From Siculibacillus lacustris (GTDB lineage Bacteria > Pseudomonadota > Alphaproteobacteria > Rhizobiales > Ancalomicrobiaceae): DNA of 64,000 nt. Below are positions 1-64,000 of the stretch, piece by piece. The notes below the pieces were generated by a model. The model did no database searches, was not told where the DNA came from, and saw only the letters and a list, made by a program, of their open reading frames with translations. Position 1 is the stretch's first letter, and each line of letters starts with the position of its first letter. Position numbers and translations under genes: made by a program. Location of the stretch: the NCBI RefSeq assembly GCF_004328075.1, contig NZ_SJFN01000016.1, forward strand, positions 1 through 64,000. Direction: 5' to 3'.

Positions 1-507
1 GATCACCCGCACCGCGGGGGCGGCGGGGCGCACCTCCGGGGCCGGCGGGCCGGCGGGCGCCACGGTCGGCGCGGCGGCGACGGCGATCTTCGCGGTGGTC
101 TGCACCGCGACCGCGACCGGTTCGGCCGAGGGGGAAGGGGGCAGGGTGACGGCGACGGGCGGCGCGACGGGCGCCGAAACCGGCACGGGAGCATCGGCGG
201 CGACCGGTGGCGCCGCGATCGGCGGATCGGCCGGCGGCGGCACGCCGGCCGGTTGCGGCGCGGGGATCGACGCGGTGGTCTCGACCGGCGGCGCCGGCGG
301 GGCGGTCTCTGCGAGGGCAGCGGTATCGCGCGGGCCGAGCTCGGCGGTCGCGACGGCCACCGGATTGTCGGCGCGCGGCGGCAGCGGCGCCACCGCGGTC
401 GCCAGTTCCGGCGCCTCGCCGGGCGCGACCAGCCCCAGCGCCAGTCCGCCGACCAGCCCCACCGCCGCGACTCCCGCCCAGATTCGCAAGGTGCGTGCGC
501 CGGTCAT
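1..507 (-). CDS. Pro/Ala-rich single-pass membrane protein (3' end outside window)
   Basis: The frame is open for 169 codons from an ATG at 507 and leaves the window without a stop. The start overlaps the stop of the upstream regulator as ATGA, so the two are translationally coupled. Residues about 7-29 form one hydrophobic helix preceded by MTGARTLR, so the N-terminus is probably cytoplasmic. Everything seen after the helix is low-complexity Pro, Ala and Val, as in periplasmic linkers that lead to a folded C-terminal domain. That domain is beyond the edge, so no function can be assigned. The composition alone could mimic coding sequence, but the coupled start and the helix argue for a real gene. 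Confidence 0.6.
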   Translation of the reverse strand, partial: MTGARTLRIWAGVAAVGLVGGLALGLVAPGEAPELATAVAPLPPRADNPVAVATAELGPRDTAALAETAPPAPPVETTASIPAPQPAGVPPPADPPIAAPPVAADAPVPVSAPVAPPVAVTLPPSPSAEPVAVAVQTTAKIAVAAAPTVAPAGPPAPEVRPAAPAVRVI

Positions 508-1169
508 TGGCTCGCCCACAGGATTCGCGCCAACCAGGTGACGGCCTGTGTGGCGATCCGGGTCGTCGCTCCGGTCTCCGCCAGGGCCGTCAGTTCGATC
601 TCGCCGCCGTGGTGTCCGCGATAGACCTGGGCGGCGATCCCGCCGTCGGCGGTCCGCACCACCACCCGGTCGCCCGGTCGGATCTGCACCGTCGGCGAGA
701 CGATCAACACGTCGCCCGGCCGATAGAACGGTCGCAGCGTGTCGATCGTCACCTCCAGTGCATAGAGCGATTCCCCGCTTTCGGCGAACGCCGTCCGCTC
801 CGCACCGTTCACCGCGGCCGGTTGTCCACCGTCGTCGGCGAAACCGACCGCGCCCGCCCGGGTGATCGGGGCGAAGGCGACCGGCGAGGGGACCGCGCCG
901 ACCGCGCAGGGACGTGCGGCGGGCTCGGCGATCAGATGGACGAGGTCGACAAGCTCGGTGCCGGTGGCGTCGAGGATCTTGGCGATCGATTCGGTCGAGG
1001 GCCAGCGCGGCCGGCCGTCGCCGGTATGGCGCTTGGACTTGTTGAAGGCGGTGGCGTCGAGCCCGGCGCGGCGGGCGAGCCCCGATGCGCTCAACCCGTG
1101 ACGGGTGGCGATCGCATCGATGGCGGCCCAGAGTTTCGTATGATCCAGGCTCGGCCGTCCCCTCGTCAT
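504..1169 (-). CDS. HTH regulator with LexA/CI-like S24 domain (degenerate protease dyad)
   Basis: A 221-residue regulator. Residues about 5-60 form a helix-turn-helix of the XRE/phage-repressor kind (HGLSASGLARRAGLDATAF). The C-terminal half matches the S24 peptidase fold (RPGDVLIVSP, then a GDRVVV strand). In cleaving S24 proteins a Ser precedes M-x-P and a Lys sits on the following strand. Here the equivalent segment reads DTLRPFYRPGD with Thr at the Ser position, and AAQVYR with no Lys, so self-cleavage looks unlikely. I chose the ATG at 1169 because the HTH begins there; a longer frame reaches 1379 but its extra 70 residues look non-coding. The gene is coupled to the membrane-anchored gene downstream. 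The ligand is unknown. Confidence 0.8.
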   Translation of the reverse strand: MTRGRPSLDHTKLWAAIDAIATRHGLSASGLARRAGLDATAFNKSKRHTGDGRPRWPSTESIAKILDATGTELVDLVHLIAEPAARPCAVGAVPSPVAFAPITRAGAVGFADDGGQPAAVNGAERTAFAESGESLYALEVTIDTLRPFYRPGDVLIVSPTVQIRPGDRVVVRTADGGIAAQVYRGHHGGEIELTALAETGATTRIATQAVTWLARILWASQ

Positions 1170-1318
1170 CGTCCCCTCGCATCTCTCGTCGCTTCGCCTG
1201 CCTTCGCTCGATCTCGCAGACTCGCTCCGGCGGCGGTTCTTTCGACCCGCCGTTCCGAGCCGTCGCATCGAACACCGGCAAAAATCCGACCGGTGCGGCC
1301 GCGGGATCGACGAAAGGT

Positions 1319-1330
1319 GCACCATGGTGC
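1319..1330. promoter_or_regulatory. Perfect 12-bp palindrome in the divergent promoter region
   Basis: GCACCATGGTGC lies in the 307-nt gap (1170-1476) between the S24-like regulator and the DUF952 operon, which are transcribed divergently. It is a possible operator for the adjacent regulator, by position only. I see nothing else convincing in the gap. Confidence 0.3.
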
Positions 1331-1476
1331 TCCGATTCGGGGATGAGCGGAAACGAGATGGATCAATCTCAAGTTGCAACGTCGCCGCATCCCTTCGGCC
1401 GAGGCTTGCGGCGACGTCCCGCGGCGACTACCGTCCGCCCGCCCGGACCCGTCGTGACCAGCCGAGGAGAGCGCCC

Positions 1477-1824
1477 GTGCCCCCCATCATCTACAAGATC
1501 GTCGATCGCCCGGCCTGGGCGGCGGCGGTCGCGGCCGGCCGCTTCGACGGTGCGCCGGTCGATCTCGCCGACGGTTTCGTCCATTTCTCCACCGCCGAAC
1601 AGGTCGCCGAGACCGCGGCGCGCCACTTCGCCGGGCGCGACGATCTGCTGCTCGTCGCCGTCGACGCCGCGGCGTTGGGCCCGGCGCTGCGCTTCGAACC
1701 GTCGCGCGGCGGCGCGCTGTTTCCCCATCTCTATGCGGCCCTGGCGCTCGATGCGGTGATCCGGGTCGACGACCTGCCGCTCGGCCCCGACGGCCGCCAT
1801 CGCTTTCCGGAGCTCGCCGCGTGA
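1477..1824 (+). CDS. DUF952 domain protein
   Basis: A 115-residue protein that is almost entirely one DUF952 domain, recognisable by [10 protein letters not shown] near the start and [12 protein letters not shown] at about residues 32-43. DUF952 proteins are small and cytoplasmic, with a fold related to ADP-ribosyltransferases, and their reaction is unknown. The GTG at 1477 is preferred because GAGGAGAG lies just upstream and the domain begins immediately. Its stop overlaps the GTG of pyrD by 4 nt. A DUF952 gene immediately before pyrD is a recurring arrangement in alphaproteobacteria, but no pyrimidine role has been shown to my knowledge. Confidence 0.85.
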
Positions 1825-2915
1825 TCGATCTCTACCGCCTGCTGCGGCCCCTGGTGTTCCGTCTCGATCCCGAAGTCGCCCACGGCCTGACCATTCGCGC
1901 CCTGGCGACGGTGCCCTTCCCGCGCTTCGGGGGTCCCGCCGATCCGCGGCTGGCGGTCGAGGCCTTCGGCCTGCATTTCCCCGATCCGGTCGGCATCGCC
2001 GCCGGCTTCGACAAGAATGCCGAGGCGCCGGACGCCCTGCTGCGTCTGGGCTGCGGCCATGTCGAGATCGGCACCGTGACGCCGCGCCCCCAGCCGGGCA
2101 ACCCCAGGCCCCGCCTGTTTCGCCTGCCCGCCGACGAGGCGGTGGTCAATCGCTTCGGCTTCAACAACCAGGGCCATGCCGCGGTCGCCGCCCGCCTGGC
2201 GAAGCGGCGCGGCCGTCCCGGCCTGATCGGCGTCAACATCGGCGCCAACAAGGACTCGGTCGACCGCGTCGCCGACTACGTCGCCGGCATCGAGGCCTTC
2301 GCCGATCTCGCCGCCTTCTTCACCGTCAACGTCTCCTCGCCCAACACGCCGGGCCTGCGCGATCTCCAGGGCCGCGCGGCGCTCGCCGAACTGCTCGGCC
2401 GGACGCTCGCCGCCCGCGATGCGGTGGCGACGCGCGTCGGGCGCCGCGTGCCGGTGCTGCTCAAGATCGCCCCGGATCTCGACGACGCCGGCCTCGCCGA
2501 TGTCGCGGCCGAAGTCCTCGCCGCCGGCGTCGACGGTCTGGTGGTCTCCAACACCACCCTCGACCGCGGCGGCCTGACCGATCCGGTCGGCGCGCGCGAA
2601 TCGGGTGGCTTGTCCGGACGGCCGCTGTTCCATCGCGCGACCGTGATGCTCGCCCGCCTGCGCCGGCTGGTCGGCCCGACCCTGCCGATCGTCGGGGTCG
2701 GCGGCATCGATTCGGTCGATACCGCCTGGGAGAAGATCGCCGCCGGCGCCAACCTGATCCAGGTCTATTCGGGGCTGGTCTACGCCGGACCGTTCCTGCC
2801 GGCGCGGATCCGCAAGGGTCTCGCCGCCCGGCTGACCCGCGAGGGTCTCGGCTCGATCGGCGAGCTGGTCGGCACCCGCACCGACGTCTGGGCGGAGCGC
2901 GACCCGCGCGGCTGA
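1821..2915 (+). CDS. pyrD: Dihydroorotate dehydrogenase, class 2 (quinone)
   Basis: A 364-residue FMN enzyme that oxidises dihydroorotate to orotate in de novo pyrimidine synthesis and passes electrons to the membrane quinone pool. The amphipathic N-terminal segment ([20 protein letters not shown]) is the membrane-associating helix of class 2 enzymes. [15 protein letters not shown] carries the catalytic Ser region. KIAPDL, VSNTT and GVGGI are the FMN and phosphate-binding strands of the TIM barrel. The length is typical of class 2. Translation starts at GTG overlapping the DUF952 stop, so expression is coupled to it. Confidence 0.97.
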
Positions 2916-2947
2916 GCGGCGGGCGGGAGGCGAGGGGGCCGGAGATC

Positions 2948-3877
2948 ATGCTGCTCTATCTGCCGATCGCCGAATGGCCGGTCGAGATGTTCGCGATCTT
3001 CGGCCTCGGCGCGGCGGTCGGCTTCGTCTCGGGGATGTTCGGGGTCGGCGGCGGCTTCCTGCTGACCCCGCTGCTGGTCTTCGCCGGGATCTCGCCGGCG
3101 GTTGCGGTCGCCACCGTCTCGGCCCAGGTGGTCGCCTCCTCGACCTCCGGGGCGCTGGCCTATTGGCGGCGCGGCGCCATCGACTGGAAACTCGCGACCT
3201 ACCTGCTCACCGCCGGCATGGCCGGGTCGGGCGTCGGCGTCTGGGTCTTCGCGGCGCTGCGCCGGTTCGGCCAGCTCGATCTGGTGATCGCCCTCTGCTA
3301 CGTCGTGTTCCTCGGCTCGGTCGGCGCCTTCATGGTCGGGGAATCGCTGCGCGCCCTGTGGTCGGCCCATCGCGGCGAGGTCGTGCCGCCCCGTCGGCCG
3401 AGCCCGACCGGTTGGCTGCGCACGCTCCCCCTGCAGGTCGCCTTCCCGCGCTCGCGGCTGGAGATCTCGGCCGTGCCGGTGATCGCGCTGGGCCTGGGGA
3501 TCGGCTTTCTCGGCACGTTGCTCGGCATCGGCGGCGGCTTCCTGATCGTCCCGGCGCTGATCTACCTGCTGCGCGTGCCGTCCAATCTGGTGGTCGGCAC
3601 CTCGCTGGTGCAGATGGTCGCGACCATGGCCTTCGCCACCTTTCTCCAGGCCGCCGCCAACCAGACCGTCGATCTGGTGCTCGGGCTGTTGCTGATGGTC
3701 GGCGGGGTGATCGGCGCCCAATTCGGCGCCGAGGTCGGCCGGCGCCTGCGCGGCGAACATCTCCGGGCGCTGCTCGGCCTGTTGATCCTGGCGGTCGGCG
3801 CCCGCTTCGCGGTCGAGCTGGTGGTGCCGCCGGCCGAGGTCTACACCATCTCCCGCGTCGTCGGGGGTGCCCCGTGA
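2948..3877 (+). CDS. TauE/SafE family membrane transporter
   Basis: A 309-residue polytopic protein with two homologous halves, each containing the family's glycine-rich loop (GFVSGMFGVGGGFLLTP near residue 25 and GTLLGIGGGFLIVP near residue 190). About eight hydrophobic helices are visible. The TauE/SafE family exports sulfonates, sulfite or related organic anions, but the substrate here cannot be read from sequence. GGAG lies just before the ATG. The stop overlaps the GTG of the next gene, a TIGR02186 membrane protein that repeatedly accompanies TauE in alphaproteobacteria, which suggests the two act together. Confidence 0.9.
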   Translation: MLLYLPIAEWPVEMFAIFGLGAAVGFVSGMFGVGGGFLLTPLLVFAGISPAVAVATVSAQVVASSTSGALAYWRRGAIDWKLATYLLTAGMAGSGVGVWVFAALRRFGQLDLVIALCYVVFLGSVGAFMVGESLRALWSAHRGEVVPPRRPSPTGWLRTLPLQVAFPRSRLEISAVPVIALGLGIGFLGTLLGIGGGFLIVPALIYLLRVPSNLVVGTSLVQMVATMAFATFLQAAANQTVDLVLGLLLMVGGVIGAQFGAEVGRRLRGEHLRALLGLLILAVGARFAVELVVPPAEVYTISRVVGGAP

Positions 3878-4644
3878 GCCGCACCCGCGCTGCCCGCGCC
3901 CTGGCCTTCGCCCTCGCCACTGCTGCGCCGGTGCCGGTCGCCGCCGAGACCCTGGTGGCGGCGCTGTCGCGCGACCGGGTGTCGATCGAATCGAACTTCA
4001 CCGGCACCGAGGTCACGGTGTTCGGCACCATCGAGGCCGATCCGAACGACCCTCCGCGCCCGCGCGGCTGGGATGTGGTGGTCAGCCTCACCGGGCCGCG
4101 CCGCGCCGTGGTGGTGCGCCGCAAGGAGCCGGTCGCCGGCCTGTGGATCAACCGCGAGTCCCTGGTGATCGCCGACGTGCCGCTGTTCGCGGCGGTCGCC
4201 TCGACCCTGCCGCTCGACCGGGTCACCGATGCCGCCACCGCCGCCCGGCTCGGGCTCGGCCGGGCCGGCTTCGCCGGCACCGTCACCGAAGCCGCCGACG
4301 CCCGCACCGCCGCCTTCCGCCTCGCCCTGCACCGGCTGCAGTCGAGCAACGGCCGCTGGGCCGAGCAGCCGACCGGCGTCACCTTTCTCGGCCGCCGGCT
4401 GTTCAGCGCGACCCTGCCGATTCCCGCCGACGTGCCGATCGGCCCCTATCGGGCGCGCGTCACCCTCTTCGCCGACGGCCGGCCGCTCGCCGACCAGACC
4501 CTCGATCTGATCGTCGCCAAGTCGGGCTTCGAACAGGGGGTCGCCGACCTCGCGACCCATCGGCCGATCCTCTACGGGCTGCTCGCCGTGGCGATGGCGC
4601 TGGTCACCGGCTGGCTCGGCGGCGTGCTGTTTCGTCGCGATTGA
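3874..4644 (+). CDS. TIGR02186 family membrane-anchored protein
   Basis: A 256-residue protein with an N-terminal signal peptide (cleavage probably after PVAAA), an extracytoplasmic region with ESNFTGTEVTVFG near residue 40 and KEPVAGLWINRES near residue 85, and one C-terminal helix (LLAVAMALVTGWLGGVLF) ending in Arg-Arg-Asp. The features match TIGR02186, conserved alphaproteobacterial proteins of unknown function. The GTG start overlaps the transporter stop (GTGA), so it is translationally coupled and may be an accessory subunit. Its 3' end overlaps the convergent pdeM gene by 41 nt. Confidence 0.85.
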   Translation: MSRTRAARALAFALATAAPVPVAAETLVAALSRDRVSIESNFTGTEVTVFGTIEADPNDPPRPRGWDVVVSLTGPRRAVVVRRKEPVAGLWINRESLVIADVPLFAAVASTLPLDRVTDAATAARLGLGRAGFAGTVTEAADARTAAFRLALHRLQSSNGRWAEQPTGVTFLGRRLFSATLPIPADVPIGPYRARVTLFADGRPLADQTLDLIVAKSGFEQGVADLATHRPILYGLLAVAMALVTGWLGGVLFRRD

Positions 4645-5377
4645 CCCCGAGCCCGGCCACTTCGCCGGAGGGGAAGCGGTGGACGCAGCCCTCGCCGAGG
4701 AGATGCACCACCACGGCGTCGAGCGCGAACAGGCCGGCGAAGGCCCGCGAGGCGATGTCGAGCCCGCCGGCATAGGCGCCATAGGCCGGCAGGATCGCCC
4801 GGCGCCCGTCGCCGACGAAACAATGCCGCCGCACCGTCCCCGCCGCCACCCGCACCCGTGCCGCCGGATGGAGGTGGCCGGCGATCTCGCCTTCGCCGGC
4901 GCGACCCCGCGCCGGTTCGTGGCGGAAGGTCAGCGGCCCGAGCGTCAGTGTGTCGACCCAACGACCGCCGACCTCGCCGATCAGCTCCGCGTCGTGGTTG
5001 CCGGCGACCCACACCCAGTCGCGCCCGGCCTGGAGCGCGGCGAGTTGCGCGCGCGCCTCGTCGCCCATGCGCTCCGGGCCGAAACCGTCGTGGAAGGCGT
5101 CGCCGAGCGAAATCACCCGGGCCGGGGTAGTGCGCGCGACGTCGGCGGCGAGGCGGGCGAGGGTGGCGAGGGTGTCATGCGGCGGCAACAGCGCGCCGCG
5201 CCGGGCGAAGGCCGAGCCCTTTTCGAAATGCAGATCGGCGACGATCAACGTCGCTTCGCGCGCCCACCACGCAGCACCCGAAGGCAGCGCCGTCAGTTGC
5301 GCCCCGCAGACCTCGAACGTGTCGGAGGCCGCGCGGTCGTCGATCGTGGCGAGACCCGAGGGTGCGAGGCCGGTCAT
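4604..5377 (-). CDS. pdeM: DNA ligase-associated metallophosphoesterase
   Basis: A 257-residue calcineurin-like phosphoesterase. The two-metal motifs appear in order: DLHFEKG near residue 45, GDAFHD near residue 90, GNHD near residue 120 and GHLHP near residue 165. The family is defined by its clustering with an ATP-dependent DNA ligase, an exonuclease and a DEXH helicase in a proposed DNA-repair module. The ATG overlaps the helicase stop (ATGA). The ligase and exonuclease are not adjacent here. The last 41 nt overlap the convergent TIGR02186 gene, so the two transcripts would be antisense to each other at their ends. Confidence 0.92.
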   Translation of the reverse strand: MTGLAPSGLATIDDRAASDTFEVCGAQLTALPSGAAWWAREATLIVADLHFEKGSAFARRGALLPPHDTLATLARLAADVARTTPARVISLGDAFHDGFGPERMGDEARAQLAALQAGRDWVWVAGNHDAELIGEVGGRWVDTLTLGPLTFRHEPARGRAGEGEIAGHLHPAARVRVAAGTVRRHCFVGDGRRAILPAYGAYAGGLDIASRAFAGLFALDAVVVHLLGEGCVHRFPSGEVAGLGVNRDETARRRASR

Positions 5378-7893
5378 CGCCGCGTCGCCTCGGCGATCAG
5401 GGTTTCGGCGGCTTCGCGCAACAGAATCTCCTCGGTTCCCCCGGCCACCGATTCGCGGCCGATCTCCAGCATCACCGGCACCGCCAGCGGCGAGATCCGG
5501 TCGAGCCGCGCGTGCACGATGTGACGGCGCACCCGCGCCAGCATCTCGGCCAGCCGCCGGATGTCGAGCAGGCCGGTCGCGGCGTCGGAGCGAGTCGCTT
5601 CGAGCAGGATGTGGTCGGGCTGGTGCGAACGCAACACGTCGTAGACCAGATCGGTCGCCACGGTCATCTGCCGGCCGTTCTTCTCCTGGCCCGGATGGCG
5701 GCGCTCGACCAGGCCGGCGATGATCGCGCAGTTGCGGAAGGTGCGCTTCAACAGCGCGCTCTCGGCCAGCCACGCCTCGAGGTCGTCGCCGAGCATGTCC
5801 TCGTCGAACAGATCGTCGAGCGCCGGTCGCCGCGCTGCGAAGGCCGCGCCGAGATCGCTCGCCGCGAAGATCCCGAGGCAATAGTCGTTGCACACGAAGC
5901 CGAGCGGCCTGAGCCCCGCCCGTTCCATCCGCCGGGTCAGCAACATGCCGAGCGTCTGATGGGCGAGCCGGCCCTCGAAGGCATAGACGATCATGTGGAA
6001 CCGCTCGCCGCGCGGGAAGGTCTCGATCATCAACTCGTCGGGACGCGGCAGCCGCGAATGCAGCCGCTGCAGCTCCAGCCATTCGCGGACCTGTCCGGGC
6101 AGGCTCGCCCACCGCCCCGGATCGGCGATCATCGCCCGGACCCGCGCCGCCAGATGGGTCGACAGCGGGAACTTGCCGCCCATGTAGGACGGGATGCGCG
6201 GATCCTTGCCCTTGGCCGGGGTGACGATCGCCTCCTGCTCGCGGATCGCCAGGAAGCGCAGCACTTCGCCGCCGAACAGGAAGGTGTCGCCGGCGGTCAG
6301 GGTCTCGAAGAAATACTCCTCCATCTCGCCGAGCACGCGCCCGCCCCAGGCCGGGATCCGGGCGCCGGGGTTCTTGACCAGCCGCACCTTGAGCATCGGC
6401 ATCTCGACGATGGTGCCGACGTTGAGCCGCCAGACCTGCGCGATCTTGGGGTTCGACACCCGCCACAGCCCGTCGGCGGTGCGGCGGATCTTGGCCCAGC
6501 GCTCGTAGGCCGACAGCGCGTAGCCGCCGGTCGCCACGAAGTCGACCACCCGGTCGAACCGCGCCCGCTTCAGATCGCGGTAGGGCAGCGCCGAGGTCAC
6601 TTCCGTATAGAGCGCATCGGCATCGAAGGGCGCCGCCACCGCCGTGCCGAGCACGTGCTGGGCGAGCACGTCGAGCGCCCCGGAGCGCAGGGGCGGCGTG
6701 TCCTGGGCGCCTTCGGCATTGGCCTCGATCGCCGCGCGGCATTCGAGCACCTCGAAACGATTGGCCGGCACCAGGAGCGCCCGGCTCGGCTCGTCGAGGC
6801 GGTGGTTGGCGCGGCCGATGCGCTGGGCGAGCCGGCTCGCGCCCTTCGGCGCACCGACGTGGATCACCAGATCGACGTCGCCCCAGTCGATGCCGAGGTC
6901 CAGCGTCGAGGTGGCGACCACCGCGTCGAGCCCGCCCGGGCCGCCGCCCGCCGCCATCGCCGCCTCGACCCGCCGGCGCTGGGCGACGTCGAGCGACCCG
7001 TGATGCAGCGCGATGCGGAGGCCGGCGTCGTTGGCCGCCCACAGTTCCTGGAACACCAATTCGGCTTGCGCGCGGGTGTTGACGAAGACGATCGCCGTCT
7101 TGGCCTCGGCCACCGCCGCCAGCACCTCCGGCAGGGCATGGACGGCGAGATGGCCGGCCCACGGGATCCGCTCGGCCGAAGCGAGGATCGAGATCTCCGG
7201 CGGCGCGCCGGCCGCGGCGATCACCAGCTCGGCCTCGACGCGCGGCCCGTCGGGGCGCTGCGGCATCAGCCAGGCGGCGAGCTCGGCGGGATCGGCGACC
7301 GTCGCCGACAGGCCGACGGCGCGCAAGCCCGGCGCCAGTCGCCGCAGACCCGCCAGATCGAGGGCCAGCAGATCGCCGCGCTTGGAGGTAACCAGAGCAT
7401 GGAGCTCGTCGAAGATCACCGTGGTCAGGCCGCCGAACAGGGCCGGCGCCTCGCGGCTCGCCAAGAGCAGCGCCACCTGCTCCGGCGTGGTCATCAGGAT
7501 GTCGGGGGGATCGTATTTCTGGCGCTGGCGCTTGTGGGCGGGGGTGTCGCCGGTGCGCGTCTCGAGGCGGATCGGCAGGCCCATCGCGGCGATCGGCCGC
7601 TCGACGTTGCGGGCGACGTCGACGGCCAGCGCCTTGAGCGGCGAGACGTAGAGCGTGTGGATGCCGCGCCGCTCCTTCGGTCGCGCCGGTGGCCGTCCGG
7701 CCAGCGCGATCAGGCTGGGCAGGAAGCCGGCCAGCGTCTTGCCGGCCCCGGTCGGCGCCACCAGGAGCACCGAGCGCCCGGCTTCGGCCTCGGCCAGCAG
7801 CCGCGCCTGATGGGCGCGCAGGCTCCAGCCGTTCGCCGCGAACCAGGCGGCGAAGGGCGCGGGCAGCGGCGAGGGCGCATCGAGATCGGTCAC
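5374..7893 (-). CDS. Ligase-associated DEXH box helicase (Lhr-like)
   Basis: An 839-residue superfamily 2 helicase. Residues about 20-240 hold motif Q and Walker A (APTGAGKTLAGFLPS), motif Ia (YVSPLKAL), DELHAL as motif II and VGLSATV as motif III. The second RecA domain has IVFVNTRAQAE, STLDLGIDWGD and QRIGRANHR (motif VI). A long C-terminal Lhr-type region follows. Length and motifs match the ligase-associated DNA-damage-response helicase family. It is the first gene of a two-gene unit with pdeM; the ATG at 7893 is the only sensible start before motif Q. The gene upstream is a small secreted protein, so the usual four-gene repair cluster is incomplete. Confidence 0.93.
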   Translation of the reverse strand: MTDLDAPSPLPAPFAAWFAANGWSLRAHQARLLAEAEAGRSVLLVAPTGAGKTLAGFLPSLIALAGRPPARPKERRGIHTLYVSPLKALAVDVARNVERPIAAMGLPIRLETRTGDTPAHKRQRQKYDPPDILMTTPEQVALLLASREAPALFGGLTTVIFDELHALVTSKRGDLLALDLAGLRRLAPGLRAVGLSATVADPAELAAWLMPQRPDGPRVEAELVIAAAGAPPEISILASAERIPWAGHLAVHALPEVLAAVAEAKTAIVFVNTRAQAELVFQELWAANDAGLRIALHHGSLDVAQRRRVEAAMAAGGGPGGLDAVVATSTLDLGIDWGDVDLVIHVGAPKGASRLAQRIGRANHRLDEPSRALLVPANRFEVLECRAAIEANAEGAQDTPPLRSGALDVLAQHVLGTAVAAPFDADALYTEVTSALPYRDLKRARFDRVVDFVATGGYALSAYERWAKIRRTADGLWRVSNPKIAQVWRLNVGTIVEMPMLKVRLVKNPGARIPAWGGRVLGEMEEYFFETLTAGDTFLFGGEVLRFLAIREQEAIVTPAKGKDPRIPSYMGGKFPLSTHLAARVRAMIADPGRWASLPGQVREWLELQRLHSRLPRPDELMIETFPRGERFHMIVYAFEGRLAHQTLGMLLTRRMERAGLRPLGFVCNDYCLGIFAASDLGAAFAARRPALDDLFDEDMLGDDLEAWLAESALLKRTFRNCAIIAGLVERRHPGQEKNGRQMTVATDLVYDVLRSHQPDHILLEATRSDAATGLLDIRRLAEMLARVRRHIVHARLDRISPLAVPVMLEIGRESVAGGTEEILLREAAETLIAEATRR

Positions 7894-7942
7894 GCCCCTG
7901 AGGTACCCGTCGCCGCCGTCGCCGTCGAGGGGCGACGACGAA

Positions 7943-7973
7943 CGCCCGGGCGACGCGGAGCGTCACCCGGGCG
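7943..7973 (-). terminator. GC-rich hairpin downstream of the 8045 gene
   Basis: An 8-bp arm, CGCCCGGG with CCCGGGCG, continues after one mismatch into a 4-bp GACG/CGTC stem around a 5-nt loop. It lies between the stop of the 8045-8419 gene and the start of the helicase, both on the minus strand. No clear U-tract is present. Confidence 0.5.
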
Positions 7974-8044
7974 GGCGAGGATGCGGAGATCGTCAGGTGG
8001 TCGCGTCGACGGTGGCGCGGGCCGCCGTCGACGCGCCGCGCCGA

Positions 8045-8419
8045 TCAGTTGCAGTCCTTGTACTCGTAGGGCTTGCCGTACATGTCGTACTTGATGAAGG
8101 TCTGGCAATAGGGCGCATGGGCGCGCCGCCGGACCACCACCACGTCCTCGTCGTCGTAGACGCGGACCGGACGGCGGCGCACCACCACCCGCTCTTCGTC
8201 GTCGTAGACGTAGGACGGCTGCGACGCCTGGGCGGCGAGACCGCCGAGGATCAGGCCGCCGACCAGACCGGCCGCCACGGCGCCACCGACGTTGCCGCCG
8301 CCGCCGCGATGATAGCCGCCGTGATAGCCGCGATGGCGCCACGGGTCATAGGCCTGGGCCGGGGCCAGGGTGGTCGCCAGCGTTGCCGCGGCGATCAGGC
8401 AGGTGAGGATCTTGTTCAT
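8045..8419 (-). CDS. Small secreted Gly/Arg-rich protein
   Basis: A 124-residue protein with a clear Sec signal peptide (MNKILTCLIAAATLATTL, cleavage after AQA). The mature part has a His/Tyr/Gly-rich segment, a glycine-zipper-like hydrophobic stretch (GGAVAAGLVGGLILGGLAA) and two copies of a YDDE-x(1-2)-VVVRRR block at about residues 72-100. Two Cys in the last third (PYCQTF and KDCN) could form a disulfide in the periplasm. Such proteins are common in Hyphomicrobiales and are described only as hypothetical. It is probably monocistronic, with a hairpin downstream. Confidence 0.75.
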   Translation of the reverse strand: MNKILTCLIAAATLATTLAPAQAYDPWRHRGYHGGYHRGGGGNVGGAVAAGLVGGLILGGLAAQASQPSYVYDDEERVVVRRRPVRVYDDEDVVVVRRRAHAPYCQTFIKYDMYGKPYEYKDCN

Positions 8420-8518
8420 CTCGGTACTCCTGTCGAGAGCGAGACGACCGGCGGCCGCTCGCGAGATCTTGGCATCGATTCTACGCTTCCGCGGGCGAAG
8501 CGGAAGCCGGCAACATGG

Positions 8519-8956
8519 TCAGTTCGCCAGCCATTCGCCGTGCGGGCCGCGACGGCCGTGCGGGGCGGCTTCGGCGGGGCCGCGCGGGCGGGCGGGCTGG
8601 AAGGTCGGGGCGGGTCGCGCCACGGCCGGCGGGGGCGGCGGCCGGTCGACGAAGGGCGGCCGGCGATCGGGGCGCGGCTGCCAGCCCGGCTCGCGCCGCG
8701 GCGGCCCCCACACCTGCGGTTCCGGCCGCGGCCGGTGGTACATCGGGCCATCCCAGCGCGGCCGTCCGACGTAGACCGGGGCGGGCGCATAGACCTCGTC
8801 GTCTTCGACGATCACCCGGCGATAGCCCTCGTCGGGCACCGACCGGTAGGTCGTCCGCGACGCGTAGTAGGCGTCGCCCTCGGTGGTCTCGCAACCGGCG
8901 AGTCCCATGGTGCCGAGGGCTGCGACGAGAACGAAGGCGACTCTGACGGTCCGCAT
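8519..8956 (-). CDS. Putative lipoprotein, Pro/Arg-rich
   Basis: A 145-residue protein. The ATG at 8956 gives MRTVRVAFVLVAALGTMG followed by a lipobox (LAGC), so the mature protein would be lipidated on Cys near residue 21. The rest is rich in Pro, Arg, Tyr and Gly without a recognised domain. A longer frame to 9049 exists but would bury the signal peptide, so I reject it. A small hairpin (about 8966-8983) lies in the untranslated region. Further upstream, AACCCTGA and TCAGGTT form an inverted repeat around 9042-9062. The function is unknown. Confidence 0.65.
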   Translation of the reverse strand: MRTVRVAFVLVAALGTMGLAGCETTEGDAYYASRTTYRSVPDEGYRRVIVEDDEVYAPAPVYVGRPRWDGPMYHRPRPEPQVWGPPRREPGWQPRPDRRPPFVDRPPPPPAVARPAPTFQPARPRGPAEAAPHGRRGPHGEWLAN

Positions 8957-9085
8957 GGTGATCCTCGGGGTTCCAGGACCCCGCGCGGTTCGGCGGTGTG
9001 GTCCTCGGAAGCCACAATGCCGCGGGTCACCTGCATCAACCCTGAGCACGGCGTTCAGGTTCGGTTCATCTCGGCCGCGGCGCGA

Positions 9086-10018
9086 TCACGACTTCGTGAA
9101 GGTGATGATCGAGCCGATCACCGCCGCCCCGCGGTCGAGGCGCAACGGCGCGATCTCGATCGTCCGCGCCCCGAACCCGGTGGCGGCCGCGGCGGCATCG
9201 AGATGGCTCTCGGGATGGGCGAAGCGCAGGCCGTCGCCGAGCATCACCCGATCATCGACGCCGACCGCCTCGGCCCGCTCCACCGAGAAGGCGAACAGCG
9301 CCCCCGGCGTGGCGATCCGCGCCACCGCCGCGAAGGCCGGCCGAAGATCGCCGAGGTAGCAGAACACGTCCGCGGCGGTGATCAGGTCGCAACTGCCCGC
9401 CGCCCGGCCGGCGAGATCGGTGACCAGTTCGCCGACCGCGAGAGCGTCGTAGAGACCGGTGCGGTGGGCCCGCGCGACCATCTCCGGCGACAGGTCGACG
9501 CCGGCGAGCCGATCGACCCGGTCGCGGATCGCCCGCGCCATCAGGCCGGTTCCGCAGCCGAGGTCGAGGCCCATGGCGAAACGGCGGCCCGGCGCCACCC
9601 GCTCGATCGCCGCGGCGAGGAGTTGCGGTCCCCGGTAGTCGAGCGCTCCGGTCAGGGCCGCCTCGAAGCGCGGCGCATAGTCGTCGAACAGGGCGCGGAC
9701 ATGGGCCGAGCCGTCGACCGGACCGCCCGCCGCCCCGAGCCGGGCGAGCCGCAGCGCCGCGCCGCAGCGGTCGGTGGGATCGAGCGCGAGGGCGTGGACG
9801 TAGGCCGCCACCGCCGTGGCGTCGCCCGCCGCCTCGCGGAAGGTGGCGAGCGCGAACCAGCCCGCCGCCCACTCGGGCACCAGTTCCAGCGCCTGTTCCA
9901 TCAATTCCGCCGCCTCGCCCGGACGACCGGTCTCGGCGAGATCGCGCGCCCAGCCGTGCCGCCGATCGGCGGTCGGGTCGCCGGAGGCGAGTGGGGAGAC
10001 GGCCGATGCCGCGATCAT
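9086..10018 (-). CDS. TPR-containing class I SAM-dependent methyltransferase
   Basis: A 310-residue protein. Residues about 15-95 form tetratricopeptide-type helices (GRPGEAAELMEQALELVPEW, then AAYVHALALDP). Residues about 120-300 form a Rossmann methyltransferase with motif I LDLGCGTGLMAR, GVDLSPEMV as motif II, and LITAADVFCYLG as the post-motif strand. This TPR-methyltransferase fusion is a known family with undefined substrate. The ATG at 10018 has AGGAG just upstream; the longer frame to 10285 would overlap the divergent DUF6460 gene. Confidence 0.85.
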   Translation of the reverse strand: MIAASAVSPLASGDPTADRRHGWARDLAETGRPGEAAELMEQALELVPEWAAGWFALATFREAAGDATAVAAYVHALALDPTDRCGAALRLARLGAAGGPVDGSAHVRALFDDYAPRFEAALTGALDYRGPQLLAAAIERVAPGRRFAMGLDLGCGTGLMARAIRDRVDRLAGVDLSPEMVARAHRTGLYDALAVGELVTDLAGRAAGSCDLITAADVFCYLGDLRPAFAAVARIATPGALFAFSVERAEAVGVDDRVMLGDGLRFAHPESHLDAAAAATGFGARTIEIAPLRLDRGAAVIGSIITFTKS

Positions 10019-10163
10019 GGGGAGCTCCTGGGCCGATGCGACATCGTCGCCAAAGCGCAGATATTGCCCGGCGAGGCAAGTCTCCCTGCCGGTCCCCGGC
10101 CCTCGACCCGACCGGCGCCCGCGTGGTAAGTCGACGCGACGCCCTCGCACGGAGCCCGGCCCC

Positions 10164-10448
10164 ATGGACAACAACTTCCTCGTCCGCCTGACCGGCGGAT
10201 CGCCGATCCGGACCCTGCTGTGGCTTCTGGTGCTGTCGCTGGTGGTCGGCTTCGTCCTCGACACCCTCGGCTTCGATCCCTTCACCCTGGTCCGCCGCCT
10301 GATCTTCGATTTCGACCGCTTCGTCGAGCGGGTGGTCGCCCTCGGCTTCGGCGCCTTCTCGGGGCTGTTGCGCTACCTCGCCTGGGGTGCGGTGGTGGTG
10401 GTGCCGATCTGGCTGGTGATGCGCCTCTCCGGTGGTCGCGCCCGGTGA
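10164..10448 (+). CDS. DUF6460 domain membrane protein
   Basis: A 94-residue protein with two hydrophobic helices (TLLWLLVLSLVVGFVLDTLG and AWGAVVVVPIWLVMRL) and between them the DPFTLVRRLIFDF segment seen in DUF6460 proteins. It is presumably an inner-membrane protein of unknown role. The stop overlaps the ATG of the MATE transporter by 1 nt (TGATG), so the pair is probably co-translated. Confidence 0.8.
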   Translation: MDNNFLVRLTGGSPIRTLLWLLVLSLVVGFVLDTLGFDPFTLVRRLIFDFDRFVERVVALGFGAFSGLLRYLAWGAVVVVPIWLVMRLSGGRAR

Positions 10449-11797
10449 TGCGGGCGGCGCCGATCGGTCATCGCGAGGTCCTCGCCATCGCCGTGCCGAT
10501 GACGCTGGGCTACGTCACCACGCCGCTGGTCGGCCTCGTCGCCACCGCGGTGATCGGGCGGCTCGGCGATCCCGCGGCGCTCGGCGGCGTCGCCCTCGGG
10601 TCGATCCTGTGCGATCTGGTGTTCTGCACCTTCAATTTCCTGCGCTCCGGCACCACCGGGCTGACCGCCCAGGCCAGCGGCCGTGCCGACGGACGCGAGG
10701 TCCGCGCGGTGCTGCTGCGCGCCCTGGTCACCGCGACGCTCTGCGGTCTGGCGATCGTCGTGCTGGCCGCGCCGATCGTCGATCTCGGCGTCGCCTTCGT
10801 CGGCGGCGGCCCGGCGGTCGAGAGGGCGACCCGCACCTATGCCCGCATCCGCCTGTGGGCGGCGCCGCTGGTGCTCGGCAACTACGCGGTGTTCGGCTGG
10901 CTGCTCGGCCTCGGCCGCGCCTCGGTCGGTCTGGTGCTGCAGACCGTGGTCAACGGCGTCAACATCGCCGGCGCCGTGCTGCTGGTTTCCGGCCTCGGCC
11001 TCGGCGTCGCCGGGGTGGCGACCGCCGGGGTGATCGCCGAGGGCCTCGCGCTCGCCCTCGGCCTGACGGTGGTCGCGGTCGGGGGGCGGCGAGCGCGCTG
11101 GCCGAGTTGGCGCGAGGTGCTGCACGGCCCCTCGCTGTTCGCCATGGCGACGCTCAACCGTGACATCATGATCCGCTCCTTCGCTCTGCTCGGCGCCTTC
11201 GTATGGTTTTCGCGCCAGAGCGCCGGCCTCGGCGAGGTGATCCTCGCCGCCAATGCGATCCTGGAGAAGTTCTTCCTGCTCGCCGGCTATTTCCTCGACG
11301 GCCTCGCCGCGGCGGCGGAGACCTTCGTCGGCCGCGCCGTCGGCGCCGGCGATCGCCCCGCCTTCGATCGCGCGGTGCGCCTCACCCTCGGCTGGAGCGC
11401 CGGCCTCGCCGCCTTCGCCGCGCTGGTGGTCATCGCCGGCGGCGGCACGCTGATCGATTGGATGACCACCTCGCCGCCGGTGGTCGCGGCGGCGCATCGC
11501 TATCTGCCCTGGGCCGCCGCGACGCCGCTCGCCGCGGTGCTGGCCTTCCAGATGGACGGGGTGTTCATCGGCGCGACCTGGTCGCGCGACATGGCGCGGA
11601 TGATGGTGCTGTCGCTCGCCGTCTATCTCGCGGCGGTGGCGCTCCTGGTGCCGGCCTTCGGCAACCACGGCCTGTGGGCGGCCTTCCTCGGCTTCCTCGG
11701 CGCCCGCGGCGTCAGCCTGACCTGGATGATGGGCCGCCGCGCCGCCGAGATCGGCGACGCGGATCCCGTCGGCGTCACATCGTCCGGCCGCCGCTGA
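10448..11797 (+). CDS. MATE family efflux transporter (DinF-like)
   Basis: A 449-residue protein with about twelve hydrophobic helices and the two-halved arrangement of MATE antiporters, which export drugs or metabolites using Na+ or H+. DinF-type features include FNFLRSGTTGLTAQA near residue 65 and GYFLDGLAAAAETFVGRAVG near residue 285. The ATG at 10448 overlaps the preceding stop; a GTG one codon earlier is an alternative. The 3' end overlaps the convergent PodJ-like gene by 23 nt. The substrate is not predictable. Confidence 0.92.
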   Translation: MRAAPIGHREVLAIAVPMTLGYVTTPLVGLVATAVIGRLGDPAALGGVALGSILCDLVFCTFNFLRSGTTGLTAQASGRADGREVRAVLLRALVTATLCGLAIVVLAAPIVDLGVAFVGGGPAVERATRTYARIRLWAAPLVLGNYAVFGWLLGLGRASVGLVLQTVVNGVNIAGAVLLVSGLGLGVAGVATAGVIAEGLALALGLTVVAVGGRRARWPSWREVLHGPSLFAMATLNRDIMIRSFALLGAFVWFSRQSAGLGEVILAANAILEKFFLLAGYFLDGLAAAAETFVGRAVGAGDRPAFDRAVRLTLGWSAGLAAFAALVVIAGGGTLIDWMTTSPPVVAAAHRYLPWAAATPLAAVLAFQMDGVFIGATWSRDMARMMVLSLAVYLAAVALLVPAFGNHGLWAAFLGFLGARGVSLTWMMGRRAAEIGDADPVGVTSSGRR

Positions 11798-14700
11798 GCA
11801 CTTCCAGCAGGCGCGAGTCGATCTCGCCGGTCTGCGGCTGGCCGATCTTCTTCTGATAGGTGCGGATCGCCGTGCGGGTGCGCGGACCCATCTCGCCGTC
11901 GGCCGGTCCGCCGTAGACGCCGGCCGCCTTGAGCAGGTTCTGCACCTTGATGACCGCGTCTCCGTCGAAGGTCTTGGCGGCGGTGGCCGGCGCGGGCTTG
12001 GCCTCGCTCCACGCCGCCGCCTCGTCGTTGGCCGCGACGTCGACGCTCTGCTGCACCCAGGTCTGCACCGCCATCCGGGCGGTCGCCAGCGTCACCCGGT
12101 CGAGATGGGCGGTGACGTCGGTGACCTTCTTCTCGGCCTCCGTGTCGCCCTGGCGAGCGGCCAGCGCGAACCACTTGTAGGACACCGCCAGATCCTGGCG
12201 GACGCCCGAGCCGAGCGCGTGGATGATGCCGAGATTGAACTGGCTGTCCTTCAGGCCGCGGTCGGCGGCCTTCTGGAACCACGGGATCGCCGCGGTCATG
12301 TCGCGGGCATTGGCGTAGAGCACGCCGAGATTGTGCATCGCCCGGACGTTGCCGGCTTCCGCCGCCGCCGTGTACCAGCGCTTGGCCTGCTCGGTGTCGC
12401 GGGGGACGCCGAGCGCCTTCTCCAGCGACACCGCCCAGCGGTATTGCGCCGGAACCGAACCGCCCTCGGCGGCGCGGCGAAACCAGGTGCCGGCCTGGGT
12501 CGGGTCGGCGGGCACGCCGCGGCCTTCGGCGAAGCGCAGGCCGACTTCCAGAGCCGCCTTGGGATCGCCCGACAGGGCGGCGCGGCGCAGGGTCTCCGAA
12601 CCGATCGTCGGCGGCAGCGTCGCGAGGTCGACCGCCGGGGCAGGCGCCGCGGTCGCGCTCGGGGCCGTCGGAGCGGTCGGCGCCGTCGCGGTCGTCGGAG
12701 CCGGTGTCGCGGCGGCGATCGCCGGCGCGGCCGGGGTGGCCGGCGCGCGGGACTCCTGCGGCGGGATCGAACCGGTGGTGGTCGGTGCCGACAGCAGGCT
12801 GCCGTCGGGTCGCGGCGCCGACATCTCGCCGAAGCGGCGGGCCACCGAGGCGGTCGGGGCCGGCGACACCAGCGACGAAGTGTTCGCGGTGGGCTGAGGC
12901 GCGGCCGGCGGCGGTGGGGGCGTGACGGCGGCGACGTCGGGCACGGCGTGCGGCGGGGTCTCCGTAGCGCGCGATTCGGTCGGGCGCGGCTCGCTCGGCG
13001 CCCGTTCGGCGCTGCGGTCGGCGGCGACGCGGTCGGCGGGCTTGGCGTCGAGGCGCGGGCTCGCCGACGTCGTCGCGGTGGCGGGCGTCGCGGTCGCCGT
13101 CTGCGTCGCGGCCGGACGATCGATGCGGGCGCTCTGCGGCGCCGACGTCTCGCCCATCGGCATCAGCCGCAGGGTGAGGATCGCCAGCACCACCGCTGCG
13201 GTGGCCAGCACCAGCGGCCGGCGGCGGTTCTTCAGCGCCTGGCCGATCCGCGACAGGGGACCGGTCGCCTTCGGGTCGTCGGAGGCGTCCGCGGCGGTGT
13301 CCGCGGTCGGCGCCGGACGCACCTCGGGGGCGGGATCGGCGGCGGCGGTCGCCGCGGCCTGAGCGGCGCGGCGGGCGGCGGCGATGAAGTCGGCCTTGCG
13401 CGCGGCGGCCGAACCGGACTCGGCGGCGGCTTCGGGCTGCGGCGCGGCACCGCGCGCCGCGGCGCCGCGGGTGCTCGGCTTGCCGGAGCCCGGCTCCAAC
13501 GGACGGGTGTCTTCGCCGAGCGGGCCGAGCAGGTCGCGCAGCCGCGCCTGGGCGACCGGTGCCGGCACCGGCTCGACCGGCCGGCCGGCGATCGTCGCAG
13601 TCGCCCGCACCGGGGGCGGGATCGGCAGGGAGTCGGCGCGGATCGCCGGGGCGGGCGTCGGCGTCGGCGTCGGCGTCGCGGCGCCGGTCGGAGCGGCGGT
13701 GGGCGCGTGCAGGGTCTGCTCGAGCCCGGTCGCGACCGAGGCCAGCGCGGCGTCGCTCGCCGCGGTGCCGGGGTTGCGGGCGGCGGCCTGGCGGGCGGAG
13801 CTCTGGGCGATCTTCTCGATCGCCGACAGCCGGCCGACGATCCCGGTCAGGGCGTCGTGCAGCGAGATCAGCGTGTCGTTGGTCCGCGTCTCGGTGTCGC
13901 GGGCCGCCGACTGCAGCGCCCGGAGGTCGTCCTGCAGCGCGCGCATCACCGTCTCGCCGGCGCCGTCGCCGCGCACTTGGCCGATCTCGCGCACCATCTC
14001 GCGGGCGGCGTCGCGCGCCGCGCCGATCGCCTCGACGTGCTGGGTCTCCAGCCGCTGGTCGAGCCGGCGGATGTGGTCCTGCAGGGTCTCGAAGCCGGCG
14101 AAGCGTTCCTCGCTGGTCGCCAGCCGCTCGGAGATGCGGACGAGGTGATCTTCGATCTGGGCGAGCGTCTCGTCGTCGGCGTCCGGCGCCGACGACCGCT
14201 CGAGCTTATCGACCAGCGAGCGCATCTGCGCCTCGAGGTCGCTCGATCCGGTCCGGGCGAGATCGCGCCGCATCGCCGCGACTTCGCGGGTCAGAGCCTC
14301 GACGTCGGCGGTCGGCTGGGGATCGCGGTCGAGCCGGGCGATGATCTCGTCGACGCGGGCGTCGAACGGCGCCGGCCGCGGCTCGGCCTGACGGGCGAGC
14401 ACTTCGTCGAGCCGGGCGATGGTCGCTTCCAGGGCGTCGATCGCCTTGGGATCGAAGGACGGTTGCTGGATCGCGTCGATCTTGCCGGCGATCGCCGCGA
14501 TGCGGTCGTGCAGCCGATCGGTGTCCTCGGCCGAGGGCCGCCGCCGTTCGGCCTCGGCGATACGCGCCGCGAGTTCGCCGAGCCGCTTTTCGACGGCACG
14601 GATCTCCTCGCCGACACGCCCGCCGGCGGCGATCGTCCGCATCTCGTCGAACAACGCCGCGACCCGGTCGGGCGACACCGGTCCGCGGGTCGCCCGCTCG

Positions 14701-15917
14701 ATGCCGTCGAGCTTGTCGCCGAGCAGCTTCAGGCGCTGGTCGAGCGCCTTGATCATCGGCGTCGGATCGATCTGCTCGATCTGGTTCTTGAATTCGGCGA
14801 TCCGCCGCTCGATCTGGGCGGTGCGCGGGTCGTCGTCGCGGGCGGCCAGCGTCTCGACCTTGTCGGCGAGATCGCGCAGCGCCCGTTCGATCGCCGCCAC
14901 CTGACCGACCTGCGGCACGCTGCGCAACAGGCCGTGGATCTCGGAGATCTCCGAATCGATGCGGGAGCCGACGTTCGGCGCGCCGATGTCCTGCTTGATC
15001 TCGTCGAGGCGGCCGACGATGCGGCCGTAGCCGGCCTCCAGGCTGCGCAGCGACCCTTCGACATCGGCCTGCAGCACCGCGTCGCGCAGCCGCCCCATCT
15101 CGGTCATCACCGGTTCGAGGGTCTCGCGGGCCGGCTTCAGCGCCGCCAAATCGTCGATCTTGCCGGTCAGCCGCCGCAACTCGCCCGAGACGTCGGTGCC
15201 GAGTCCGGCCCGCCGCTCGATGGTCTCGCGCAGAGCGCGGATCTCGCCGATCAGCACGGTCGTCGATTCGCGGTCGTCGCGACCGCGCAGCAGGTCGATC
15301 TTCTCCGACAGCGCCTGGAAATGGCGGTCGAGGTCGCTGCCCGCCCGGGTCTGGCGCTCCGCCTGACCGCGCTCCAGCGCCTGTTGCCGTTCGGCGATCT
15401 CGGCGATCGCCCGATCGAGGTCGGCCAGCGCGGTCGGGGCCGGCTCGGCGCGCGCGACCCGGCGCGGCGGCTCGGGCTCGGGGAAGGGCGCGGGACGCGG
15501 GTCGCCGAGCGCCCGCACCCGGCGGTCGAGCCCGTCCAGCGCGGTGAGGATGGCGCCGAGGTCGCCCTCGCCGCCGGCGCGGGGCGCCCGGCGGGGTTCG
15601 CGGTCGCCGCTGCGGCCGAGCCGATCGAGGGTCGCGGCGATCTCGTCGAATTCCGGGTCGCGGTCGCGGCCGCGCGGGCGGGGCCGGCGCCGTTCGCCGT
15701 CGGCCGCCGACAGGCGCTTCAGGCGATCGGACAGGACGCCCAGCTGGCGGTCGAGTTCGACCGGCACGGCGCGGTCGTCGCGGCGCGCCACGGCGGCGGG
15801 AGCCGCCGATCCGCCGAGGGCGTCGACGAAGGCCCCGACCGACAATCCCGATCGGCGGGCCGCATCGAGGACGCGGTCGCGGATCTCGTCGTCGCTGTTG
15901 CGGCCACCCCAAGACAT
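11775..15917 (-). CDS. podJ: PodJ-like polar localisation protein
   Basis: A 1380-residue protein with the PodJ architecture. A long N-terminal cytoplasmic region (about 1-890) is rich in Arg, Glu, Asp and heptad-like Leu, predicted to form coiled coils. A single transmembrane helix (LVLATAAVVLAILTL, about residue 900) follows. The periplasmic part has a Pro/Ala/Thr-rich linker, several Sel1-like repeats (GLRFAEGRGVPADP, ALGVPRDTEQAKRWY, GSGVRQDLAVSYKWF) and a C-terminal peptidoglycan-binding domain (VQNLLKAAGVYGGPADGEMG). In Caulobacter, PodJ recruits polar regulators. GGAGGAA precedes the ATG. It is longer than Caulobacter PodJ (about 970 residues), mostly in the coiled-coil part. Confidence 0.85.
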   Translation of the reverse strand: MSWGGRNSDDEIRDRVLDAARRSGLSVGAFVDALGGSAAPAAVARRDDRAVPVELDRQLGVLSDRLKRLSAADGERRRPRPRGRDRDPEFDEIAATLDRLGRSGDREPRRAPRAGGEGDLGAILTALDGLDRRVRALGDPRPAPFPEPEPPRRVARAEPAPTALADLDRAIAEIAERQQALERGQAERQTRAGSDLDRHFQALSEKIDLLRGRDDRESTTVLIGEIRALRETIERRAGLGTDVSGELRRLTGKIDDLAALKPARETLEPVMTEMGRLRDAVLQADVEGSLRSLEAGYGRIVGRLDEIKQDIGAPNVGSRIDSEISEIHGLLRSVPQVGQVAAIERALRDLADKVETLAARDDDPRTAQIERRIAEFKNQIEQIDPTPMIKALDQRLKLLGDKLDGIERATRGPVSPDRVAALFDEMRTIAAGGRVGEEIRAVEKRLGELAARIAEAERRRPSAEDTDRLHDRIAAIAGKIDAIQQPSFDPKAIDALEATIARLDEVLARQAEPRPAPFDARVDEIIARLDRDPQPTADVEALTREVAAMRRDLARTGSSDLEAQMRSLVDKLERSSAPDADDETLAQIEDHLVRISERLATSEERFAGFETLQDHIRRLDQRLETQHVEAIGAARDAAREMVREIGQVRGDGAGETVMRALQDDLRALQSAARDTETRTNDTLISLHDALTGIVGRLSAIEKIAQSSARQAAARNPGTAASDAALASVATGLEQTLHAPTAAPTGAATPTPTPTPAPAIRADSLPIPPPVRATATIAGRPVEPVPAPVAQARLRDLLGPLGEDTRPLEPGSGKPSTRGAAARGAAPQPEAAAESGSAAARKADFIAAARRAAQAAATAAADPAPEVRPAPTADTAADASDDPKATGPLSRIGQALKNRRRPLVLATAAVVLAILTLRLMPMGETSAPQSARIDRPAATQTATATPATATTSASPRLDAKPADRVAADRSAERAPSEPRPTESRATETPPHAVPDVAAVTPPPPPAAPQPTANTSSLVSPAPTASVARRFGEMSAPRPDGSLLSAPTTTGSIPPQESRAPATPAAPAIAAATPAPTTATAPTAPTAPSATAAPAPAVDLATLPPTIGSETLRRAALSGDPKAALEVGLRFAEGRGVPADPTQAGTWFRRAAEGGSVPAQYRWAVSLEKALGVPRDTEQAKRWYTAAAEAGNVRAMHNLGVLYANARDMTAAIPWFQKAADRGLKDSQFNLGIIHALGSGVRQDLAVSYKWFALAARQGDTEAEKKVTDVTAHLDRVTLATARMAVQTWVQQSVDVAANDEAAAWSEAKPAPATAAKTFDGDAVIKVQNLLKAAGVYGGPADGEMGPRTRTAIRTYQKKIGQPQTGEIDSRLLEVLSGGRTM

Positions 15918-16389
15918 GTCGTTCCTCCGTCGGCGTCGATCGCCGATCCGTCCTTCGCGACGGGTCGTGCCGTCGGTCGGTCGACCGACCCGACTCGGTC
16001 GCGATCCGAGCACGGCTGCGACCACAGATTTTTCGATCAGGGTAAACAACGCGTTAAGAAACGTCGCCGGCGGTAGGGAGAACGTAACGAAGGTTGCGAA
16101 ATCTCGAGTGGGGGGTAGCGCACTACCGCGCGGCCACGCGACGAAGCGCCGCACGCTCCGGCCGAGACACCGCTCCGTATTCGCACCCGCCCGCCCGCGT
16201 AATGCGGCGCCTGCGAAAAATTACAACCGAACAGGCTCTTGCTCGAAAGTAAAACAGCTTTGAATGGCTGCCATACCTGGAGGCAGTTGACGAAAGTTTC
16301 TTGTCCGCTATTTCGGCATGTTCCACGCGCGCGATCCCGGTAGGATGGTCGCGCCGCTTCAATCCGCCAGAAGGTGATCGACGACAGCA
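15918..16389. other. 472-nt divergent intergenic region (PodJ-like / MerR)
   Basis: No open frame here looks real. The composition is less G+C-rich than the flanks. It contains a CtrA-like site at 16043-16057 and a TTGACG element at 16287-16292 that could be the -35 of the MerR gene, although no good -10 follows at the right spacing. Confidence 0.5.
16043..16057. promoter_or_regulatory. Possible CtrA-binding site upstream of the PodJ-like gene
   Basis: TAAA-N7-TTAA differs by one base from the CtrA consensus TTAA-N7-TTAA and lies about 125 nt upstream of the PodJ-like start. CtrA controls podJ in Caulobacter, so the position is suggestive, but the motif is short and mismatched. Confidence 0.3.
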
Positions 16390-16854
16390 ATGAGAAAAGA
16401 ATTCCTGGAAGACGGCGGCTCGGGTGAAGGCTCGGGCGAGTCCGACACCATCGCCACGCTTCTCGATGCCGCGCGGCCTCGGGACGACCGGCTGTGGTCG
16501 ATCGGGGAGTTGGCGCGCGAATGCGACGTGACGCTGCGGGCGATGCGGTTCTACGAGGGCAAGGGTCTCTTGTCGCCGGAGCGCAACGGTTCGGCCCGGA
16601 CCTACGACGGCGAGGATCGGCGGCGTCTGCGCCTGATCGTGCGCGGCAAGCGCATCGGCCTCAGCCTGATCGAGATCCGCGACCTGCTCGATCTGCTCAC
16701 CCGGCCGCGCCCGGGTCCCGGCCGCTGGAGCCGCGTCCGCGAGGCGTTGGACCGTCAGGCGGCGGTGCTCGAGGAGCAGCGGGCCGAGATCGACCGCTCG
16801 CTCGCCGAGTTGCATCGCGAAATCGCCGCGGTGGAGCAGCTCGACCGGTCCTGA
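16390..16854 (+). CDS. MerR family transcriptional regulator
   Basis: A 154-residue regulator. After about 35 residues of acidic leader comes the winged HTH (LWSIGELARECDVTLRAMRF), then YEGKGLLSPERNGS as the hinge and wing, and a C-terminal helix (about 105-150) for dimerisation. No Cys cluster for metal binding is present; the single Cys (ECDV) lies in the DNA-binding domain. The effector domain is very short, as in the alphaproteobacterial MerR proteins associated with acyl-CoA metabolism. It stands alone and its targets are unknown. Confidence 0.85.
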   Translation: MRKEFLEDGGSGEGSGESDTIATLLDAARPRDDRLWSIGELARECDVTLRAMRFYEGKGLLSPERNGSARTYDGEDRRRLRLIVRGKRIGLSLIEIRDLLDLLTRPRPGPGRWSRVREALDRQAAVLEEQRAEIDRSLAELHREIAAVEQLDRS

Positions 16855-16877
16855 CCGGCCCGAAACGTTCGAACATG

Positions 16878-16903
16878 CGAACGGGCCCCGCGGGGCCCGT
16901 TCG
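16878..16903. terminator. Perfect 26-bp palindrome, bidirectional terminator
   Basis: CGAACGGGCCCCG is followed directly by its exact complement CGGGGCCCGTTCG, in the gap between the convergent MerR and IalB genes. It can fold as a strong hairpin on either transcript. There is no U-run, as is common in G+C-rich alphaproteobacteria. Confidence 0.7.
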
Positions 16904-16925
16904 AAACGATGCCGAGAGCCGGCGA

Positions 16926-17576
16926 TCAGGGCTTGGACTGCTGCGCCTTGCGCTGCTCGTCGCGCAGCTGATCCTCGATGCTCTTCTGCTTCTGCTGGAC
17001 TTCGGCGGCGATCGCCTCTTCGCGCTTCTTGAGCGCCGCGGCGTCGATCGGCTTGCCTTCGCTCGCGCTCTTGTAGCTGCCGAGCGGGAAGGTGAAGGTC
17101 ACCGGGTTGGAGGCCTGCCCGAACGCCGTCACGGTCAGGCTGGTGCCCTTCTTCAGCGATGCGACATAGGCGTCGTTGCCGACCAACTGGGCGACGCAGC
17201 CGTCCGGCGCGCACATGCCGAACTTCGCCTCGTCGGTCTTGCCCTGGTCGATCTGGACCTTCAGCCCCGGCTGCAGCAGGAGCGCGGTCGGCATGATGAA
17301 CTCGACGATCTTGCGCGCCTCGCCCGACGCCTCGACCACCGCCACCGAAGCCAGGAACTGGCCGCTCGGGGTGCGCAGGTCATAGGCGGTCTTGCAGAGT
17401 TCCTTCTTGGTCTTGTCGTCGGTGCGGCACAGCTTGATCCAGGCGTCGGTGCCGGCCGCGTCGCTCGATTGAGCCGAGGCCGCGCCGAGCGCCAGGAGGG
17501 TGGCCGCGGCGCCCATCGACGCGGCGATCAGGAGCCGGGTCGGTCTGCCTACGGAATTCGCGCCAGTGACGGTCAT
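16926..17576 (-). CDS. Invasion-associated locus B (IalB) family protein
   Basis: A 216-residue exported protein. The ATG at 17576 gives a basic start and a signal peptide (LLIAASMGAAATLLALG, cleavage after ASA). The core has W-IKLC near residue 40, a Cys pair around CRTDDKTKKELC, IVEFIMPTALLLQPGL near residue 95 and MCAPDGCVAQL near residue 125, typical of IalB. The C-terminus is a charged, Gln-rich helix (about 180-216). IalB was named from Bartonella erythrocyte invasion, but the family is widespread in non-pathogenic alphaproteobacteria, where it is a periplasmic protein of unclear role. GAGGA lies upstream of the ATG. Confidence 0.88.
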   Translation of the reverse strand: MTVTGANSVGRPTRLLIAASMGAAATLLALGAASAQSSDAAGTDAWIKLCRTDDKTKKELCKTAYDLRTPSGQFLASVAVVEASGEARKIVEFIMPTALLLQPGLKVQIDQGKTDEAKFGMCAPDGCVAQLVGNDAYVASLKKGTSLTVTAFGQASNPVTFTFPLGSYKSASEGKPIDAAALKKREEAIAAEVQQKQKSIEDQLRDEQRKAQQSKP

Positions 17577-17818
17577 CGTCCTCACCGTTCCTCGAGTGTG
17601 CTTGAGAGCCGGCCCCCTCATAGCGTCCCCGCCCGTTCGGTTCAATGGGCGGCGCCGGGGGAACGGTCGGGATTCGGTCTCACGCGACCGGGACCGAGGG
17701 GTGACCAGCCAATGCGGCGACAGCGTGGCACCGGCCTCCCAGGGGCGAATCGCCGCGCCGCGGAAGCCGCGAGCCGCTACACTGCGTCCGATCGACCCTG
17801 TGCTCCCGGGAGGCTCTC

Positions 17819-18301
17819 CTGTCCGAACCGCACGTCACCACGACCACCCTCGCCACGCCGACGGTTCAGGCCACCGCCCGCCTCACCGTGGCGACGCGGC
17901 CGCGCGCGCGGGTCGACGTCACCGCCGCGCTCGACCGGTGGCTCGCCGGGCTCGGCGCCGGCGACGGACTGCTGACGGTGTTCGTCCGCCACACCTCGGC
18001 GTCGCTGACCGTCCAGGAGAACGCCTCGCCGGAGGTGGTGCCCGACCTGCTCGATGCCCTCGATCGCCTCGCGCCCCGCGACGCCCCGTGGCGTCACGAC
18101 CTCGAGGGCGACGACGACATGCCGGCCCACGTCAAATCGACGCTGACCGGGGTGAGCCTCGCGGTGCCGGTCCGCGACGGCCGCATGGACCTCGGGACGT
18201 GGCAGGCGGTGTGGCTGCTCGAACACCGCGATTCGGCTCATCGCCGGTCGCTGGCGCTGCATTTCATCGGCACTCGGGCGGGCGACGCGCCCGCCCCGTG
18301 A
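17819..18301 (+). CDS. yjbQ: YjbQ family (secondary thiamine-phosphate synthase fold), probable CTG start
   Basis: The product is one YjbQ/UPF0047 domain, with VRHTSASLTVQENASPEV, DDMPAHVKSTLTG, RMDLGTWQAVWLLEHR and LHFIG matching the family. YjbQ has weak thiamine-phosphate synthase activity in E. coli; its true role is open. The first in-frame ATG, GTG or TTG is a GTG at 17888, which would remove the conserved first strand (QATARLTV). The frame is open upstream, and a CTG at 17819 has GGGAGG 5 nt before it. I therefore annotate CTG as the start (160 residues) and give the shorter GTG form as the alternative. Confidence 0.75.
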   Translation: MSEPHVTTTTLATPTVQATARLTVATRPRARVDVTAALDRWLAGLGAGDGLLTVFVRHTSASLTVQENASPEVVPDLLDALDRLAPRDAPWRHDLEGDDDMPAHVKSTLTGVSLAVPVRDGRMDLGTWQAVWLLEHRDSAHRRSLALHFIGTRAGDAPAP

Positions 18302-18310
18302 CCGCCTCGA

Positions 18311-19276
18311 TCACGCCGGGCGATGCTTGAACCGCTCGGTCGCCTCGACCAGGCGGTGGACGATGCCCGGTTCGGTGATGGTGTGGCCGGCGTCGTCGAC
18401 GATGTGGAAATCCGCCTCCGGCCACATCCGCGACAGATCCCAGCCTATGAACAGCGGTGTGCACATGTCGTAGCGGCCGTGGACGATCACTCCGGGAATG
18501 TCCTTCAGGCGGGTCGCGTCGCGGATCAGCTGGTCGTCGGCGTCGAAGAAGCCGCGGTTCATGAAGAAGTGGCATTCGATCCGCGCGAAGGCGAGGGCGA
18601 ATCGGTCGGCGCCGAACGAGGCGACCCGCGCCGGATCGGGCAGCAGCGACAGCGTCGCCCCTTCCCAGGTCGCCCAGCGCCGCGCCGCTTCGAGCCGCAC
18701 CGCCTCGTCGGGCCCGGTCAGGCGGCGGTGATAGGCCGAGATCAGGTCGTCGCGCTCGGCTTCCGGAATGAAATCGCGATAGGCGGCGAACAGGTCGGGG
18801 AAGATCAGGCTCGCCCCCTCCTGATAGAACCACAGCAGCTCCTTGCGCCGCAGCGTGAAGATCCCGCGCAGGATCAGCTCGCTGACCTTGTCGGGATGGG
18901 TCTCGGCATAGGCCAGCGCCAGCGTCGAGCCCCAGGACCCGCCGTAGACCTGCCAGCGCTCGATGCCGAGATGGACCCTGAGCCGCTCGATGTCGGCGAC
19001 CAGATCCCAGGTGGTGTTCTCGGCGAGTTCGGCGTGCGGTGTCGAGGCGCCGCAGCCGCGCTGATCGAACAGAACGATGCGGTAGGCGGCGGGGTCGTGC
19101 AGCCGGCGCATCGTCTCGGTGATGCCGCCGCCGGGACCGCCGTGCAGGCACACCACCGGCTTGCCGGCCGGATTGCCGCACTCTTCCCAATGGAGCTCGT
19201 GCAGCTCGGACACCTTCAGACGACCGACGGTATGGGGGACGATCTCGGGAAACAGGCTGTGGCGCAGGTCGGACAA
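18311..19276 (-). CDS. pip: Proline iminopeptidase
   Basis: A 321-residue alpha/beta hydrolase of family S33, which removes N-terminal proline from peptides in the cytoplasm. HGGPGGG forms the oxyanion region near residue 45, GGSWGS holds the nucleophilic Ser near residue 115, HGRYD carries the acid and DAGHT the catalytic His near the end. The TTG at 19276 is chosen because GGAG lies upstream and the protein then begins just before the conserved LFPEI-P segment. An ATG at 19342 would add 22 Arg/Pro-rich residues not seen in the family. The gene runs convergently to yjbQ with a 9-nt gap. Confidence 0.9.
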   Translation of the reverse strand: MSDLRHSLFPEIVPHTVGRLKVSELHELHWEECGNPAGKPVVCLHGGPGGGITETMRRLHDPAAYRIVLFDQRGCGASTPHAELAENTTWDLVADIERLRVHLGIERWQVYGGSWGSTLALAYAETHPDKVSELILRGIFTLRRKELLWFYQEGASLIFPDLFAAYRDFIPEAERDDLISAYHRRLTGPDEAVRLEAARRWATWEGATLSLLPDPARVASFGADRFALAFARIECHFFMNRGFFDADDQLIRDATRLKDIPGVIVHGRYDMCTPLFIGWDLSRMWPEADFHIVDDAGHTITEPGIVHRLVEATERFKHRPA

Positions 19277-19684
19277 GGCGATCTCCGGGCGGCGAGGGGA
19301 GGGGAGGCGCCGCCGAGCGGGTCGGCGGCGGCGGGCAACCACGATACAGGCGCGGCGCCGCGACGGAACCCCTCCCGGCGCGCATCCGAATCCCGCCGAT
19401 GGAATTCCGAATTTCTTGCGAATGAGCGGGAAAATTGCACGGAAAACGAAACAATACGTAAGGTGAGCAGCTTATTCGGGTGCACTGCACCTCTGGAGCC
19501 TTGCGCCGCGCTGCTCGGGGATCGATACTTCATACAGGGTGTGCGACGGGAGGTCGCCGAGACGGCGGAGCCGCGCTTCGTCGCCTCGATCGGAAACGGT
19601 CACCTCGGAGGTCGTGGCGTCGCGCACGAGCGGGCGCCGCGGATCCGAGCCGACCGCAGGCCGAGGTTGCAAGGGGGAACGGGA
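19277..19684. other. 408-nt divergent intergenic region
   Basis: It separates the iminopeptidase from the LuxR-type regulator. The stretch 19385-19500 is clearly less G+C-rich and probably holds the promoters. An inverted repeat GGTGCA-C-TGCACC sits at 19479-19491. No convincing gene was found. Confidence 0.4.
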
Positions 19685-20353
19685 TTGGCGAACAATCCGG
19701 GCTATCGGTTCGTGATCGCGGACGACCATCCGCTGTTTCGCGGCGCGTTGCGCCAGACTCTCGAGGGCATGTTCGACGGTGTGGTGATCGCCGAAGCGGG
19801 GTCGCTGGAGGCGGTCTCGAAGATCCTCGAAGAGGCCGAGGACGTCGATTTGGTGCTCCTCGATCTCAACATGCCGGGGGTCCGCGGCTATTCGGGCCTG
19901 ATGTATCTGCGCGCCCAGTATCCGACCGTACCGGTCGTCGTGGTCTCCGCCAACGAAGACCCCGGCACCATCCGGCGCTGCATGGAATTCGGCGCCGCCG
20001 GTTTCGTACCGAAGTCGCTCGGCACCGATTCGATCCGCGAGGCCTTGTCGACGGTGATGGCCGGCGACGTCTGGACCCCGGCCGACGTCGACATCTCCTC
20101 GATGCCCGTCGACGAGACCGGCAAGCTGGTGCAGCGCCTGTCGACGCTGACGCCACAGCAGGTCCGCGTGCTGATGATGCTGTCGGAAGGCCTGCTCAAC
20201 AAGCAGATCGCCTACGAGCTCGGCGTTTCGGAAGCCACCGTCAAGGCCCACGTCTCGGCGATCCTGCAGAAGCTCGGCGTCGAGAGCCGCACCCAGGCGG
20301 TGATCGCCGCCTCCAAGATCGAAGCCGGCCACTGGCAGTCGATCGGCAGCTGA
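19685..20353 (+). CDS. NarL/LuxR-type response regulator (CrbR/ErdR-like)
   Basis: A 222-residue response regulator. The receiver has the acidic pair in IADDHPLFRG, phospho-acceptor Asp60 in LLDLNMPG, VVSANE and the switch Lys in FVPKSL. The LuxR HTH spans about 150-215 (LTPQQVRVLMMLSEGLLNKQ and VSEATVKAHVSAIL). The TTG at 19685 is preferred, with AGGGGGA upstream, because the receiver starts at once; the frame is open much further upstream but that part is non-coding in look. It converges on a hybrid kinase with a sodium-symporter domain, the same pairing as CrbS/CrbR in Vibrio and MxtR/ErdR in Pseudomonas, which switch on acetate use. Confidence 0.88.
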   Translation: MANNPGYRFVIADDHPLFRGALRQTLEGMFDGVVIAEAGSLEAVSKILEEAEDVDLVLLDLNMPGVRGYSGLMYLRAQYPTVPVVVVSANEDPGTIRRCMEFGAAGFVPKSLGTDSIREALSTVMAGDVWTPADVDISSMPVDETGKLVQRLSTLTPQQVRVLMMLSEGLLNKQIAYELGVSEATVKAHVSAILQKLGVESRTQAVIAASKIEAGHWQSIGS

Positions 20354-20376
20354 GCGGCCCTTATCCCTACGAACCG

Positions 20377-20403
20377 AGCCGCCGCCTGCGAGGTGCGGCG
20401 GCT
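20377..20403. terminator. Hairpin between convergent regulator and kinase
   Basis: A 9-bp stem (AGCCGCCGC with GCGGCGGCT) around a 9-nt loop lies between the two convergent stops. It is usable in both directions and has no marked U-tract. Confidence 0.55.
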
Positions 20404-20458
20404 TCGTCATGCGCGGGGCATGCCCGGCCGCGGAGGTCGACGCCGAAGGGCGCGCCCC

Positions 20459-23400
20459 TCACTCCGCCGCCGCCGCCTTGGCCGCCCGGCATTGCGCCAG
20501 CACCGCCCGCAGCGCCGCCGGCTTGACCGGCTTGTTCAGCACCGAGATCGACTTCTCCGCCGCCGCTTCGCGCACCTGCGGGGATCGGTCGGCGGTGATC
20601 AGCGCCGCCTGCAGTTCGCTGCCGAAGCGCCAGCGCAGCTGCACCACCGCGTCGATGCCGTTGCCGTCGTCGAGATGGTAGTCGACGAACAGCAGATCGA
20701 CGCCGTGGCCGCGCTCCTTGACCCGCTGCGACAGGATCGCCGAGGCCTCCTTCTGGTCGTGCGCCTTGACCACTTCGGCGCCCCAGCCGACCAGCAGCGC
20801 CTCCATGCCGTCGAGGATCTTCTCCTCGTTGTCGAGGCACAGCACGCTCATCCCGTCGAAGCGCGCCGCCGACAGGCGCGGCTGGCCTTCGACGGTGGCG
20901 GTCTCGGGGATCGGCGCGGCGGTCGGCACGTCGACCCAGAAGTGCGAGCCCTGATGCGGCGCCGACTTGACGCCGATCGGATGCGACAGCACCCGGCCGA
21001 TGCGCTCGACGATCGACAATCCGAGGCCGAGGCCGCGGGCGATCTTGGCGCCCTGGTCGAGGCGTTGGAACTCCAGGAAGATGATCTTCTGCTTGGATTC
21101 CGGGATGCCCAGCCCGGTGTCGAGCACGTCGACGGTGAGCCGCCCGCGCTTGCGCCGGCACCCCACCACCACCCGGCCGTGCTGGGTGTATTTGATGGCG
21201 TTGGACACCAGATTCTGCACCAGCCGGCGCAGCAGGCGGCGGTCGGAACGCACCCACAGGCTCGACGGCAGCACCCGGAAGTCGAGGCCGCGGTCGCGGG
21301 CGATCGGCTCGAACTCGAGCTTCAGCTGCTTCAGGATCTCGTCGATGCGGAACACCCCGAATTCCGGCTTGAGCGCGCCGGTGTCGAGGCGGCTGATGTC
21401 GAGCAGCGCCCCGAGGATCTCCTCGACCGCGTCGAGCGACTGGTCGATGTTGACCGCATGAGTGGCGAGCGGCCCGCCCTCGGTCTTCTCGACCAGCGAG
21501 GTGGCGTAGAGCCGGGCGGCGTTGAGCGGCTGCAGGATGTCGTGGCCGGCGGCGGCGAGGAACTTGGTCTTGCCGATGTTGGCCTCGTCGGCCTCGGCCT
21601 TGGCCCGCGACAATTCGCTGTTCAGCCGGGTCAGTTCCTCGGTGCGCTCGCGCACCCGCCGCTCCAGGGTCTCGTTGGCGCGCGCCAGCGCTTCGGCGCT
21701 CGCGACCCGTTCGGTGATGTCGGTCCAGGTGGTGACGATGCCGCCGTCGGGCATCGGCGAGGTCCGGACTTCGATCACCGCGTCGGTCGAGGCGAGGCGC
21801 TCGTGGTAGGTCTCCATCCGCCGCACCAGCCGGTCGAGGCGGTCGCGGATGATCCGCTCGGGATTGCCCGAGCCGAATTCGCCGCGCTCGGCGCGGTCGC
21901 GCACGATCGCCTGCAGCGACACCCCGACCTGGGCGAACTCCGGGCCGAGATCGAGGATCTGGCGGAACTGGCGGTTCCAGCAGATCAGCCCGAGCTCGCG
22001 GTCGAACACCGAGATGCCCTGTCCGACCTGATCGAGGGCGATCTGCAGCAGATCGCGATTGTACTGGATCGCCGCCGAGGCGTCGTCGAGCAGCTTGATC
22101 GCCGCCTTGGTCGATGGGTCGCGGCGCTTGACCAGCAGCGACAGGACCAGCCTCGACGAGGCCGCGCCGATCGCCGAGGCGAGCAACTGTTCGGCGAAAC
22201 GCAGGAGATGCAGATCGGCCTGACGGTCGCCGACCAGCGGCAGGGTGTGGGTGCGGCCGAAATCGGCGAAGGCGCGGTTGGTGCGATCCTCGCCGAGATA
22301 GCGCGCCACCGTCGAGATCAGGTCGTCGACCGTCACCGCGGTGCGCCAGCGCCTGAGCGCCGGCGTCGGGGTGAATTCCGACGGCACGAAGACGTTGGCC
22401 TGCAGCCGCTCGATCGGTTCCGGCGCCCGGGTCATCGACACCGACACGAACACCACGACGTTGGCGAGCAGGCTCCAGAACACCCCGTGCGCCAGCGGAT
22501 CGAAGGCCAGCGAGAACAGCGCCTGCGGCCTGAGCACCCACAGGCCGAAGGGCCCGTGCAGCAGCAGCGACGACGAGCCGTAACCGGCTTCCACGAAGGT
22601 CGGCAGGGCCAGCGTGTAGCACCACACCGCGAAGCCGGCGAGAATCCCGGCGATCGCCCCGCGCGCCGTGCCGCGCCGCCAGAACAGCGCGCCGAAGAAC
22701 GCCGGCGCGAACTGGGCGATCGCCGCGAAGGCCAGGAGCCCGATGTCGGCCAGCGCCGAGGCGTCGGCCACCGCCCGGTGATAGGCATAGGCCAGCATCA
22801 GGATGACCAGGATAGCGATGCGCCGCGCCATCAGCAGTTGGCGCACCATGTTGGGCTCTTCCTCGCCGTCGCGCCCCGCGCGCCGCACCAGGATCGGCGC
22901 CACCACCTCGTTGCAGACCATCACCGCCAGCGCCACCGAGGCGACGATCACCATCGCGGTCGCCGACGAAAGCCCGCCGATGAAGGCGGTCACCGTGATC
23001 AGGTCGGCGCCGGCGTCGAGCGGTAGGCGCAGGACATAGGTGTCGGCGTCGATCGCCGTGCCGTAACGCACCATGCCGGCCATCGCCAGCGGCACCACGA
23101 ACAGGTTGATCGCCACCAGATAGGCCGGGAACAGCCAGCGCGCGACGCCGATCTCGGTCGCCGTGCGGTTCTCCACCACCGCCACGTGGAACATCCGCGG
23201 CAGCAAGAGCACCGCGAAGAACGACAGGAGCGACATCACGATCCAGTTGCCGCCCGACAGGCCGCGGGTGAACATCGGCGCGCTGATCGGATTGGCCTCG
23301 ACCGCCGCGTAGAGGTCGGACGGGCCGTCGAACAGCACGAACAGCACATAGAGGCCGACCGCCGACAGGGTCACCAGCTTGACCACCGACTCGGTCGCCA

Positions 23401-23986
23401 CCGCCAGCATCAGGCCGGTCTGGTGCTCGGTGGCGTCGATCTGGCGGGTGCCGAACAGGCAGGCGAAGGCGGCCATCGACATCGCCACGGTCAGCGGCAC
23501 GTCGGGGTGGAACGGCGCCGGGCCGATGCCGAAATCGAGATGGGCGACCAGCGTCGACACCGATTGCGACACCGCCTTCAGCTGCAGGGCGATGTAGGGG
23601 ACGATGCCGACGAAGGCGATCAACGTCACCACCGCGGCGAGCGGCTGGCTCTTGCCGTAGCGCGCCGCGATGAAGTCGGCGATCGAGGTGATTCGCTCGG
23701 ACTTGGCGAGCTTGACCACCCGTCGGAAGATCGGGAAACCGATCGTGAACAGCACGATCGGTCCGACGTAGATGGTCAGGAAGTCGAAGCCCTTGGTGGC
23801 GGCGAGACCGACCGAGCCGAAGAAGGTCCAGGAGGTGCAATAGACGCCGAGCGTCAGCGCATAGATCAGCGGTCGTCCGGAGACCGACGACCAGCGTTCC
23901 GCGTTGCGGTCACCGTAATGGGCGACCGCGAACAACATACCGATGTAGACGAGGGCGATCGCCAGGACCAACCAGCCTTGGAGCAT
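20459..23986 (-). CDS. Sodium:solute symporter-fused PAS hybrid histidine kinase (CrbS/MxtR-like)
   Basis: A 1175-residue membrane kinase. Residues about 1-500 form a PutP-like sodium:solute symporter domain with a dozen or more helices (GVYCTSWTFFGSVGLA and GGLSSATAMVIVA are recognisable). A PAS domain (about 640-760) and a coiled coil follow, then the kinase: H-box GHDILQPLNAARL with His815, N-box NLVSNAIKYT, and G-boxes DTGLGIPE and GLGLGLSIVERI. A C-terminal receiver has Asp1102 in VDYHL and Lys in LNKPVK. The fusion is characteristic of CrbS and MxtR, acetate-response sensors. The ATG at 23986 places the first helix at residue 5; GGGAGAAGG is upstream. Confidence 0.92.
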   Translation of the reverse strand: MLQGWLVLAIALVYIGMLFAVAHYGDRNAERWSSVSGRPLIYALTLGVYCTSWTFFGSVGLAATKGFDFLTIYVGPIVLFTIGFPIFRRVVKLAKSERITSIADFIAARYGKSQPLAAVVTLIAFVGIVPYIALQLKAVSQSVSTLVAHLDFGIGPAPFHPDVPLTVAMSMAAFACLFGTRQIDATEHQTGLMLAVATESVVKLVTLSAVGLYVLFVLFDGPSDLYAAVEANPISAPMFTRGLSGGNWIVMSLLSFFAVLLLPRMFHVAVVENRTATEIGVARWLFPAYLVAINLFVVPLAMAGMVRYGTAIDADTYVLRLPLDAGADLITVTAFIGGLSSATAMVIVASVALAVMVCNEVVAPILVRRAGRDGEEEPNMVRQLLMARRIAILVILMLAYAYHRAVADASALADIGLLAFAAIAQFAPAFFGALFWRRGTARGAIAGILAGFAVWCYTLALPTFVEAGYGSSSLLLHGPFGLWVLRPQALFSLAFDPLAHGVFWSLLANVVVFVSVSMTRAPEPIERLQANVFVPSEFTPTPALRRWRTAVTVDDLISTVARYLGEDRTNRAFADFGRTHTLPLVGDRQADLHLLRFAEQLLASAIGAASSRLVLSLLVKRRDPSTKAAIKLLDDASAAIQYNRDLLQIALDQVGQGISVFDRELGLICWNRQFRQILDLGPEFAQVGVSLQAIVRDRAERGEFGSGNPERIIRDRLDRLVRRMETYHERLASTDAVIEVRTSPMPDGGIVTTWTDITERVASAEALARANETLERRVRERTEELTRLNSELSRAKAEADEANIGKTKFLAAAGHDILQPLNAARLYATSLVEKTEGGPLATHAVNIDQSLDAVEEILGALLDISRLDTGALKPEFGVFRIDEILKQLKLEFEPIARDRGLDFRVLPSSLWVRSDRRLLRRLVQNLVSNAIKYTQHGRVVVGCRRKRGRLTVDVLDTGLGIPESKQKIIFLEFQRLDQGAKIARGLGLGLSIVERIGRVLSHPIGVKSAPHQGSHFWVDVPTAAPIPETATVEGQPRLSAARFDGMSVLCLDNEEKILDGMEALLVGWGAEVVKAHDQKEASAILSQRVKERGHGVDLLFVDYHLDDGNGIDAVVQLRWRFGSELQAALITADRSPQVREAAAEKSISVLNKPVKPAALRAVLAQCRAAKAAAAE

Positions 23987-24221
23987 CGATCGGCGGCCTT
24001 CTCCCCTTCGAATGAAAATCGTGCCGCCGCGGCGCCTCGGCGCCATCGGACCGCGGCTCAATCGAGCACATGTGGAAGATCCTGTCCATCGGCGCCGCCG
24101 GGCCGGGCCGGGCGCCCCCGCGAAGGTTGCGGAGCGCGGGCGGTCATGGGACAAGGCCGGATCGCCGCACGGGCGGGGGCCTGCCGCCTCGCCCGTCGCG
24201 TTCGCCCACGAGGAAGCCGTC

Positions 24222-25406
24222 ATGTCCGATCTCCGCGCCGGCCTGCGCCCCGAGGCGCTCGCCGCCCCGCCGTCCGGTATCGTCGAGGTGATGAACTACG
24301 GCCGCGATCGCGCCGGCCTGATCCCGCTGTGGGCCGGCGAGGGCGATCTCGCCACGCCGCGCTTCGTCTGCGACGCCGCCACCCGCTCGCTCGCCGCCGG
24401 CGAGACCTTCTACACCTGGCAGCGCGGCATCCCCGATCTGCGCGCCGCCCTCGCCCGCAACGCCGAACGGCTCTACGGCCGGCCGGCCGCCCCCGAGCGC
24501 TTCTTCGTCACCGGTTCGGGCATGCAGGCGATCCAGATCGCCGCCACCGCCCTGGTCGGGGCCGGCGACGAGGTGCTGGTGCCGACCCCGTCCTGGCCCA
24601 ACGTGCCGGCGGCGATCGCCCTGCGCGGCGCCCGCGTCGTCGAGATCCCGATGACCTTCGCGCCGAGCGGCTGGACCCTCGATCTCGACCGCCTCGCCGC
24701 GGCGGTCGGCCCGACCACCCGGGCGATCTTCCTCAACACCCCGTGCAATCCCACCGGCTGGACCGCCACCCGCGAGGAACTGGCGGCGATCCTGGCGATC
24801 GCCCGCCGTTCGGGCCTGTGGATCGTCGCCGACGAGGTCTACGGCCGCTTCGTCTTCGACGGCAGCCCCCGCGCCCCGTCGTTCCACGACGTCGCCGAAC
24901 CCGACGACCGCATCGTCTGGGTCGACACCTTCTCCAAGAACTGGGCGATGACCGGCTGGCGGGTCGGCTGGATCGAGGCGCCGCCCGAACTCGGCGACGT
25001 GATCGAGAACCTCGTGCAGTATTCGACCTCCGGCGTCGCGGTGTTCCTGCAGCGCGGGGCGGTCGCCGCCCTCGACCACGGCGAGGGCTTCCTCGCCCAC
25101 CAGCTCGCCCGCATCGGCGAGAGCCGGCGCCTGCTGATCGCCGCGCTCGGGGCCGAACCGCGGGTCCGCTTCGCCGAGCCGGGCGGCGGATTCTACCTGT
25201 TCTTCGCCGTCGACGGGGAACCCGACACCGCGCGCCTCGGCCTGCGGCTGGTCGACGAGGCCAACGTCGGGCTGGCCCCGGGGACCGCCTTCGGCACCGC
25301 CGGCGCCGGCTTCCTGCGCCTGTGCTTCGCCCGCAGTCCCGACAGTATCGCCGAGGCCGCCGCCCGGATCGTCGCCTGGCTCGCAGAACCGTCGCGAGTC
25401 CCTTGA
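24222..25406 (+). CDS. Aminotransferase class I/II (aspartate aminotransferase-like)
   Basis: A 394-residue fold-type I PLP enzyme. GSGMQAIQIAATAL starts the cofactor region, NTPCNPTGW is the family's Asn-Pro motif, DEVYGRFVF holds the PLP-ring Asp and Tyr, DTFSKNWAMTGWRVGW contains the Schiff-base Lys, and the C-terminal FLRLCFARS has the carboxylate-binding Arg. The donor amino acid cannot be decided; many such paralogues act on aspartate, alanine or aromatic amino acids. GAGGAA is 7 nt before the ATG. It stands alone between the sensor kinase (divergent) and fixL. Confidence 0.9.
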   Translation: MSDLRAGLRPEALAAPPSGIVEVMNYGRDRAGLIPLWAGEGDLATPRFVCDAATRSLAAGETFYTWQRGIPDLRAALARNAERLYGRPAAPERFFVTGSGMQAIQIAATALVGAGDEVLVPTPSWPNVPAAIALRGARVVEIPMTFAPSGWTLDLDRLAAAVGPTTRAIFLNTPCNPTGWTATREELAAILAIARRSGLWIVADEVYGRFVFDGSPRAPSFHDVAEPDDRIVWVDTFSKNWAMTGWRVGWIEAPPELGDVIENLVQYSTSGVAVFLQRGAVAALDHGEGFLAHQLARIGESRRLLIAALGAEPRVRFAEPGGGFYLFFAVDGEPDTARLGLRLVDEANVGLAPGTAFGTAGAGFLRLCFARSPDSIAEAAARIVAWLAEPSRVP

Positions 25407-25532
25407 GTTTCGGTAGAATTCCCGTCATGGAATAGGTAGATCTCCGGTGATCCGATGCAGCGGTGCGCCGGGGTTCCGAACGCCGCCTCGCGGTCCGGGA
25501 CCGGATCTGCCGGGATTGAGGAGAGATCGCTC

Positions 25533-26675
25533 GTGACATCGCAGCCGCCGACCGTTTCCGAGGCGCGCCTCCTCAGTGTCCTCGATACCGCGGTGGACGG
25601 CATCATCGTGATCGACGAACGCGGCCGCATGTTGATCTTCAACAAGGCCTGCGAGGATCTGTTCGGCTATCCCGTGGCCGAGATGGTCGGTCGCAATGTG
25701 CGCGAGTTGATGCCGCCGGAATTCTCGGTCGACCACGATTCCTACCTGGCGAATTATCTCGCCACCGGCGAGCGGCGGATCATCGGCATCGGCCGCGAGG
25801 TGCGTGGCCGCCACGCCGACGGCACGGTGTTCCCGATCGAGCTGTCGGTCGGCGAGGCCCGCACCCCCGACGGCCGCCAGTTCATCGGCATCATCCGCGA
25901 TCTGCGCCAGCGCAAGGCAGTCGAGCAGCGCCTCAACCAGCTCCAGGCGCAACTGGTCCAGATGGCCCGGGTCAACGCCATGGACGAGATGGGCGCGGCC
26001 ATCGCCCACGAATTGAACCAACCGCTGACCGCGGTGATGCTCTATCTGCAGGCCTTGAAGCGCAAGCTGACCCGCGACGGCGACGAGACCGGCCCCGATC
26101 CGGCGATCCTGGAGATTCTGTCCAAGGCCAGCCGCGAGGCCGAACGCGCCTCCTCGATCATCCAGCGCATGCGTCATTTCGTCGAGAAGCGCGAACCCGA
26201 CCGTCAGGCCGTCGATCTCGGCAAGCTGATCGACGAGGCTCTGGAACTGACCCTGCTCGGCAACGACGGCGCCGGCGTCGAAGTGGTCCGCGACGAGGCG
26301 ATCGATCTGCCGCGGATCGAGGTCGACCCGGTCCAGATCCAGCAGATCCTCATCAACCTGATCCGCAACGCCATCGAGGCGGTGCGCACCCGGCAGGAGC
26401 GGTGGATCCGCATCGCGGTGCGCGTCGGCGAGGGCCGTCTGTCGGTGGAGGTCGAAGACAGCGGCGCCGGCATTCCCAAAGAGACGGTGCGCTCGCTGTT
26501 CAAGGCCTTCGCCACGTCGAAGAAGTCGGGACTCGGGCTCGGGCTTGCGATTTCGCGCTCGATCGCTCAGAACCACGGCGGAGATCTTCTGGTCGAACCC
26601 GGCGGGGAAGGACGCGGCGCCACCTTCGTGTTGTCGCTGCCCTTGACCCCGGCGGCGTCCGGTAAGGCGGGATGA
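25533..26675 (+). CDS. fixL: FixL oxygen-sensing heme-PAS histidine kinase (soluble)
   Basis: A 380-residue cytoplasmic kinase with no transmembrane segment. The PAS domain (about 10-125) keeps the residues that define FixL: His68 in DHDSYLANY, equivalent to heme-ligating His200 of Bradyrhizobium FixL, and Arg88 in IIGIGREV, equivalent to distal Arg220; the 20-residue spacing is identical. The kinase follows with His159 in IAHELNQPL, NLIRNAIEA as N-box, and DSGAGIP and GLGLGLAISRSI as G-boxes. The GTG start is supported by GAGGAGAG upstream. It is the first gene of a unit with fixJ, a receiver and fixK. Low oxygen should release inhibition and phosphorylate FixJ. Confidence 0.93.
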   Translation: MTSQPPTVSEARLLSVLDTAVDGIIVIDERGRMLIFNKACEDLFGYPVAEMVGRNVRELMPPEFSVDHDSYLANYLATGERRIIGIGREVRGRHADGTVFPIELSVGEARTPDGRQFIGIIRDLRQRKAVEQRLNQLQAQLVQMARVNAMDEMGAAIAHELNQPLTAVMLYLQALKRKLTRDGDETGPDPAILEILSKASREAERASSIIQRMRHFVEKREPDRQAVDLGKLIDEALELTLLGNDGAGVEVVRDEAIDLPRIEVDPVQIQQILINLIRNAIEAVRTRQERWIRIAVRVGEGRLSVEVEDSGAGIPKETVRSLFKAFATSKKSGLGLGLAISRSIAQNHGGDLLVEPGGEGRGATFVLSLPLTPAASGKAG

Positions 26676-26724
26676 AACGATCGGAGGGAGCGCCCCGGCT
26701 CCATCCGACCAATCGAGGTGAACG

Positions 26725-27363
26725 ATGATGGTGGTGCGTACCCAGAAGGCCGACCAGGCGATCTACATCGTGGACGACGACCCGGCGGTTCGCGACGCGC
26801 TGTCGGTGGTGTTCGAACTCGAGGGCTATTCGGTCTCCGGCTTCGAGACCGGCGACGCCTTCCTCGATGCGGTCAAGACGCGCCAGCCGGCCTGCGTCTT
26901 CCTCGACGTCCACATGCCCGGGCGCTCGGGGCTCGAGATCCTCAAGGCCCTCAACGCCGATCATTATCCGGCGCCGATCTTCATCATCTCCGGCCAGGGT
27001 GACATCCCGATGGCGGTGACGGCGATCAAGTACGGCGCCTTCGACTTCATCGAGAAGCCCTTCGACGCCGAGCAGATCATCCGCCGCGTCCAGGAGGCGC
27101 TCGACGCCCAGGCCCGGCGCGGCACCGACGAGCACAAGGCCGGCGCGGTCACCCACGACTTCCCCGGCCGCGAGCTGCTGACCCCGCGCGAGATCGAAGT
27201 CCTCGGACAGATCACCGCCGGAGCTTCCAACAAGGAAGCCGGACGTCATCTCGGGATCTCGCCGCGCACCATCGAAGTCCATCGCGCCCGCATCATGGAG
27301 AAGCTCGGGGCGCGCAATGCCGCCGATCTGGTGCGGATCGTATTGACCGGCGAGCACGGCTGA
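26725..27363 (+). CDS. fixJ: FixJ response regulator
   Basis: A 212-residue two-domain regulator. The receiver has YIVDDDPAVRDAL, phospho-acceptor Asp61 in FLDVHMPG, FIISGQGDIPMAV and Lys in IEKPFD. The FixJ-type LuxR HTH covers about 145-205 (LTPREIEVLGQITAGASN and ISPRTIEVHRARIMEKLG). It lies 49 nt after fixL and is the expected partner. Phospho-FixJ activates fixK in rhizobia, and fixK is two genes downstream. GAGGTG precedes a tandem ATG-ATG; either could be used. Confidence 0.95.
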   Translation: MMVVRTQKADQAIYIVDDDPAVRDALSVVFELEGYSVSGFETGDAFLDAVKTRQPACVFLDVHMPGRSGLEILKALNADHYPAPIFIISGQGDIPMAVTAIKYGAFDFIEKPFDAEQIIRRVQEALDAQARRGTDEHKAGAVTHDFPGRELLTPREIEVLGQITAGASNKEAGRHLGISPRTIEVHRARIMEKLGARNAADLVRIVLTGEHG

Positions 27364-27484
27364 TCTCTACGCCGGAACGTCTGTGATGACGTCCTGGTGA
27401 TCGCTCCTCGGGAAGACTACGGATGCCATTCCCCGGCGTTTCGCGGCACACTCTATGCTGCTGCAACCTGCCGAGAGTATTCCG

Positions 27485-27919
27485 ATGTCATCTCCCGCGC
27501 CCGGGGCGCCTTTTGCGCCTGTGGGTTACGTGCACGTTCTCGAGGACGACCCGGGGGTCGCGGACAGCCTGCGCTTCGTTCTTCAGGCGCATGGGCTCGA
27601 CGTGGTGCTGCATCCGGACGCCGAGAGCTTCTTCGAAGCCTCGCCGCCGGGCGCCGCCGACGCGGTGATCGTCGACCTCGGCCTGCCGGGAATCGGCGGC
27701 GCGCAGGTGATCCGCTGGCTCGCCCGGCTGAGCCCGATGCCGCGCATCGTCGCCATCACCGGTCAGACCCAGAAGGCCATCGACGGGGAACTGCGCGATC
27801 TGCCGCCGGTGCAGCTCCTGCGCAAGCCGCTCTCCGCCGAAGCGCTGACCGCCCTGCTCGAGACGGTCGAAGGCGTTCCGCCCCCCGTGGCGGCGCCTGA
27901 AATTTGTGCAATCGCTTAA
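27485..27919 (+). CDS. Stand-alone receiver protein of the fix cascade
   Basis: A 144-residue single receiver domain. HVLEDDPGVADSLRF supplies the acidic pair, Asp64 in VIVDLGLPG the phospho-acceptor, AITGQ the Thr and LLRKPLS the Lys, so phosphorylation should be possible. There is no output domain. It sits between fixJ and fixK, as does an uncharacterised receiver gene in the Bradyrhizobium and Rhodopseudomonas fixLJ-fixK2 regions. It may compete for phosphate from FixL or act as a sink; this is inference. The ATG at 27485 is preferred over one at 27455 because the extra ten residues are not domain sequence. Confidence 0.85.
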   Translation: MSSPAPGAPFAPVGYVHVLEDDPGVADSLRFVLQAHGLDVVLHPDAESFFEASPPGAADAVIVDLGLPGIGGAQVIRWLARLSPMPRIVAITGQTQKAIDGELRDLPPVQLLRKPLSAEALTALLETVEGVPPPVAAPEICAIA

Positions 27920-28177
27920 TCCATTCGACGTAAGTATGCGAACGGGATTGTGAAGCCGGCAAGGTGTTTCTAGCTTCGATCCTCGATGGGAGACCTCCCC
28001 GTCGCCCTCCTCGGTCGCCGGAATGACGGGCCGGCAGACGAAATCGGGAAGGGGCGAACGGGTCCGGAGGATCTCCCGACGGCCACGAAAGACGTGGACC
28101 GCATCCGCGCTCGGCACGCGGACGACCGACGCACGACGTGCGGCGGGTGGGCCGAGGACGGCGAGGAGGAGGACATC

Positions 28178-28888
28178 ATGGCCTACACGGATCGCGGCTG
28201 GGGCAATGCCGGCGCCCTCGCCAAGGGGGCACCCCTGGAGGCCGACGACGGTTGGCAGGATTTCGCCCGCTCGCAACGGGTCAAGACCCAGCGGCTCGCC
28301 GGTCACGACGCCATCTTCTACGAGGGCGACCCGGCCGAACGGGTCTACGAGCTGCTCGAAGGCGCGGTGATGCTGTTCAAGCTGCTGCCCGACGGCCGGC
28401 GTCAGCTGGTCGAGATCGTCGGCCCGGATTCGCTGTTCGGGGTGGTCGCCGGCAAGGCCTTCGACTGCAACGCCGAGACCCTGACGCCCTGCGTGGTGCG
28501 CATCCTCGATCGCCGTGAGCTCGAGAATTCCGCCGAGTTCCAGGGCCACGTGTCGCGCTGCCTGCGCCGCCAGATCGAGCGCCTGCACGACCACGCGGTG
28601 CTGCTCGGCCGCAAGTCGGCCTTCGAGCGGGTCGCCACCTTCCTGATGCGTTTCGTGCCCGACCGCGGCGTCGCCGATTGCGCCGGCCCGCGCGGCGACA
28701 AGGACGAGCAGGTGGTCGAACTGACCATGACCCGCCAGGAGATCGCCGATTTCCTCGGTCTGACCATCGAGACGGTCAGCCGGGTGATCTCGGATCTGAA
28801 GCGCCGCGGTCTGATCGCCATCGAGAAGCAGGACCGCATCCGCATCACCGACGTCTGCGGCGTCTGCCACCTCACCGGTACGCGCTGA
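28178..28888 (+). CDS. fixK: FixK, CRP/FNR family regulator
   Basis: A 236-residue CRP/FNR regulator: cyclic-nucleotide-type beta barrel (about 30-125, RLAGHDAIFYEGDPAERVY), a dimerisation helix (about 125-155) and an HTH (about 175-225) with EIADFLGLTIETVSRVIS, whose E-xx-SR recognition helix fits TTGA-N6-TCAA. There is no N-terminal Cys cluster, so it is not an iron-sulfur FNR; control by FixLJ is expected. The C-terminus ends in CGVCH followed by six residues, an unusual Cys pair. AGGAGGAGG precedes the ATG. Three perfect boxes in this window (39190, 39740, 49893) are likely targets. The 298 nt downstream hold nothing I recognise. Confidence 0.92.
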   Translation: MAYTDRGWGNAGALAKGAPLEADDGWQDFARSQRVKTQRLAGHDAIFYEGDPAERVYELLEGAVMLFKLLPDGRRQLVEIVGPDSLFGVVAGKAFDCNAETLTPCVVRILDRRELENSAEFQGHVSRCLRRQIERLHDHAVLLGRKSAFERVATFLMRFVPDRGVADCAGPRGDKDEQVVELTMTRQEIADFLGLTIETVSRVISDLKRRGLIAIEKQDRIRITDVCGVCHLTGTR

Positions 28889-29186
28889 GGCGGCCGCGCC
28901 CGAGGGCGGCGCGCGTCCCGTCGCTCGGGCGCGATGGTGGGGCACGCTTCCCGGGCGAGAGCAATCCGACGAACGCCGTTTCCCTCCCCCGCGCGGTCGA
29001 GCATCGCGGCCGGCCGGCCGTGAGCTTTCGTCCGCCGGCACCGGCGCGACCCTCGCAGGCCGCGCGTCGGCCTGCGGCCTCGACTCGGTCATCCGAGATC
29101 CGGACGGTCCGCTGCGGCCCGACCGCAGGCAATGAACCGCGATCGGGTTTGCGTCCCTCGGTAGGGGGCGCGGCCTCCGTCGACGG

Positions 29187-30131
29187 TCAGGCCGCGGTCG
29201 CGGCAGCCACGTCGGCCTCGAGGCCGAAGGCGCGGGCGGCGTTCAGCGACACCATCTTGCGAATCTGGGCGTCGTCGTAACCGAGTTCGAGGCACAGCTT
29301 CACGCCCCGCCGGAAGCCTTCGAGCGGGCTGAAGACGCCGACCTGTCCGAGGTCGGAGCACAGGATGGTCTGATCGGGGCCGGCGGCCTCGATCTGGTCG
29401 CGCAGGTCCTCGGTGGAGCGCGTCTTGAACTTCGACCCCTCGAGGAACATGCACAGCGAGTGCTCTGCGAAGACGCCCTGCGCGGCGAGGTCGCGTACGT
29501 CGCCGAGCGTCGCTTCGACGATGTCCTCCGGATGGGTCAGGATCAGCGCCCGAACGCCGCGGCGGCGCGCCTCTTCGAACACCAACAGGGTCTCGGAGAT
29601 GTGGAGATGGCCGCTCTCCAGGGCGAGTCCCGTGCGGGCGACCGCGTCGAGGATCTCCTTGGTCGCGTCGTTGACCCGGCCGGCGCCGTCGAGCACCGGC
29701 ACGGCCGACGCGGCGCGGATCTTCTGCGTCGAGGCGGGATGAACCCAACCCGACGTCTTCTCCCACTTCAGATGATGCGCCGCGGCCAGCGTCGGCATGA
29801 ACACCACCTTGCCGCCCATGGCGGCGGTGTGCTCGACGGCATAGGGGTTGAGACCCCCGACGACGTTGTTGAGGGCAATCCCCGAGTAGACCTTGGTCTT
29901 CAGCTCGGGGAAGTTCGCGGCGATCAATGCGGCGGTCATGACGCCGGCATAGTCGTGATCCTTGGTGATCACCGCGGCGAAACCGGCCGCCGACATCTGC
30001 CGCGCCAACGCCAGATGATCGAGCGCGCGCGCCGCGATCGATGGTCCGGAATGGACGTGGGGATCGATCGCGCCGACGAGCAGACGATCGACGTGGGCCT
30101 CGAGTTCTTCGGTGTCATGGGCCATGGACAT
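29187..30131 (-). CDS. DUF6282 family metal-dependent hydrolase-like protein (copy 1)
   Basis: A 314-residue cytoplasmic protein of the DUF6282 type, related to amidohydrolases. The pattern AIDPHVHSGPS near residue 20 supplies H-x-H, ITKDHDYAG a further His near residue 55, ESGHLHISE a second H-x-H near residue 170 and LTHPED another His near residue 195, consistent with a metal centre in a TIM barrel. CSDLGQVG near residue 260 holds a candidate catalytic Asp. Family reactions are unknown. It is last in a minus-strand operon beginning at 33824, and its paralogue lies two genes upstream (31167), with the same motifs and order throughout. Confidence 0.8.
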   Translation of the reverse strand: MSMAHDTEELEAHVDRLLVGAIDPHVHSGPSIAARALDHLALARQMSAAGFAAVITKDHDYAGVMTAALIAANFPELKTKVYSGIALNNVVGGLNPYAVEHTAAMGGKVVFMPTLAAAHHLKWEKTSGWVHPASTQKIRAASAVPVLDGAGRVNDATKEILDAVARTGLALESGHLHISETLLVFEEARRRGVRALILTHPEDIVEATLGDVRDLAAQGVFAEHSLCMFLEGSKFKTRSTEDLRDQIEAAGPDQTILCSDLGQVGVFSPLEGFRRGVKLCLELGYDDAQIRKMVSLNAARAFGLEADVAAATAA

Positions 30132-30173
30132 GGGATCTTCCTCGGGTTTTCGGGAACGGACCGGGCCGCGGGG

Positions 30174-30821
30174 TCAGGCCGCCGCGACGATGTCGGAGAG
30201 GCGTTGCGCCCAGGCGGCGAGCATCGCGGCGCGGGCGCCGTCGTCGACGCGCGGCGCCGCATAGGCGACGAACGGGTCGAGGACCTTCATGCCGAGATAT
30301 TCGAGCGCCAGACGCTGGACCGGCCACAGCACCTTCTCGATCGGGCCGTAGGCGTCGCCCTCGGAGAAGCGCTTGGGGGTCCCGCCGGTGGTGAGCGCGC
30401 AGACGGCGGTCTTGCCCGCCAACAGGCCGCTCTCGAACCGCGTACCGTCGCGATAGGCGAAGCCGAAGGCGAGGACGCGGTCGAACCACCCCTTGAGGAT
30501 CGCCGGCGGCGCCCCCCACCAGATCGGGAAATGCAGGACGAGGAGATCGGCCGCGGCGAGCCGCCGTTGCTCGCGGAGGATCTCGGGCGCGAAGCCGTTC
30601 TCGGCCGCCGCCAGCGCCTGTTCGCTCTGGTAGTGGAAGCGCTCGGGATCGGCGACGGTGGTGAAGTCACCCCGGCCACCGACCGGGTCGAACCCTTCGG
30701 CGTAGAGGTCGGAGACCGCGACGACGTGGCCGGCGGCACCGGCGGTGGCCACGGTGGTGTCCTTGAGCGCCGCCGTGAAGGAGCGGGGTTCGGGATGGGC
30801 ATGGACGACGAGGAGGTTCAT
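30174..30821 (-). CDS. Flavodoxin-like NAD(P)H-dependent oxidoreductase
   Basis: A 215-residue protein of the NQO1/KefF/MdaB flavodoxin-like family. VVHAHPEPRSFTAAL near residue 5 binds FMN or FAD phosphate, LHFPIWWGAPPAILKGWFD near residue 95 is the family signature, and LTTGGTP completes the flavin site. Such enzymes reduce quinones or electrophilic intermediates with NAD(P)H. Here it sits within a catabolic operon, so it probably acts on a pathway intermediate. Its ATG overlaps the stop of the preceding interrupted small frame as ATGA, which supports translation of that frame. Confidence 0.88.
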   Translation of the reverse strand: MNLLVVHAHPEPRSFTAALKDTTVATAGAAGHVVAVSDLYAEGFDPVGGRGDFTTVADPERFHYQSEQALAAAENGFAPEILREQRRLAAADLLVLHFPIWWGAPPAILKGWFDRVLAFGFAYRDGTRFESGLLAGKTAVCALTTGGTPKRFSEGDAYGPIEKVLWPVQRLALEYLGMKVLDPFVAYAAPRVDDGARAAMLAAWAQRLSDIVAAA

Positions 30822-31141
30822 CGCGGTCTTTCGTCGAGGTGGGTCGGCCGATCCAGGGCGTCGGGGGGCGCGCATCCGAACGCCCGGGAGACCCATCGGC
30901 CGAGGGATTGAGTGAGCGGAACGCCGTGACGACGGACGGCGGCCCTGAGCTGTTCGGCGGCTCCCGCGTCGGGGATCGCCATGCGCGTCACACGATCTGC
31001 GACGACGATGTCGACGCCGAGGGACTCGCCCCGCCCGAAGGCGACACAACCGGTCGCCCGGGCGAGGACGGCGTCGAGGGCGGTCGGATCCCATCCGCGC
31101 AGCTTCGGTTCGGCGTCCGGTAGGAGATGCTATCCGTCCAT
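30818..31141 (-). pseudogene. Small gene of the DUF6282 operon with an amber codon at position 4
   Basis: From an ATG at 31141, with GGAGG 7 nt upstream, the frame reads M-D-G, then TAG (31132-31130), then runs open for 103 codons with strongly G+C-biased third positions to a TGA at 30818 that overlaps the next ATG as ATGA. The translated part (LARATGCVAFGRGESLG, IVVADRVTRMAIPDAG, HGVPLTQSLGRWVSRAFG) looks like a compact protein, but I recognise no family. It sits between the second DUF6282 gene and the oxidoreductase. It may be a recent nonsense mutant (TAC to TAG would restore Tyr), a sequencing error, or start at an internal GTG/ATG giving about 57 residues. Confidence 0.55.
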
Positions 31142-31166
31142 CTCGGACCCTCCGGGCCGCAGCCGC

Positions 31167-32108
31167 TCAGGGCAGATCGAGACCGATCAGCGCCCGCGCG
31201 TTGGTCGAGATCATCTTGCGGATGTCGGCGTCCGAACAGCCGATGGTCAGGCAGGTCGAGATCACCGAGCGGAAGCCGTCGGCGATGGTCGGGTTGCCCT
31301 TCTGGCCGAGATCCGAGCCGAGGATGGTGCGATCGACGCCGGCGGCTTCGATCAGCTCCTTCAGGAACTCGGTGGTGTAGAAGCAGAACTTCGATTCCGG
31401 CACCCACATGCACATCGAGTGTTCGACATAGACGCCCATTTCGGCGAGCCGGCGCACGTCCGGAAGGGTCGCGTCGACGACGAAGGTCGGGTGGTTGCAC
31501 AGGAGGCGTTTGACGCCGCGCGCCTTGGCCTCCTCGAACAGCGGCCAGATCTCCGAGATGTGGAGATGTCCGGAGGAGAGAACGATGTCGGCCTCGGCGA
31601 TCAGGTCGAGGATCGGCCCGACCTCGGGGCGCAGCTTCCCGGCCTCGTCGACCACGGTCAGCGGCGTCGGATGGAGCATCTTCTTGGCGGTCTGCGGGAA
31701 CTTCTTCTCGAACGCCTCCTGCTCCTTCTTGTGGTGGTCGATGTGATTCTTCGACGAGAAGGTCGGCATCCACACCAGCCGGGCGCCGAGCTTGATGCCG
31801 TGTTCGACCGCATAGATGTTGAGGCCGCCGGTGGTGTTGTTGAGCGGCACACCGGAGAGCAGGGTCACGCCGAGATGGCCGAAGTGCTTGTTGAGCATCT
31901 CGGTGATCGGCGTTGCCGAATAATAGTGATCCTTGAGCAGCAGCGCGGCGATCCCGGCGTCGGCCGCCTCGTGCATGGCTTCGATGTGGTCGCAATAGCG
32001 CGGCATCACCGAAGGGCCGGAATGGCAGTGGAGGTCGACGGCGCCCTTCAGGAGGTCCTCGATATGGGCGGGGTCATGGGCGGTGGCGACGGGAGCGACG
32101 GTGGTCAT
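31167..32108 (-). CDS. DUF6282 family metal-dependent hydrolase-like protein (copy 2)
   Basis: A 313-residue paralogue of the 29187 gene with the same landmarks: AVDLHCHSGPS near residue 25, LLKDHYYSA near residue 58, SSGHLHISE near residue 175, LCNHPTFV near residue 200 and GSDLGQKG near residue 265. The two copies share the motif order over the full length but are clearly diverged, suggesting related but different substrates or a heteromer. The ATG at 32108 has AAGGA upstream. It follows the cupin gene by 38 nt and precedes the interrupted small gene by 25 nt, so it belongs to the same operon. Confidence 0.82.
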   Translation of the reverse strand: MTTVAPVATAHDPAHIEDLLKGAVDLHCHSGPSVMPRYCDHIEAMHEAADAGIAALLLKDHYYSATPITEMLNKHFGHLGVTLLSGVPLNNTTGGLNIYAVEHGIKLGARLVWMPTFSSKNHIDHHKKEQEAFEKKFPQTAKKMLHPTPLTVVDEAGKLRPEVGPILDLIAEADIVLSSGHLHISEIWPLFEEAKARGVKRLLCNHPTFVVDATLPDVRRLAEMGVYVEHSMCMWVPESKFCFYTTEFLKELIEAAGVDRTILGSDLGQKGNPTIADGFRSVISTCLTIGCSDADIRKMISTNARALIGLDLP

Positions 32109-32146
32109 GGGGGTCCTTTCGCGAGCGCGGAGGGCGGCCGGGCCGC

Positions 32147-32995
32147 TCAGGCGGCGGTCGACGGCATCGGATAGTCGGCGGCGTTGCGGACCACGCCCTG
32201 CTGGGCGAAATCGAAGCGCGGCGGTGCGAAGACGTCGACGAGACGTCCCATCCGGCCGGTCGAACGGCTGGTGTGGACGATGGTCGGCGGGATCACGGTG
32301 AGCGACGGGCTGCCGATGGCGGCATGGAGATCGTCGCGCCAGTCGTCGAGATCCGGGGTCCAGGGCGTGCGCAGGTGGTGCAGCCAGTCGCTCTCGAGCG
32401 CCAGCGAACCCTGTTCGAAATCGCCGTGGGAATGGGGGCTGAGTTTGTGGACGTCGCGCGGCTCGAGCCACGGCACCAACGGATTGACCATCAGGTTGCG
32501 GGTCTGGAAGACGCGCAGGAACGAGCCCGGGGTGACGTGTTCGGCGAGCCGATAGGCGCGCAGCCGATAGCCGCCGACCGGTTCCGGCCAACTCGTCAGC
32601 GGCGCGACCAGCGGCGCGCCGTCGGCATAGTCGGCGGCGTTGGCGGCCTTCGCCAGGATGTCCGCGGCTTCGCCGGAAAACACCCGCACGAGACGGCCGG
32701 CCGAGAGCACCTCGATGCGGCTGGCGCCGGGCGGCACGATCACCAGCATGTCGGGCTCGACCTCGACCGTCTCGCCGCCGGCGACGATGCGCAGCGAGAG
32801 ATCGTTGCTGAGGACGACGTATTCGTCCGGGTTGGCGGCGCGTTCGAGCACCGCGCCGGCCGCGACCTGCGAGACGGCGGTGGCGAAATTGGCGCCGCGG
32901 CCGATCCAGGTGGCGACGCCCGGGCCGGTCTCCACCGGCGGCGTGTCGTAGAAGGCGAGGAGCGCGGGGGCGAGCGGGCGGGATGTCTTCGACAT
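32147..32995 (-). CDS. Cupin-type protein (two-cupin arrangement)
   Basis: A 282-residue protein. The N-terminal half has a degenerate cupin pattern (NPDEYVVLSNDLSLRIV, then DMLVIVPPGASRIEV) without obvious metal ligands. The C-terminal half has KLSPHSHGDFEQGSLALE near residue 195, giving the H-x-H and E ligands of cupin motif 1, and VIPPTIVHTSR near residue 245, giving the His of motif 2. One functional metal site is therefore likely. Cupins in such operons may be dioxygenases, isomerases or hydroxylases. The reaction is unknown. The gene lies between the aldolase and DUF6282 copy 2. Confidence 0.7.
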   Translation of the reverse strand: MSKTSRPLAPALLAFYDTPPVETGPGVATWIGRGANFATAVSQVAAGAVLERAANPDEYVVLSNDLSLRIVAGGETVEVEPDMLVIVPPGASRIEVLSAGRLVRVFSGEAADILAKAANAADYADGAPLVAPLTSWPEPVGGYRLRAYRLAEHVTPGSFLRVFQTRNLMVNPLVPWLEPRDVHKLSPHSHGDFEQGSLALESDWLHHLRTPWTPDLDDWRDDLHAAIGSPSLTVIPPTIVHTSRSTGRMGRLVDVFAPPRFDFAQQGVVRNAADYPMPSTAA

Positions 32996-33077
32996 GTCGA
33001 ACTCCGTGGACGGAAAATTGGTGGGTCGCGCGCCCCGATCGCGCCGCGCCGATCGGCCGGCGGAGGGCGCGAGCGTC

Positions 33078-33824
33078 TCAGGCGAGCGGCGGGCAGACGG
33101 CGTCGGCGGCCTGTCGCAGCAGGGTCTGGTCGGAGGAGACGACGAACCAGTCGACCCCGAGGGCGGCGTAGCGGTCGCGTTCGGCGGCCGAGCCGATGAA
33201 CATGCCGACGGTCTTGCCGGCGGCGCGGCCGATCTCGAACACCCGCGCCGCCGCGGCGGTGACCCGCGGATCCTGCGGGTTCTCCAGCCCCATCGACAAC
33301 GACAGGTCGGCATAACCGACGAACAATCCGTCGACGCCGTCGACCGCGGCGATCGCGGCGGCGTTCTCGACCGCCTCGGCACTCTCGATCTGGCACATCA
33401 GGAAGGCGGTCTCGCCGGCGTCGAGCGCCTTCGCCATCGGCTTCGTGCCGTAGCCGGCGAAGCGCGGGCTGCCGGAGAAGCCGCGCCGACCGCCGCGATG
33501 GCGGGTCATCGCGACGATGTCGCGGGCCTGTTCGGCGGTGTCGACGTGCGGCACCAGGAGGCCGGCGACGCCGAGATCGAGGGTGGTGAGCACCACCGCC
33601 GCGGTCGGCTCGGGAATGCGGACGAACAGCGGCAGGCCGACGGCGACGCTCGCGATGGTCATGGTGTCGAGGGTGAGCCGATCGAAGGGGGCGTGTTCGG
33701 CGTCGATCACCGCGAAGTCGAGGCGGCTCAGGCCGAGAATCTCGATCACCTGGGCCGATGCGGTCTTCACGAAGGTTCCGGTCTTGATTCCGCCCTTGGT
33801 CAGGCGGGGCAACGTCATGGGCAT
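33078..33824 (-). CDS. HpcH/HpaI family class II aldolase
   Basis: A 248-residue enzyme of the HpaI family, which cleaves 4-hydroxy-2-oxoacids to pyruvate and an aldehyde using a divalent metal. VIDAEHAPFD near residue 40 contains the Glu-His pair with the catalytic His, FVRIPEP near residue 70 the Arg, MCQIESAEAVEN near residue 145 the metal-binding Glu, and GYADLSLSMG near residue 175 the metal-binding Asp. It is the first gene of the minus-strand operon. GAGGAAA precedes the first ATG at 33824; a second ATG two codons on is possible. It suggests that the pathway ends in pyruvate. Confidence 0.9.
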   Translation of the reverse strand: MPMTLPRLTKGGIKTGTFVKTASAQVIEILGLSRLDFAVIDAEHAPFDRLTLDTMTIASVAVGLPLFVRIPEPTAAVVLTTLDLGVAGLLVPHVDTAEQARDIVAMTRHRGGRRGFSGSPRFAGYGTKPMAKALDAGETAFLMCQIESAEAVENAAAIAAVDGVDGLFVGYADLSLSMGLENPQDPRVTAAAARVFEIGRAAGKTVGMFIGSAAERDRYAALGVDWFVVSSDQTLLRQAADAVCPPLA

Positions 33825-33904
33825 CGTCGTTTCCTCGGGTCTTCGAGTTGCGTCAGGAGGGTTCGGGCGGGAGCTCCCGTCGTGAACCGTCTGTCTGTCG
33901 TCTC

Positions 33905-33939
33905 GAAATACGATATTTAATTCCGAATTGCGATATACG
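33905..33939 (-). promoter_or_regulatory. Candidate operator: two CGTATNTC repeats facing the aldolase operon
   Basis: Read on the minus strand, CGTATATC begins at 33939 and CGTATTTC at 33912, 27 nt apart, within an A+T-rich island 81-115 nt upstream of the aldolase start. The second copy extends to TCGTATTTCGAGA, which matches 11 of 13 bases of the site facing the MFS gene. A shared regulator, most simply the nearby IclR protein, is inferred. Confidence 0.5.
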
Positions 33940-34280
33940 TTAGATCTCGGACCCGGCCTCGTCAACCGGCTCGGCGGCGGTTTTCACCGCCGCACCCGGA
34001 GGCCTCGGTTGGAACCGGCGGACGGATTCGATCCCGGTCGGTCAGATTGTCGCAGGCAGAGGGCGCGATCGCCGCGCATCGGTCGGCCCGGCGGGGCGGT
34101 CGGCCGGGACGATCGACGCCGCCGTCCCTGCGGTCGGCCGCTACGCGGGTCCCCGCGCCCGCGAGGGGCGGGGCCTCGGTCGGCGACGTCGTCACCGCCG
34201 CAGGTCGATCGCCGTGGTCCGCGGATGGGGGGCGAATCCGTCGGAAGCCCGGCTTGACGAATTTCGAAAATGCGGCATAC

Positions 34281-34318
34281 CGTATCTCAAGTCGATAAAA
34301 CGTCTCGTATCTCGATAC
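34281..34318 (+). promoter_or_regulatory. Candidate operator: two CGTATNTC repeats facing the MFS gene
   Basis: CGTATCTC occurs at 34281-34288 and 34306-34313, 25 nt apart. The second copy lies in GTATC-TC-GATAC, an inverted repeat (34307-34318). It is about 250 nt upstream of the MFS start, implying a long leader or a distant promoter. Confidence 0.5.
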
Positions 34319-34564
34319 AAAATGAACCCGAGGGACGGCGACCCGAACGGCTTGCGAGCCCCTGATCGCTTGCCGGCGCCCTCGTTCGGCGCCGCCGGGC
34401 CCGTCCCGATCGGTTCGGGGCGGCCGCTCCGGCGACGACGAGACACCTCTCGACGACCACGAACCGCGACGAAGCTCGCGGCGGGCCGTCGGGCGCGATA
34501 CTGTCCGCGGGTGCGCCGCCGGTGCTCCGCCCAACAACGAACAACGACAATGGAGGACGCACCG

Positions 34565-35917
34565 ATGGTCTTTCTACCGCGATCGAACTTCTCGGAATCC
34601 CAGGAGACGGAATGGCGCGTCTACAACAAGATCGCCATGCGGCTGTTGCCCTTCCTCCTGATTCTCTACGTCATTTCCTTCCTCGACCGGGTCAACGTCG
34701 GTTTCGCCAAGCTGCAGATGTCGGTCGACATCGGCCTCGGCGACGCCGCCTTCGGCTTCGGCGCCGGTGTCTTCTTTCTCGGCTACTGTGTCTGTGAGAT
34801 CCCCAGCAATCTCGCCCTGCAACGTTTCGGCGCCAAGATCTGGATCGCCCGTATCATGGTGGTCTGGGGCCTGGTCTCCGCCGGCCTGATGTTCGTCACC
34901 AGCGAGACCCAGTTCTACGTCCTGCGCTTCCTGCTCGGCATTTCCGAGGCCGGCTTCTATCCGGGCATCATTCTGTTCCTGACCTATTGGTTCCCGGCGC
35001 GCCTGCGCTCGCAGATCTGCGCGATCTTCTTCCTCGGCATCGCCTTTTCCGGCGTCATCGGCGGTCCGCTGTCGGGCTGGATCATGCAGACCTTCTCGGG
35101 CGCCTATGGGCTGCACGGTTGGCAGTGGCTGTTCCTGCTCGAAGGCATCCCGGCGGTCGTCGGCGGCGTGATCTCGTTCTTCTACCTCGAGGACGGGCCG
35201 GCGAAGGCGAAGTGGCTCGACGCCTCGGAACGCGCTCTGGTCGTCGACGCCCTGGTCGCGGAAGAGGCCGGCAAGCGGGCGGCCGGCTACGGCCATCGCT
35301 TCATCGACGCGCTGCGGGACGCCAACGTCTGGCTGCTGGCGATCACCAACTTCTCGCTGCTCGGCGGGACCTACGGCCTGTCGTTCTGGCTGCCGCAGAT
35401 CGTCAAGGATCTCGGCGTCAACAACCTGCTGTTCAACGGCCTCCTCACCGCCATCCCCTTCACCTGCGCCAGCATTGCCATGATCGTCGTCGGCAAGCAC
35501 TCCGACCGCCACGGCGAGCGCAAGTGGCACACCGCGATCTGCGCCTTCGTCGGCGCCGGCGGTCTGGTGCTCAGCGGCCTGTTCGGCTTCAATCCCTACA
35601 TCTCGCTGTTCGGCCTGTCGGTCGCGGTGTCGGGAGCGCTGGCCGGTCTCGCCGTGATGTGGGCGCTGCCCGGCACGATCCTCGGGGGCGCCGCGGCCGC
35701 CGCCGGCATCGCTCTGATGGCGACCATCGGCAATCTCGGCGGCTACACCATGCCGTTCATCCTCGGGTGGGTGAAGCAATTGACCCATCAGGTCGAATTC
35801 GGCCTCTACGCGATGGCCGCGATGATGGTGATCGGTGGTCTGGTGATGTTGGTGATCCCCAAGCTCAACCAGTCCCGCCGCGCCGAGCCGACCTTCGCCC
35901 CGGTCGTCTCGCGGTGA
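34565..35917 (+). CDS. MFS transporter, anion:cation symporter family
   Basis: A 450-residue transporter with twelve hydrophobic helices. The first loop region (SFLDRVNVGFAKLQM near residue 40) and LGISEAGFYPGIILFLTYWFP near residue 120 are signatures of the ACS family, which imports organic anions such as phthalate, tartrate, hexuronates or 4-hydroxyphenylacetate with H+. GGAGG sits 8 nt before the ATG at 34565; an ATG at 34550 lacks such a site. Transcription is divergent from the DUF6282 operon, with matching repeats on both sides, so it probably imports the substrate of that pathway. A strong hairpin follows the stop. Confidence 0.9.
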   Translation: MVFLPRSNFSESQETEWRVYNKIAMRLLPFLLILYVISFLDRVNVGFAKLQMSVDIGLGDAAFGFGAGVFFLGYCVCEIPSNLALQRFGAKIWIARIMVVWGLVSAGLMFVTSETQFYVLRFLLGISEAGFYPGIILFLTYWFPARLRSQICAIFFLGIAFSGVIGGPLSGWIMQTFSGAYGLHGWQWLFLLEGIPAVVGGVISFFYLEDGPAKAKWLDASERALVVDALVAEEAGKRAAGYGHRFIDALRDANVWLLAITNFSLLGGTYGLSFWLPQIVKDLGVNNLLFNGLLTAIPFTCASIAMIVVGKHSDRHGERKWHTAICAFVGAGGLVLSGLFGFNPYISLFGLSVAVSGALAGLAVMWALPGTILGGAAAAAGIALMATIGNLGGYTMPFILGWVKQLTHQVEFGLYAMAAMMVIGGLVMLVIPKLNQSRRAEPTFAPVVSR

Positions 35918-35924
35918 CCCACCC

Positions 35925-35956
35925 CAGGCCCGCCACCCCCCGGGGCGGCGGGCCTG
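35925..35956 (+). terminator. Hairpin after the MFS gene
   Basis: A 10-bp stem (CAGGCCCGCC with GGCGGGCCTG) begins 7 nt after the stop. The loop can itself pair CCCC with GGGG. There is no U-tract. Confidence 0.65.
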
Positions 35957-36108
35957 CGCCCGTTCGGGTCGCGGCGGTGGCGATCCGATCGCGTTTGCCT
36001 TAGGTTCGCCCTTCGACGCGACGGCGTGAAAATGCGGCCCCGTCCACGGGCGCCCACCGATCCCTCGGCGTCGGCCGGCCGGGTCGGATGTGATTGGTAG
36101 AGTGGGCG

Positions 36109-37005
36109 ATGATCAGCGACGATTTCTCGAAGCCGGCCGGCGGGCCGAACGGCAAGGACGCGGCCGGCGGTCACGAAGACCTGTCCGTCCAGTCCGTCGG
36201 CACCTCGTTCCGCATCCTCGACGAACTGTCGGCGGCCGGTCGACCGCTCCGCCTCACCGAGATCGCCAACGCGATGCACGAGACGAAGGCGAAGATCCAC
36301 CGTCATCTGACGACGCTGCGCCAACTCGGCGTGATCGAACAGGACGGCGGCACGGAGCGGTACCGGCTCGGCTGGAAGCTCGTCCAACTCGGCGAATCGG
36401 TCGCCGAGCAGTTCAATCTGCGCGAGATCGCCGCACCCTATCTGACCGCGATCCGCGACGAGACGCGGGAGACCGCGCTGCTCGCCGTGCCGATCGGTTG
36501 GGAGACCCAGGTCGTCAGCGTCGCCGAGAACATCTACGCGCGCGTCTACGTGTCGATTCGGCCGGGCAATCGGCCGGTGCCCCATGCCGCCGCCCAGGGC
36601 CGGGTCGTGCTGGCCTTCTCGTCGCCCGATCTCGTCGATCGCGCCCTGGCGCGCGACCTCGTCCGGTTGACGCCCAAGACGATCGTCGATCGCGACGAGT
36701 TGCGGGCGCGCTTCGAGCTCATCCGCGAGCGGCTCTGGGACACCGCCGAATCCGAGATCATCGACGGGGTGAACACCCTGTCGGTACCGATCCTGCGCGA
36801 CGGCGACCAGCTCGCCGGGGTCTTCTCGATCGTCGGGCTGAGCAGTTCGATTCCGGCCGAGCCCGACCCGCGCCATCTGGCGATCCTCCATCGCCATGCG
36901 CGCACCATGTCGGAATCGCTCAAGGGCACCGTCTACGACCACCTGCCCCCCGACACTTCCCCCGATCTCGCCCGGCGGCGCGGCCGGCCTCGGTCGACGA
37001 TCTGA
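36109..37005 (+). CDS. IclR family transcriptional regulator
   Basis: A 298-residue regulator. After about 30 variable residues comes the winged HTH (VGTSFRILDELSAAG, then LTEIANAMHETKAKIHRHLT). The IclR effector domain covers about 105-285, with AAPYLTAIRDETRETALLA, HAAAQGRVVLAF near residue 165 and NTLSVPIL near residue 225. IclR proteins bind small organic acids or aromatic intermediates. It lies just after the MFS gene on the same strand but beyond a terminator, so it probably has its own promoter. It is the best candidate to bind the paired CGTATNTC sites. The C-terminus is Arg-rich. ATG 36109 is chosen; a TTG at 36094 is possible. Confidence 0.9.
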   Translation: MISDDFSKPAGGPNGKDAAGGHEDLSVQSVGTSFRILDELSAAGRPLRLTEIANAMHETKAKIHRHLTTLRQLGVIEQDGGTERYRLGWKLVQLGESVAEQFNLREIAAPYLTAIRDETRETALLAVPIGWETQVVSVAENIYARVYVSIRPGNRPVPHAAAQGRVVLAFSSPDLVDRALARDLVRLTPKTIVDRDELRARFELIRERLWDTAESEIIDGVNTLSVPILRDGDQLAGVFSIVGLSSSIPAEPDPRHLAILHRHARTMSESLKGTVYDHLPPDTSPDLARRRGRPRSTI

Positions 37006-37279
37006 GCCGAGGTCGAAACGCCACGGCGATCCGGTGGGCGGTCACCGACCGTCCGCCCCGAAACGCCGCGGGTCGATCGCCATCGAATGACGGCCCCGCA
37101 ACCGCATCACCGCCGTTGGCCGGCCGACCGGCATGCGCCGAAGCGGTGAGGTGCGCGTCCATTCGAGTTGGACGATCGCGCCGCGCGCGGCTGAGAGTGC
37201 GCGGCGTCACCGACCGACTTGCCCGAGTGGCCGGCCGGTCCTAGGTTCGCGCCGCGACGTTCGTTCCCGGAGCCGAACC

Positions 37280-37756
37280 TTGGCCGCCACCCCCGCCACG
37301 ACCTTCCTGAAATCGAAGAAGATCGCCTTCGATCTCCTCGACTATGCCCATGATCCGCGCGCGGAGGCCTATGGCCTGGAGGCCGCGGACAAGCTCGGGC
37401 TCGATCCCGCCACGGTGTTCAAGACGCTGGTGGTCTGCGACGGCGCCAAGGCCCATGCGCTCGCCCTGGTGCCGGTCGCCCGCAAGCTCGGCCTGCCGGC
37501 GGCGGCCCGGGCGTTGGGGTGGAAACGCGCCGAGATGGGCGACAAGGCCGACGCCCAACGCCTGACCGGCTATGTCCTCGGCGGCATCTCGCCCTTCGGC
37601 ACCAAACGGCCGTTGCCGGTGGTCGCCGACGAGGCCCTCACGGCGGTCGCGCGGGTCCATGTCTCCGGCGGTCGCCGTGGCCTGGAGATCGCCATCGCGC
37701 CCGCCGATCTGGTGGCGACGCTCGGCGCGATCGTCGCCCCGATCGCGGTGGATTGA
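37280..37756 (+). CDS. ybaK: Cys-tRNA(Pro) deacylase, YbaK/EbsC family
   Basis: A 158-residue editing protein that hydrolyses Cys mis-attached to tRNA(Pro). The family Lys is in VFKTLVV near residue 47, followed by KAHALALVPVARKLGLPAAA, LTGYVLGGISPFG near residue 100 and VHVSGGRRGLEI near residue 135. Length matches E. coli YbaK. The TTG at 37280 is chosen because CGGAG lies upstream and the domain starts at once; an ATG at 37133 would add 49 Arg-rich residues in intergenic-looking sequence. The gene converges on hemN across a hairpin. Confidence 0.92.
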   Translation: MAATPATTFLKSKKIAFDLLDYAHDPRAEAYGLEAADKLGLDPATVFKTLVVCDGAKAHALALVPVARKLGLPAAARALGWKRAEMGDKADAQRLTGYVLGGISPFGTKRPLPVVADEALTAVARVHVSGGRRGLEIAIAPADLVATLGAIVAPIAVD

Positions 37757-37775
37757 GGAGAGATCGAATCGGAGC

Positions 37776-37794
37776 CGGCCCGTGGCGCGGGCCG
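37776..37794. terminator. Hairpin between convergent ybaK and hemN
   Basis: A 7-bp G+C stem (CGGCCCG with CGGGCCG) with a 5-nt loop lies between the two stops, usable in both directions. Confidence 0.5.
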
Positions 37795-37798
37795 ACCC

Positions 37799-39166
37799 TC
37801 ACACCGCCAGCGAATGCCGTGCCGTGGCCCGCGCCAGATAGACGTCGAAGGCCGCCGCGACGATCCGGACCAGCGGCTTGCCCGCCTCGGTGACGACCAG
37901 CCGCGACCCGTCGAGCACCGCCAGACCGTCGCCGAGCGGCTCGTCGAGCCGTTCGAAGGCGTCGGCCACCGCGTCGATGCCGACCCCGTGCGCGGCGCAG
38001 ACCGCGGCGAGATCGACCTCCCAGTCGCACATCACCCGCTCGATGATCGCCGCCCTGAGCCGGTCGTCGGCGTCGAGCGCCCGGCCCTTGGCGGTCGGCA
38101 GCCGGCCGGCTTCGACCGCGCGGCGCCAGCGGCCGATGTCGGGATCGTTCTGGGCGAAGCCCTCCGGCGTCCGGCCGATCGACGAGGCGCCGAGCCCGAT
38201 CAGCGTGTCGCAGGCGTCGGTGGTGTAGCCCTGGAAATTGCGCCGCAGCCGTCCGGCCCGTGCCGCCACCGCCATCTCGTCGTCGGGCGCGGCGAAATGG
38301 TCGAGGCCGATCGCCGCGTAGCCGAGCCGTTCCAGCGCGCTCCGCGCCGTGTGCTCGAGCGAAAGCCGCTCGCTCGCCCCAGGCAGCGCTGCCTCGTCGA
38401 TCAGCCGCTGGTGCTTCTTGAACCACGGCACATGGGCATAGCCGAACAGCGCGATGCGGCTCGGCCGGAAGGTGTGGGCGAGCGCGATGGTCGTCTCGAT
38501 GGTCTCGGCCGACTGATGCGGCAGGCCATACATCAGATCGAAGTTGATCGCCGCGATGCCGGCGCCGCGCAGCGCCTCGACTGCCGCCGCCACCGTCTCC
38601 AGCGGCTGGATCCGGCCGATCGCGGCCTGCACGGTGGCATCGAAGTCCTGCACCCCGAGGCTCGCCCGGGTCACCCCGACCTCGGCCAACACCGCCGCCA
38701 GCTCCGGCGTCACGGTGCGCGGGTCGAGTTCGATGGCGTGTTCGGTGTCGGGGACGAAGTCGAAGGCCTCGCGCAGGCGCGCCACTACGGCGCGCAGCGA
38801 ATCGGCCGGCAGCAGGCTCGGCGTGCCGCCGCCCCAGTGGATGTGGCCGACCGGGAGCCGGCGCGGGCCGATCGCCGCGGCGACCAGATCGATCTCGGCG
38901 ACGAGACCCTGCGCATAGTCGATCACCGGATCGTCGCGCAGCGCCGCCTTGGTGTGGCAGCCGCAATAGTGGCAGATCATCCGGCAGTAGGGCACGTGCA
39001 GATAGAGCGACACCGGCGCGGCGGCGGAGAGGCCGGCGAGCCAGGCGCCATAGGCGGTCGCGTCGACGCTCGCGTCGAAGTGCGGCGCCGTCGGATAGCT
39101 GGTGTAGCGCGGCACGCTGCGGGTGGCGTATTTCAGTTCGATCGGGTTCGGCATCGCCGGCACCAT
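37799..39166 (-). CDS. hemN: Oxygen-independent coproporphyrinogen III dehydrogenase
   Basis: A 455-residue radical-SAM enzyme that converts coproporphyrinogen III to protoporphyrinogen IX without oxygen. CRMICHYCGC near residue 63 gives the C-x3-C-x2-C iron-sulfur motif plus the extra Cys of HemN. HWGGGTPSLL near residue 110 contacts SAM, and IGLDHFA and QGYTTDA near residues 290-320 belong to the HemN C-terminal region. GAGGAGA precedes the ATG at 39166; MPNP at 39154 is an alternative. A perfect FixK/FNR box is centred about 30 nt upstream of the start, so expression should rise at low oxygen, matching the need for heme in the cbb3 oxidase encoded next. Confidence 0.95.
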   Translation of the reverse strand: MVPAMPNPIELKYATRSVPRYTSYPTAPHFDASVDATAYGAWLAGLSAAAPVSLYLHVPYCRMICHYCGCHTKAALRDDPVIDYAQGLVAEIDLVAAAIGPRRLPVGHIHWGGGTPSLLPADSLRAVVARLREAFDFVPDTEHAIELDPRTVTPELAAVLAEVGVTRASLGVQDFDATVQAAIGRIQPLETVAAAVEALRGAGIAAINFDLMYGLPHQSAETIETTIALAHTFRPSRIALFGYAHVPWFKKHQRLIDEAALPGASERLSLEHTARSALERLGYAAIGLDHFAAPDDEMAVAARAGRLRRNFQGYTTDACDTLIGLGASSIGRTPEGFAQNDPDIGRWRRAVEAGRLPTAKGRALDADDRLRAAIIERVMCDWEVDLAAVCAAHGVGIDAVADAFERLDEPLGDGLAVLDGSRLVVTEAGKPLVRIVAAAFDVYLARATARHSLAV

Positions 39167-39189
39167 GCGCGCGTTCTCCTCGTCCGGCC

Positions 39190-39203
39190 TTGACCGGAAT
39201 CAA
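39190..39203. promoter_or_regulatory. FixK/FNR box upstream of hemN
   Basis: TTGA-CCGGAA-TCAA is a perfect match to TTGA-N6-TCAA, centred about 30 nt upstream of the hemN ATG. At that distance the transcript would start very close to the ATG if the box occupies the usual -41.5 position, so the transcript may be nearly leaderless or use a downstream start. Confidence 0.75.
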
Positions 39204-39961
39204 CCGCCTTCGCCGCAGGCCTGCCCGAAGGCGCGCCAGATCGGCGACGCCGGTTCCGGCGCGGGACGTCGGATCCCGGTCCGAACCCGTCGCCGGCGGC
39301 CTCTCCAGACCCCTCAGACATGACACGGAATCGCGGACAACACAAAACGGGGCCGCGCAGGCGCGTCCCGTCATCGGCGATCTTCGGCACGAATCTGGGG
39401 ACAACACCACCCGCCGTCATCGGAGACAGAGTTTCCGGATGCCGTTCGGGGTGCGTCGCAGCCGTTCGCGCACACCTCGAAACGCTTCTACGCCCCCCGA
39501 AACCGCTTGAAAACAGTAGCTTTCCGGATCTCGCAGGGGCATCCGCGACGGGCCCGGCGGCGGCGGCGGCGAGGGGCTGCGAAGGATCGTCGCGCAGACC
39601 CGCGAAAAACCGGCCGAGTCGTTCGTCGATAGGTATTTGACCGGCCTGCTGATTGGAGGAGGTCGCAGGTAATGTCTTTTTCGTGCGTCAGACCGACGCA
39701 TCGCGACCGTTCGCCGCTCTCTTAGACGTTCGGGTCATGTTGACCTGAATCAAAGTATGCGGCGCGAGGTCCGATCTACGGTCCGACCGATACCTTACGG
39801 CGCGCCGACGCCGCCCACCGGACGACCGGTGGACGGCGCCGGGACGCCGGATGAGAAGGCGGGTGGCCGTGTCGCCGGTCCGAACCCCGGGGTTTCCCCG
39901 AGGCCGGATCGACGGGACGAGTCGCCCGGGGGCGTATCGACTAGAACAAACGGGGCGAACG
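39204..39961. other. 758-nt divergent region between hemN and ccoN
   Basis: Several short frames are open here but none has family features. The stretch 39320-39760 is less G+C-rich and probably regulatory. It holds the ccoN FixK box at 39740. GGAGGAGG at 39655-39662 precedes a 17-codon frame (39672-39725), noted as a weak leader-peptide possibility. Confidence 0.5.
39740..39753 (+). promoter_or_regulatory. FixK/FNR box upstream of ccoN
   Basis: TTGA-CCTGAA-TCAA matches the FixK/FNR consensus exactly, 208 nt before the ccoN ATG. Activation at -41.5 would put the transcript start near 39788 and give a leader of about 170 nt. Confidence 0.85.
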
Positions 39962-41617
39962 ATGGCTCGACCAGTCGAGACAAAGGCATTCACGCTCGAG
40001 GAGATCGGTTATTCGATCTTCCTCGCGCTTCTCGCCGTCGTCTGCGTGATCCTTGCCGGCAAGGCTTGGGAACCTCAGATGGCGTTTCACGCCGTGGTCG
40101 GCGCGATCTTCGCGGCGGCCGGCATCTTCCTCATCGTCAAGGGCTTCCAGGATCGGATCGCCCAGCCGGTGCAGACGGTCGACGGTCGGCCGAACTACAA
40201 CTACGCACCGATCAAGTTCGCGTCGATCGCCGCCATGTTCTGGGGCATCGCCGGCTTCCTGGTCGGCGTGATCATCGCCTCCGAGCTCGCGTTCCCGGCA
40301 CTCAACTTCGATCTGCCGTGGATCGCCTTCGGCCGCCTGCGGCCGCTCCACACCTCGGCGGTGATCTTCGCCTTCGGCGGCAACGTGCTGCTCGCCACCT
40401 CGTTCTACATCGTCCAGCGCACCTGTCAGGCGCGCCTGCCGGGCATCGTCACGCCGTGGTTCGTGGTGCTCGGCTACAACGCCTTCATCGTCATCGCCGG
40501 CACGGGTTACCTGCTCGGCGTGACCCAGGGCCAGGAATATGCCGAACCCGAATGGTACGCCGACCTGTGGCTGACCGTGGTCTGGGTGGTCTATCTCCTG
40601 ACCTTCCTGATGACCCTGTGGAAGCGCAAGGAGCCGCACATCTACGTGGCGAACTGGTTCTTCCTGGCCTTCCTGGTCACGGTGGCGGTTCTGCACCTCG
40701 GCAACAACGTCCACGTTCCGATCTCGATCTACTCCTACCAGTCGGTCCAGGTCTTCTCGGGCGTCCAGAACGCCATGATCCAGTGGTGGTACGGCCACAA
40801 TGCGGTGGGCTTCTTCCTGACCGCGGCCTTCCTCGCGATCATGTACTACTTCGTTCCCAAGCGCGCCGATCGGCCGGTCTACAGCTACCGCCTGTCGATC
40901 ATCCACTTCTGGGCCCTGATCTTCCTCTACATCTGGGCCGGCCCGCATCATCTGCACTACACGGCGCTGCCCGAATGGGCCTCGACCCTCGGCATGACCT
41001 TCTCGATCATGCTGTGGATGCCGTCGTGGGGTGGCATGATCAACGGTCTGATGACCCTCTCGGGGGCCTGGGACAAGCTGCGCACCGATCCGATCCTGCG
41101 CATGCTGGTCGTCTCGGTCGCCTTCTACGGCATGTCGACCTTCGAAGGTCCGCTGATGTCGATCAAGTCGGTCAACGGTCTCAGCCACTACACCGACTGG
41201 ACCATCGGCCACGTGCACTCCGGTGCCCTCGGCTGGGTCGGCTTCGTGTCCTTCGGCGCGCTCTACTGCCTGTTCCCGTGGCTGTGGAACAAGAAGGAAG
41301 TGTACTCGCTGAAGCTCGTCAGCTGGCACTTCTGGACCGCCACCATCGGCATCGTCCTCTACATCTGCGCGATGTGGGTCTCCGGCATCATGCAGGGCCT
41401 GATGTGGCGCGCCTACGACAAGCTCGGCTTCCTCGAGTATTCGTTCATCGAAACCGTGGCCGCCATGCATCCCTACTACGCGATCCGTGCGCTCGGCGGT
41501 GCTCTGTTCCTCGTCGGTGCTCTGATCATGGTCTACAACCTGTACATGACCGTGGTTCATGGTGAGGACGCCGAAAGCGTCGCCACCGGCGCCCCGGCTC
41601 TGGCTCCGGCCGAGTGA
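39962..41617 (+). CDS. ccoN: cbb3 cytochrome c oxidase subunit I
   Basis: The 551-residue catalytic subunit of the high-affinity cbb3 oxidase, an inner-membrane proton-pumping enzyme with heme b and a heme b3-CuB centre. About fourteen helices are present. Heme and copper ligands are visible in [17 protein letters not shown] near residue 120, [11 protein letters not shown] near residue 280, [10 protein letters not shown] near residue 328 and [11 protein letters not shown] near residue 418. It is the first gene of ccoNOQP, behind a perfect FixK box. The operon is the main respiratory target of the FixLJ-FixK cascade at 25533-28888. Confidence 0.98.
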
Positions 41618-41630
41618 AGGAGCGCTCGTC

Positions 41631-42365
41631 ATGTCTCTGATGGAAAAGCACGCCATTTTCGAGAAGAACTCCATCGTTCTTCTCCTCGGGATCGTCATCA
41701 TGATCGCCATCGGCGGTCTGGTGGAAGTCGTCCCGCTCTTCTACCTGAAGAGCACGATCGAGAAGGTGGAGGGCATGCGGCCCTACACCCCGCTGGAACT
41801 CGCCGGCCGCAACATCTACATCCGCGAGGGGTGCTACAACTGCCACAGCCAGATGATCCGTCCGATGCGTGACGAGATCGAACGCTACGGCCACTTCTCG
41901 CTCGCCGCCGAGTCCATGTACGACCACCCCTTCCAGTGGGGCTCCAAGCGCAACGGTCCTGATCTCGCGCGCGTCGGCAACAAGTATTCCGACAAGTGGC
42001 ACGTCGAGCACATGATCAATCCCCGCGCGGTCGTGCCGGACAGCATCATGCCGGGCTATCCCTTCCTGGCGAAGACCGAGCTCGACACCCGGCATCTCGC
42101 CGATGTCGTGAAGACCAACGCCCTCGTCGGCGTGCCCTACACCGAGGACCAGATCGCCAACGTGGCGGTGGACGTCGCGGCGCAGAAGAACCCCGACGAC
42201 AAGAACGTCGATGCCTTCCTGAAGCGCTACCCGAAGTCGGTGGCTCGTGACTTCTCCGGACAGCCCGGCAAGCTCACCGAACTCGACGCCGTGGTCGCCT
42301 ACCTTCAGGTGCTCGGTACCCTGGTGGACTTCAGTCTCTACGACGACAAGGCGAATCTGCGCTGA
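41631..42365 (+). CDS. ccoO: cbb3 oxidase subunit II (monoheme cytochrome c)
   Basis: A 244-residue membrane-anchored cytochrome c. One N-terminal helix ([21 protein letters not shown]) is followed by a periplasmic domain with one heme motif, GCYNCHSQ near residue 70, and a Met ligand probably in DSIMPGYPF near residue 140. It passes electrons from CcoP to CcoN. It starts 13 nt after ccoN with AAGGAG upstream. Confidence 0.97.
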
Positions 42366-42379
42366 CGGAGGAAGCGGAC

Positions 42380-42532
42380 ATGTCCAGCTACGCATCCGTC
42401 GCCCAGTTCGCCCAGACTTGGGGACTGGTCTACTTCTTCGTCATCTTCGCGGGTGTTCTCGCCTATGCGTTGTGGCCGTCCAACCGGCGGTCCTTCGACG
42501 AGGCCTCGCGTATCCCCCTGCGGGAGGATTGA
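42380..42532 (+). CDS. ccoQ: cbb3 oxidase subunit CcoQ
   Basis: A 50-residue single-helix protein (GLVYFFVIFAGVLAYALWPS) with a short cytoplasmic tail rich in Arg, Asp and Glu ending in PLRED. Size, position between ccoO and ccoP, and the WPSNR after the helix identify CcoQ, which stabilises the oxidase. CGGAGGAAG precedes the ATG. It is too short for common ORF cut-offs. Confidence 0.95.
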   Translation: MSSYASVAQFAQTWGLVYFFVIFAGVLAYALWPSNRRSFDEASRIPLRED

Positions 42533-42535
42533 TCC

Positions 42536-43402
42536 ATGGCACAACAGGAACTCGACCATCTGTCGGGTCAGACGACGACCGGCCACGAGTGGGACGGTCT
42601 CAAGGAACTGAACACGCCGCTGCCGAAGTGGTGGCTCTACGTGTTCTATGCCTGCATCGTCTGGTCGATCGGCTACTACTTCGTCTATCCGTCGTGGCCG
42701 CTGATCAGCGGCTACACCTCGGGCATCGTCGGCGCGCAGATGCGCTCGGGCGCGCTCGCCGACTACGACAACGGCGTCAAGGCGCGTCTGGCCAATGCGG
42801 CCGGCCTCGCCGAGGCCCCGTTGGAGAAGATCAAGTCGACCCCGGCCTACCTCGAGTTCGCCATGGCCAACGGCAAGGCGGCCTTCGGTGACAACTGCGC
42901 CCCGTGCCACGGCTCGGGTGCGACCGGCGGTCCGGGCTTCCCGAATCTGCAGGACGACGACTGGCTGTGGGGCGGCAAGCTCGCCGACATCTACCAGACC
43001 CTGCGCTTCGGTATCCGCTCGGGTCACAAGGATGCCCGCGACAGCCAGATGCCGGCCTTCGGCAAGGACGCCGTCCTGAAGAAGGAGGAGATCGCTCAGG
43101 TCGCCGACTTCGTGGTGTCCCTGTCCGATCCCGCCGCCAAGGGTGCGGGCGTCGACGCCGGCAAGAAGCTCTTCGCCGACAACTGCGCCGCCTGCCATGG
43201 CGACGACGGCAAGGGCAATCAGGAATTCGGCGCGCCGAACCTGACCGACAAGATCTGGCTCTACGGCGCCGGCAAGGACAAGATCATCGCCCAGGTGACC
43301 GAACCCAAGCACGGCGTCATGCCCGCCTGGGAAGGCCGCCTCGACCCGATCACCATCAAGTCGCTGGCCGTCTACGTCCACTCTCTGGGCGGCGGCAAGT
43401 GA
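42536..43402 (+). CDS. ccoP: cbb3 oxidase subunit III (diheme cytochrome c)
   Basis: A 288-residue subunit with an N-terminal domain (GHEWDGLKELNTPLPKWW), helices around residues 33-65, and two cytochrome c domains with NCAPCHGSG near residue 120 and NCAACHGDDG near residue 215; MPAFGKD and MPAWEG supply the axial Met ligands. It accepts electrons from soluble or membrane cytochrome c. The ATG follows the ccoQ stop by 3 nt. A strong hairpin downstream (43484-43511) ends the operon. Confidence 0.97.
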   Translation: MAQQELDHLSGQTTTGHEWDGLKELNTPLPKWWLYVFYACIVWSIGYYFVYPSWPLISGYTSGIVGAQMRSGALADYDNGVKARLANAAGLAEAPLEKIKSTPAYLEFAMANGKAAFGDNCAPCHGSGATGGPGFPNLQDDDWLWGGKLADIYQTLRFGIRSGHKDARDSQMPAFGKDAVLKKEEIAQVADFVVSLSDPAAKGAGVDAGKKLFADNCAACHGDDGKGNQEFGAPNLTDKIWLYGAGKDKIIAQVTEPKHGVMPAWEGRLDPITIKSLAVYVHSLGGGK

Positions 43403-43483
43403 TCGATCCCGGTTCGGGGGCGGCGGTGCGCCGTCCGTCCCCGAGCCCTTCGACGTCGCGGCCGCGGCCGCAGCGACGATCTT

Positions 43484-43511
43484 CGAGGGAGGCGATCGCT
43501 CGCCTCCCTCG
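43484..43511 (+). terminator. Terminator of ccoNOQP
   Basis: A perfect 12-bp stem (CGAGGGAGGCGA with TCGCCTCCCTCG) around a 4-nt loop lies 82 nt after the ccoP stop. There is no U-tract. Confidence 0.7.
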
Positions 43512-43633
43512 TCGCGTCCCGGGCGGGCTCGCCGGCGACGCCACCGCTCGGGAATCCGGGTCTGCGACGCCCACGCGGCGGCTTTCGAACGCATTTGCGG
43601 GGCTCGAACCGCGAAACGGCATCCGTACAGATG

Positions 43634-43671
43634 CCTAGGGCCACTTGTCGCAGGCCGCGACACGCCCTAGG
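43634..43671. repeat. Bipartite inverted repeat upstream of ccoG
   Basis: An outer arm of 8 bp (CCTAGGGC with GCCCTAGG) and an inner arm of 6 bp (TGTCGC with GCGACA), separated by a small asymmetric internal loop, enclose a 5-nt loop. It lies about 80 nt before ccoG, past the ccoP terminator. It could be an operator or an RNA structure. Confidence 0.45.
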
Positions 43672-43752
43672 ACCATGGGGCCGGCTCGACCGCGGTGCAG
43701 CATCACCCGCGCCGCTTCGATCGACGCTCGCGATTTTGGAAGGACGACCACG

Positions 43753-45210
43753 ATGAGCGTCGATACGGCGAGACCGCACGAGCCCGACGACAGCCGGCTC
43801 TATGCCGACCACGTCAAGATCTATCCGGCGGCGGTCCAGGGGACTTTTCGGCGCATCAAGTGGGCGATCCTGGTCGCCGGCCTGGGCGTCTACTATTTCC
43901 TGCCGTTCCTGCGCTGGACGCGGGCGCCCGGTCAACCCGACCAGGCGATCCTGATCGATCTGCCGGGGCGGCGCTTCTACTTCTTCTTCGTCGAGATCTG
44001 GCCGCAGGAGGTCTATTACCTCACCGGCCTGATGATCCTCGCCGCCTTCGTGCTGTTCCTGCTCAACGCCGTGGCCGGCCGCGTGTGGTGCGGCTACCTC
44101 TGTCCGCAGACGGTATGGACCGACCTGTTCTTCGCGGTCGAACGCTTCGTCCAGGGCGATCGCCGCACCCAGATGCGCCGCGACAAGGGCCCCTGGAGCT
44201 TCGACAGGCTGTGGCGCAAGGCGGCGACCCATTTTCTCTGGGTGATGATCGCCTGGTGGACCGGCGGCGCCTGGGTGCTCTATTTCGCCGATGCCCCGAC
44301 CCTGGTCCGGGAACTGGTGACCTTCCAGGCGTCGTTCATCGCCTACATGTGGATCGGCATCCTGACCGGCACGACCTATCTGCTCGCCGGCTTCGCCAGG
44401 GAGCAGGTCTGCCTCTACATGTGCCCGTGGCCGCGCATCCAGGCGGCGCTGACCGACGAATGGGCGCTCAACGTCTCCTACCGGGTCGATCGCGGCGAAC
44501 CGCGCGGCTCGCTGAAGTCGAACGACCGCCTGCGCGCCGAGGGCGCCCCGGCCGGCGACTGCATCGACTGCGGCCAGTGCGTGGCGGTCTGCCCGACCGG
44601 CGTCGACATCCGCCAGGGTCTGCAGATGGGCTGCATTCAGTGCGGCCTGTGCATCGACGCCTGCGACACGGTGATGACCAAGATCGGCCGCGAGCCGCGC
44701 CTGATCGCCTATGACACCGACATCAACATCGAGCGGCGCGATCGCGGCGAAGGCCCGATCTTCCGCTTCGTGCGGCCGCGCACTCTGGTCTATGTCGGGC
44801 TGATCGCCGCGACCGTCGCGGTGATGGCGGTGCAGCTGTCGACCCGCGCGACCCTCGGCCTCAACGTGCTGCACGATCGCAACCCGCTCTATGTCGCCAA
44901 TTCCGACGGCTCGATCCGCAACGGCTACACCGTCCGGCTGCTCAACAAGCATGCCGAGGTCCGCCGCTTCGAATTGACGATCGTCGGCCTGCCGGCCGGC
45001 GCCAAGATCGACTCCAACAGCGCCGAGGCCCATGCGGTCGGCACCGATCGCCTCGCCCTGACGGTCGATGCCGACCAGACCCGCGAGATCCGGGTGCTGG
45101 TCACGGTACCGGCCGCCGCCGCGCCGGCCGCCTCGACCAACCTCGCCTTCACCCTGACCGACGCCGCAGGCGAAGCGGCGGTCGCCAAGGACTACTTCAA
45201 GGCGCCGTGA
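43753..45210 (+). CDS. ccoG: CcoG (FixG) cytochrome oxidase accessory protein
   Basis: A 485-residue membrane iron-sulfur protein that reduces copper for CuB assembly. Helices lie near residues 35-55, 85-110, 160-185, 195-215 and 340-360. CGYLCPQ and CLYMCPWPR are family Cys pairs near membrane helices. Two ferredoxin-type clusters occur near residues 275-310 (CIDCGQCVAVCPTG and CIQCGLCIDAC). The C-terminus is the periplasmic immunoglobulin-like domain. It begins the ccoGHIS assembly unit. Confidence 0.95.
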   Translation: MSVDTARPHEPDDSRLYADHVKIYPAAVQGTFRRIKWAILVAGLGVYYFLPFLRWTRAPGQPDQAILIDLPGRRFYFFFVEIWPQEVYYLTGLMILAAFVLFLLNAVAGRVWCGYLCPQTVWTDLFFAVERFVQGDRRTQMRRDKGPWSFDRLWRKAATHFLWVMIAWWTGGAWVLYFADAPTLVRELVTFQASFIAYMWIGILTGTTYLLAGFAREQVCLYMCPWPRIQAALTDEWALNVSYRVDRGEPRGSLKSNDRLRAEGAPAGDCIDCGQCVAVCPTGVDIRQGLQMGCIQCGLCIDACDTVMTKIGREPRLIAYDTDINIERRDRGEGPIFRFVRPRTLVYVGLIAATVAVMAVQLSTRATLGLNVLHDRNPLYVANSDGSIRNGYTVRLLNKHAEVRRFELTIVGLPAGAKIDSNSAEAHAVGTDRLALTVDADQTREIRVLVTVPAAAAPAASTNLAFTLTDAAGEAAVAKDYFKAP

Positions 45211-45228
45211 GCGCGCCCGCCCGAAGGG

Positions 45229-45248
45229 GTCGGGGGGCTTCCCCCGAC
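45229..45248 (+). terminator. Hairpin between ccoG and ccoH
   Basis: A perfect 8-bp stem (GTCGGGGG with CCCCCGAC) with a GCTT loop starts 18 nt after ccoG. It may partly terminate or stabilise the ccoG message, as the downstream genes continue the same pathway. Confidence 0.5.
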
Positions 45249-45315
45249 GCGTTGCCAGAGTACCGCCGGCGGTCACGCCGATCGTCACAGCGAATGCCAG
45301 AGCGGAGACCACCCC

Positions 45316-45834
45316 ATGTCGCGCGCCGACCAGCCCCCCGAGCCCGCCGAATTCCGCCTGACCGGCCGCCACGTGCTGGCGATCCTGGTCGGTTGCTTCG
45401 GCATCGTCTTCGCCGTCAACGGCTACATGCTCTATCGCGCCGTCTCGAGCTTCCCCGGCACCGTGACCGAGAGCTCCTATCGCGACAGCCAGCACTTCAA
45501 CGACGAGATCGCCGCCGCCCGCGCCCAGGCCGCCCGCGGCTGGAAGGTGTCGGCGACTGCGGTGCGCGACGCCGACGGCCGCGCGGTGCTGCGCGTCGAG
45601 GCCCGCGATGCCACCGGCGCGCCGATCCAGGGGCTGGCCTTCAAGGCGACGCTGCAGCATCCGGCCAATCGCGCCCTCGATCGGCATGTGGCGATGGCCG
45701 CGGTGGCGGGGGGCTCCGGCCTGTTCGAGGGCGCGGCCACCGACGTCGCCCCCGGCAAGTGGGATCTGGTGCTCGAAGGCGACGGCGCCGAAGGCCGTGA
45801 GTTCCTCTCGCACAACACCCTGGTCCTGCGCTGA
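45316..45834 (+). CDS. ccoH: FixH family oxidase assembly protein
   Basis: A 172-residue protein with one N-terminal helix (VLAILVGCFGIVFAVNGYML) and a periplasmic beta-rich domain. SYRDSQHFNDEIAAARAQAARGWKV near residue 55 is typical of FixH/CcoH, and GKWDLVLEG near the end closes the fold. It is needed for stable cbb3 assembly with CcoG, CcoI and CcoS. It is followed by ccoI after 28 nt. Confidence 0.93.
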   Translation: MSRADQPPEPAEFRLTGRHVLAILVGCFGIVFAVNGYMLYRAVSSFPGTVTESSYRDSQHFNDEIAAARAQAARGWKVSATAVRDADGRAVLRVEARDATGAPIQGLAFKATLQHPANRALDRHVAMAAVAGGSGLFEGAATDVAPGKWDLVLEGDGAEGREFLSHNTLVLR

Positions 45835-45862
45835 CCCTGCGCGCCGCTCGGGAGACCGGAGG

Positions 45863-48073
45863 ATGAACGCGCCGCTGATGACCGGATCGGACCGCGACTG
45901 GAACGCCTTCGCGACGCCGCGCGCCGACGGCACCGTCCACATGGACGTGGCGGTCGAAGGCATCACCTGCGCCGCCTGCATGGGAACCATCGAGCGCGGG
46001 CTGAAGAGCCTGCCGGGGGTCGCCGCCGCCCGGGTCAATCTCACCACCCACCGGTTGGCGCTCGACTGGCGCCCGGGCGACACCGACGCGACGGTGATCG
46101 TCGCCCGGCTCGAGCGGCTCGGCTATCGCGCCCATCCCTTCGATCCCGGCCGGCGCAGCGCCGAAGAGGATTCCGAATCGAAGGAGCTGCTGCGCTGTCT
46201 CGGCGCCGCCGGCTTCGGCGCGATGAACATCATGCTGCTGTCGGTCTCGGTGTGGTCCGGCAACGTCACCGACATCGACGCTCCCACCCGCGACCTGTTC
46301 CACTGGGTCTCGGCACTGATCGCCATTCCGGTCGTCGCCTATGCCGGCCGGCCGTTCTTCCGCTCGGCCTTTCGGGCGGTGAAGGCCCTGCGCACCAACA
46401 TGGACGTGCCGATTTCGATCGGCATCACCCTGACCCTCGGTCTGTCGATCTTCGAGACGATGCGCTCCTCCGAACACGCCTTCTTCGATTCGGTGGTGAT
46501 GCTGCTGTTCTTCCTGCTCACCGGCCGCTTCCTCGATCACGACATGCGCCGCCGCACCCGCTCGGTGGCCGAGAACATGGCGGCGCTGCGCGTCCAGTCG
46601 GCCGCCCGGATCGGCGCCGACGGTGAGATCCGCGACGTGCCGCTGTCGCGGGTCGATCCCGGCGATCTGGTGCTGGTCCGCCCCGGCGAGCGCGTCTCGG
46701 TCGACGGCGTGGTCGAGGACGGCGGTTCCGGCATCGATCAGAGCCTGGTCACCGGCGAGACCACCCTGGTCGAGGTCGGTCCCGGTGCCCGCGTCCATGC
46801 CGGCACCCTCAACGTCTCCGGCGTGCTCAAGGTGCGGGTCACCGCCGCCACCGCCGGCACCTTGCTCGACGAGGTCAACCGCCTGCTCGAGAATGCCGCC
46901 CAGGCGCGCTCCCGCTACATGCGGCTGGCCGACCGGGCGTCGCGGGCCTATGCCCCGGTGGTCCATTCCGCGGCCCTGTTGACCGCCATCGGCTGGATGC
47001 TGGCCGGGCGCGGCGCCGCCGATTCCCTGGTGATCGCCGTCTCGGTGCTGATCATCACCTGCCCCTGCGCCCTGGCCTTGGCCATTCCTGCGGTCCAGGT
47101 GGTGACCTCGGGCATCCTGTTCCGCTCCGGCGTGCTGCTCCATTCCGGCGACGCGGTCGAGCGTCTGGCGGTGGTCGACACCGTGGTGTTCGACAAGACC
47201 GGCACCTTGACCTTGCCCGAGCCGCGGCTGCTCAACGCCGCCGACGTCGATCTCGACCGCCTCGCCGCCGCCGGCCGCCTCGCCCGCGCCAGCCGCCATC
47301 CCCTCGGCATGGCACTCGCCGACGCCACCCGTGCCGGGGCGCCGCCGGCCGACGTCCGCGAAGTCCCCGGCCTCGGCATCGAGACCGAGATCGACGGCCG
47401 ACTCGAGCGCCTCGGTGCGCCGGCCTGGTGCGGCGTCGCGCCGGAGACGGTCGCCGCCCTGCTCGCCCGCTTCCCCGGCGCCTCGCTGGTCGCCCATGCC
47501 GACGGCCGCGAACCGCCGATCCTCTGCGCCTTCGCGCAAGGCCTCAGGGTCGACGCCCCGGCGGTGGTGGCGGCGCTGGTCGCCGAGGGCTGCGCGGTGG
47601 AGATCCTGTCGGGCGACCGCGAAGCCGCTGTGGCCGAGGTCGCCGCCCGCCTCGGCGTCGCGACCTGGGCCGCCGGCCTCACCCCCACCGACAAGATCGC
47701 CCGCCTCGCCGCTCTCAAGGCCGCGGGGCGCACCGTGCTGATGGTCGGCGACGGCCTCAACGACGCGCCGGCGCTGGCTGCCGCCCATGTCTCGATGTCG
47801 CCGGTCACCGCCGTCCACCTGTCCCAGGCCGCCGCCGACGCGGTGTTCCTCGGCGATCGTCTGGCGCCGGTGCTCTCGGCGCTGCGCACCGCCCGCCGCG
47901 CTCGCCGGGCGATGATCCAGAATCTGGGACTGTCGGTCGCCTACAACCTGATCGCCGTGCCGGTCGCCGTCGCCGGTCTGGTGACGCCGCTGATCGCCGC
48001 GCTCGCCATGTCGGGCTCGTCGATCCTGGTCACCCTCAACGCCCTGCGCCTGCGCCTCGGCGCCGAGCGATGA
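45863..48073 (+). CDS. ccoI: CcoI (FixI) copper-transporting P1B-type ATPase
   Basis: A 736-residue ATPase that exports Cu+ for insertion into the cbb3 oxidase. The N-terminal metal-binding domain has GITCAACMGTIE near residue 40. Eight helices follow, with the transport motif CPCALALAIP near residue 400. LVTGETTLVEVGPG is the actuator loop, DKTGTLTLPEP holds the phosphorylated Asp near residue 450 and VGDGLNDAPAL the hinge near residue 635. The P-type ATPase of this subfamily is slower than CopA and specialised for oxidase assembly. GGAGG precedes the ATG. Confidence 0.95.
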   Translation: MNAPLMTGSDRDWNAFATPRADGTVHMDVAVEGITCAACMGTIERGLKSLPGVAAARVNLTTHRLALDWRPGDTDATVIVARLERLGYRAHPFDPGRRSAEEDSESKELLRCLGAAGFGAMNIMLLSVSVWSGNVTDIDAPTRDLFHWVSALIAIPVVAYAGRPFFRSAFRAVKALRTNMDVPISIGITLTLGLSIFETMRSSEHAFFDSVVMLLFFLLTGRFLDHDMRRRTRSVAENMAALRVQSAARIGADGEIRDVPLSRVDPGDLVLVRPGERVSVDGVVEDGGSGIDQSLVTGETTLVEVGPGARVHAGTLNVSGVLKVRVTAATAGTLLDEVNRLLENAAQARSRYMRLADRASRAYAPVVHSAALLTAIGWMLAGRGAADSLVIAVSVLIITCPCALALAIPAVQVVTSGILFRSGVLLHSGDAVERLAVVDTVVFDKTGTLTLPEPRLLNAADVDLDRLAAAGRLARASRHPLGMALADATRAGAPPADVREVPGLGIETEIDGRLERLGAPAWCGVAPETVAALLARFPGASLVAHADGREPPILCAFAQGLRVDAPAVVAALVAEGCAVEILSGDREAAVAEVAARLGVATWAAGLTPTDKIARLAALKAAGRTVLMVGDGLNDAPALAAAHVSMSPVTAVHLSQAAADAVFLGDRLAPVLSALRTARRARRAMIQNLGLSVAYNLIAVPVAVAGLVTPLIAALAMSGSSILVTLNALRLRLGAER

Positions 48074-48149
48074 CAGGGCGCGCCGCGGGGACTATCGTCG
48101 GGCACCGCGGATCTCGGGCCGCAACCGAACACGAGGGGCAGCCCGCACC

Positions 48150-48344
48150 ATGGACGTCCTGATCTTCCTGATTCCGATCGCCCTGGGGCTGGGGCTGCTC
48201 GGCCTGTTCGCCTTCATGTGGTCGCTGCGCGCCGGCCAGTACGAGGATCTCGAGGGCGCCAAGTGGCGCATCCTCGACGACGACGACCTGCCCGGTCCGC
48301 CCCGCCCCAAGCCGGACGACGCCGCGCCGCGCGACCCCCGCTGA
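48150..48344 (+). CDS. ccoS: cbb3 oxidase assembly protein CcoS
   Basis: A 64-residue protein with one helix (LIFLIPIALGLGLLGLFAFM) followed by WSLRAGQYEDLEGAKWRIL, the CcoS signature, and a Pro/Asp-rich tail. It is required for cofactor insertion into cbb3. It closes the ccoGHIS cluster, 76 nt after ccoI, and is followed by a hairpin. Confidence 0.95.
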   Translation: MDVLIFLIPIALGLGLLGLFAFMWSLRAGQYEDLEGAKWRILDDDDLPGPPRPKPDDAAPRDPR

Positions 48345-48351
48345 AACGAAA

Positions 48352-48373
48352 CGGCCGCCCCGAAGGGCGGCCG
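48352..48373. terminator. Hairpin between convergent ccoS and hemA
   Basis: A 9-bp stem (CGGCCGCCC with GGGCGGCCG) has a CGAA loop. Outer sequences AACGAAA and TTTCGTT extend the dyad across an internal mismatch, giving short A and T runs for both directions. Confidence 0.7.
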
Positions 48374-48400
48374 CTGGGATTTCGTTCGAGGGTCGTGGGC

Positions 48401-49702
48401 TCAGCCGCCGGCCCGCGGCACCGCCACGCGGGTCACCGGAGTCGCCGCGCGTTCGGCGTCCTCGGCACCGATCGGCCCGGTCAGGGCGAGCCCGAGCTCG
48501 GCCCACACCGCCACCAGCGCGTCGCGCAGGGCTTCGACCAGTTGGTCGTCGTGATAGGGGGTCGGCGTGATGCGCAGCCGCTCGGTGCCGCGCGGCACCG
48601 TCGGATAGTTGATCGGCTGGATGTAGATGCCGTGCTTCTCGAGCAGCAGGTCGGAGGCCTGCTTGCACAGGTCGGGATCGGCGACCATCACCGGCACGAT
48701 GTGGGTCTCGCTCGGCATCACCGGCAGCCCGGCCGCCCCGAGGATCGCCTTGGTGCGCGCCGCCTGACGCTGCTGCGCCTCGCGCTCGCTCGACGACCGC
48801 TTGAGATGGCGGATCGACGCGGCGGCGGCCGCGGCGATCGCCGGCGGCAGGGCGGTGGTGAAGATGAAGCCGGGGGCATGGCTGCGCACCGCATCGCAGA
48901 TCGCTCTGCTCGCGGTGATGTAGCCGCCGAGGGTGCCGAAGGCCTTGGCCAGTGTCCCTTCGATGATGTCGATGCGGTGCATCACCCCTTCGCGGTCGGC
49001 GATGCCGCCGCCGCGCGGGCCGTACATGCCGACCGCATGGACCTCGTCGATGTAGGTCAGCGCGCCGTGGCGCTCGGCCGCGTCGCAGATCGCCGCGATC
49101 GGCGCGACGTCGCCGTCCATCGAATAGACCGACTCGAACACCACGAGCTTGGCCCGGTCGCCGGCCGCGGCGAGGAGCTCCTCGAGGTGCTCGACGTCGT
49201 TGTGACGGAAGATCTTCTTCTCGCAACCGGAATGGCGGATGCCTTCGATCATCGAGGCGTGGTTGAGCTCGTCCGACAGGATCAGGCAGTCGGGGATGAG
49301 CTTGGCGATGGTCGAGATCGCCGCCTCGTTGGAGACGAAGCCCGAGGTGAAGACCAGCCCCGCCTCCTTGCCGTGCAGATCGGCGAGTTCGGCTTCCAGT
49401 TCGACCAGCGGATGGTTGGTGCCGGAGATGTTGCGGGTGCCGCCGGCGCCGGCGCCCATGCCCGAGGCGGTCTCGATCATCGCGCCGAGCACGCTCTGGT
49501 GCTGGCCCATGCCGAGATAGTCGTTGGAGCACCACACCACGATCTCGCGGGCCTGATCGCCCTTGCGCCAGATCGCGTGGGGAAAGCGGCCGACGATCCG
49601 CTCCAGGTCGGCGAACACCCGGTAGCGCTTCTCGGCCTTGAGCTGGTCGATCGCCCCTTCGAAGATCGACTGGTAATCCGTGTGAGCCTTCGCCTGAATC
49701 AT
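48401..49702 (-). CDS. hemA: 5-aminolevulinate synthase (C4 pathway)
   Basis: A 433-residue PLP enzyme that joins glycine and succinyl-CoA to give 5-aminolevulinate, the first heme precursor in alphaproteobacteria. [12 protein letters not shown] near residue 55, [16 protein letters not shown] near residue 85, [12 protein letters not shown] near residue 218, [14 protein letters not shown] with the Schiff-base Lys near residue 250 and [12 protein letters not shown] near residue 375 are all conserved. The Ala/Arg-rich C-terminal tail is longer than in short ALAS forms. GAGGA precedes the ATG. A perfect FixK/FNR box lies 191 nt upstream; hemA is an FnrL target in Rhodobacter. Confidence 0.96.
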
Positions 49703-50041
49703 GTCCGTCCTCGAGCCGTTTCGATGTCCCGGCGGGCCGCGTTCGTCGGCTCCGGCTGCGGATCGTTGTCGATCGCCGCCGACTCCCTCCCCGACGAAGC
49801 TGTGGCATCCCGTTTGCCCGGCGGACCGGGCGGGAAGGCTCACCCGAGCCTGCCGCATCTCGCATCTTAGACTTACAGGAATTCGAACCACTTTGACCAC
49901 GATCAAGGGGCGCGACTTTCGACACGTCGGGCTCGCGGGCGCTCACGAGGTCGGGAGCGGACGTGATCCCGCGAGAAGTCCTTCGCGACGCAACGGCTTC
50001 TTCACCTTTCGCCGTGAAAATCCGATTGTGGAGGGCCACCC
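49703..50041. other. 339-nt divergent region between hemA and the receiver gene
   Basis: It contains the FixK box at 49893 in a short A+T-richer stretch (49865-49905). No gene was found. The receiver gene start at 50042 is about 135 nt on the other side of the box, so the box could also act on it. Confidence 0.5.
49893..49906. promoter_or_regulatory. FixK/FNR box upstream of hemA
   Basis: TTGA-CCACGA-TCAA matches the consensus exactly, 190 nt from the hemA ATG and 135 nt from the divergent receiver gene. An oxygen-responsive promoter for hemA is expected. Confidence 0.75.
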
Positions 50042-50545
50042 GTGAATCTCGACCTTGCATCCCTGACCTTCTTGGTCGTGGAAGACAGCGCCTACATGCG
50101 GACGATCCTGCGCACCATGCTGCAGGGTTTCGGCGCGCGCCGCATCGTCGAGGCCGAAGACGGGGCCTCGGGGCTGGAGGCGATGGACCGCGCCAACCCC
50201 GACATTCTGATCCTCGACTGGGTGATGCCGATCCTCGACGGCGCCGACATGGTGCGGATGATCCGCAATCCCCAGAACCCCTTCGCCTATGTGCCGGTGA
50301 TCATGGTCACCGCCCACACCGAGCGTTCGCGCATCCTCGAGGCGCGCAAGCTCGGTATCCACGAACTGCTGTGCAAGCCGATCTCGGCCAAGGCGCTGTT
50401 CCAGCGGGTCGCCAGCGTGATCCTCCACCCGCGGGAATTCGTGAAGACCCCCAGCTACTTCGGCCCCGCGCCGCGGGCCATCCGCAATCGCCAGAAGATC
50501 TGGCAGGCCCATCCCGGCGGCCAGGGCAACGGCGCCGCCGCCTGA
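50042..50545 (+). CDS. CheY-like single-domain response regulator
   Basis: A 167-residue receiver with a short tail. FLVVEDSAYMRTILR holds the acidic residue, ILDWVMPILDG the phospho-acceptor Asp near residue 60, MVTAHTE the Thr and LLCKPIS the Lys near residue 115. The tail (REFVKTPSYFGPAPRAIRNR) is typical of an alphaproteobacterial receiver family of unknown output, sometimes near motility or polarity genes. The GTG start follows weak Shine-Dalgarno sequence (GGAGGG). Transcribed divergently from hemA. No partner kinase is adjacent. Confidence 0.85.
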   Translation: MNLDLASLTFLVVEDSAYMRTILRTMLQGFGARRIVEAEDGASGLEAMDRANPDILILDWVMPILDGADMVRMIRNPQNPFAYVPVIMVTAHTERSRILEARKLGIHELLCKPISAKALFQRVASVILHPREFVKTPSYFGPAPRAIRNRQKIWQAHPGGQGNGAAA

Positions 50546-50639
50546 TCGCGCGGTCTTGCCGCCGCCGCATTCGCCGGCTAGCGCCGGGCCCTCGGCCGCC
50601 GCCCGGCGGCTCCCACCTCCGGCTCGATCGAGGACCGAC

Positions 50640-51986
50640 ATGGCGACCCTTCGCCCCGGCGGCGCTGCCGCCCTCTTCCTGCGGCGGGTCGGCACGGTAT
50701 CCGGTTTCACCATGCTGTCGCGGGTCACCGGCTTTCTCCGCGACGTGGTGCTGGCCTGGGTGATCGGCGCCGGGCCGATCGCCGACGCCTTCTTCATCGC
50801 CCTGCGCATCCCGAATCACTTCCGCGCCCTGTTCGCCGAAGGCGCCTTCAACGCCGCCTTCGTGCCGACCTATGCCGGCACCCTGGAGCGCGAGGGCGAG
50901 GCGCGGGCGTTGGCCTTCGCCGGCCGGGTGCTCGGCGCCCTGATCGCCGTGCAGGTGGTGATCCTGATCGCCGCCGAGATCTGGGCGCGCGGCCTGCTCG
51001 GTCTGATCACCCCCGGCTTCGAGGGCGATCCGGTGCTCGGCGACCTCACCACCTCGCTGACCCGCATCACCTTCCCCTATCTCCTGTGCGTCACCGTGGT
51101 CACCGTCTACGGCGCCGTGCTCAACGCCCATCACCGCTATGCCGCCGCCGCCGGCGCGCCGGTGCTGTTCAACATCGCCATCGTCGCCTGCGTCGCGCTG
51201 ACCCTGCTCGCCCCGGCCGGTCACCCGTGGTTCGCCCCCCACGGCGCGGCGATCGGCGTGGCGCTCGCCGGCGTCACCGAACTGGCGCTGCTGGTCTGGG
51301 CGATGCGGCCGGCGGGCCTGGTCCTGGTGCCGCTGCGGCCTGCGCTGTCCGGCGAGGTCACGACTTTTCTGAAGCGCCTCGGGCCGGCGACCATCGGCTC
51401 GGGCGCCGCCCAGATCGCCATGTTCGTCGACACCATCCTCGCAGCCGCCCTGCCCAAGGGGGCGGTCTCGGGGATGTACTACGCCGATCGGCTCTACCAG
51501 TTGCCGATCGGGGTGATCGCCATCGCCGTCGGCACGGTGCTGCTGCCGGAACTGTCGCGGCGTTTCGCCGCCGGCGACGACGTCGGCGCCCGCCGCGCCC
51601 AGCGCCGCGCCATCCTGTGGTCGATCGTCCTCACCGCGCCCTTCGTCGTCGCCTTCCTGGCGATCCCCGACCTGCTGGTGCGCCTCGCCTTCGCCCGCGG
51701 TGCCTTCGATCAGGTGGCGGTGGCCCGCGCCGCGGTCACCCTCCAGGCCTATGCCGTCGGACTGATGGCGATCGTCCTGATGCGCTCGGTGGTGCCGGGC
51801 TTTCATGCCCGCGGCGACACCCGCACGCCGATGTGGATCGCCTTCGTCGGCATCGGCGTCAACGTCGTGCTGAAGTTCATCCTCTCCGACACCTACGACG
51901 TCGCCGGCCTCGCCTTCGCCACTTCGATCGGCGCCTGGGTCAATCTGGTGCTGCTGATGATCGTCGATCGCCTCAGGGCGCGATGA
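50640..51986 (+). CDS. murJ: MurJ lipid II flippase, C-terminally short
   Basis: A 448-residue member of the MurJ/MviN family, which flips lipid II for peptidoglycan synthesis. FTMLSRVTGFLRDVVLAW near residue 22, ADAFFIALRIPNHFRALFAEGAF near residue 45, VTVVTVYGAVLNAHHRYA near residue 155, ADRLYQLPIGVIAIAVGTVLLP near residue 282 and PGFHARGDTRTPM near residue 385 are the family landmarks. Most MurJ proteins are about 510-530 residues with fourteen helices; this one stops right after the twelfth (WVNLVLLMIVDRLRAR). I found no continuation in another frame. It may be a paralogue or a natural short form. Confidence 0.88.
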   Translation: MATLRPGGAAALFLRRVGTVSGFTMLSRVTGFLRDVVLAWVIGAGPIADAFFIALRIPNHFRALFAEGAFNAAFVPTYAGTLEREGEARALAFAGRVLGALIAVQVVILIAAEIWARGLLGLITPGFEGDPVLGDLTTSLTRITFPYLLCVTVVTVYGAVLNAHHRYAAAAGAPVLFNIAIVACVALTLLAPAGHPWFAPHGAAIGVALAGVTELALLVWAMRPAGLVLVPLRPALSGEVTTFLKRLGPATIGSGAAQIAMFVDTILAAALPKGAVSGMYYADRLYQLPIGVIAIAVGTVLLPELSRRFAAGDDVGARRAQRRAILWSIVLTAPFVVAFLAIPDLLVRLAFARGAFDQVAVARAAVTLQAYAVGLMAIVLMRSVVPGFHARGDTRTPMWIAFVGIGVNVVLKFILSDTYDVAGLAFATSIGAWVNLVLLMIVDRLRAR

Positions 51987-52082
51987 ATCGTTGCATTCGC
52001 GGCGCCGTCGCGGTCAACTCTTGGACGACCGTCACGGAACCCGGGTCGCCCACCGCCCCGTCCGTCCCGGGGGAGGTGCGCC

Positions 52083-53015
52083 ATGCGCGGCGACGCGTCG
52101 ATCCTGTCGACGGCATTCCGGTATTTTCTCGCGGTCGCCGAGGTCGGCTCGATCCGCGCCGCCGCCCGTGACCTCAACATCGTCTCCTCCGCCGTCAATC
52201 GCCAGATCCTGCTGCTCGAAGAGCAGCTCGGCATCCGCCTGTTCGACCGGGTCGGGCGCGGCCTCCGCCTGTCGGAGGCCGGCACCCTGCTCGCCCGCCG
52301 GGTCCGCGACACCCTGGTGCGCTACGAGGACGTGATCGCCGAACTCGACACCCTGCGCGGTCTGCGCCGGGGCCGGGTGCGGATCGCCACCGTCGAGAGC
52401 ATGGCGGTCGAGCGCGTGCCGGACCTGCTCGCCGCCTTCTGGGGCCGTTACGGCGGCATCGAAGTGGCCCTGGTGCGCACCACCGCCGAGGAGGTCAATC
52501 GCCTGGTCGAGGACGGCCGCGCCGATCTCGGCTTCACCTTCTCCACCGGCTCCTTGGACTCTCTGCGGGTGATCCATCGCGAGATCCACGCGCTCGGCGT
52601 CGTCCTCGCCGCCGACCACCCGCTCGCCGATCGGCCGTCGCTGACCCTCGCCGATCTCGCCGAAGAGCTGCTGGTGGTGCCGGCCCGCGGCCTGTCGCTG
52701 CGCGCCGCGCTCGAACCGGCCCTCGCCCGGCTGAAGCGCCCGCCGCTGCTGCGCGCCGAATGCGATTCGCTGCGGCTGATGTCGGCGCTGGTCGCCCGCA
52801 CCCGCTCGGTCGGGTTTCTCACCGCGGTCGGCATCGAGAGCGAGCGGCGCCGTGGCGAGATCGCCTGGGTGCCGCTCGGCGATCCCGACGTACTGCCCGA
52901 CCGCCTCGCGGTGGTGGTGCGCGCCGGGATCGTGCCGAGTCTGGCGCTGGCGGCGCTGATCGACTTCATCGAAGAGGCCTGGGGGGATCGCAATGTCGCG
53001 GACTCTGGCGCGTGA
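52083..53015 (+). CDS. LysR family transcriptional regulator
   Basis: A 310-residue LysR regulator. The HTH covers about 10-65 (FRYFLAVAEVGSIRAAARDL and VSSAVNRQILLLEEQLGIRLF). The ligand-binding domain starts near residue 95 (GRVRIATVESM) and has the two-lobed periplasmic-binding fold. It lies 168 nt before the purine operon on the same strand, which is unusual for a LysR activator, but proximity suggests it controls uraH-xdh-ABC in response to a purine or urate-related ligand. That is inference. Confidence 0.9.
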   Translation: MRGDASILSTAFRYFLAVAEVGSIRAAARDLNIVSSAVNRQILLLEEQLGIRLFDRVGRGLRLSEAGTLLARRVRDTLVRYEDVIAELDTLRGLRRGRVRIATVESMAVERVPDLLAAFWGRYGGIEVALVRTTAEEVNRLVEDGRADLGFTFSTGSLDSLRVIHREIHALGVVLAADHPLADRPSLTLADLAEELLVVPARGLSLRAALEPALARLKRPPLLRAECDSLRLMSALVARTRSVGFLTAVGIESERRRGEIAWVPLGDPDVLPDRLAVVVRAGIVPSLALAALIDFIEEAWGDRNVADSGA

Positions 53016-53099
53016 ACGGGCAACCGCTGCTCGAGATGCAGCTCTTCGCTCCGATCGATGCTTTTCGGTGAGCGGTTCGTTCGAAAATCTCCGCTGTTG

Positions 53100-53113
53100 C
53101 AAATCAGGGTTTG
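53100..53113. promoter_or_regulatory. Small inverted repeat upstream of the purine operon
   Basis: CAAA-TCAGGG-TTTG lies 71 nt before the uraH ATG in the only sizeable gap between the LysR gene and the operon. Its A+T-rich setting and symmetry fit a LysR or other operator, but the arms are only 4 nt. Confidence 0.25.
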
Positions 53114-53183
53114 TGCTCATCTTGTCGGGATCGGCTCGACGGAAGCGAATGCGGACCGCGTCGTCGTCCGACGAGGGGGGATC

Positions 53184-53540
53184 ATGGGAAGACTGACCAC
53201 GCACGTCCTCGACACGTCGACCGGCCGCCCGGCGGCGGACGTGGAGGTTCGACTGTGGTCGATCGCCCCGACCGGCGAGCGGCGGCATCTCGCGACCCGC
53301 CACACCAATGCCGACGGCCGCATCGACGGCGCCCTGCTGGAGGGCGACGCCCTGGTCGCCGGCACCTACGAACTGGTCTTCGCCGCCGGCGCCTATTTCT
53401 TCCTGAACGGCGTCGATCTGCCCGATCCGGCCTTCCTCGACGAGATCCCCTTGCGCTTCGGCATCGCCGATCCGAACCTCCACTATCACGTGCCCCTGCT
53501 GGTTTCGCCCTGGGCCTATTCCACCTATCGCGGGAGCTGA
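53184..53540 (+). CDS. uraH: 5-hydroxyisourate hydrolase
   Basis: A 118-residue transthyretin-like enzyme that opens 5-hydroxyisourate to OHCU after urate oxidation. THVLDTSTGRPA at residues 5-16 holds the first catalytic His, ATRHTNADGRI the Arg and Asp of the second motif, HYHVPLLVSPWAYSTYRGS the final His and the diagnostic YRGS C-terminus. The ATG at 53184 removes an unrelated upstream extension. xdhA begins 1 nt after its stop. Its substrate is made by PuuD at the other end of the cluster. Confidence 0.96.
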   Translation: MGRLTTHVLDTSTGRPAADVEVRLWSIAPTGERRHLATRHTNADGRIDGALLEGDALVAGTYELVFAAGAYFFLNGVDLPDPAFLDEIPLRFGIADPNLHYHVPLLVSPWAYSTYRGS

Positions 53541-53541
53541 C

Positions 53542-55041
53542 ATGACGGTCCGACGCTCGATCCGCTACCTCTCGAAAGGCCGTGTGATCGAGGTCGCCGA
53601 CTTCGCCCCGACCGCCACGCTGCTCGACCATCTGCGCCTGGAGCGCCGCCTCGTCGGCACCAAGGAGGGCTGCGCCGAGGGCGACTGCGGCGCCTGCACC
53701 GTGGCGCTCGGCCGGCTGGTCGACGGCCGCCTCGTCTACGAGCCGATCAACGCCTGCATCCGCCTGCTCGGCACCGTCGACGGCTGCGAAGTGGTGACCA
53801 TCGAAGATCTCGCCGAGGGCGGGGTGCTCCATCCGCTGCAGCAGGCGATGGTCCGCCGCCATGCCTCGCAGTGCGGCTTCTGCACGCCCGGCATCGTCAT
53901 GAGCCTGTTCACCCTCTACGCCACCCCCGGCCGGCACGACCGCGACGCGGTGATCGATCGCCTGTCGGGCAACCTGTGCCGCTGCACCGGCTATCGGCCG
54001 ATCGTCGACGCGGCGCTGGAGGCCTGCGACGCCCGTCCCGACCAGCGCCCCGACGACCTCTTCGCCGCCCACGCCGCCGCCACCGCCGTGGCGCTCGCCG
54101 GGCTCACCGATGCCGCGGCGGTGTTCGTCGGCGACGAGACCCGCTTCTTCGCCGCGCCGCACCGGCTCGACACACTCGCCGACATCCTCGAGGCCTGCCC
54201 CGACGCCACCCTGGTCGCCGGCGCCACCGACGTCGGCCTGTGGATCACCAAGGCCGGACGCGATCTGCCGCGCATCGTCCATCTCGGCCGGATCGCCGGC
54301 CTCGACCGCATCGAAGAGACCGCCGAGGGCCTGTCGATCGGCGCCACCGTCAGCCTCGCCGCGGCCGCCGAACGCCTCGCCGCCTGGGATCCCGACCTCG
54401 CCCACCTGTTCCGCCGCATCGGCTCGGTCCAGGTGCGCGCCTCCGGCACGCTCGGCGGCAACATCGCCAACGGCTCGCCGATCGGCGACAGCCCGCCGGC
54501 GCTGATCGCGCTCGACGCGTCGCTCGAACTGTGGGGCGGCGGCACCTTGCGGCAGATCCCGCTCGAACGCTTCTTCCTCGCCTACGGCCGCCAGGATCGC
54601 CGGCCCGGCGAGATCGTCACTCGGGTGGTGGTGCCGCGGCTCGAGGCCCACCATGCCTTCCGCGCCTACAAGATCGCCAAGCGCCACGACCAGGACATCT
54701 CCTCGGTGATGGCCGCCCTGCGCCTGACCCTCGACGGCGACCGCATCACCGAGGCCCGCCTCGCCTTCGGCGGCATGGCCGGCACGCCGATGCGCGCCGC
54801 CGGGGCCGAGGCCGCGCTGGTCGGCGCCTCGCTCCGGTCCGCCGGCGGCTGGCGCCCGGCCCTCGACGCGTTGCGCGGCGACTTCACGCCGCTCACCGAC
54901 ATGCGGGCGTCGGCCGACTACCGCATGGAGGCCGCGGTCGGCCTGCTCGGTCGGGCGCTCGCCGAAATCGCCGGCACCCCGAGCCACAAGACCCGGGTGT
55001 TCGGCCTGCGCGAGGAGGTCGGCCATGACGCGCATGCCTGA
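53542..55041 (+). CDS. xdhA: Xanthine dehydrogenase small subunit (Fe-S/FAD)
   Basis: A 499-residue subunit. The N-terminal [2Fe-2S] domain has GCAEGDCGACTVAL near residue 45 and the second cluster domain has CGFCTPGIVMS and LCRCTGYRPI near residues 112-155. The FAD-binding domain (about 200-380) includes AGATDVGLWITK and GTLGGNIANGSPIGD; the CO-dehydrogenase flavoprotein C-terminal domain follows. Electrons flow from the molybdenum subunit through Fe-S to FAD and NAD+. The 3' end overlaps xdhB by 17 nt. Confidence 0.97.
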   Translation: MTVRRSIRYLSKGRVIEVADFAPTATLLDHLRLERRLVGTKEGCAEGDCGACTVALGRLVDGRLVYEPINACIRLLGTVDGCEVVTIEDLAEGGVLHPLQQAMVRRHASQCGFCTPGIVMSLFTLYATPGRHDRDAVIDRLSGNLCRCTGYRPIVDAALEACDARPDQRPDDLFAAHAAATAVALAGLTDAAAVFVGDETRFFAAPHRLDTLADILEACPDATLVAGATDVGLWITKAGRDLPRIVHLGRIAGLDRIEETAEGLSIGATVSLAAAAERLAAWDPDLAHLFRRIGSVQVRASGTLGGNIANGSPIGDSPPALIALDASLELWGGGTLRQIPLERFFLAYGRQDRRPGEIVTRVVVPRLEAHHAFRAYKIAKRHDQDISSVMAALRLTLDGDRITEARLAFGGMAGTPMRAAGAEAALVGASLRSAGGWRPALDALRGDFTPLTDMRASADYRMEAAVGLLGRALAEIAGTPSHKTRVFGLREEVGHDAHA

Positions 55042-57379
55042 GTTCCCCCCCGTCGCCGCGCCGCGCAGCGCCGTCGGCGCCCCGCTGCCCCACGATTCGG
55101 CGGCGCGCCACGTCGCCGGCGCCGCCGCCTACATCGACGACCTCGACGAGCCGGCCGGCACCCTCCACGTCGCCCCCGGCTGGTGCCGCGAGGTGACCCG
55201 CGGCCGCCTGCTGAAGGTCGATCTCGACGCGGTGCGCGCCCATCCCGGCGTGGTCGCGGTGCTGACCGCCGCCGACGTTCCCGCGGTCAACGACTGTTCG
55301 CCGTCGATCGGCGGCGATCCGGTGTTCGCCGAATCCGAGATCCAGTTCTGGGGTCAGGTGGTCTTCGCGGTGGTCGCCACCAGCCGGGCCAGCGCGCGCG
55401 CCGCCGCCCGCCTCGCGGTCTTCGAGGTCGAGGCGGAGAAGCCGGCGATCACCGTGTTCGACGCCCTCGATCGCGGCAGCGACGTGCTGCCGCCCTACGA
55501 ATTCCGCAAGGGCGACGCGGGCGCGGCGATCGCCGCCGCGCCGTGCCGCTTCGCCGACGGCCTGGCGATCGGCGGCCAGGAACATTTCTATCTCGAGGGC
55601 CAGATCGCCTTCGCCCATCCCCGCGAGGGCGACGAGATCCTGGTCCTGTCGTCGACCCAGCATCCGACCGAGATCCAGCACGTCGTCGCCCGCGTCCTCG
55701 GCCTGTCCGATGCGGCGATCGTCTGCGAATGCCGGCGCATGGGCGGCGGTTTCGGCGGCAAGGAATCCCAGGCGACCCAATGGGCGGTGATCGCCGCGCT
55801 GGCCGCCCGGATCACCGGCCGGTCGGTCAAACTCCGCCTCGACCGCGACGACGACATGGTGATGACCGGCAAACGCCACGACTTCCGGGTCGACTGGCGG
55901 GTCGGCACCGACGAGACCGGCCGCATCCTCGGCGTCGACGTCGATTTCCTCGCCCGCTGCGGCGCCTCCGCCGACCTCAGCCAGGGCGTGGTCGACCGCA
56001 CCATGTTCCACGCCGACAACGCCTACGACTATCCCGCCGCCCGCATCGCTACCCGGCGCCTGCTCACCGACACCGTCTCGGCCACCGCCTTCCGCGGCTT
56101 CGGCGGCCCCCAGGGCATGCTGTTCGCCGAGCGCATGATCGACGCCGTGGCGCTGCGCCTCGGCCGCGATCCCCTCGACGTGCGCAAGGCCAATTTCTAC
56201 CCGTCGGTCGACGCCGCGAATCACGGCGTCACGCCCTACGGTCAGGTGGTCGACGACTGCGTGCTGCCCGATCTGGTCGCCGCCCTCGAGCAGTCCTCGG
56301 ACTACCGCGCCCGGGTCGCGGCGATCGACGCCTTCAATGCATCGAGCCCGATCCTGCGCCGCGGCATCGCTCTGACCCCGATCAAGTTCGGCATCTCCTT
56401 CACCTTGACCCACCTCAACCAGGCCGGCGCCCTGGTCAACGTCTATTCCGACGGCTCGGTGACCGTGAACCACGGCGGCACCGAGATGGGCCAAGGGCTC
56501 TACGTCAAGGTGGCGCAGGTCGTCGCCGAGGTCTTCGCGATCCCCGTCGCCCAGGTCCGCATCACCGCCACCACGACAGGCAAGGTGCCCAACACCGCCC
56601 CGACCGCCGCCTCCTCCGGCTCCGACCTCAACGGCATGGCCGCCCAGATCGCCGCCGAGGAGATCCGCGATCGCATGGCCGTGGTGGTCGCCCACCTGCT
56701 CGGCGGCGAGCCGCGGGCGGTGACCTTCGCGGGCGGTCGCGCGCGGCTGGGCGACCGCGACCTGTCCTTCGCCGACGTCGCGCGCCAGTGCACCCTCGCC
56801 CGGGTGTCGCTGTCGGCGACCGGCTTCTATTCCACCCCCGACATCACCTGGGACCGGGCCGAGGCCCACGGCCGGCCATTCTATTACTACGCCTACGGCG
56901 CCGCCTGTTCGGAGGTGGTGATCGACACCCTGACCGGCGAGATGCGGGTGCTCCGCGTCGACATCCTCCACGACGTCGGCCGCTCGCTCAATCCGGCGAT
57001 CGATCTCGGCCAGATCGAAGGCGGCTTCGTCCAGGGCCTCGGTTGGCTGACCACCGAGGAACTGGTGTGGGATTCCCGCGGCCGCCTGCGCACCCATGCG
57101 CCGTCGACCTACAAGATCCCCACCGCCTTCGACGTGCCGGCCGACTTCCGGGTGGCGCTGTGGGAGGACGGCGGCAACCGCGTCGCCAGCGTCCACCGCT
57201 CCAAGGCGGTCGGCGAACCGCCGGTGATGCTGGCGATCTCGGTCCATTCGGCGATCCTGCGGGCGATCGCCTCGCTCGCCCCCGGGGTGGTGCCGCCGCT
57301 CGAAGCCCCCGCGACGCCCGAGGCGATCCTCGCGGCGGTGCGTGCCGTCAAGCATCCGGTCGAAGGGGCCCCGGCGTGA
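55025..57379 (+). CDS. xdhB: Xanthine dehydrogenase large subunit (molybdopterin)
   Basis: A 784-residue catalytic subunit that hydroxylates hypoxanthine and xanthine to urate. GQVVFAVVATS near residue 112, GGQEHFYLEGQ near residue 183, RMGGGFGGKESQ near residue 240, FRGFGGPQGM near residue 358 and GTEMGQGLYVKV near residue 485 are molybdopterin-binding motifs. The active-site Glu is expected in the C-terminal KAVGEPPVMLA. It overlaps both neighbours, and the ATG 17 nt inside xdhA suggests coupling. Confidence 0.97.
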   Translation: MTRMPEFPPVAAPRSAVGAPLPHDSAARHVAGAAAYIDDLDEPAGTLHVAPGWCREVTRGRLLKVDLDAVRAHPGVVAVLTAADVPAVNDCSPSIGGDPVFAESEIQFWGQVVFAVVATSRASARAAARLAVFEVEAEKPAITVFDALDRGSDVLPPYEFRKGDAGAAIAAAPCRFADGLAIGGQEHFYLEGQIAFAHPREGDEILVLSSTQHPTEIQHVVARVLGLSDAAIVCECRRMGGGFGGKESQATQWAVIAALAARITGRSVKLRLDRDDDMVMTGKRHDFRVDWRVGTDETGRILGVDVDFLARCGASADLSQGVVDRTMFHADNAYDYPAARIATRRLLTDTVSATAFRGFGGPQGMLFAERMIDAVALRLGRDPLDVRKANFYPSVDAANHGVTPYGQVVDDCVLPDLVAALEQSSDYRARVAAIDAFNASSPILRRGIALTPIKFGISFTLTHLNQAGALVNVYSDGSVTVNHGGTEMGQGLYVKVAQVVAEVFAIPVAQVRITATTTGKVPNTAPTAASSGSDLNGMAAQIAAEEIRDRMAVVVAHLLGGEPRAVTFAGGRARLGDRDLSFADVARQCTLARVSLSATGFYSTPDITWDRAEAHGRPFYYYAYGAACSEVVIDTLTGEMRVLRVDILHDVGRSLNPAIDLGQIEGGFVQGLGWLTTEELVWDSRGRLRTHAPSTYKIPTAFDVPADFRVALWEDGGNRVASVHRSKAVGEPPVMLAISVHSAILRAIASLAPGVVPPLEAPATPEAILAAVRAVKHPVEGAPA

Positions 57380-58365
57380 TCGGCGCCTGGGGCCGCCTCG
57401 CCGCCGAACTCGCTGCCTCGGGCCGCCTCGCCCGCATCGCCGTCGCCGCCGTCGCCGGCTCGGCGCCGCGCGAGGTCGGCGCGGCGATGCTGCTGCGCCC
57501 CGACGGCGGCTTCACCGGCACCATCGGCGGCGGCGCCTTCGAATGGCGCGCCCTGGCGATCGCCGGGGCGGCGCTGGCCGAAGGCCGGCCGCGGGTGATC
57601 GTCCAGGATCTGGTGCTCGGCCCCGACCTCGGCCAATGCTGCGGCGGGCGCGTCACCGTGCTGATCGAGATCTTCGACGCCGCCGCCCTCGACGAGGCTC
57701 GCGCCCTGGCCGTGACCGAAAGCCGCGGTCCCTTCCTGGCGGTGGGCCGCCGCGACGGCGACCGCATCCGCCGCGTCGCGGTCCCCGACGACGATCGTGC
57801 GGTGGGGCTCACCGGCGACGATCTGGTCGAACGCTTCGGCGATTCGCGCCGTCCGGTGCTGGTGTTCGGCGCCGGCCACGTCGGCCGCGCCCTGATTCTG
57901 GCGCTGGCGCCCTTGCCCTTCCGGGTCCGCTGGGTCGACGGCCGACCCGAGGCCTTTCCCGGCGCGGTGCCCGGCAACGCCACCCCGATCGCCGCGGCCG
58001 ACCCGGTCGCCGAGATGATCGCCGCGCCGCCCGGCAGCCTCGCGGTGATCCTCACCCACGATCACGCCCTCGATCTGGCGCTGGTCGACGCCGGCCTGCG
58101 CCGCGCCGATCTGCCCTACCTCGGCTGTATCGGGTCGCGCTCGAAGCGTGCGCGTTTTTCGAGCAGACTGCTGCAAATCGGGCATTCGTCGGAATCGATC
58201 CGGCGTATGGTCTGCCCGATCGGCGTCGCGGGAGTGGATTCCAAGGCGCCGGCGGTCATCGCCGCGTCGGTCGCCGTGGAACTGCTGATCGCCGACCGAG
58301 TGGCACGGAACACGCTAGGCGCGGCGCGCGAAGTCGTCCGCGCCGGGCGAGAGGAGTGCGTATGA
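57376..58365 (+). CDS. xdhC: Xanthine dehydrogenase accessory protein XdhC
   Basis: A 329-residue protein that binds the molybdenum cofactor, supports its sulfuration and inserts it into XdhB. The N-terminal XdhC/CoxI domain has GSAPREVGAAMLL near residue 32, GTIGGGAFEW near residue 50 and LGQCCGGRV with a Cys pair near residue 90. The C-terminal Rossmann-like domain has LVFGAGHVGRAL near residue 165, LTHDHALD near residue 225 and IGSRSKRARF near residue 255. The GTG start overlaps the xdhB stop (GTGA) and the stop overlaps the transporter ATG (ATGA), tying import and oxidation into one translational unit. Confidence 0.95.
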   Translation: MIGAWGRLAAELAASGRLARIAVAAVAGSAPREVGAAMLLRPDGGFTGTIGGGAFEWRALAIAGAALAEGRPRVIVQDLVLGPDLGQCCGGRVTVLIEIFDAAALDEARALAVTESRGPFLAVGRRDGDRIRRVAVPDDDRAVGLTGDDLVERFGDSRRPVLVFGAGHVGRALILALAPLPFRVRWVDGRPEAFPGAVPGNATPIAAADPVAEMIAAPPGSLAVILTHDHALDLALVDAGLRRADLPYLGCIGSRSKRARFSSRLLQIGHSSESIRRMVCPIGVAGVDSKAPAVIAASVAVELLIADRVARNTLGAAREVVRAGREECV

Positions 58366-59981
58366 ACGTGAGCCAGCCGTCGCCGCAGGGCACCGGAGAG
58401 ACCGGCGCGACGAGCGAATTCCTCGTCGAGGCCCGCGGCATCGTCAAACGCTTCGGCGACTTCACCGCCAACGACCATGTCGATCTGGCGATTCGCCCCG
58501 GCGAGATCCACGCGCTGCTCGGCGAGAACGGGGCCGGCAAGTCGACCCTGGTCAAGATGATCTACGGCTCGCTGCAGCCGACCGAAGGCCGCTTCTTCTG
58601 GCACGGCGAACCGGTCACCATCGCCGACCCCGGCACCGCCCGCCGCCTCGGCATCGGCATGGTGTTCCAGCATTTCTCGCTGTTCGAGGCGCTCAGCGTC
58701 ACCGAGAACATCGCCCTGGCGCTGACCGGCGACCACGACATGAAGGCGCTCGGCGAGCGCATCGCCCGGGTGTCGCGCGACTACGGCCTGCCGCTCGAAC
58801 CGCGCGCCACCGTCGCCGATCTGTCGGTCGGCGAGCGCCAGCGCATCGAGATCGTCCGCTGTCTGCTCCAGGAGCCGCGCCTGCTGATCATGGACGAGCC
58901 GACCGCCGTCCTCACCCCTCAGGAAGCCGACCAGCTGTTCCTGACGCTCGAGCGCCTCGCCTCCGAAGGTTGCGCCGTCCTCTACATCTCGCATCGCCTG
59001 GAGGAGGTGAAGCGCCTCTGCCACGCCTCGACCATCCTGCGCCACGGCAAGGTGGTCGCCCGCGTCGACCCGAGCCTCGAGACCGCGGCGAGCCTGGCCC
59101 GCCTGATGGTCGGCGCCGAGATCCATTCGATCCGGCCGAAACAGCCGCGCACCGGCGGGCCGACCCGGCTCTACTGCGACAATCTCGACCTCGCCGCCAA
59201 CGGCCCCTTCGCGGTGGCGCTCGCCGCCGTGACCCTGGAGGTGCGGGCCGGCGAGATCCTGGCGATCGCCGGGGTCGCCGGCAACGGCCAGTCGGAACTG
59301 TTCGACGCCCTGTCGGGCGAGCGCCGCGTCGATCGCCCCGGCGCGGTGGTGATCGAAGGCACGCCCTGCGGCCATCTCGGCGTCACCGCCCGCCGGGCGC
59401 TCGGCGCCGCCTTCGTGCCCGAAGAGCGCCTCGGCCACGGCGCGGTGCCGGCCTTCCGCCTGTCGGAGAACGTCATCCTGACCCGCGACACGCTGGTCTC
59501 CGACGCCATGCGCCGCATCGCCGGCTTCCTCGACTTCCGCCGGGCCGGCAAGACCGCCGCCCGCGTCGCCCAGACCTTCGACGTGCGCAAGGGCAAGCCC
59601 GATCCGGAGGCCCGCTCGCTGTCCGGCGGCAACCTGCAGAAATTCGTGGTCGGCCGCGAGCTCGACCGCAAGCCGCTGGTGCTGGTGGTCAACCAGCCGA
59701 CCTGGGGCGTCGACGCCGGCGCCGCCGCGCTGATCCGTCAGGCGCTGGTCGATCTCGCCGGCGAAGGTGCCGGCGTCCTGATGATCAGCCAGGACCTCGA
59801 CGAGATCTTCGAGATCGCCCACCGCATCGCGGTGATCTCGCGCGGCCATCTGTCGCCCGGCTACGACGCCCATGTCATGTCGCTGGAGAAGATCGGCCTG
59901 CTGATGGGCGGTGCCCATGGCGGCCCGGCCCATGTCGACGAAGCCGTGAAACTCAGGGAGCACGACGGCCATGCGCCTTGA
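58362..59981 (+). CDS. ABC transporter ATP-binding protein, two-domain (nucleoside/nucleobase type)
   Basis: A 539-residue protein with two nucleotide-binding domains, as in RbsA-like and BMP-linked importers. The first is canonical: LLGENGAGKSTLVKM near residue 52, LSVGERQRIEI signature and LLIMDEPTAVL. The second is degenerate: GVAGNGQSELFDAL replaces Walker A, LSGGNLQKFVVG is the signature and VLVVNQPTWGVD replaces Walker B, so hydrolysis should occur mainly at one site. The gene neighbours indicate import of purine nucleosides or nucleobases. The ATG overlaps the xdhC stop. Confidence 0.92.
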   Translation: MNVSQPSPQGTGETGATSEFLVEARGIVKRFGDFTANDHVDLAIRPGEIHALLGENGAGKSTLVKMIYGSLQPTEGRFFWHGEPVTIADPGTARRLGIGMVFQHFSLFEALSVTENIALALTGDHDMKALGERIARVSRDYGLPLEPRATVADLSVGERQRIEIVRCLLQEPRLLIMDEPTAVLTPQEADQLFLTLERLASEGCAVLYISHRLEEVKRLCHASTILRHGKVVARVDPSLETAASLARLMVGAEIHSIRPKQPRTGGPTRLYCDNLDLAANGPFAVALAAVTLEVRAGEILAIAGVAGNGQSELFDALSGERRVDRPGAVVIEGTPCGHLGVTARRALGAAFVPEERLGHGAVPAFRLSENVILTRDTLVSDAMRRIAGFLDFRRAGKTAARVAQTFDVRKGKPDPEARSLSGGNLQKFVVGRELDRKPLVLVVNQPTWGVDAGAAALIRQALVDLAGEGAGVLMISQDLDEIFEIAHRIAVISRGHLSPGYDAHVMSLEKIGLLMGGAHGGPAHVDEAVKLREHDGHAP

Positions 59982-61053
59982 ACTCGAGAAGCGCCCCGAG
60001 CGCTCCAAGATCATGGCGGTGGTCTCGCCGATCGCCGCGGTGGTGGCGACCCTGCTCACCGGCGCGGTGATCTTCGCGGCGATCGGCATTCCGCCGCTCA
60101 AAGGCCTGTGGGTGTTCTTCCTCGAGCCCTTCTCGTCGCTGTGGTCGATCGAGGAATTGGTGGTCAAGGCGACGCCCCTGATCCTGATCGGCATCGGCCT
60201 GTCGATCGCCTATCGCGCCAACGTCTGGAACATCGGCGCCGAAGGCCAGCTGACCGCCGGAGCGCTGGCCGGGTCGCTGGTGCCGATCTTCGCCAATTCC
60301 TGGCAGTCGCCGCTGACCCTGGTCGCCATGCTGGCGCTCGGCGTGCTCGGCGGCATGCTGTGGGGGCTGATCCCGGCGCTGCTCAAGATCAAGAGCGGTG
60401 CCAACGAGATCCTGGTGTCCCTGATGCTGGTCTATGTCGCGCAACTGCTGCTCGACTGGCTGGTGCGCGGCCCCTGGCGCGACCCCCACGGCTACAACTT
60501 CCCCAAGTCGGTGTCCTTCGACGGCTGGCAGACCATGCCGACCATCGGCGACGGGCGCCTCAACTGGGGCATCCTGTTCGCCCTGGTCGCCGCGGTGGCG
60601 CTCGCCGTGCTGCTGCGCCGGACCATGAAGGGCTTCGAGATCCGCGTCCTCGGCGAGGCGCCGCGCGCCGGTCGCTTCGCCGGCTTCTCCTCCGACCGCA
60701 TGGTGGTCTTCGCCTTCCTGGTGTCGGGCGGCCTCGCCGGTCTCGCCGGGGTGATCGAGCTGACCAGCACCGTCGGCCAGCTCCAGCCCAACATCTCGCC
60801 CGGCTACGGCTTCACCGCGATCATCGTCGCCTTCCTCGGCCGCCTCGATCCGATCGGGGTGATCGTCGCCGCGCTGATGCTGGCGGTCAGCTATCTCGGC
60901 GGCGAGGCGGCGCAGGTCGCGCTCGGCCTCTCCGACAAGGCGGCGCGGGTGTTCCAGGGGGTGCTGCTTTTCTGGGTGCTGGCCTGCGACACCCTGATCC
61001 TCTATCGCCTGCGCTTCGTGCCGGGCCTGCCCGCCGGGGAGACCGCACGATGA
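59971..61053 (+). CDS. ABC transporter permease (BPD_transp_2 family)
   Basis: A 360-residue inner-membrane permease with about nine to ten helices. IAYRANVWNIGAEGQLTAGALAG near residue 77, SGANEILVSLMLVYVA near residue 142, GEAPRAGRFAGFSSDRM near residue 228 and GYGFTAIIVAFLGRLDPIGV near residue 275 are typical of the first permease of the guanosine/BMP-linked transporters. Its start overlaps the ATPase by 11 nt and its stop overlaps the second permease (ATGA). It forms a heterodimer with the next gene product. Confidence 0.93.
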   Translation: MRLELEKRPERSKIMAVVSPIAAVVATLLTGAVIFAAIGIPPLKGLWVFFLEPFSSLWSIEELVVKATPLILIGIGLSIAYRANVWNIGAEGQLTAGALAGSLVPIFANSWQSPLTLVAMLALGVLGGMLWGLIPALLKIKSGANEILVSLMLVYVAQLLLDWLVRGPWRDPHGYNFPKSVSFDGWQTMPTIGDGRLNWGILFALVAAVALAVLLRRTMKGFEIRVLGEAPRAGRFAGFSSDRMVVFAFLVSGGLAGLAGVIELTSTVGQLQPNISPGYGFTAIIVAFLGRLDPIGVIVAALMLAVSYLGGEAAQVALGLSDKAARVFQGVLLFWVLACDTLILYRLRFVPGLPAGETAR

Positions 61054-61982
61054 ACTTCGACCTCCATGCGCTCGAAGCGGTGTTGCTGACCATAGTCACC
61101 GCCTCGACGCCGCTGCTCCTCGCCGGCCTCGGCGAACTGGTCACCGAACGCGCCGGCGTGCTCAACCTCGGCGTCGAGGGCATGATGGTGATGGGCGCGG
61201 TGGCCGGCTTCGCGGTGGCCCTGACCACCGGCTCGCCCGAACTCGGAATCATCGCCGCGGCGCTGGCCGGAGCGGCGCTGGCCGTCCCCTTCGGCGTCCT
61301 GACCCTCAATCTGGTCGCCAACCAGGTCGCCACCGGCCTCGCCCTGACCTTGCTCGGCCTCGGTCTGTCCGGACTGATCGGCGAACGCTTCGTCGGCCAG
61401 CCCGGCGTGCGCCTGCCTCATCTGCACATCCCCGGCCTCAGCGACATCCCGTTCTTCGGACCGCTGATCTTCGGCCAGGACCTGCTCGTTTATCTGTCGC
61501 TGGCGCTCGCCGCGGTGGTCTCCCACGTGGTGTTCCGCACCCGCCTCGGTCTGGTCCTGCGCGCCGTCGGCGACAACCACGCCTCGGCCCATGCCCTCGG
61601 CTATTCGGTGATCGGCGTGCGCTGGGGGGCGGTGCTGTTCGGCGGCGCCCTGTCGGGGCTCGGCGGCGGCTATCTGTCGCTGGCCTATACGCCGCAGTGG
61701 GTCGAGAACATGACCGCCGGGCGCGGCTGGATCGCCCTGGCCCTGGTGGTGTTCTCGTCCTGGCTGCCCGGCCGTCTGGTCGCCGGCGCCTATCTCTTCG
61801 GCGCGGTGACGATTCTCGGCTTCTTTGTCCAGGGATTGGGCATCGGCGTGCCGTCGCAGCTCTTGTCGTCGCTGCCCTATGTCGTCACCATCGTGGCGCT
61901 GGTCGTCATCTCGAGGCGGCGCGGCGCGGCGCGGGCCGACACGCCCGCCTGCCTCGGCCAATCCTTCGTCCCCGATCGGTGA
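61050..61982 (+). CDS. ABC transporter permease (BPD_transp_2 family), second
   Basis: A 310-residue partner permease with eight or nine helices. TERAGVLNLGVEGMMVMGAV near residue 35, NQVATGLALTLLG near residue 91, RAVGDNHASAHALGYSV near residue 172 and LSGLGGGYLSLAYTPQWV near residue 200 match the family. It is coupled to the first permease by ATGA. The C-terminal 20 residues beyond ISRRRG are polar and not conserved-looking. Confidence 0.93.
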   Translation: MNFDLHALEAVLLTIVTASTPLLLAGLGELVTERAGVLNLGVEGMMVMGAVAGFAVALTTGSPELGIIAAALAGAALAVPFGVLTLNLVANQVATGLALTLLGLGLSGLIGERFVGQPGVRLPHLHIPGLSDIPFFGPLIFGQDLLVYLSLALAAVVSHVVFRTRLGLVLRAVGDNHASAHALGYSVIGVRWGAVLFGGALSGLGGGYLSLAYTPQWVENMTAGRGWIALALVVFSSWLPGRLVAGAYLFGAVTILGFFVQGLGIGVPSQLLSSLPYVVTIVALVVISRRRGAARADTPACLGQSFVPDR

Positions 61983-62065
61983 AGTTTCGGATGCTCGGCC
62001 GTGCGCGGTCGGACGGGCGATCCTGGTCTCGACTACCGCACTCGTTCGTAACGGAGGAAGTCCCC

Positions 62066-63154
62066 ATGAAGAATCGGTCTGCGCTCACCCGCCGCGATGC
62101 GATGCGGAGCGCGCTTCTCGGCTCGGTGGCGCTCGCCACCGGCCTCGGCGGCCCGGCACTCGCCGCCGACAAGCTGAAGGCCGCCTGGGTCTACGTCGGC
62201 CCGGTCGGCGACTTCGGCTATTCCTACCAGCACGATCAGGGCCGTCTGGCGGTCGAGAAGGCGCTGGGCGACAAGGTCCAGACCAGCTTCGTCGAGAACG
62301 TCCCCGAAGGCCCCGACGCCGAGCGCGCCATCGAGCGCCTCGCCCGCGACGGCAACAAGCTGATCTTCACCACCTCCTTCGGCTTCATGGACCCGACCAT
62401 CAAGGTCGCCAAGAAGTTCCCCAACGTGCATTTCGAGCACGCCACGGGCTACAAGAAGGCCGAGAACGTCGCGATCTACAACGCGCGCTTCTATGAGGGC
62501 CGCTACGTGATCGGCCAGATCGCCGGCAAGATGACCAAGTCGAACACCATCGGCTACATCGTGTCCTTCCCGATCCCGGAAGTCGTCTCCGGCATCAATT
62601 CGTTCATGCTCGGCGCCCAGTCGGTCAACCCCAACGTCAAGATCAAGGTCGTGTGGGTCAACTCCTGGTACGATCCGGGCAAGGAAGCCGACGCCGCCAA
62701 GGTGCTGATCGGCCAGGGCGCCGACATCCTGACCCAGCACACCGACTCGACCGCCGCGCTCCAGGTCGCCCAGGAAAAGGGCATCCTCGCCTTCGGCCAG
62801 TCCTCCGACATGGGCAAGTTCGCGCCCAAGACCCAGATCACCTCGATCGTCGACGATTGGGCGACCTACTACATCTCGCGCGTCAAGCTCGAGCTCGAAG
62901 GCAAGTGGGCCTCGGCCGACACCTGGGACGGCATCGCCAAGGGCGCGGTCTTCCTGCCCGAGATCAAGAACGTTCCGGCCGACGTGAAGGCCATGGCGGA
63001 GAAGACCATCGCCGCGATCAAGTCCGGCACGCTCAAGCCCTTCGGCGGGACGATCACCAAGCAGGACGGCACCACCGTCAAGGATCTCGACGACGGCGCC
63101 ATCCTCGGCATGAACTGGTACGTCAAGGGCATCGACGACAAGCTCCCGCAGTGA
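62066..63154 (+). CDS. BMP family ABC transporter substrate-binding protein
   Basis: A 362-residue periplasmic binding protein. The signal peptide has a twin-arginine-like start (LTRRDAMRSALLGS) and a cleavage site after ALA near residue 33, so Tat export is possible. The mature protein has WVYVGPVGDFGYSYQHDQ near residue 40, FTTSFGFMD near residue 110, and ADILTQHTDSTAA near residue 230, all typical of the BMP (basic membrane protein, PnrA-like) family that binds purine nucleosides. Family members next to XDH genes are thought to bring in purine bases. GGAGGAAG precedes the ATG; a hairpin follows the stop. Confidence 0.93.
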   Translation: MKNRSALTRRDAMRSALLGSVALATGLGGPALAADKLKAAWVYVGPVGDFGYSYQHDQGRLAVEKALGDKVQTSFVENVPEGPDAERAIERLARDGNKLIFTTSFGFMDPTIKVAKKFPNVHFEHATGYKKAENVAIYNARFYEGRYVIGQIAGKMTKSNTIGYIVSFPIPEVVSGINSFMLGAQSVNPNVKIKVVWVNSWYDPGKEADAAKVLIGQGADILTQHTDSTAALQVAQEKGILAFGQSSDMGKFAPKTQITSIVDDWATYYISRVKLELEGKWASADTWDGIAKGAVFLPEIKNVPADVKAMAEKTIAAIKSGTLKPFGGTITKQDGTTVKDLDDGAILGMNWYVKGIDDKLPQ

Positions 63155-63210
63155 TCCTCGCGCCTGATGGCGCGGGCATTGCATACAACTCGATCATCGT
63201 CGAACGCGAG

Positions 63211-63234
63211 CGGGCGGAGCCGAGGCTCCGCCCG
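63211..63234 (+). terminator. Hairpin between the BMP gene and puuD
   Basis: A perfect 10-bp stem (CGGGCGGAGC with GCTCCGCCCG) with a CGAG loop lies 57 nt after the BMP stop and 21 nt before puuD. It may partially terminate, lowering puuD expression, or protect the upstream message. Confidence 0.55.
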
Positions 63235-63254
63235 TTCCATGTGGAGAGGTCCCC

Positions 63255-64000
63255 ATGCTCGCCTACGCCGCCGATTGGATGAACATTCTGACGCGCTGGT
63301 TCCATCTGATCGTCGGGATCGGCTGGATCGGGACCTCGTTCTTCTTCGTCGCCCTCGACGTCTCGTTCCGCCGCGAAGCCGGCAACGGGCCGGGGGTGGC
63401 GGGCTCCGCCTGGCTGGTCCACGGCGGCAGCTTCTATCACGTCGACCGCTACACCGTGGCGCCGCCGGTCTTCCCGGCGTTCCTCAAGTGGTACAAGTGG
63501 GACGCCTACCTGACCTTCGTCTCGGGGATCGTGCTCCTGTCGGTGCAATACTGGCTGAATGCCCGGGCCTATCTGATCGATCCGAAGATCCTGGCGATGG
63601 ACCCGTGGATGGCGATCGCGATTTCGATCGTCTCGCTGACCGCCGGCTGGCTGATCTATGACGCGATCTGCCGCTCGCCGCTCGGGCGCACCACGCTGCC
63701 GCTCGCCGCGGTGGTCTTCGCGCTGATCGTCGGCGCCGCCTGGGGCTTCACCCACGTCTATTCCGGGCGCGGCGCGCTGATCCATGTCGGCGCCTTCGTC
63801 GGCACGATCATGGCCGCCAACGTCTTCCGGGTGATCATCCCCGGCCAGCGCCGCATGGTCGAGCAACTGATCGCCGGCGAGACCCCCGACGCCCGCCTCG
63901 GCGCCATCGCCAAGCAGCGCTCGGTCCACAACACCTACCTGACCCTGCCGGTCCTGTTGATGATGGTGTCGAACCATTATCCGGTGCTGACCAACCATCC
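63255..64000 (+). CDS. puuD: Membrane urate oxidase PuuD (3' end outside window)
   Basis: The first 248 residues of PuuD, the urate hydroxylase fused to a C-terminal cytochrome c that oxidises urate to 5-hydroxyisourate. Visible are WMNILTRWFHLIVGIGWIGTSFFFVALD at residues 8-35, WLVHGGSFYHVDRYTVAPP near residue 55, LKWYKWDAYLTFVSG near residue 78, and further helices with GAFVGTIMAANVFRVIIPGQRRM near residue 180. The cytochrome part lies beyond the right edge. GGAGAGG precedes the ATG. With xdhABC upstream and uraH at the start of the cluster it fills the urate step. Confidence 0.93.
   Translation, partial: MLAYAADWMNILTRWFHLIVGIGWIGTSFFFVALDVSFRREAGNGPGVAGSAWLVHGGSFYHVDRYTVAPPVFPAFLKWYKWDAYLTFVSGIVLLSVQYWLNARAYLIDPKILAMDPWMAIAISIVSLTAGWLIYDAICRSPLGRTTLPLAAVVFALIVGAAWGFTHVYSGRGALIHVGAFVGTIMAANVFRVIIPGQRRMVEQLIAGETPDARLGAIAKQRSVHNTYLTLPVLLMMVSNHYPVLTNH

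Follow-up and report, generated by a model that had tools for sequence, protein, structure and literature searches.

The DUF6282 gene and the flavodoxin-fold gene of this cluster are separated by 345 bases that are neither an ordinary resident gene nor an ordinary spacer: the open frame they carry scores below called genes, yet its codon-position contrast and frame score stand high against shuffled sequences, other gaps and the wrong frames of genes. Our leading explanation, held tentatively and with rather less than even confidence, is that the interval is specific to this lineage and carries a small ORF, atypical in composition and now disabled, that has its own ribosome-binding site. It ranks only slightly ahead of a frame left open by chance. 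Taken as a whole, the interval has most likely lost its function or never had one.

Layout of the locus

The genes concerned lie within the window, i.e. the whole stretch of 64,000 nucleotides that was analyzed, from the draft assembly (5.02 Mb in 99 contigs) of an environmental alphaproteobacterium (Table 1). The letters on which the first-pass annotation was built are all present on the minus strand, namely the GGAGG (31153–31149), a gap of seven bases, the ATG (31141–31139), GAC GGA, the TAG (31132–31130) and the ATGA overlap (30821–30818) made by the TGA of the small frame and the start of the flavodoxin-fold gene. The frame is indeed missed both by a mechanical list of ORFs of 60 aa or more and by a best-start gene model. 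The start of the flavodoxin-fold gene agrees with all 12 of the other genome matches listed, which align from residue 1.

The two DUF6282 genes of the cluster (29187–32108) are 44% identical and are the only two DUF6282 matches of the genome; no mention of this family was found in the literature searched. A "cupin" label for 32147–33007 was unsupported, as NCBIfam and Pfam gave no match.

Table 1. Features at the DUF6282–flavodoxin-fold junction (window coordinates)
Feature	Position	Strand	Evidence
DUF6282 gene (amidohydrolase-like), 313 aa, upstream	31167..32108	-	Pfam PF19799, E 8.9e-73
Interval separating the DUF6282 and flavodoxin-fold genes, 345 bases	30822..31166	-	Nothing alike at the junction in relatives
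GGAGG, Shine-Dalgarno-like, 7 bases ahead of ATG	31149..31153	-	Sequence and site frequency
ATG GAC GGA TAG, start and amber stop as codon 4	31130..31141	-	Sequence
103 sense codons past the amber (31129-30821) and TGA (30820-30818)	30818..31129	-	Weak coding periodicity; no convincing homologue
Flavodoxin-fold gene (NAD(P)H oxidoreductase-like), 215 aa, downstream	30174..30821	-	Pfam PF02525, E 2.3e-48
DUF6282 gene, second in the cluster, 314 aa	29187..30131	-	Pfam PF19799, E 1.9e-63

Coding signal of the frame

At about 70% G+C, the length of an open frame, its third-position G+C and an ATGA overlap can jointly look over-convincing. The count of 103 clean codons after the stop is correct (31129–30821), but their openness is not unusual, this frame being open in 36% of 5000 dinucleotide shuffles of the 309 bases and at least one of the six frames in 95%. 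Likewise, the third positions had been described as strongly G+C; at 0.78 (0.81/0.57/0.78 by codon position) they lie below the first positions and below the third positions of five cluster genes (0.88–0.92), so that the value is not distinctive. What does stand out is the contrast between codon positions (0.218), which was matched in only 2 of the 5000 shuffles, in tests that were themselves selected once the frame had been seen. The antisense frame is very similar in its G+C pattern (0.78/0.57/0.81); it scores −0.144 bits per codon and found no homologue in 297 genomes besides its own.

Coding potential was scored with a Markov model (three-periodic, order 3) for which 464 kb of this genome served as training data. 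In the first version of the model, the five cluster genes reached 0.40–0.49 bits per codon and the frame 0.007. With an improved model, based on 409 genes called from their best-scoring starts, the frame fell to −0.059 bits per codon, a value as low as which was reached by none of 982 chunks of called genes (≥150 codons), and among 48 short called genes the minimum was 0.20, against −0.06 for the frame; this gap is somewhat overstated, since gene calling itself favors high scores. The first gene set had placed 5.6% of 808 gene chunks as low or lower, a figure that overstated the case for coding because the set held over-extended ORFs. Compared with noncoding phases, the frame does better: in the five wrong frames of called genes, its score is reached by 0, 0, 15, 0 and 19 of the 982 chunks. 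Along the frame, the coding signal weakens over the last third.

Among 107 gaps of at least 200 bases, the interval comes second by best open-frame score and sixth by contrast. Some of the gaps that rank above it contain long open frames and may hide missed genes. Elsewhere in the same genome, L079:14426-15139 and L086:8751-11133 hold uncalled open frames of 226 and 789 codons, which are possibly genes of atypical composition.

The start signal was examined by site frequency. A scan of the 464 kb for GGAGG-N5-9-ATG gives 83 sites, of which 40 lie at or near called starts and in frame, 34 inside genes and nine in gaps. The nine gap sites fall in 64,962 gap bases, counted on both strands, and include the site of the frame itself and some that are probably real starts; about 0.02 would be expected on one strand of the interval. 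Furthermore, the GGAGG-ATG and the periodic signal share one reading frame.

These results bear in different ways on the proposal that a gene-like frame is interrupted at codon 4, which is supported by the codon periodicity and the placed GGAGG-ATG and is undercut by a score below that of called genes. The idea of a fresh pseudogene fares worse. A recently broken resident gene should keep codon statistics like those of its neighbors, and this frame does not. The results are also compatible with a noncoding spacer that was never a gene, in which the frame is open by chance and the GGAGG-ATG is a coincidence, an explanation that we consider a serious contender and rank a close second. Open frames are expected at such a composition, the score lies under that of every called-gene chunk and convincing homologues were not found (see below); the contrast seen in only two shuffles and the high rank among the 107 gaps argue against it, as does the lack of any other visible role for a spacer. 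Indeed, neither promoter nor terminator was found in 30700–31300 (the promoter being scored by sigma-70 consensus only), Rfam gave five matches with E up to 1, each of them under the gathering score of its family, and a structured RNA was rejected with a fold z-score of 0.01, no better than shuffles.

Amber stop and translation

A ribosome starting at 31141 would make three residues and end at the amber codon. Translation of the frame up to the ATGA overlap, as read from these letters, would thus seem disfavored by a stop at codon 4. Of 47 tRNA-family matches in the genome, ARAGORN confirmed 46, and none of these 46 has a CTA (CUA) anticodon, the feature of a UAG-reading tRNA that amber recoding or suppression would call for. 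Of the called genes, 394 have their stop inside the stretch read (15 more run off) and 9 of these use TAG, so it works as a stop here. An internal start, which had also been suggested, has little support: past the stop, GTG and ATG first appear in frame as codons 51 and 54, respectively, and the 18 bases preceding an in-frame CTG at codon 14 contain no GGAGG. Together, the early amber, the lack of a CTA tRNA among the 46, the ordinary use of TAG and the distance of the in-frame starts make a protein product from the long frame unlikely.

The same observations weigh on the possibility that the small gene is live and translated in spite of the amber, through low-level read-through or a nonstandard downstream start. 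It can draw on 103 codons with no further stop and on a GGAGG-ATG whose reading frame is that of the periodic signal; the remaining openness is itself likely chance, and with the tRNA set and start codons just described we regard a live gene as improbable. The TAG could instead be a sequencing or assembly error, the gene being intact in the living cell. Any TAG lies one substitution from a sense codon and the assembly is a draft in 99 contigs. Base errors are rare in an assembled consensus, and an error at one codon would leave the weak codon statistics of the remaining frame unexplained, so we give this explanation very little weight.

In six gene pairs tested in one study, upstream coupling was almost abolished at about 20 bases (PMC10666635). 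Given this loss of coupling with distance, translation of the flavodoxin-fold gene probably begins independently at its own ATG.

Homologue searches and other identities

Searches for the frame gave no convincing homologue at any level. In a collection of contigs restricted to close relatives, from which near records of the own genome were possibly omitted, 594 pattern stretches yielded none that was confirmed. The genus-level search covered the own genome alone, and the 14 other genomes of the family gave a best E of 0.0138 (limit 10). Samples of the order (397 genomes including the own) and of the class (385, likewise including the own), in which the best 12 candidates or fewer were scored per genome, added two and three weak other matches, none of them convincing; one order match (L042) has two stops inside. 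A separate match, of E 0.006, lies in L172. Three matches, identified by eye, were judged to be chance: an ABC-transporter region, a histone-deacetylase-like protein and, in one class genome, a PtsP-like protein with 29% identity over residues 2–90 and an E of 2.6e-4 per genome with 385 genomes searched. Plasmids and phages held no convincing homologue of the frame, and none of 29 stretches from viral contigs was confirmed. Profile and structure databases returned only subthreshold matches (Pfam 0.12, PHROGs 0.49, NCBIfam 0.58, PDB 1.4), and an AlphaFold2 model from the single sequence was uninformative (mean pLDDT 41). Within the search scopes used, therefore, a homologue outside the narrow lineage was not found, as for an orphan.

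The interval itself gave only short matches against 15 relatives, the best covering 37 bases at 89% (E 1.2e-6). Repeated or duplicated DNA was rejected as an identity, the own genome offering nothing better than E 0.0105 besides the interval itself (40 of 209 candidates scored).

The junction in relatives

Synteny was examined in the 80 best of 559 flavodoxin-fold loci and in 5 of 11 further stretches chosen for the same gene order. DUF6282 lies upstream on the same strand in 23 of these 85 loci, of which 21 are distinct (L061/L101 and L060/L108 are, by their length, the same contigs). The gene order seen here is thus shared with 21 loci of other bacteria, but the 345 bases between the genes contrast with the spacings found there: −4 to 25 bases in seven loci, 65–68 in two, 137 in one, 261 in one, 950–983 in seven and 1525–1711 in three. 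A Massilia MAG (L112), whose DUF6282 is the closest of those fetched (68%), has both genes overlapping directly through ATGA. In two members of the family (G012 and G014) the genes lie on opposite strands with about 7 kb between them.

The contents of the longer junctions differ from one locus to another. The one of 261 bases holds an inverted repeat recognized by eye (L056:2776-3038). Each of the seven junctions of 950–983 bases holds one gene of 309–310 aa, and the two checked by Pfam are BKACE. Among the three of 1525–1711 bases, one holds a DDE transposase domain and two hold other genes of the cluster. The frame was also considered as a BKACE-type remnant and this was rejected: a seven-sequence profile scored it at −1.9 bits (of 2000 shuffles made, 1389 were reported, and 328 of these reached that score), and its pairwise scores were reached by 69–168 of 300 shuffles.

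When the frame was compared by tblastn with the 21 distinct loci, no match was obtained (E up to 1 in one search, below 0.1 in the other). The absence of homologues at syntenic loci had been named beforehand as counting against a pseudogene, and it does weaken that claim; an orphan gene is still compatible with it.

The exact fit of the frame into the operon, on which the first-pass annotation relied, holds as far as the ATGA overlap is concerned. It is weak evidence, since the ATGA is the start of the flavodoxin-fold gene itself and the frame is unmatched in these loci. Here, the ATGA arises because the flavodoxin-fold gene begins ATG AAC, and for a frame to meet it in phase is a one-in-three matter. 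The starts in the 21 loci are ATGA in seven, ATGC in nine, TTGA in one and extrapolated from the alignment in four (L116, L118, L120 and L121), so that a third of these relatives start with ATGA although this small ORF is missing there. This point adds to the case for a chance frame, the overlap being dictated by the downstream gene.

A disabled orphan ORF as the preferred reading

Coming back to a disabled orphan ORF, the 345-base DNA would be a feature of the DUF6282–flavodoxin junction in this lineage, the same not having been seen there in the relatives examined, and it may have been gained by insertion rather than lost elsewhere. The ORF may once have been translated; with the amber halting translation after three residues, it would no longer yield protein. 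The flavodoxin-fold gene would now use its own start, uncoupled from any translated upstream frame. By contrast, continued production of a small protein specific to this lineage, by a noncanonical start or read-through, which would keep the flavodoxin-fold gene coupled after the interval split DUF6282 off, appears to us very improbable.

The frame resembles bacterial pseudogenes with an early nonsense codon in having a start and a ribosome-binding site, a premature stop (TAG at codon 4) and, after it, a long open stretch that escapes a mechanical ORF list, but its codon statistics fall short of those expected from a resident gene broken recently. The searches turned up no intact homologue carrying a sense codon in place of the TAG, and pseudogene status is thus an inference. 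With ORFan small genes it shares the lack of a convincing homologue, the short length, the atypical composition and the lineage-specific interval; unlike them, it has a stop at codon 4 and is known from its sequence alone. If real, it would add to the orphan small ORFs within operons that an early stop has disabled, and would matter chiefly to annotation.

The DUF6282–flavodoxin junction varies a lot among lineages. Genes that overlap directly, an inverted repeat, a transposase and a BKACE-type gene are the variants seen across L056, L057 (reverse complement, 2727–4253), L100, L103, L109, L115, L116, L120 and L121.
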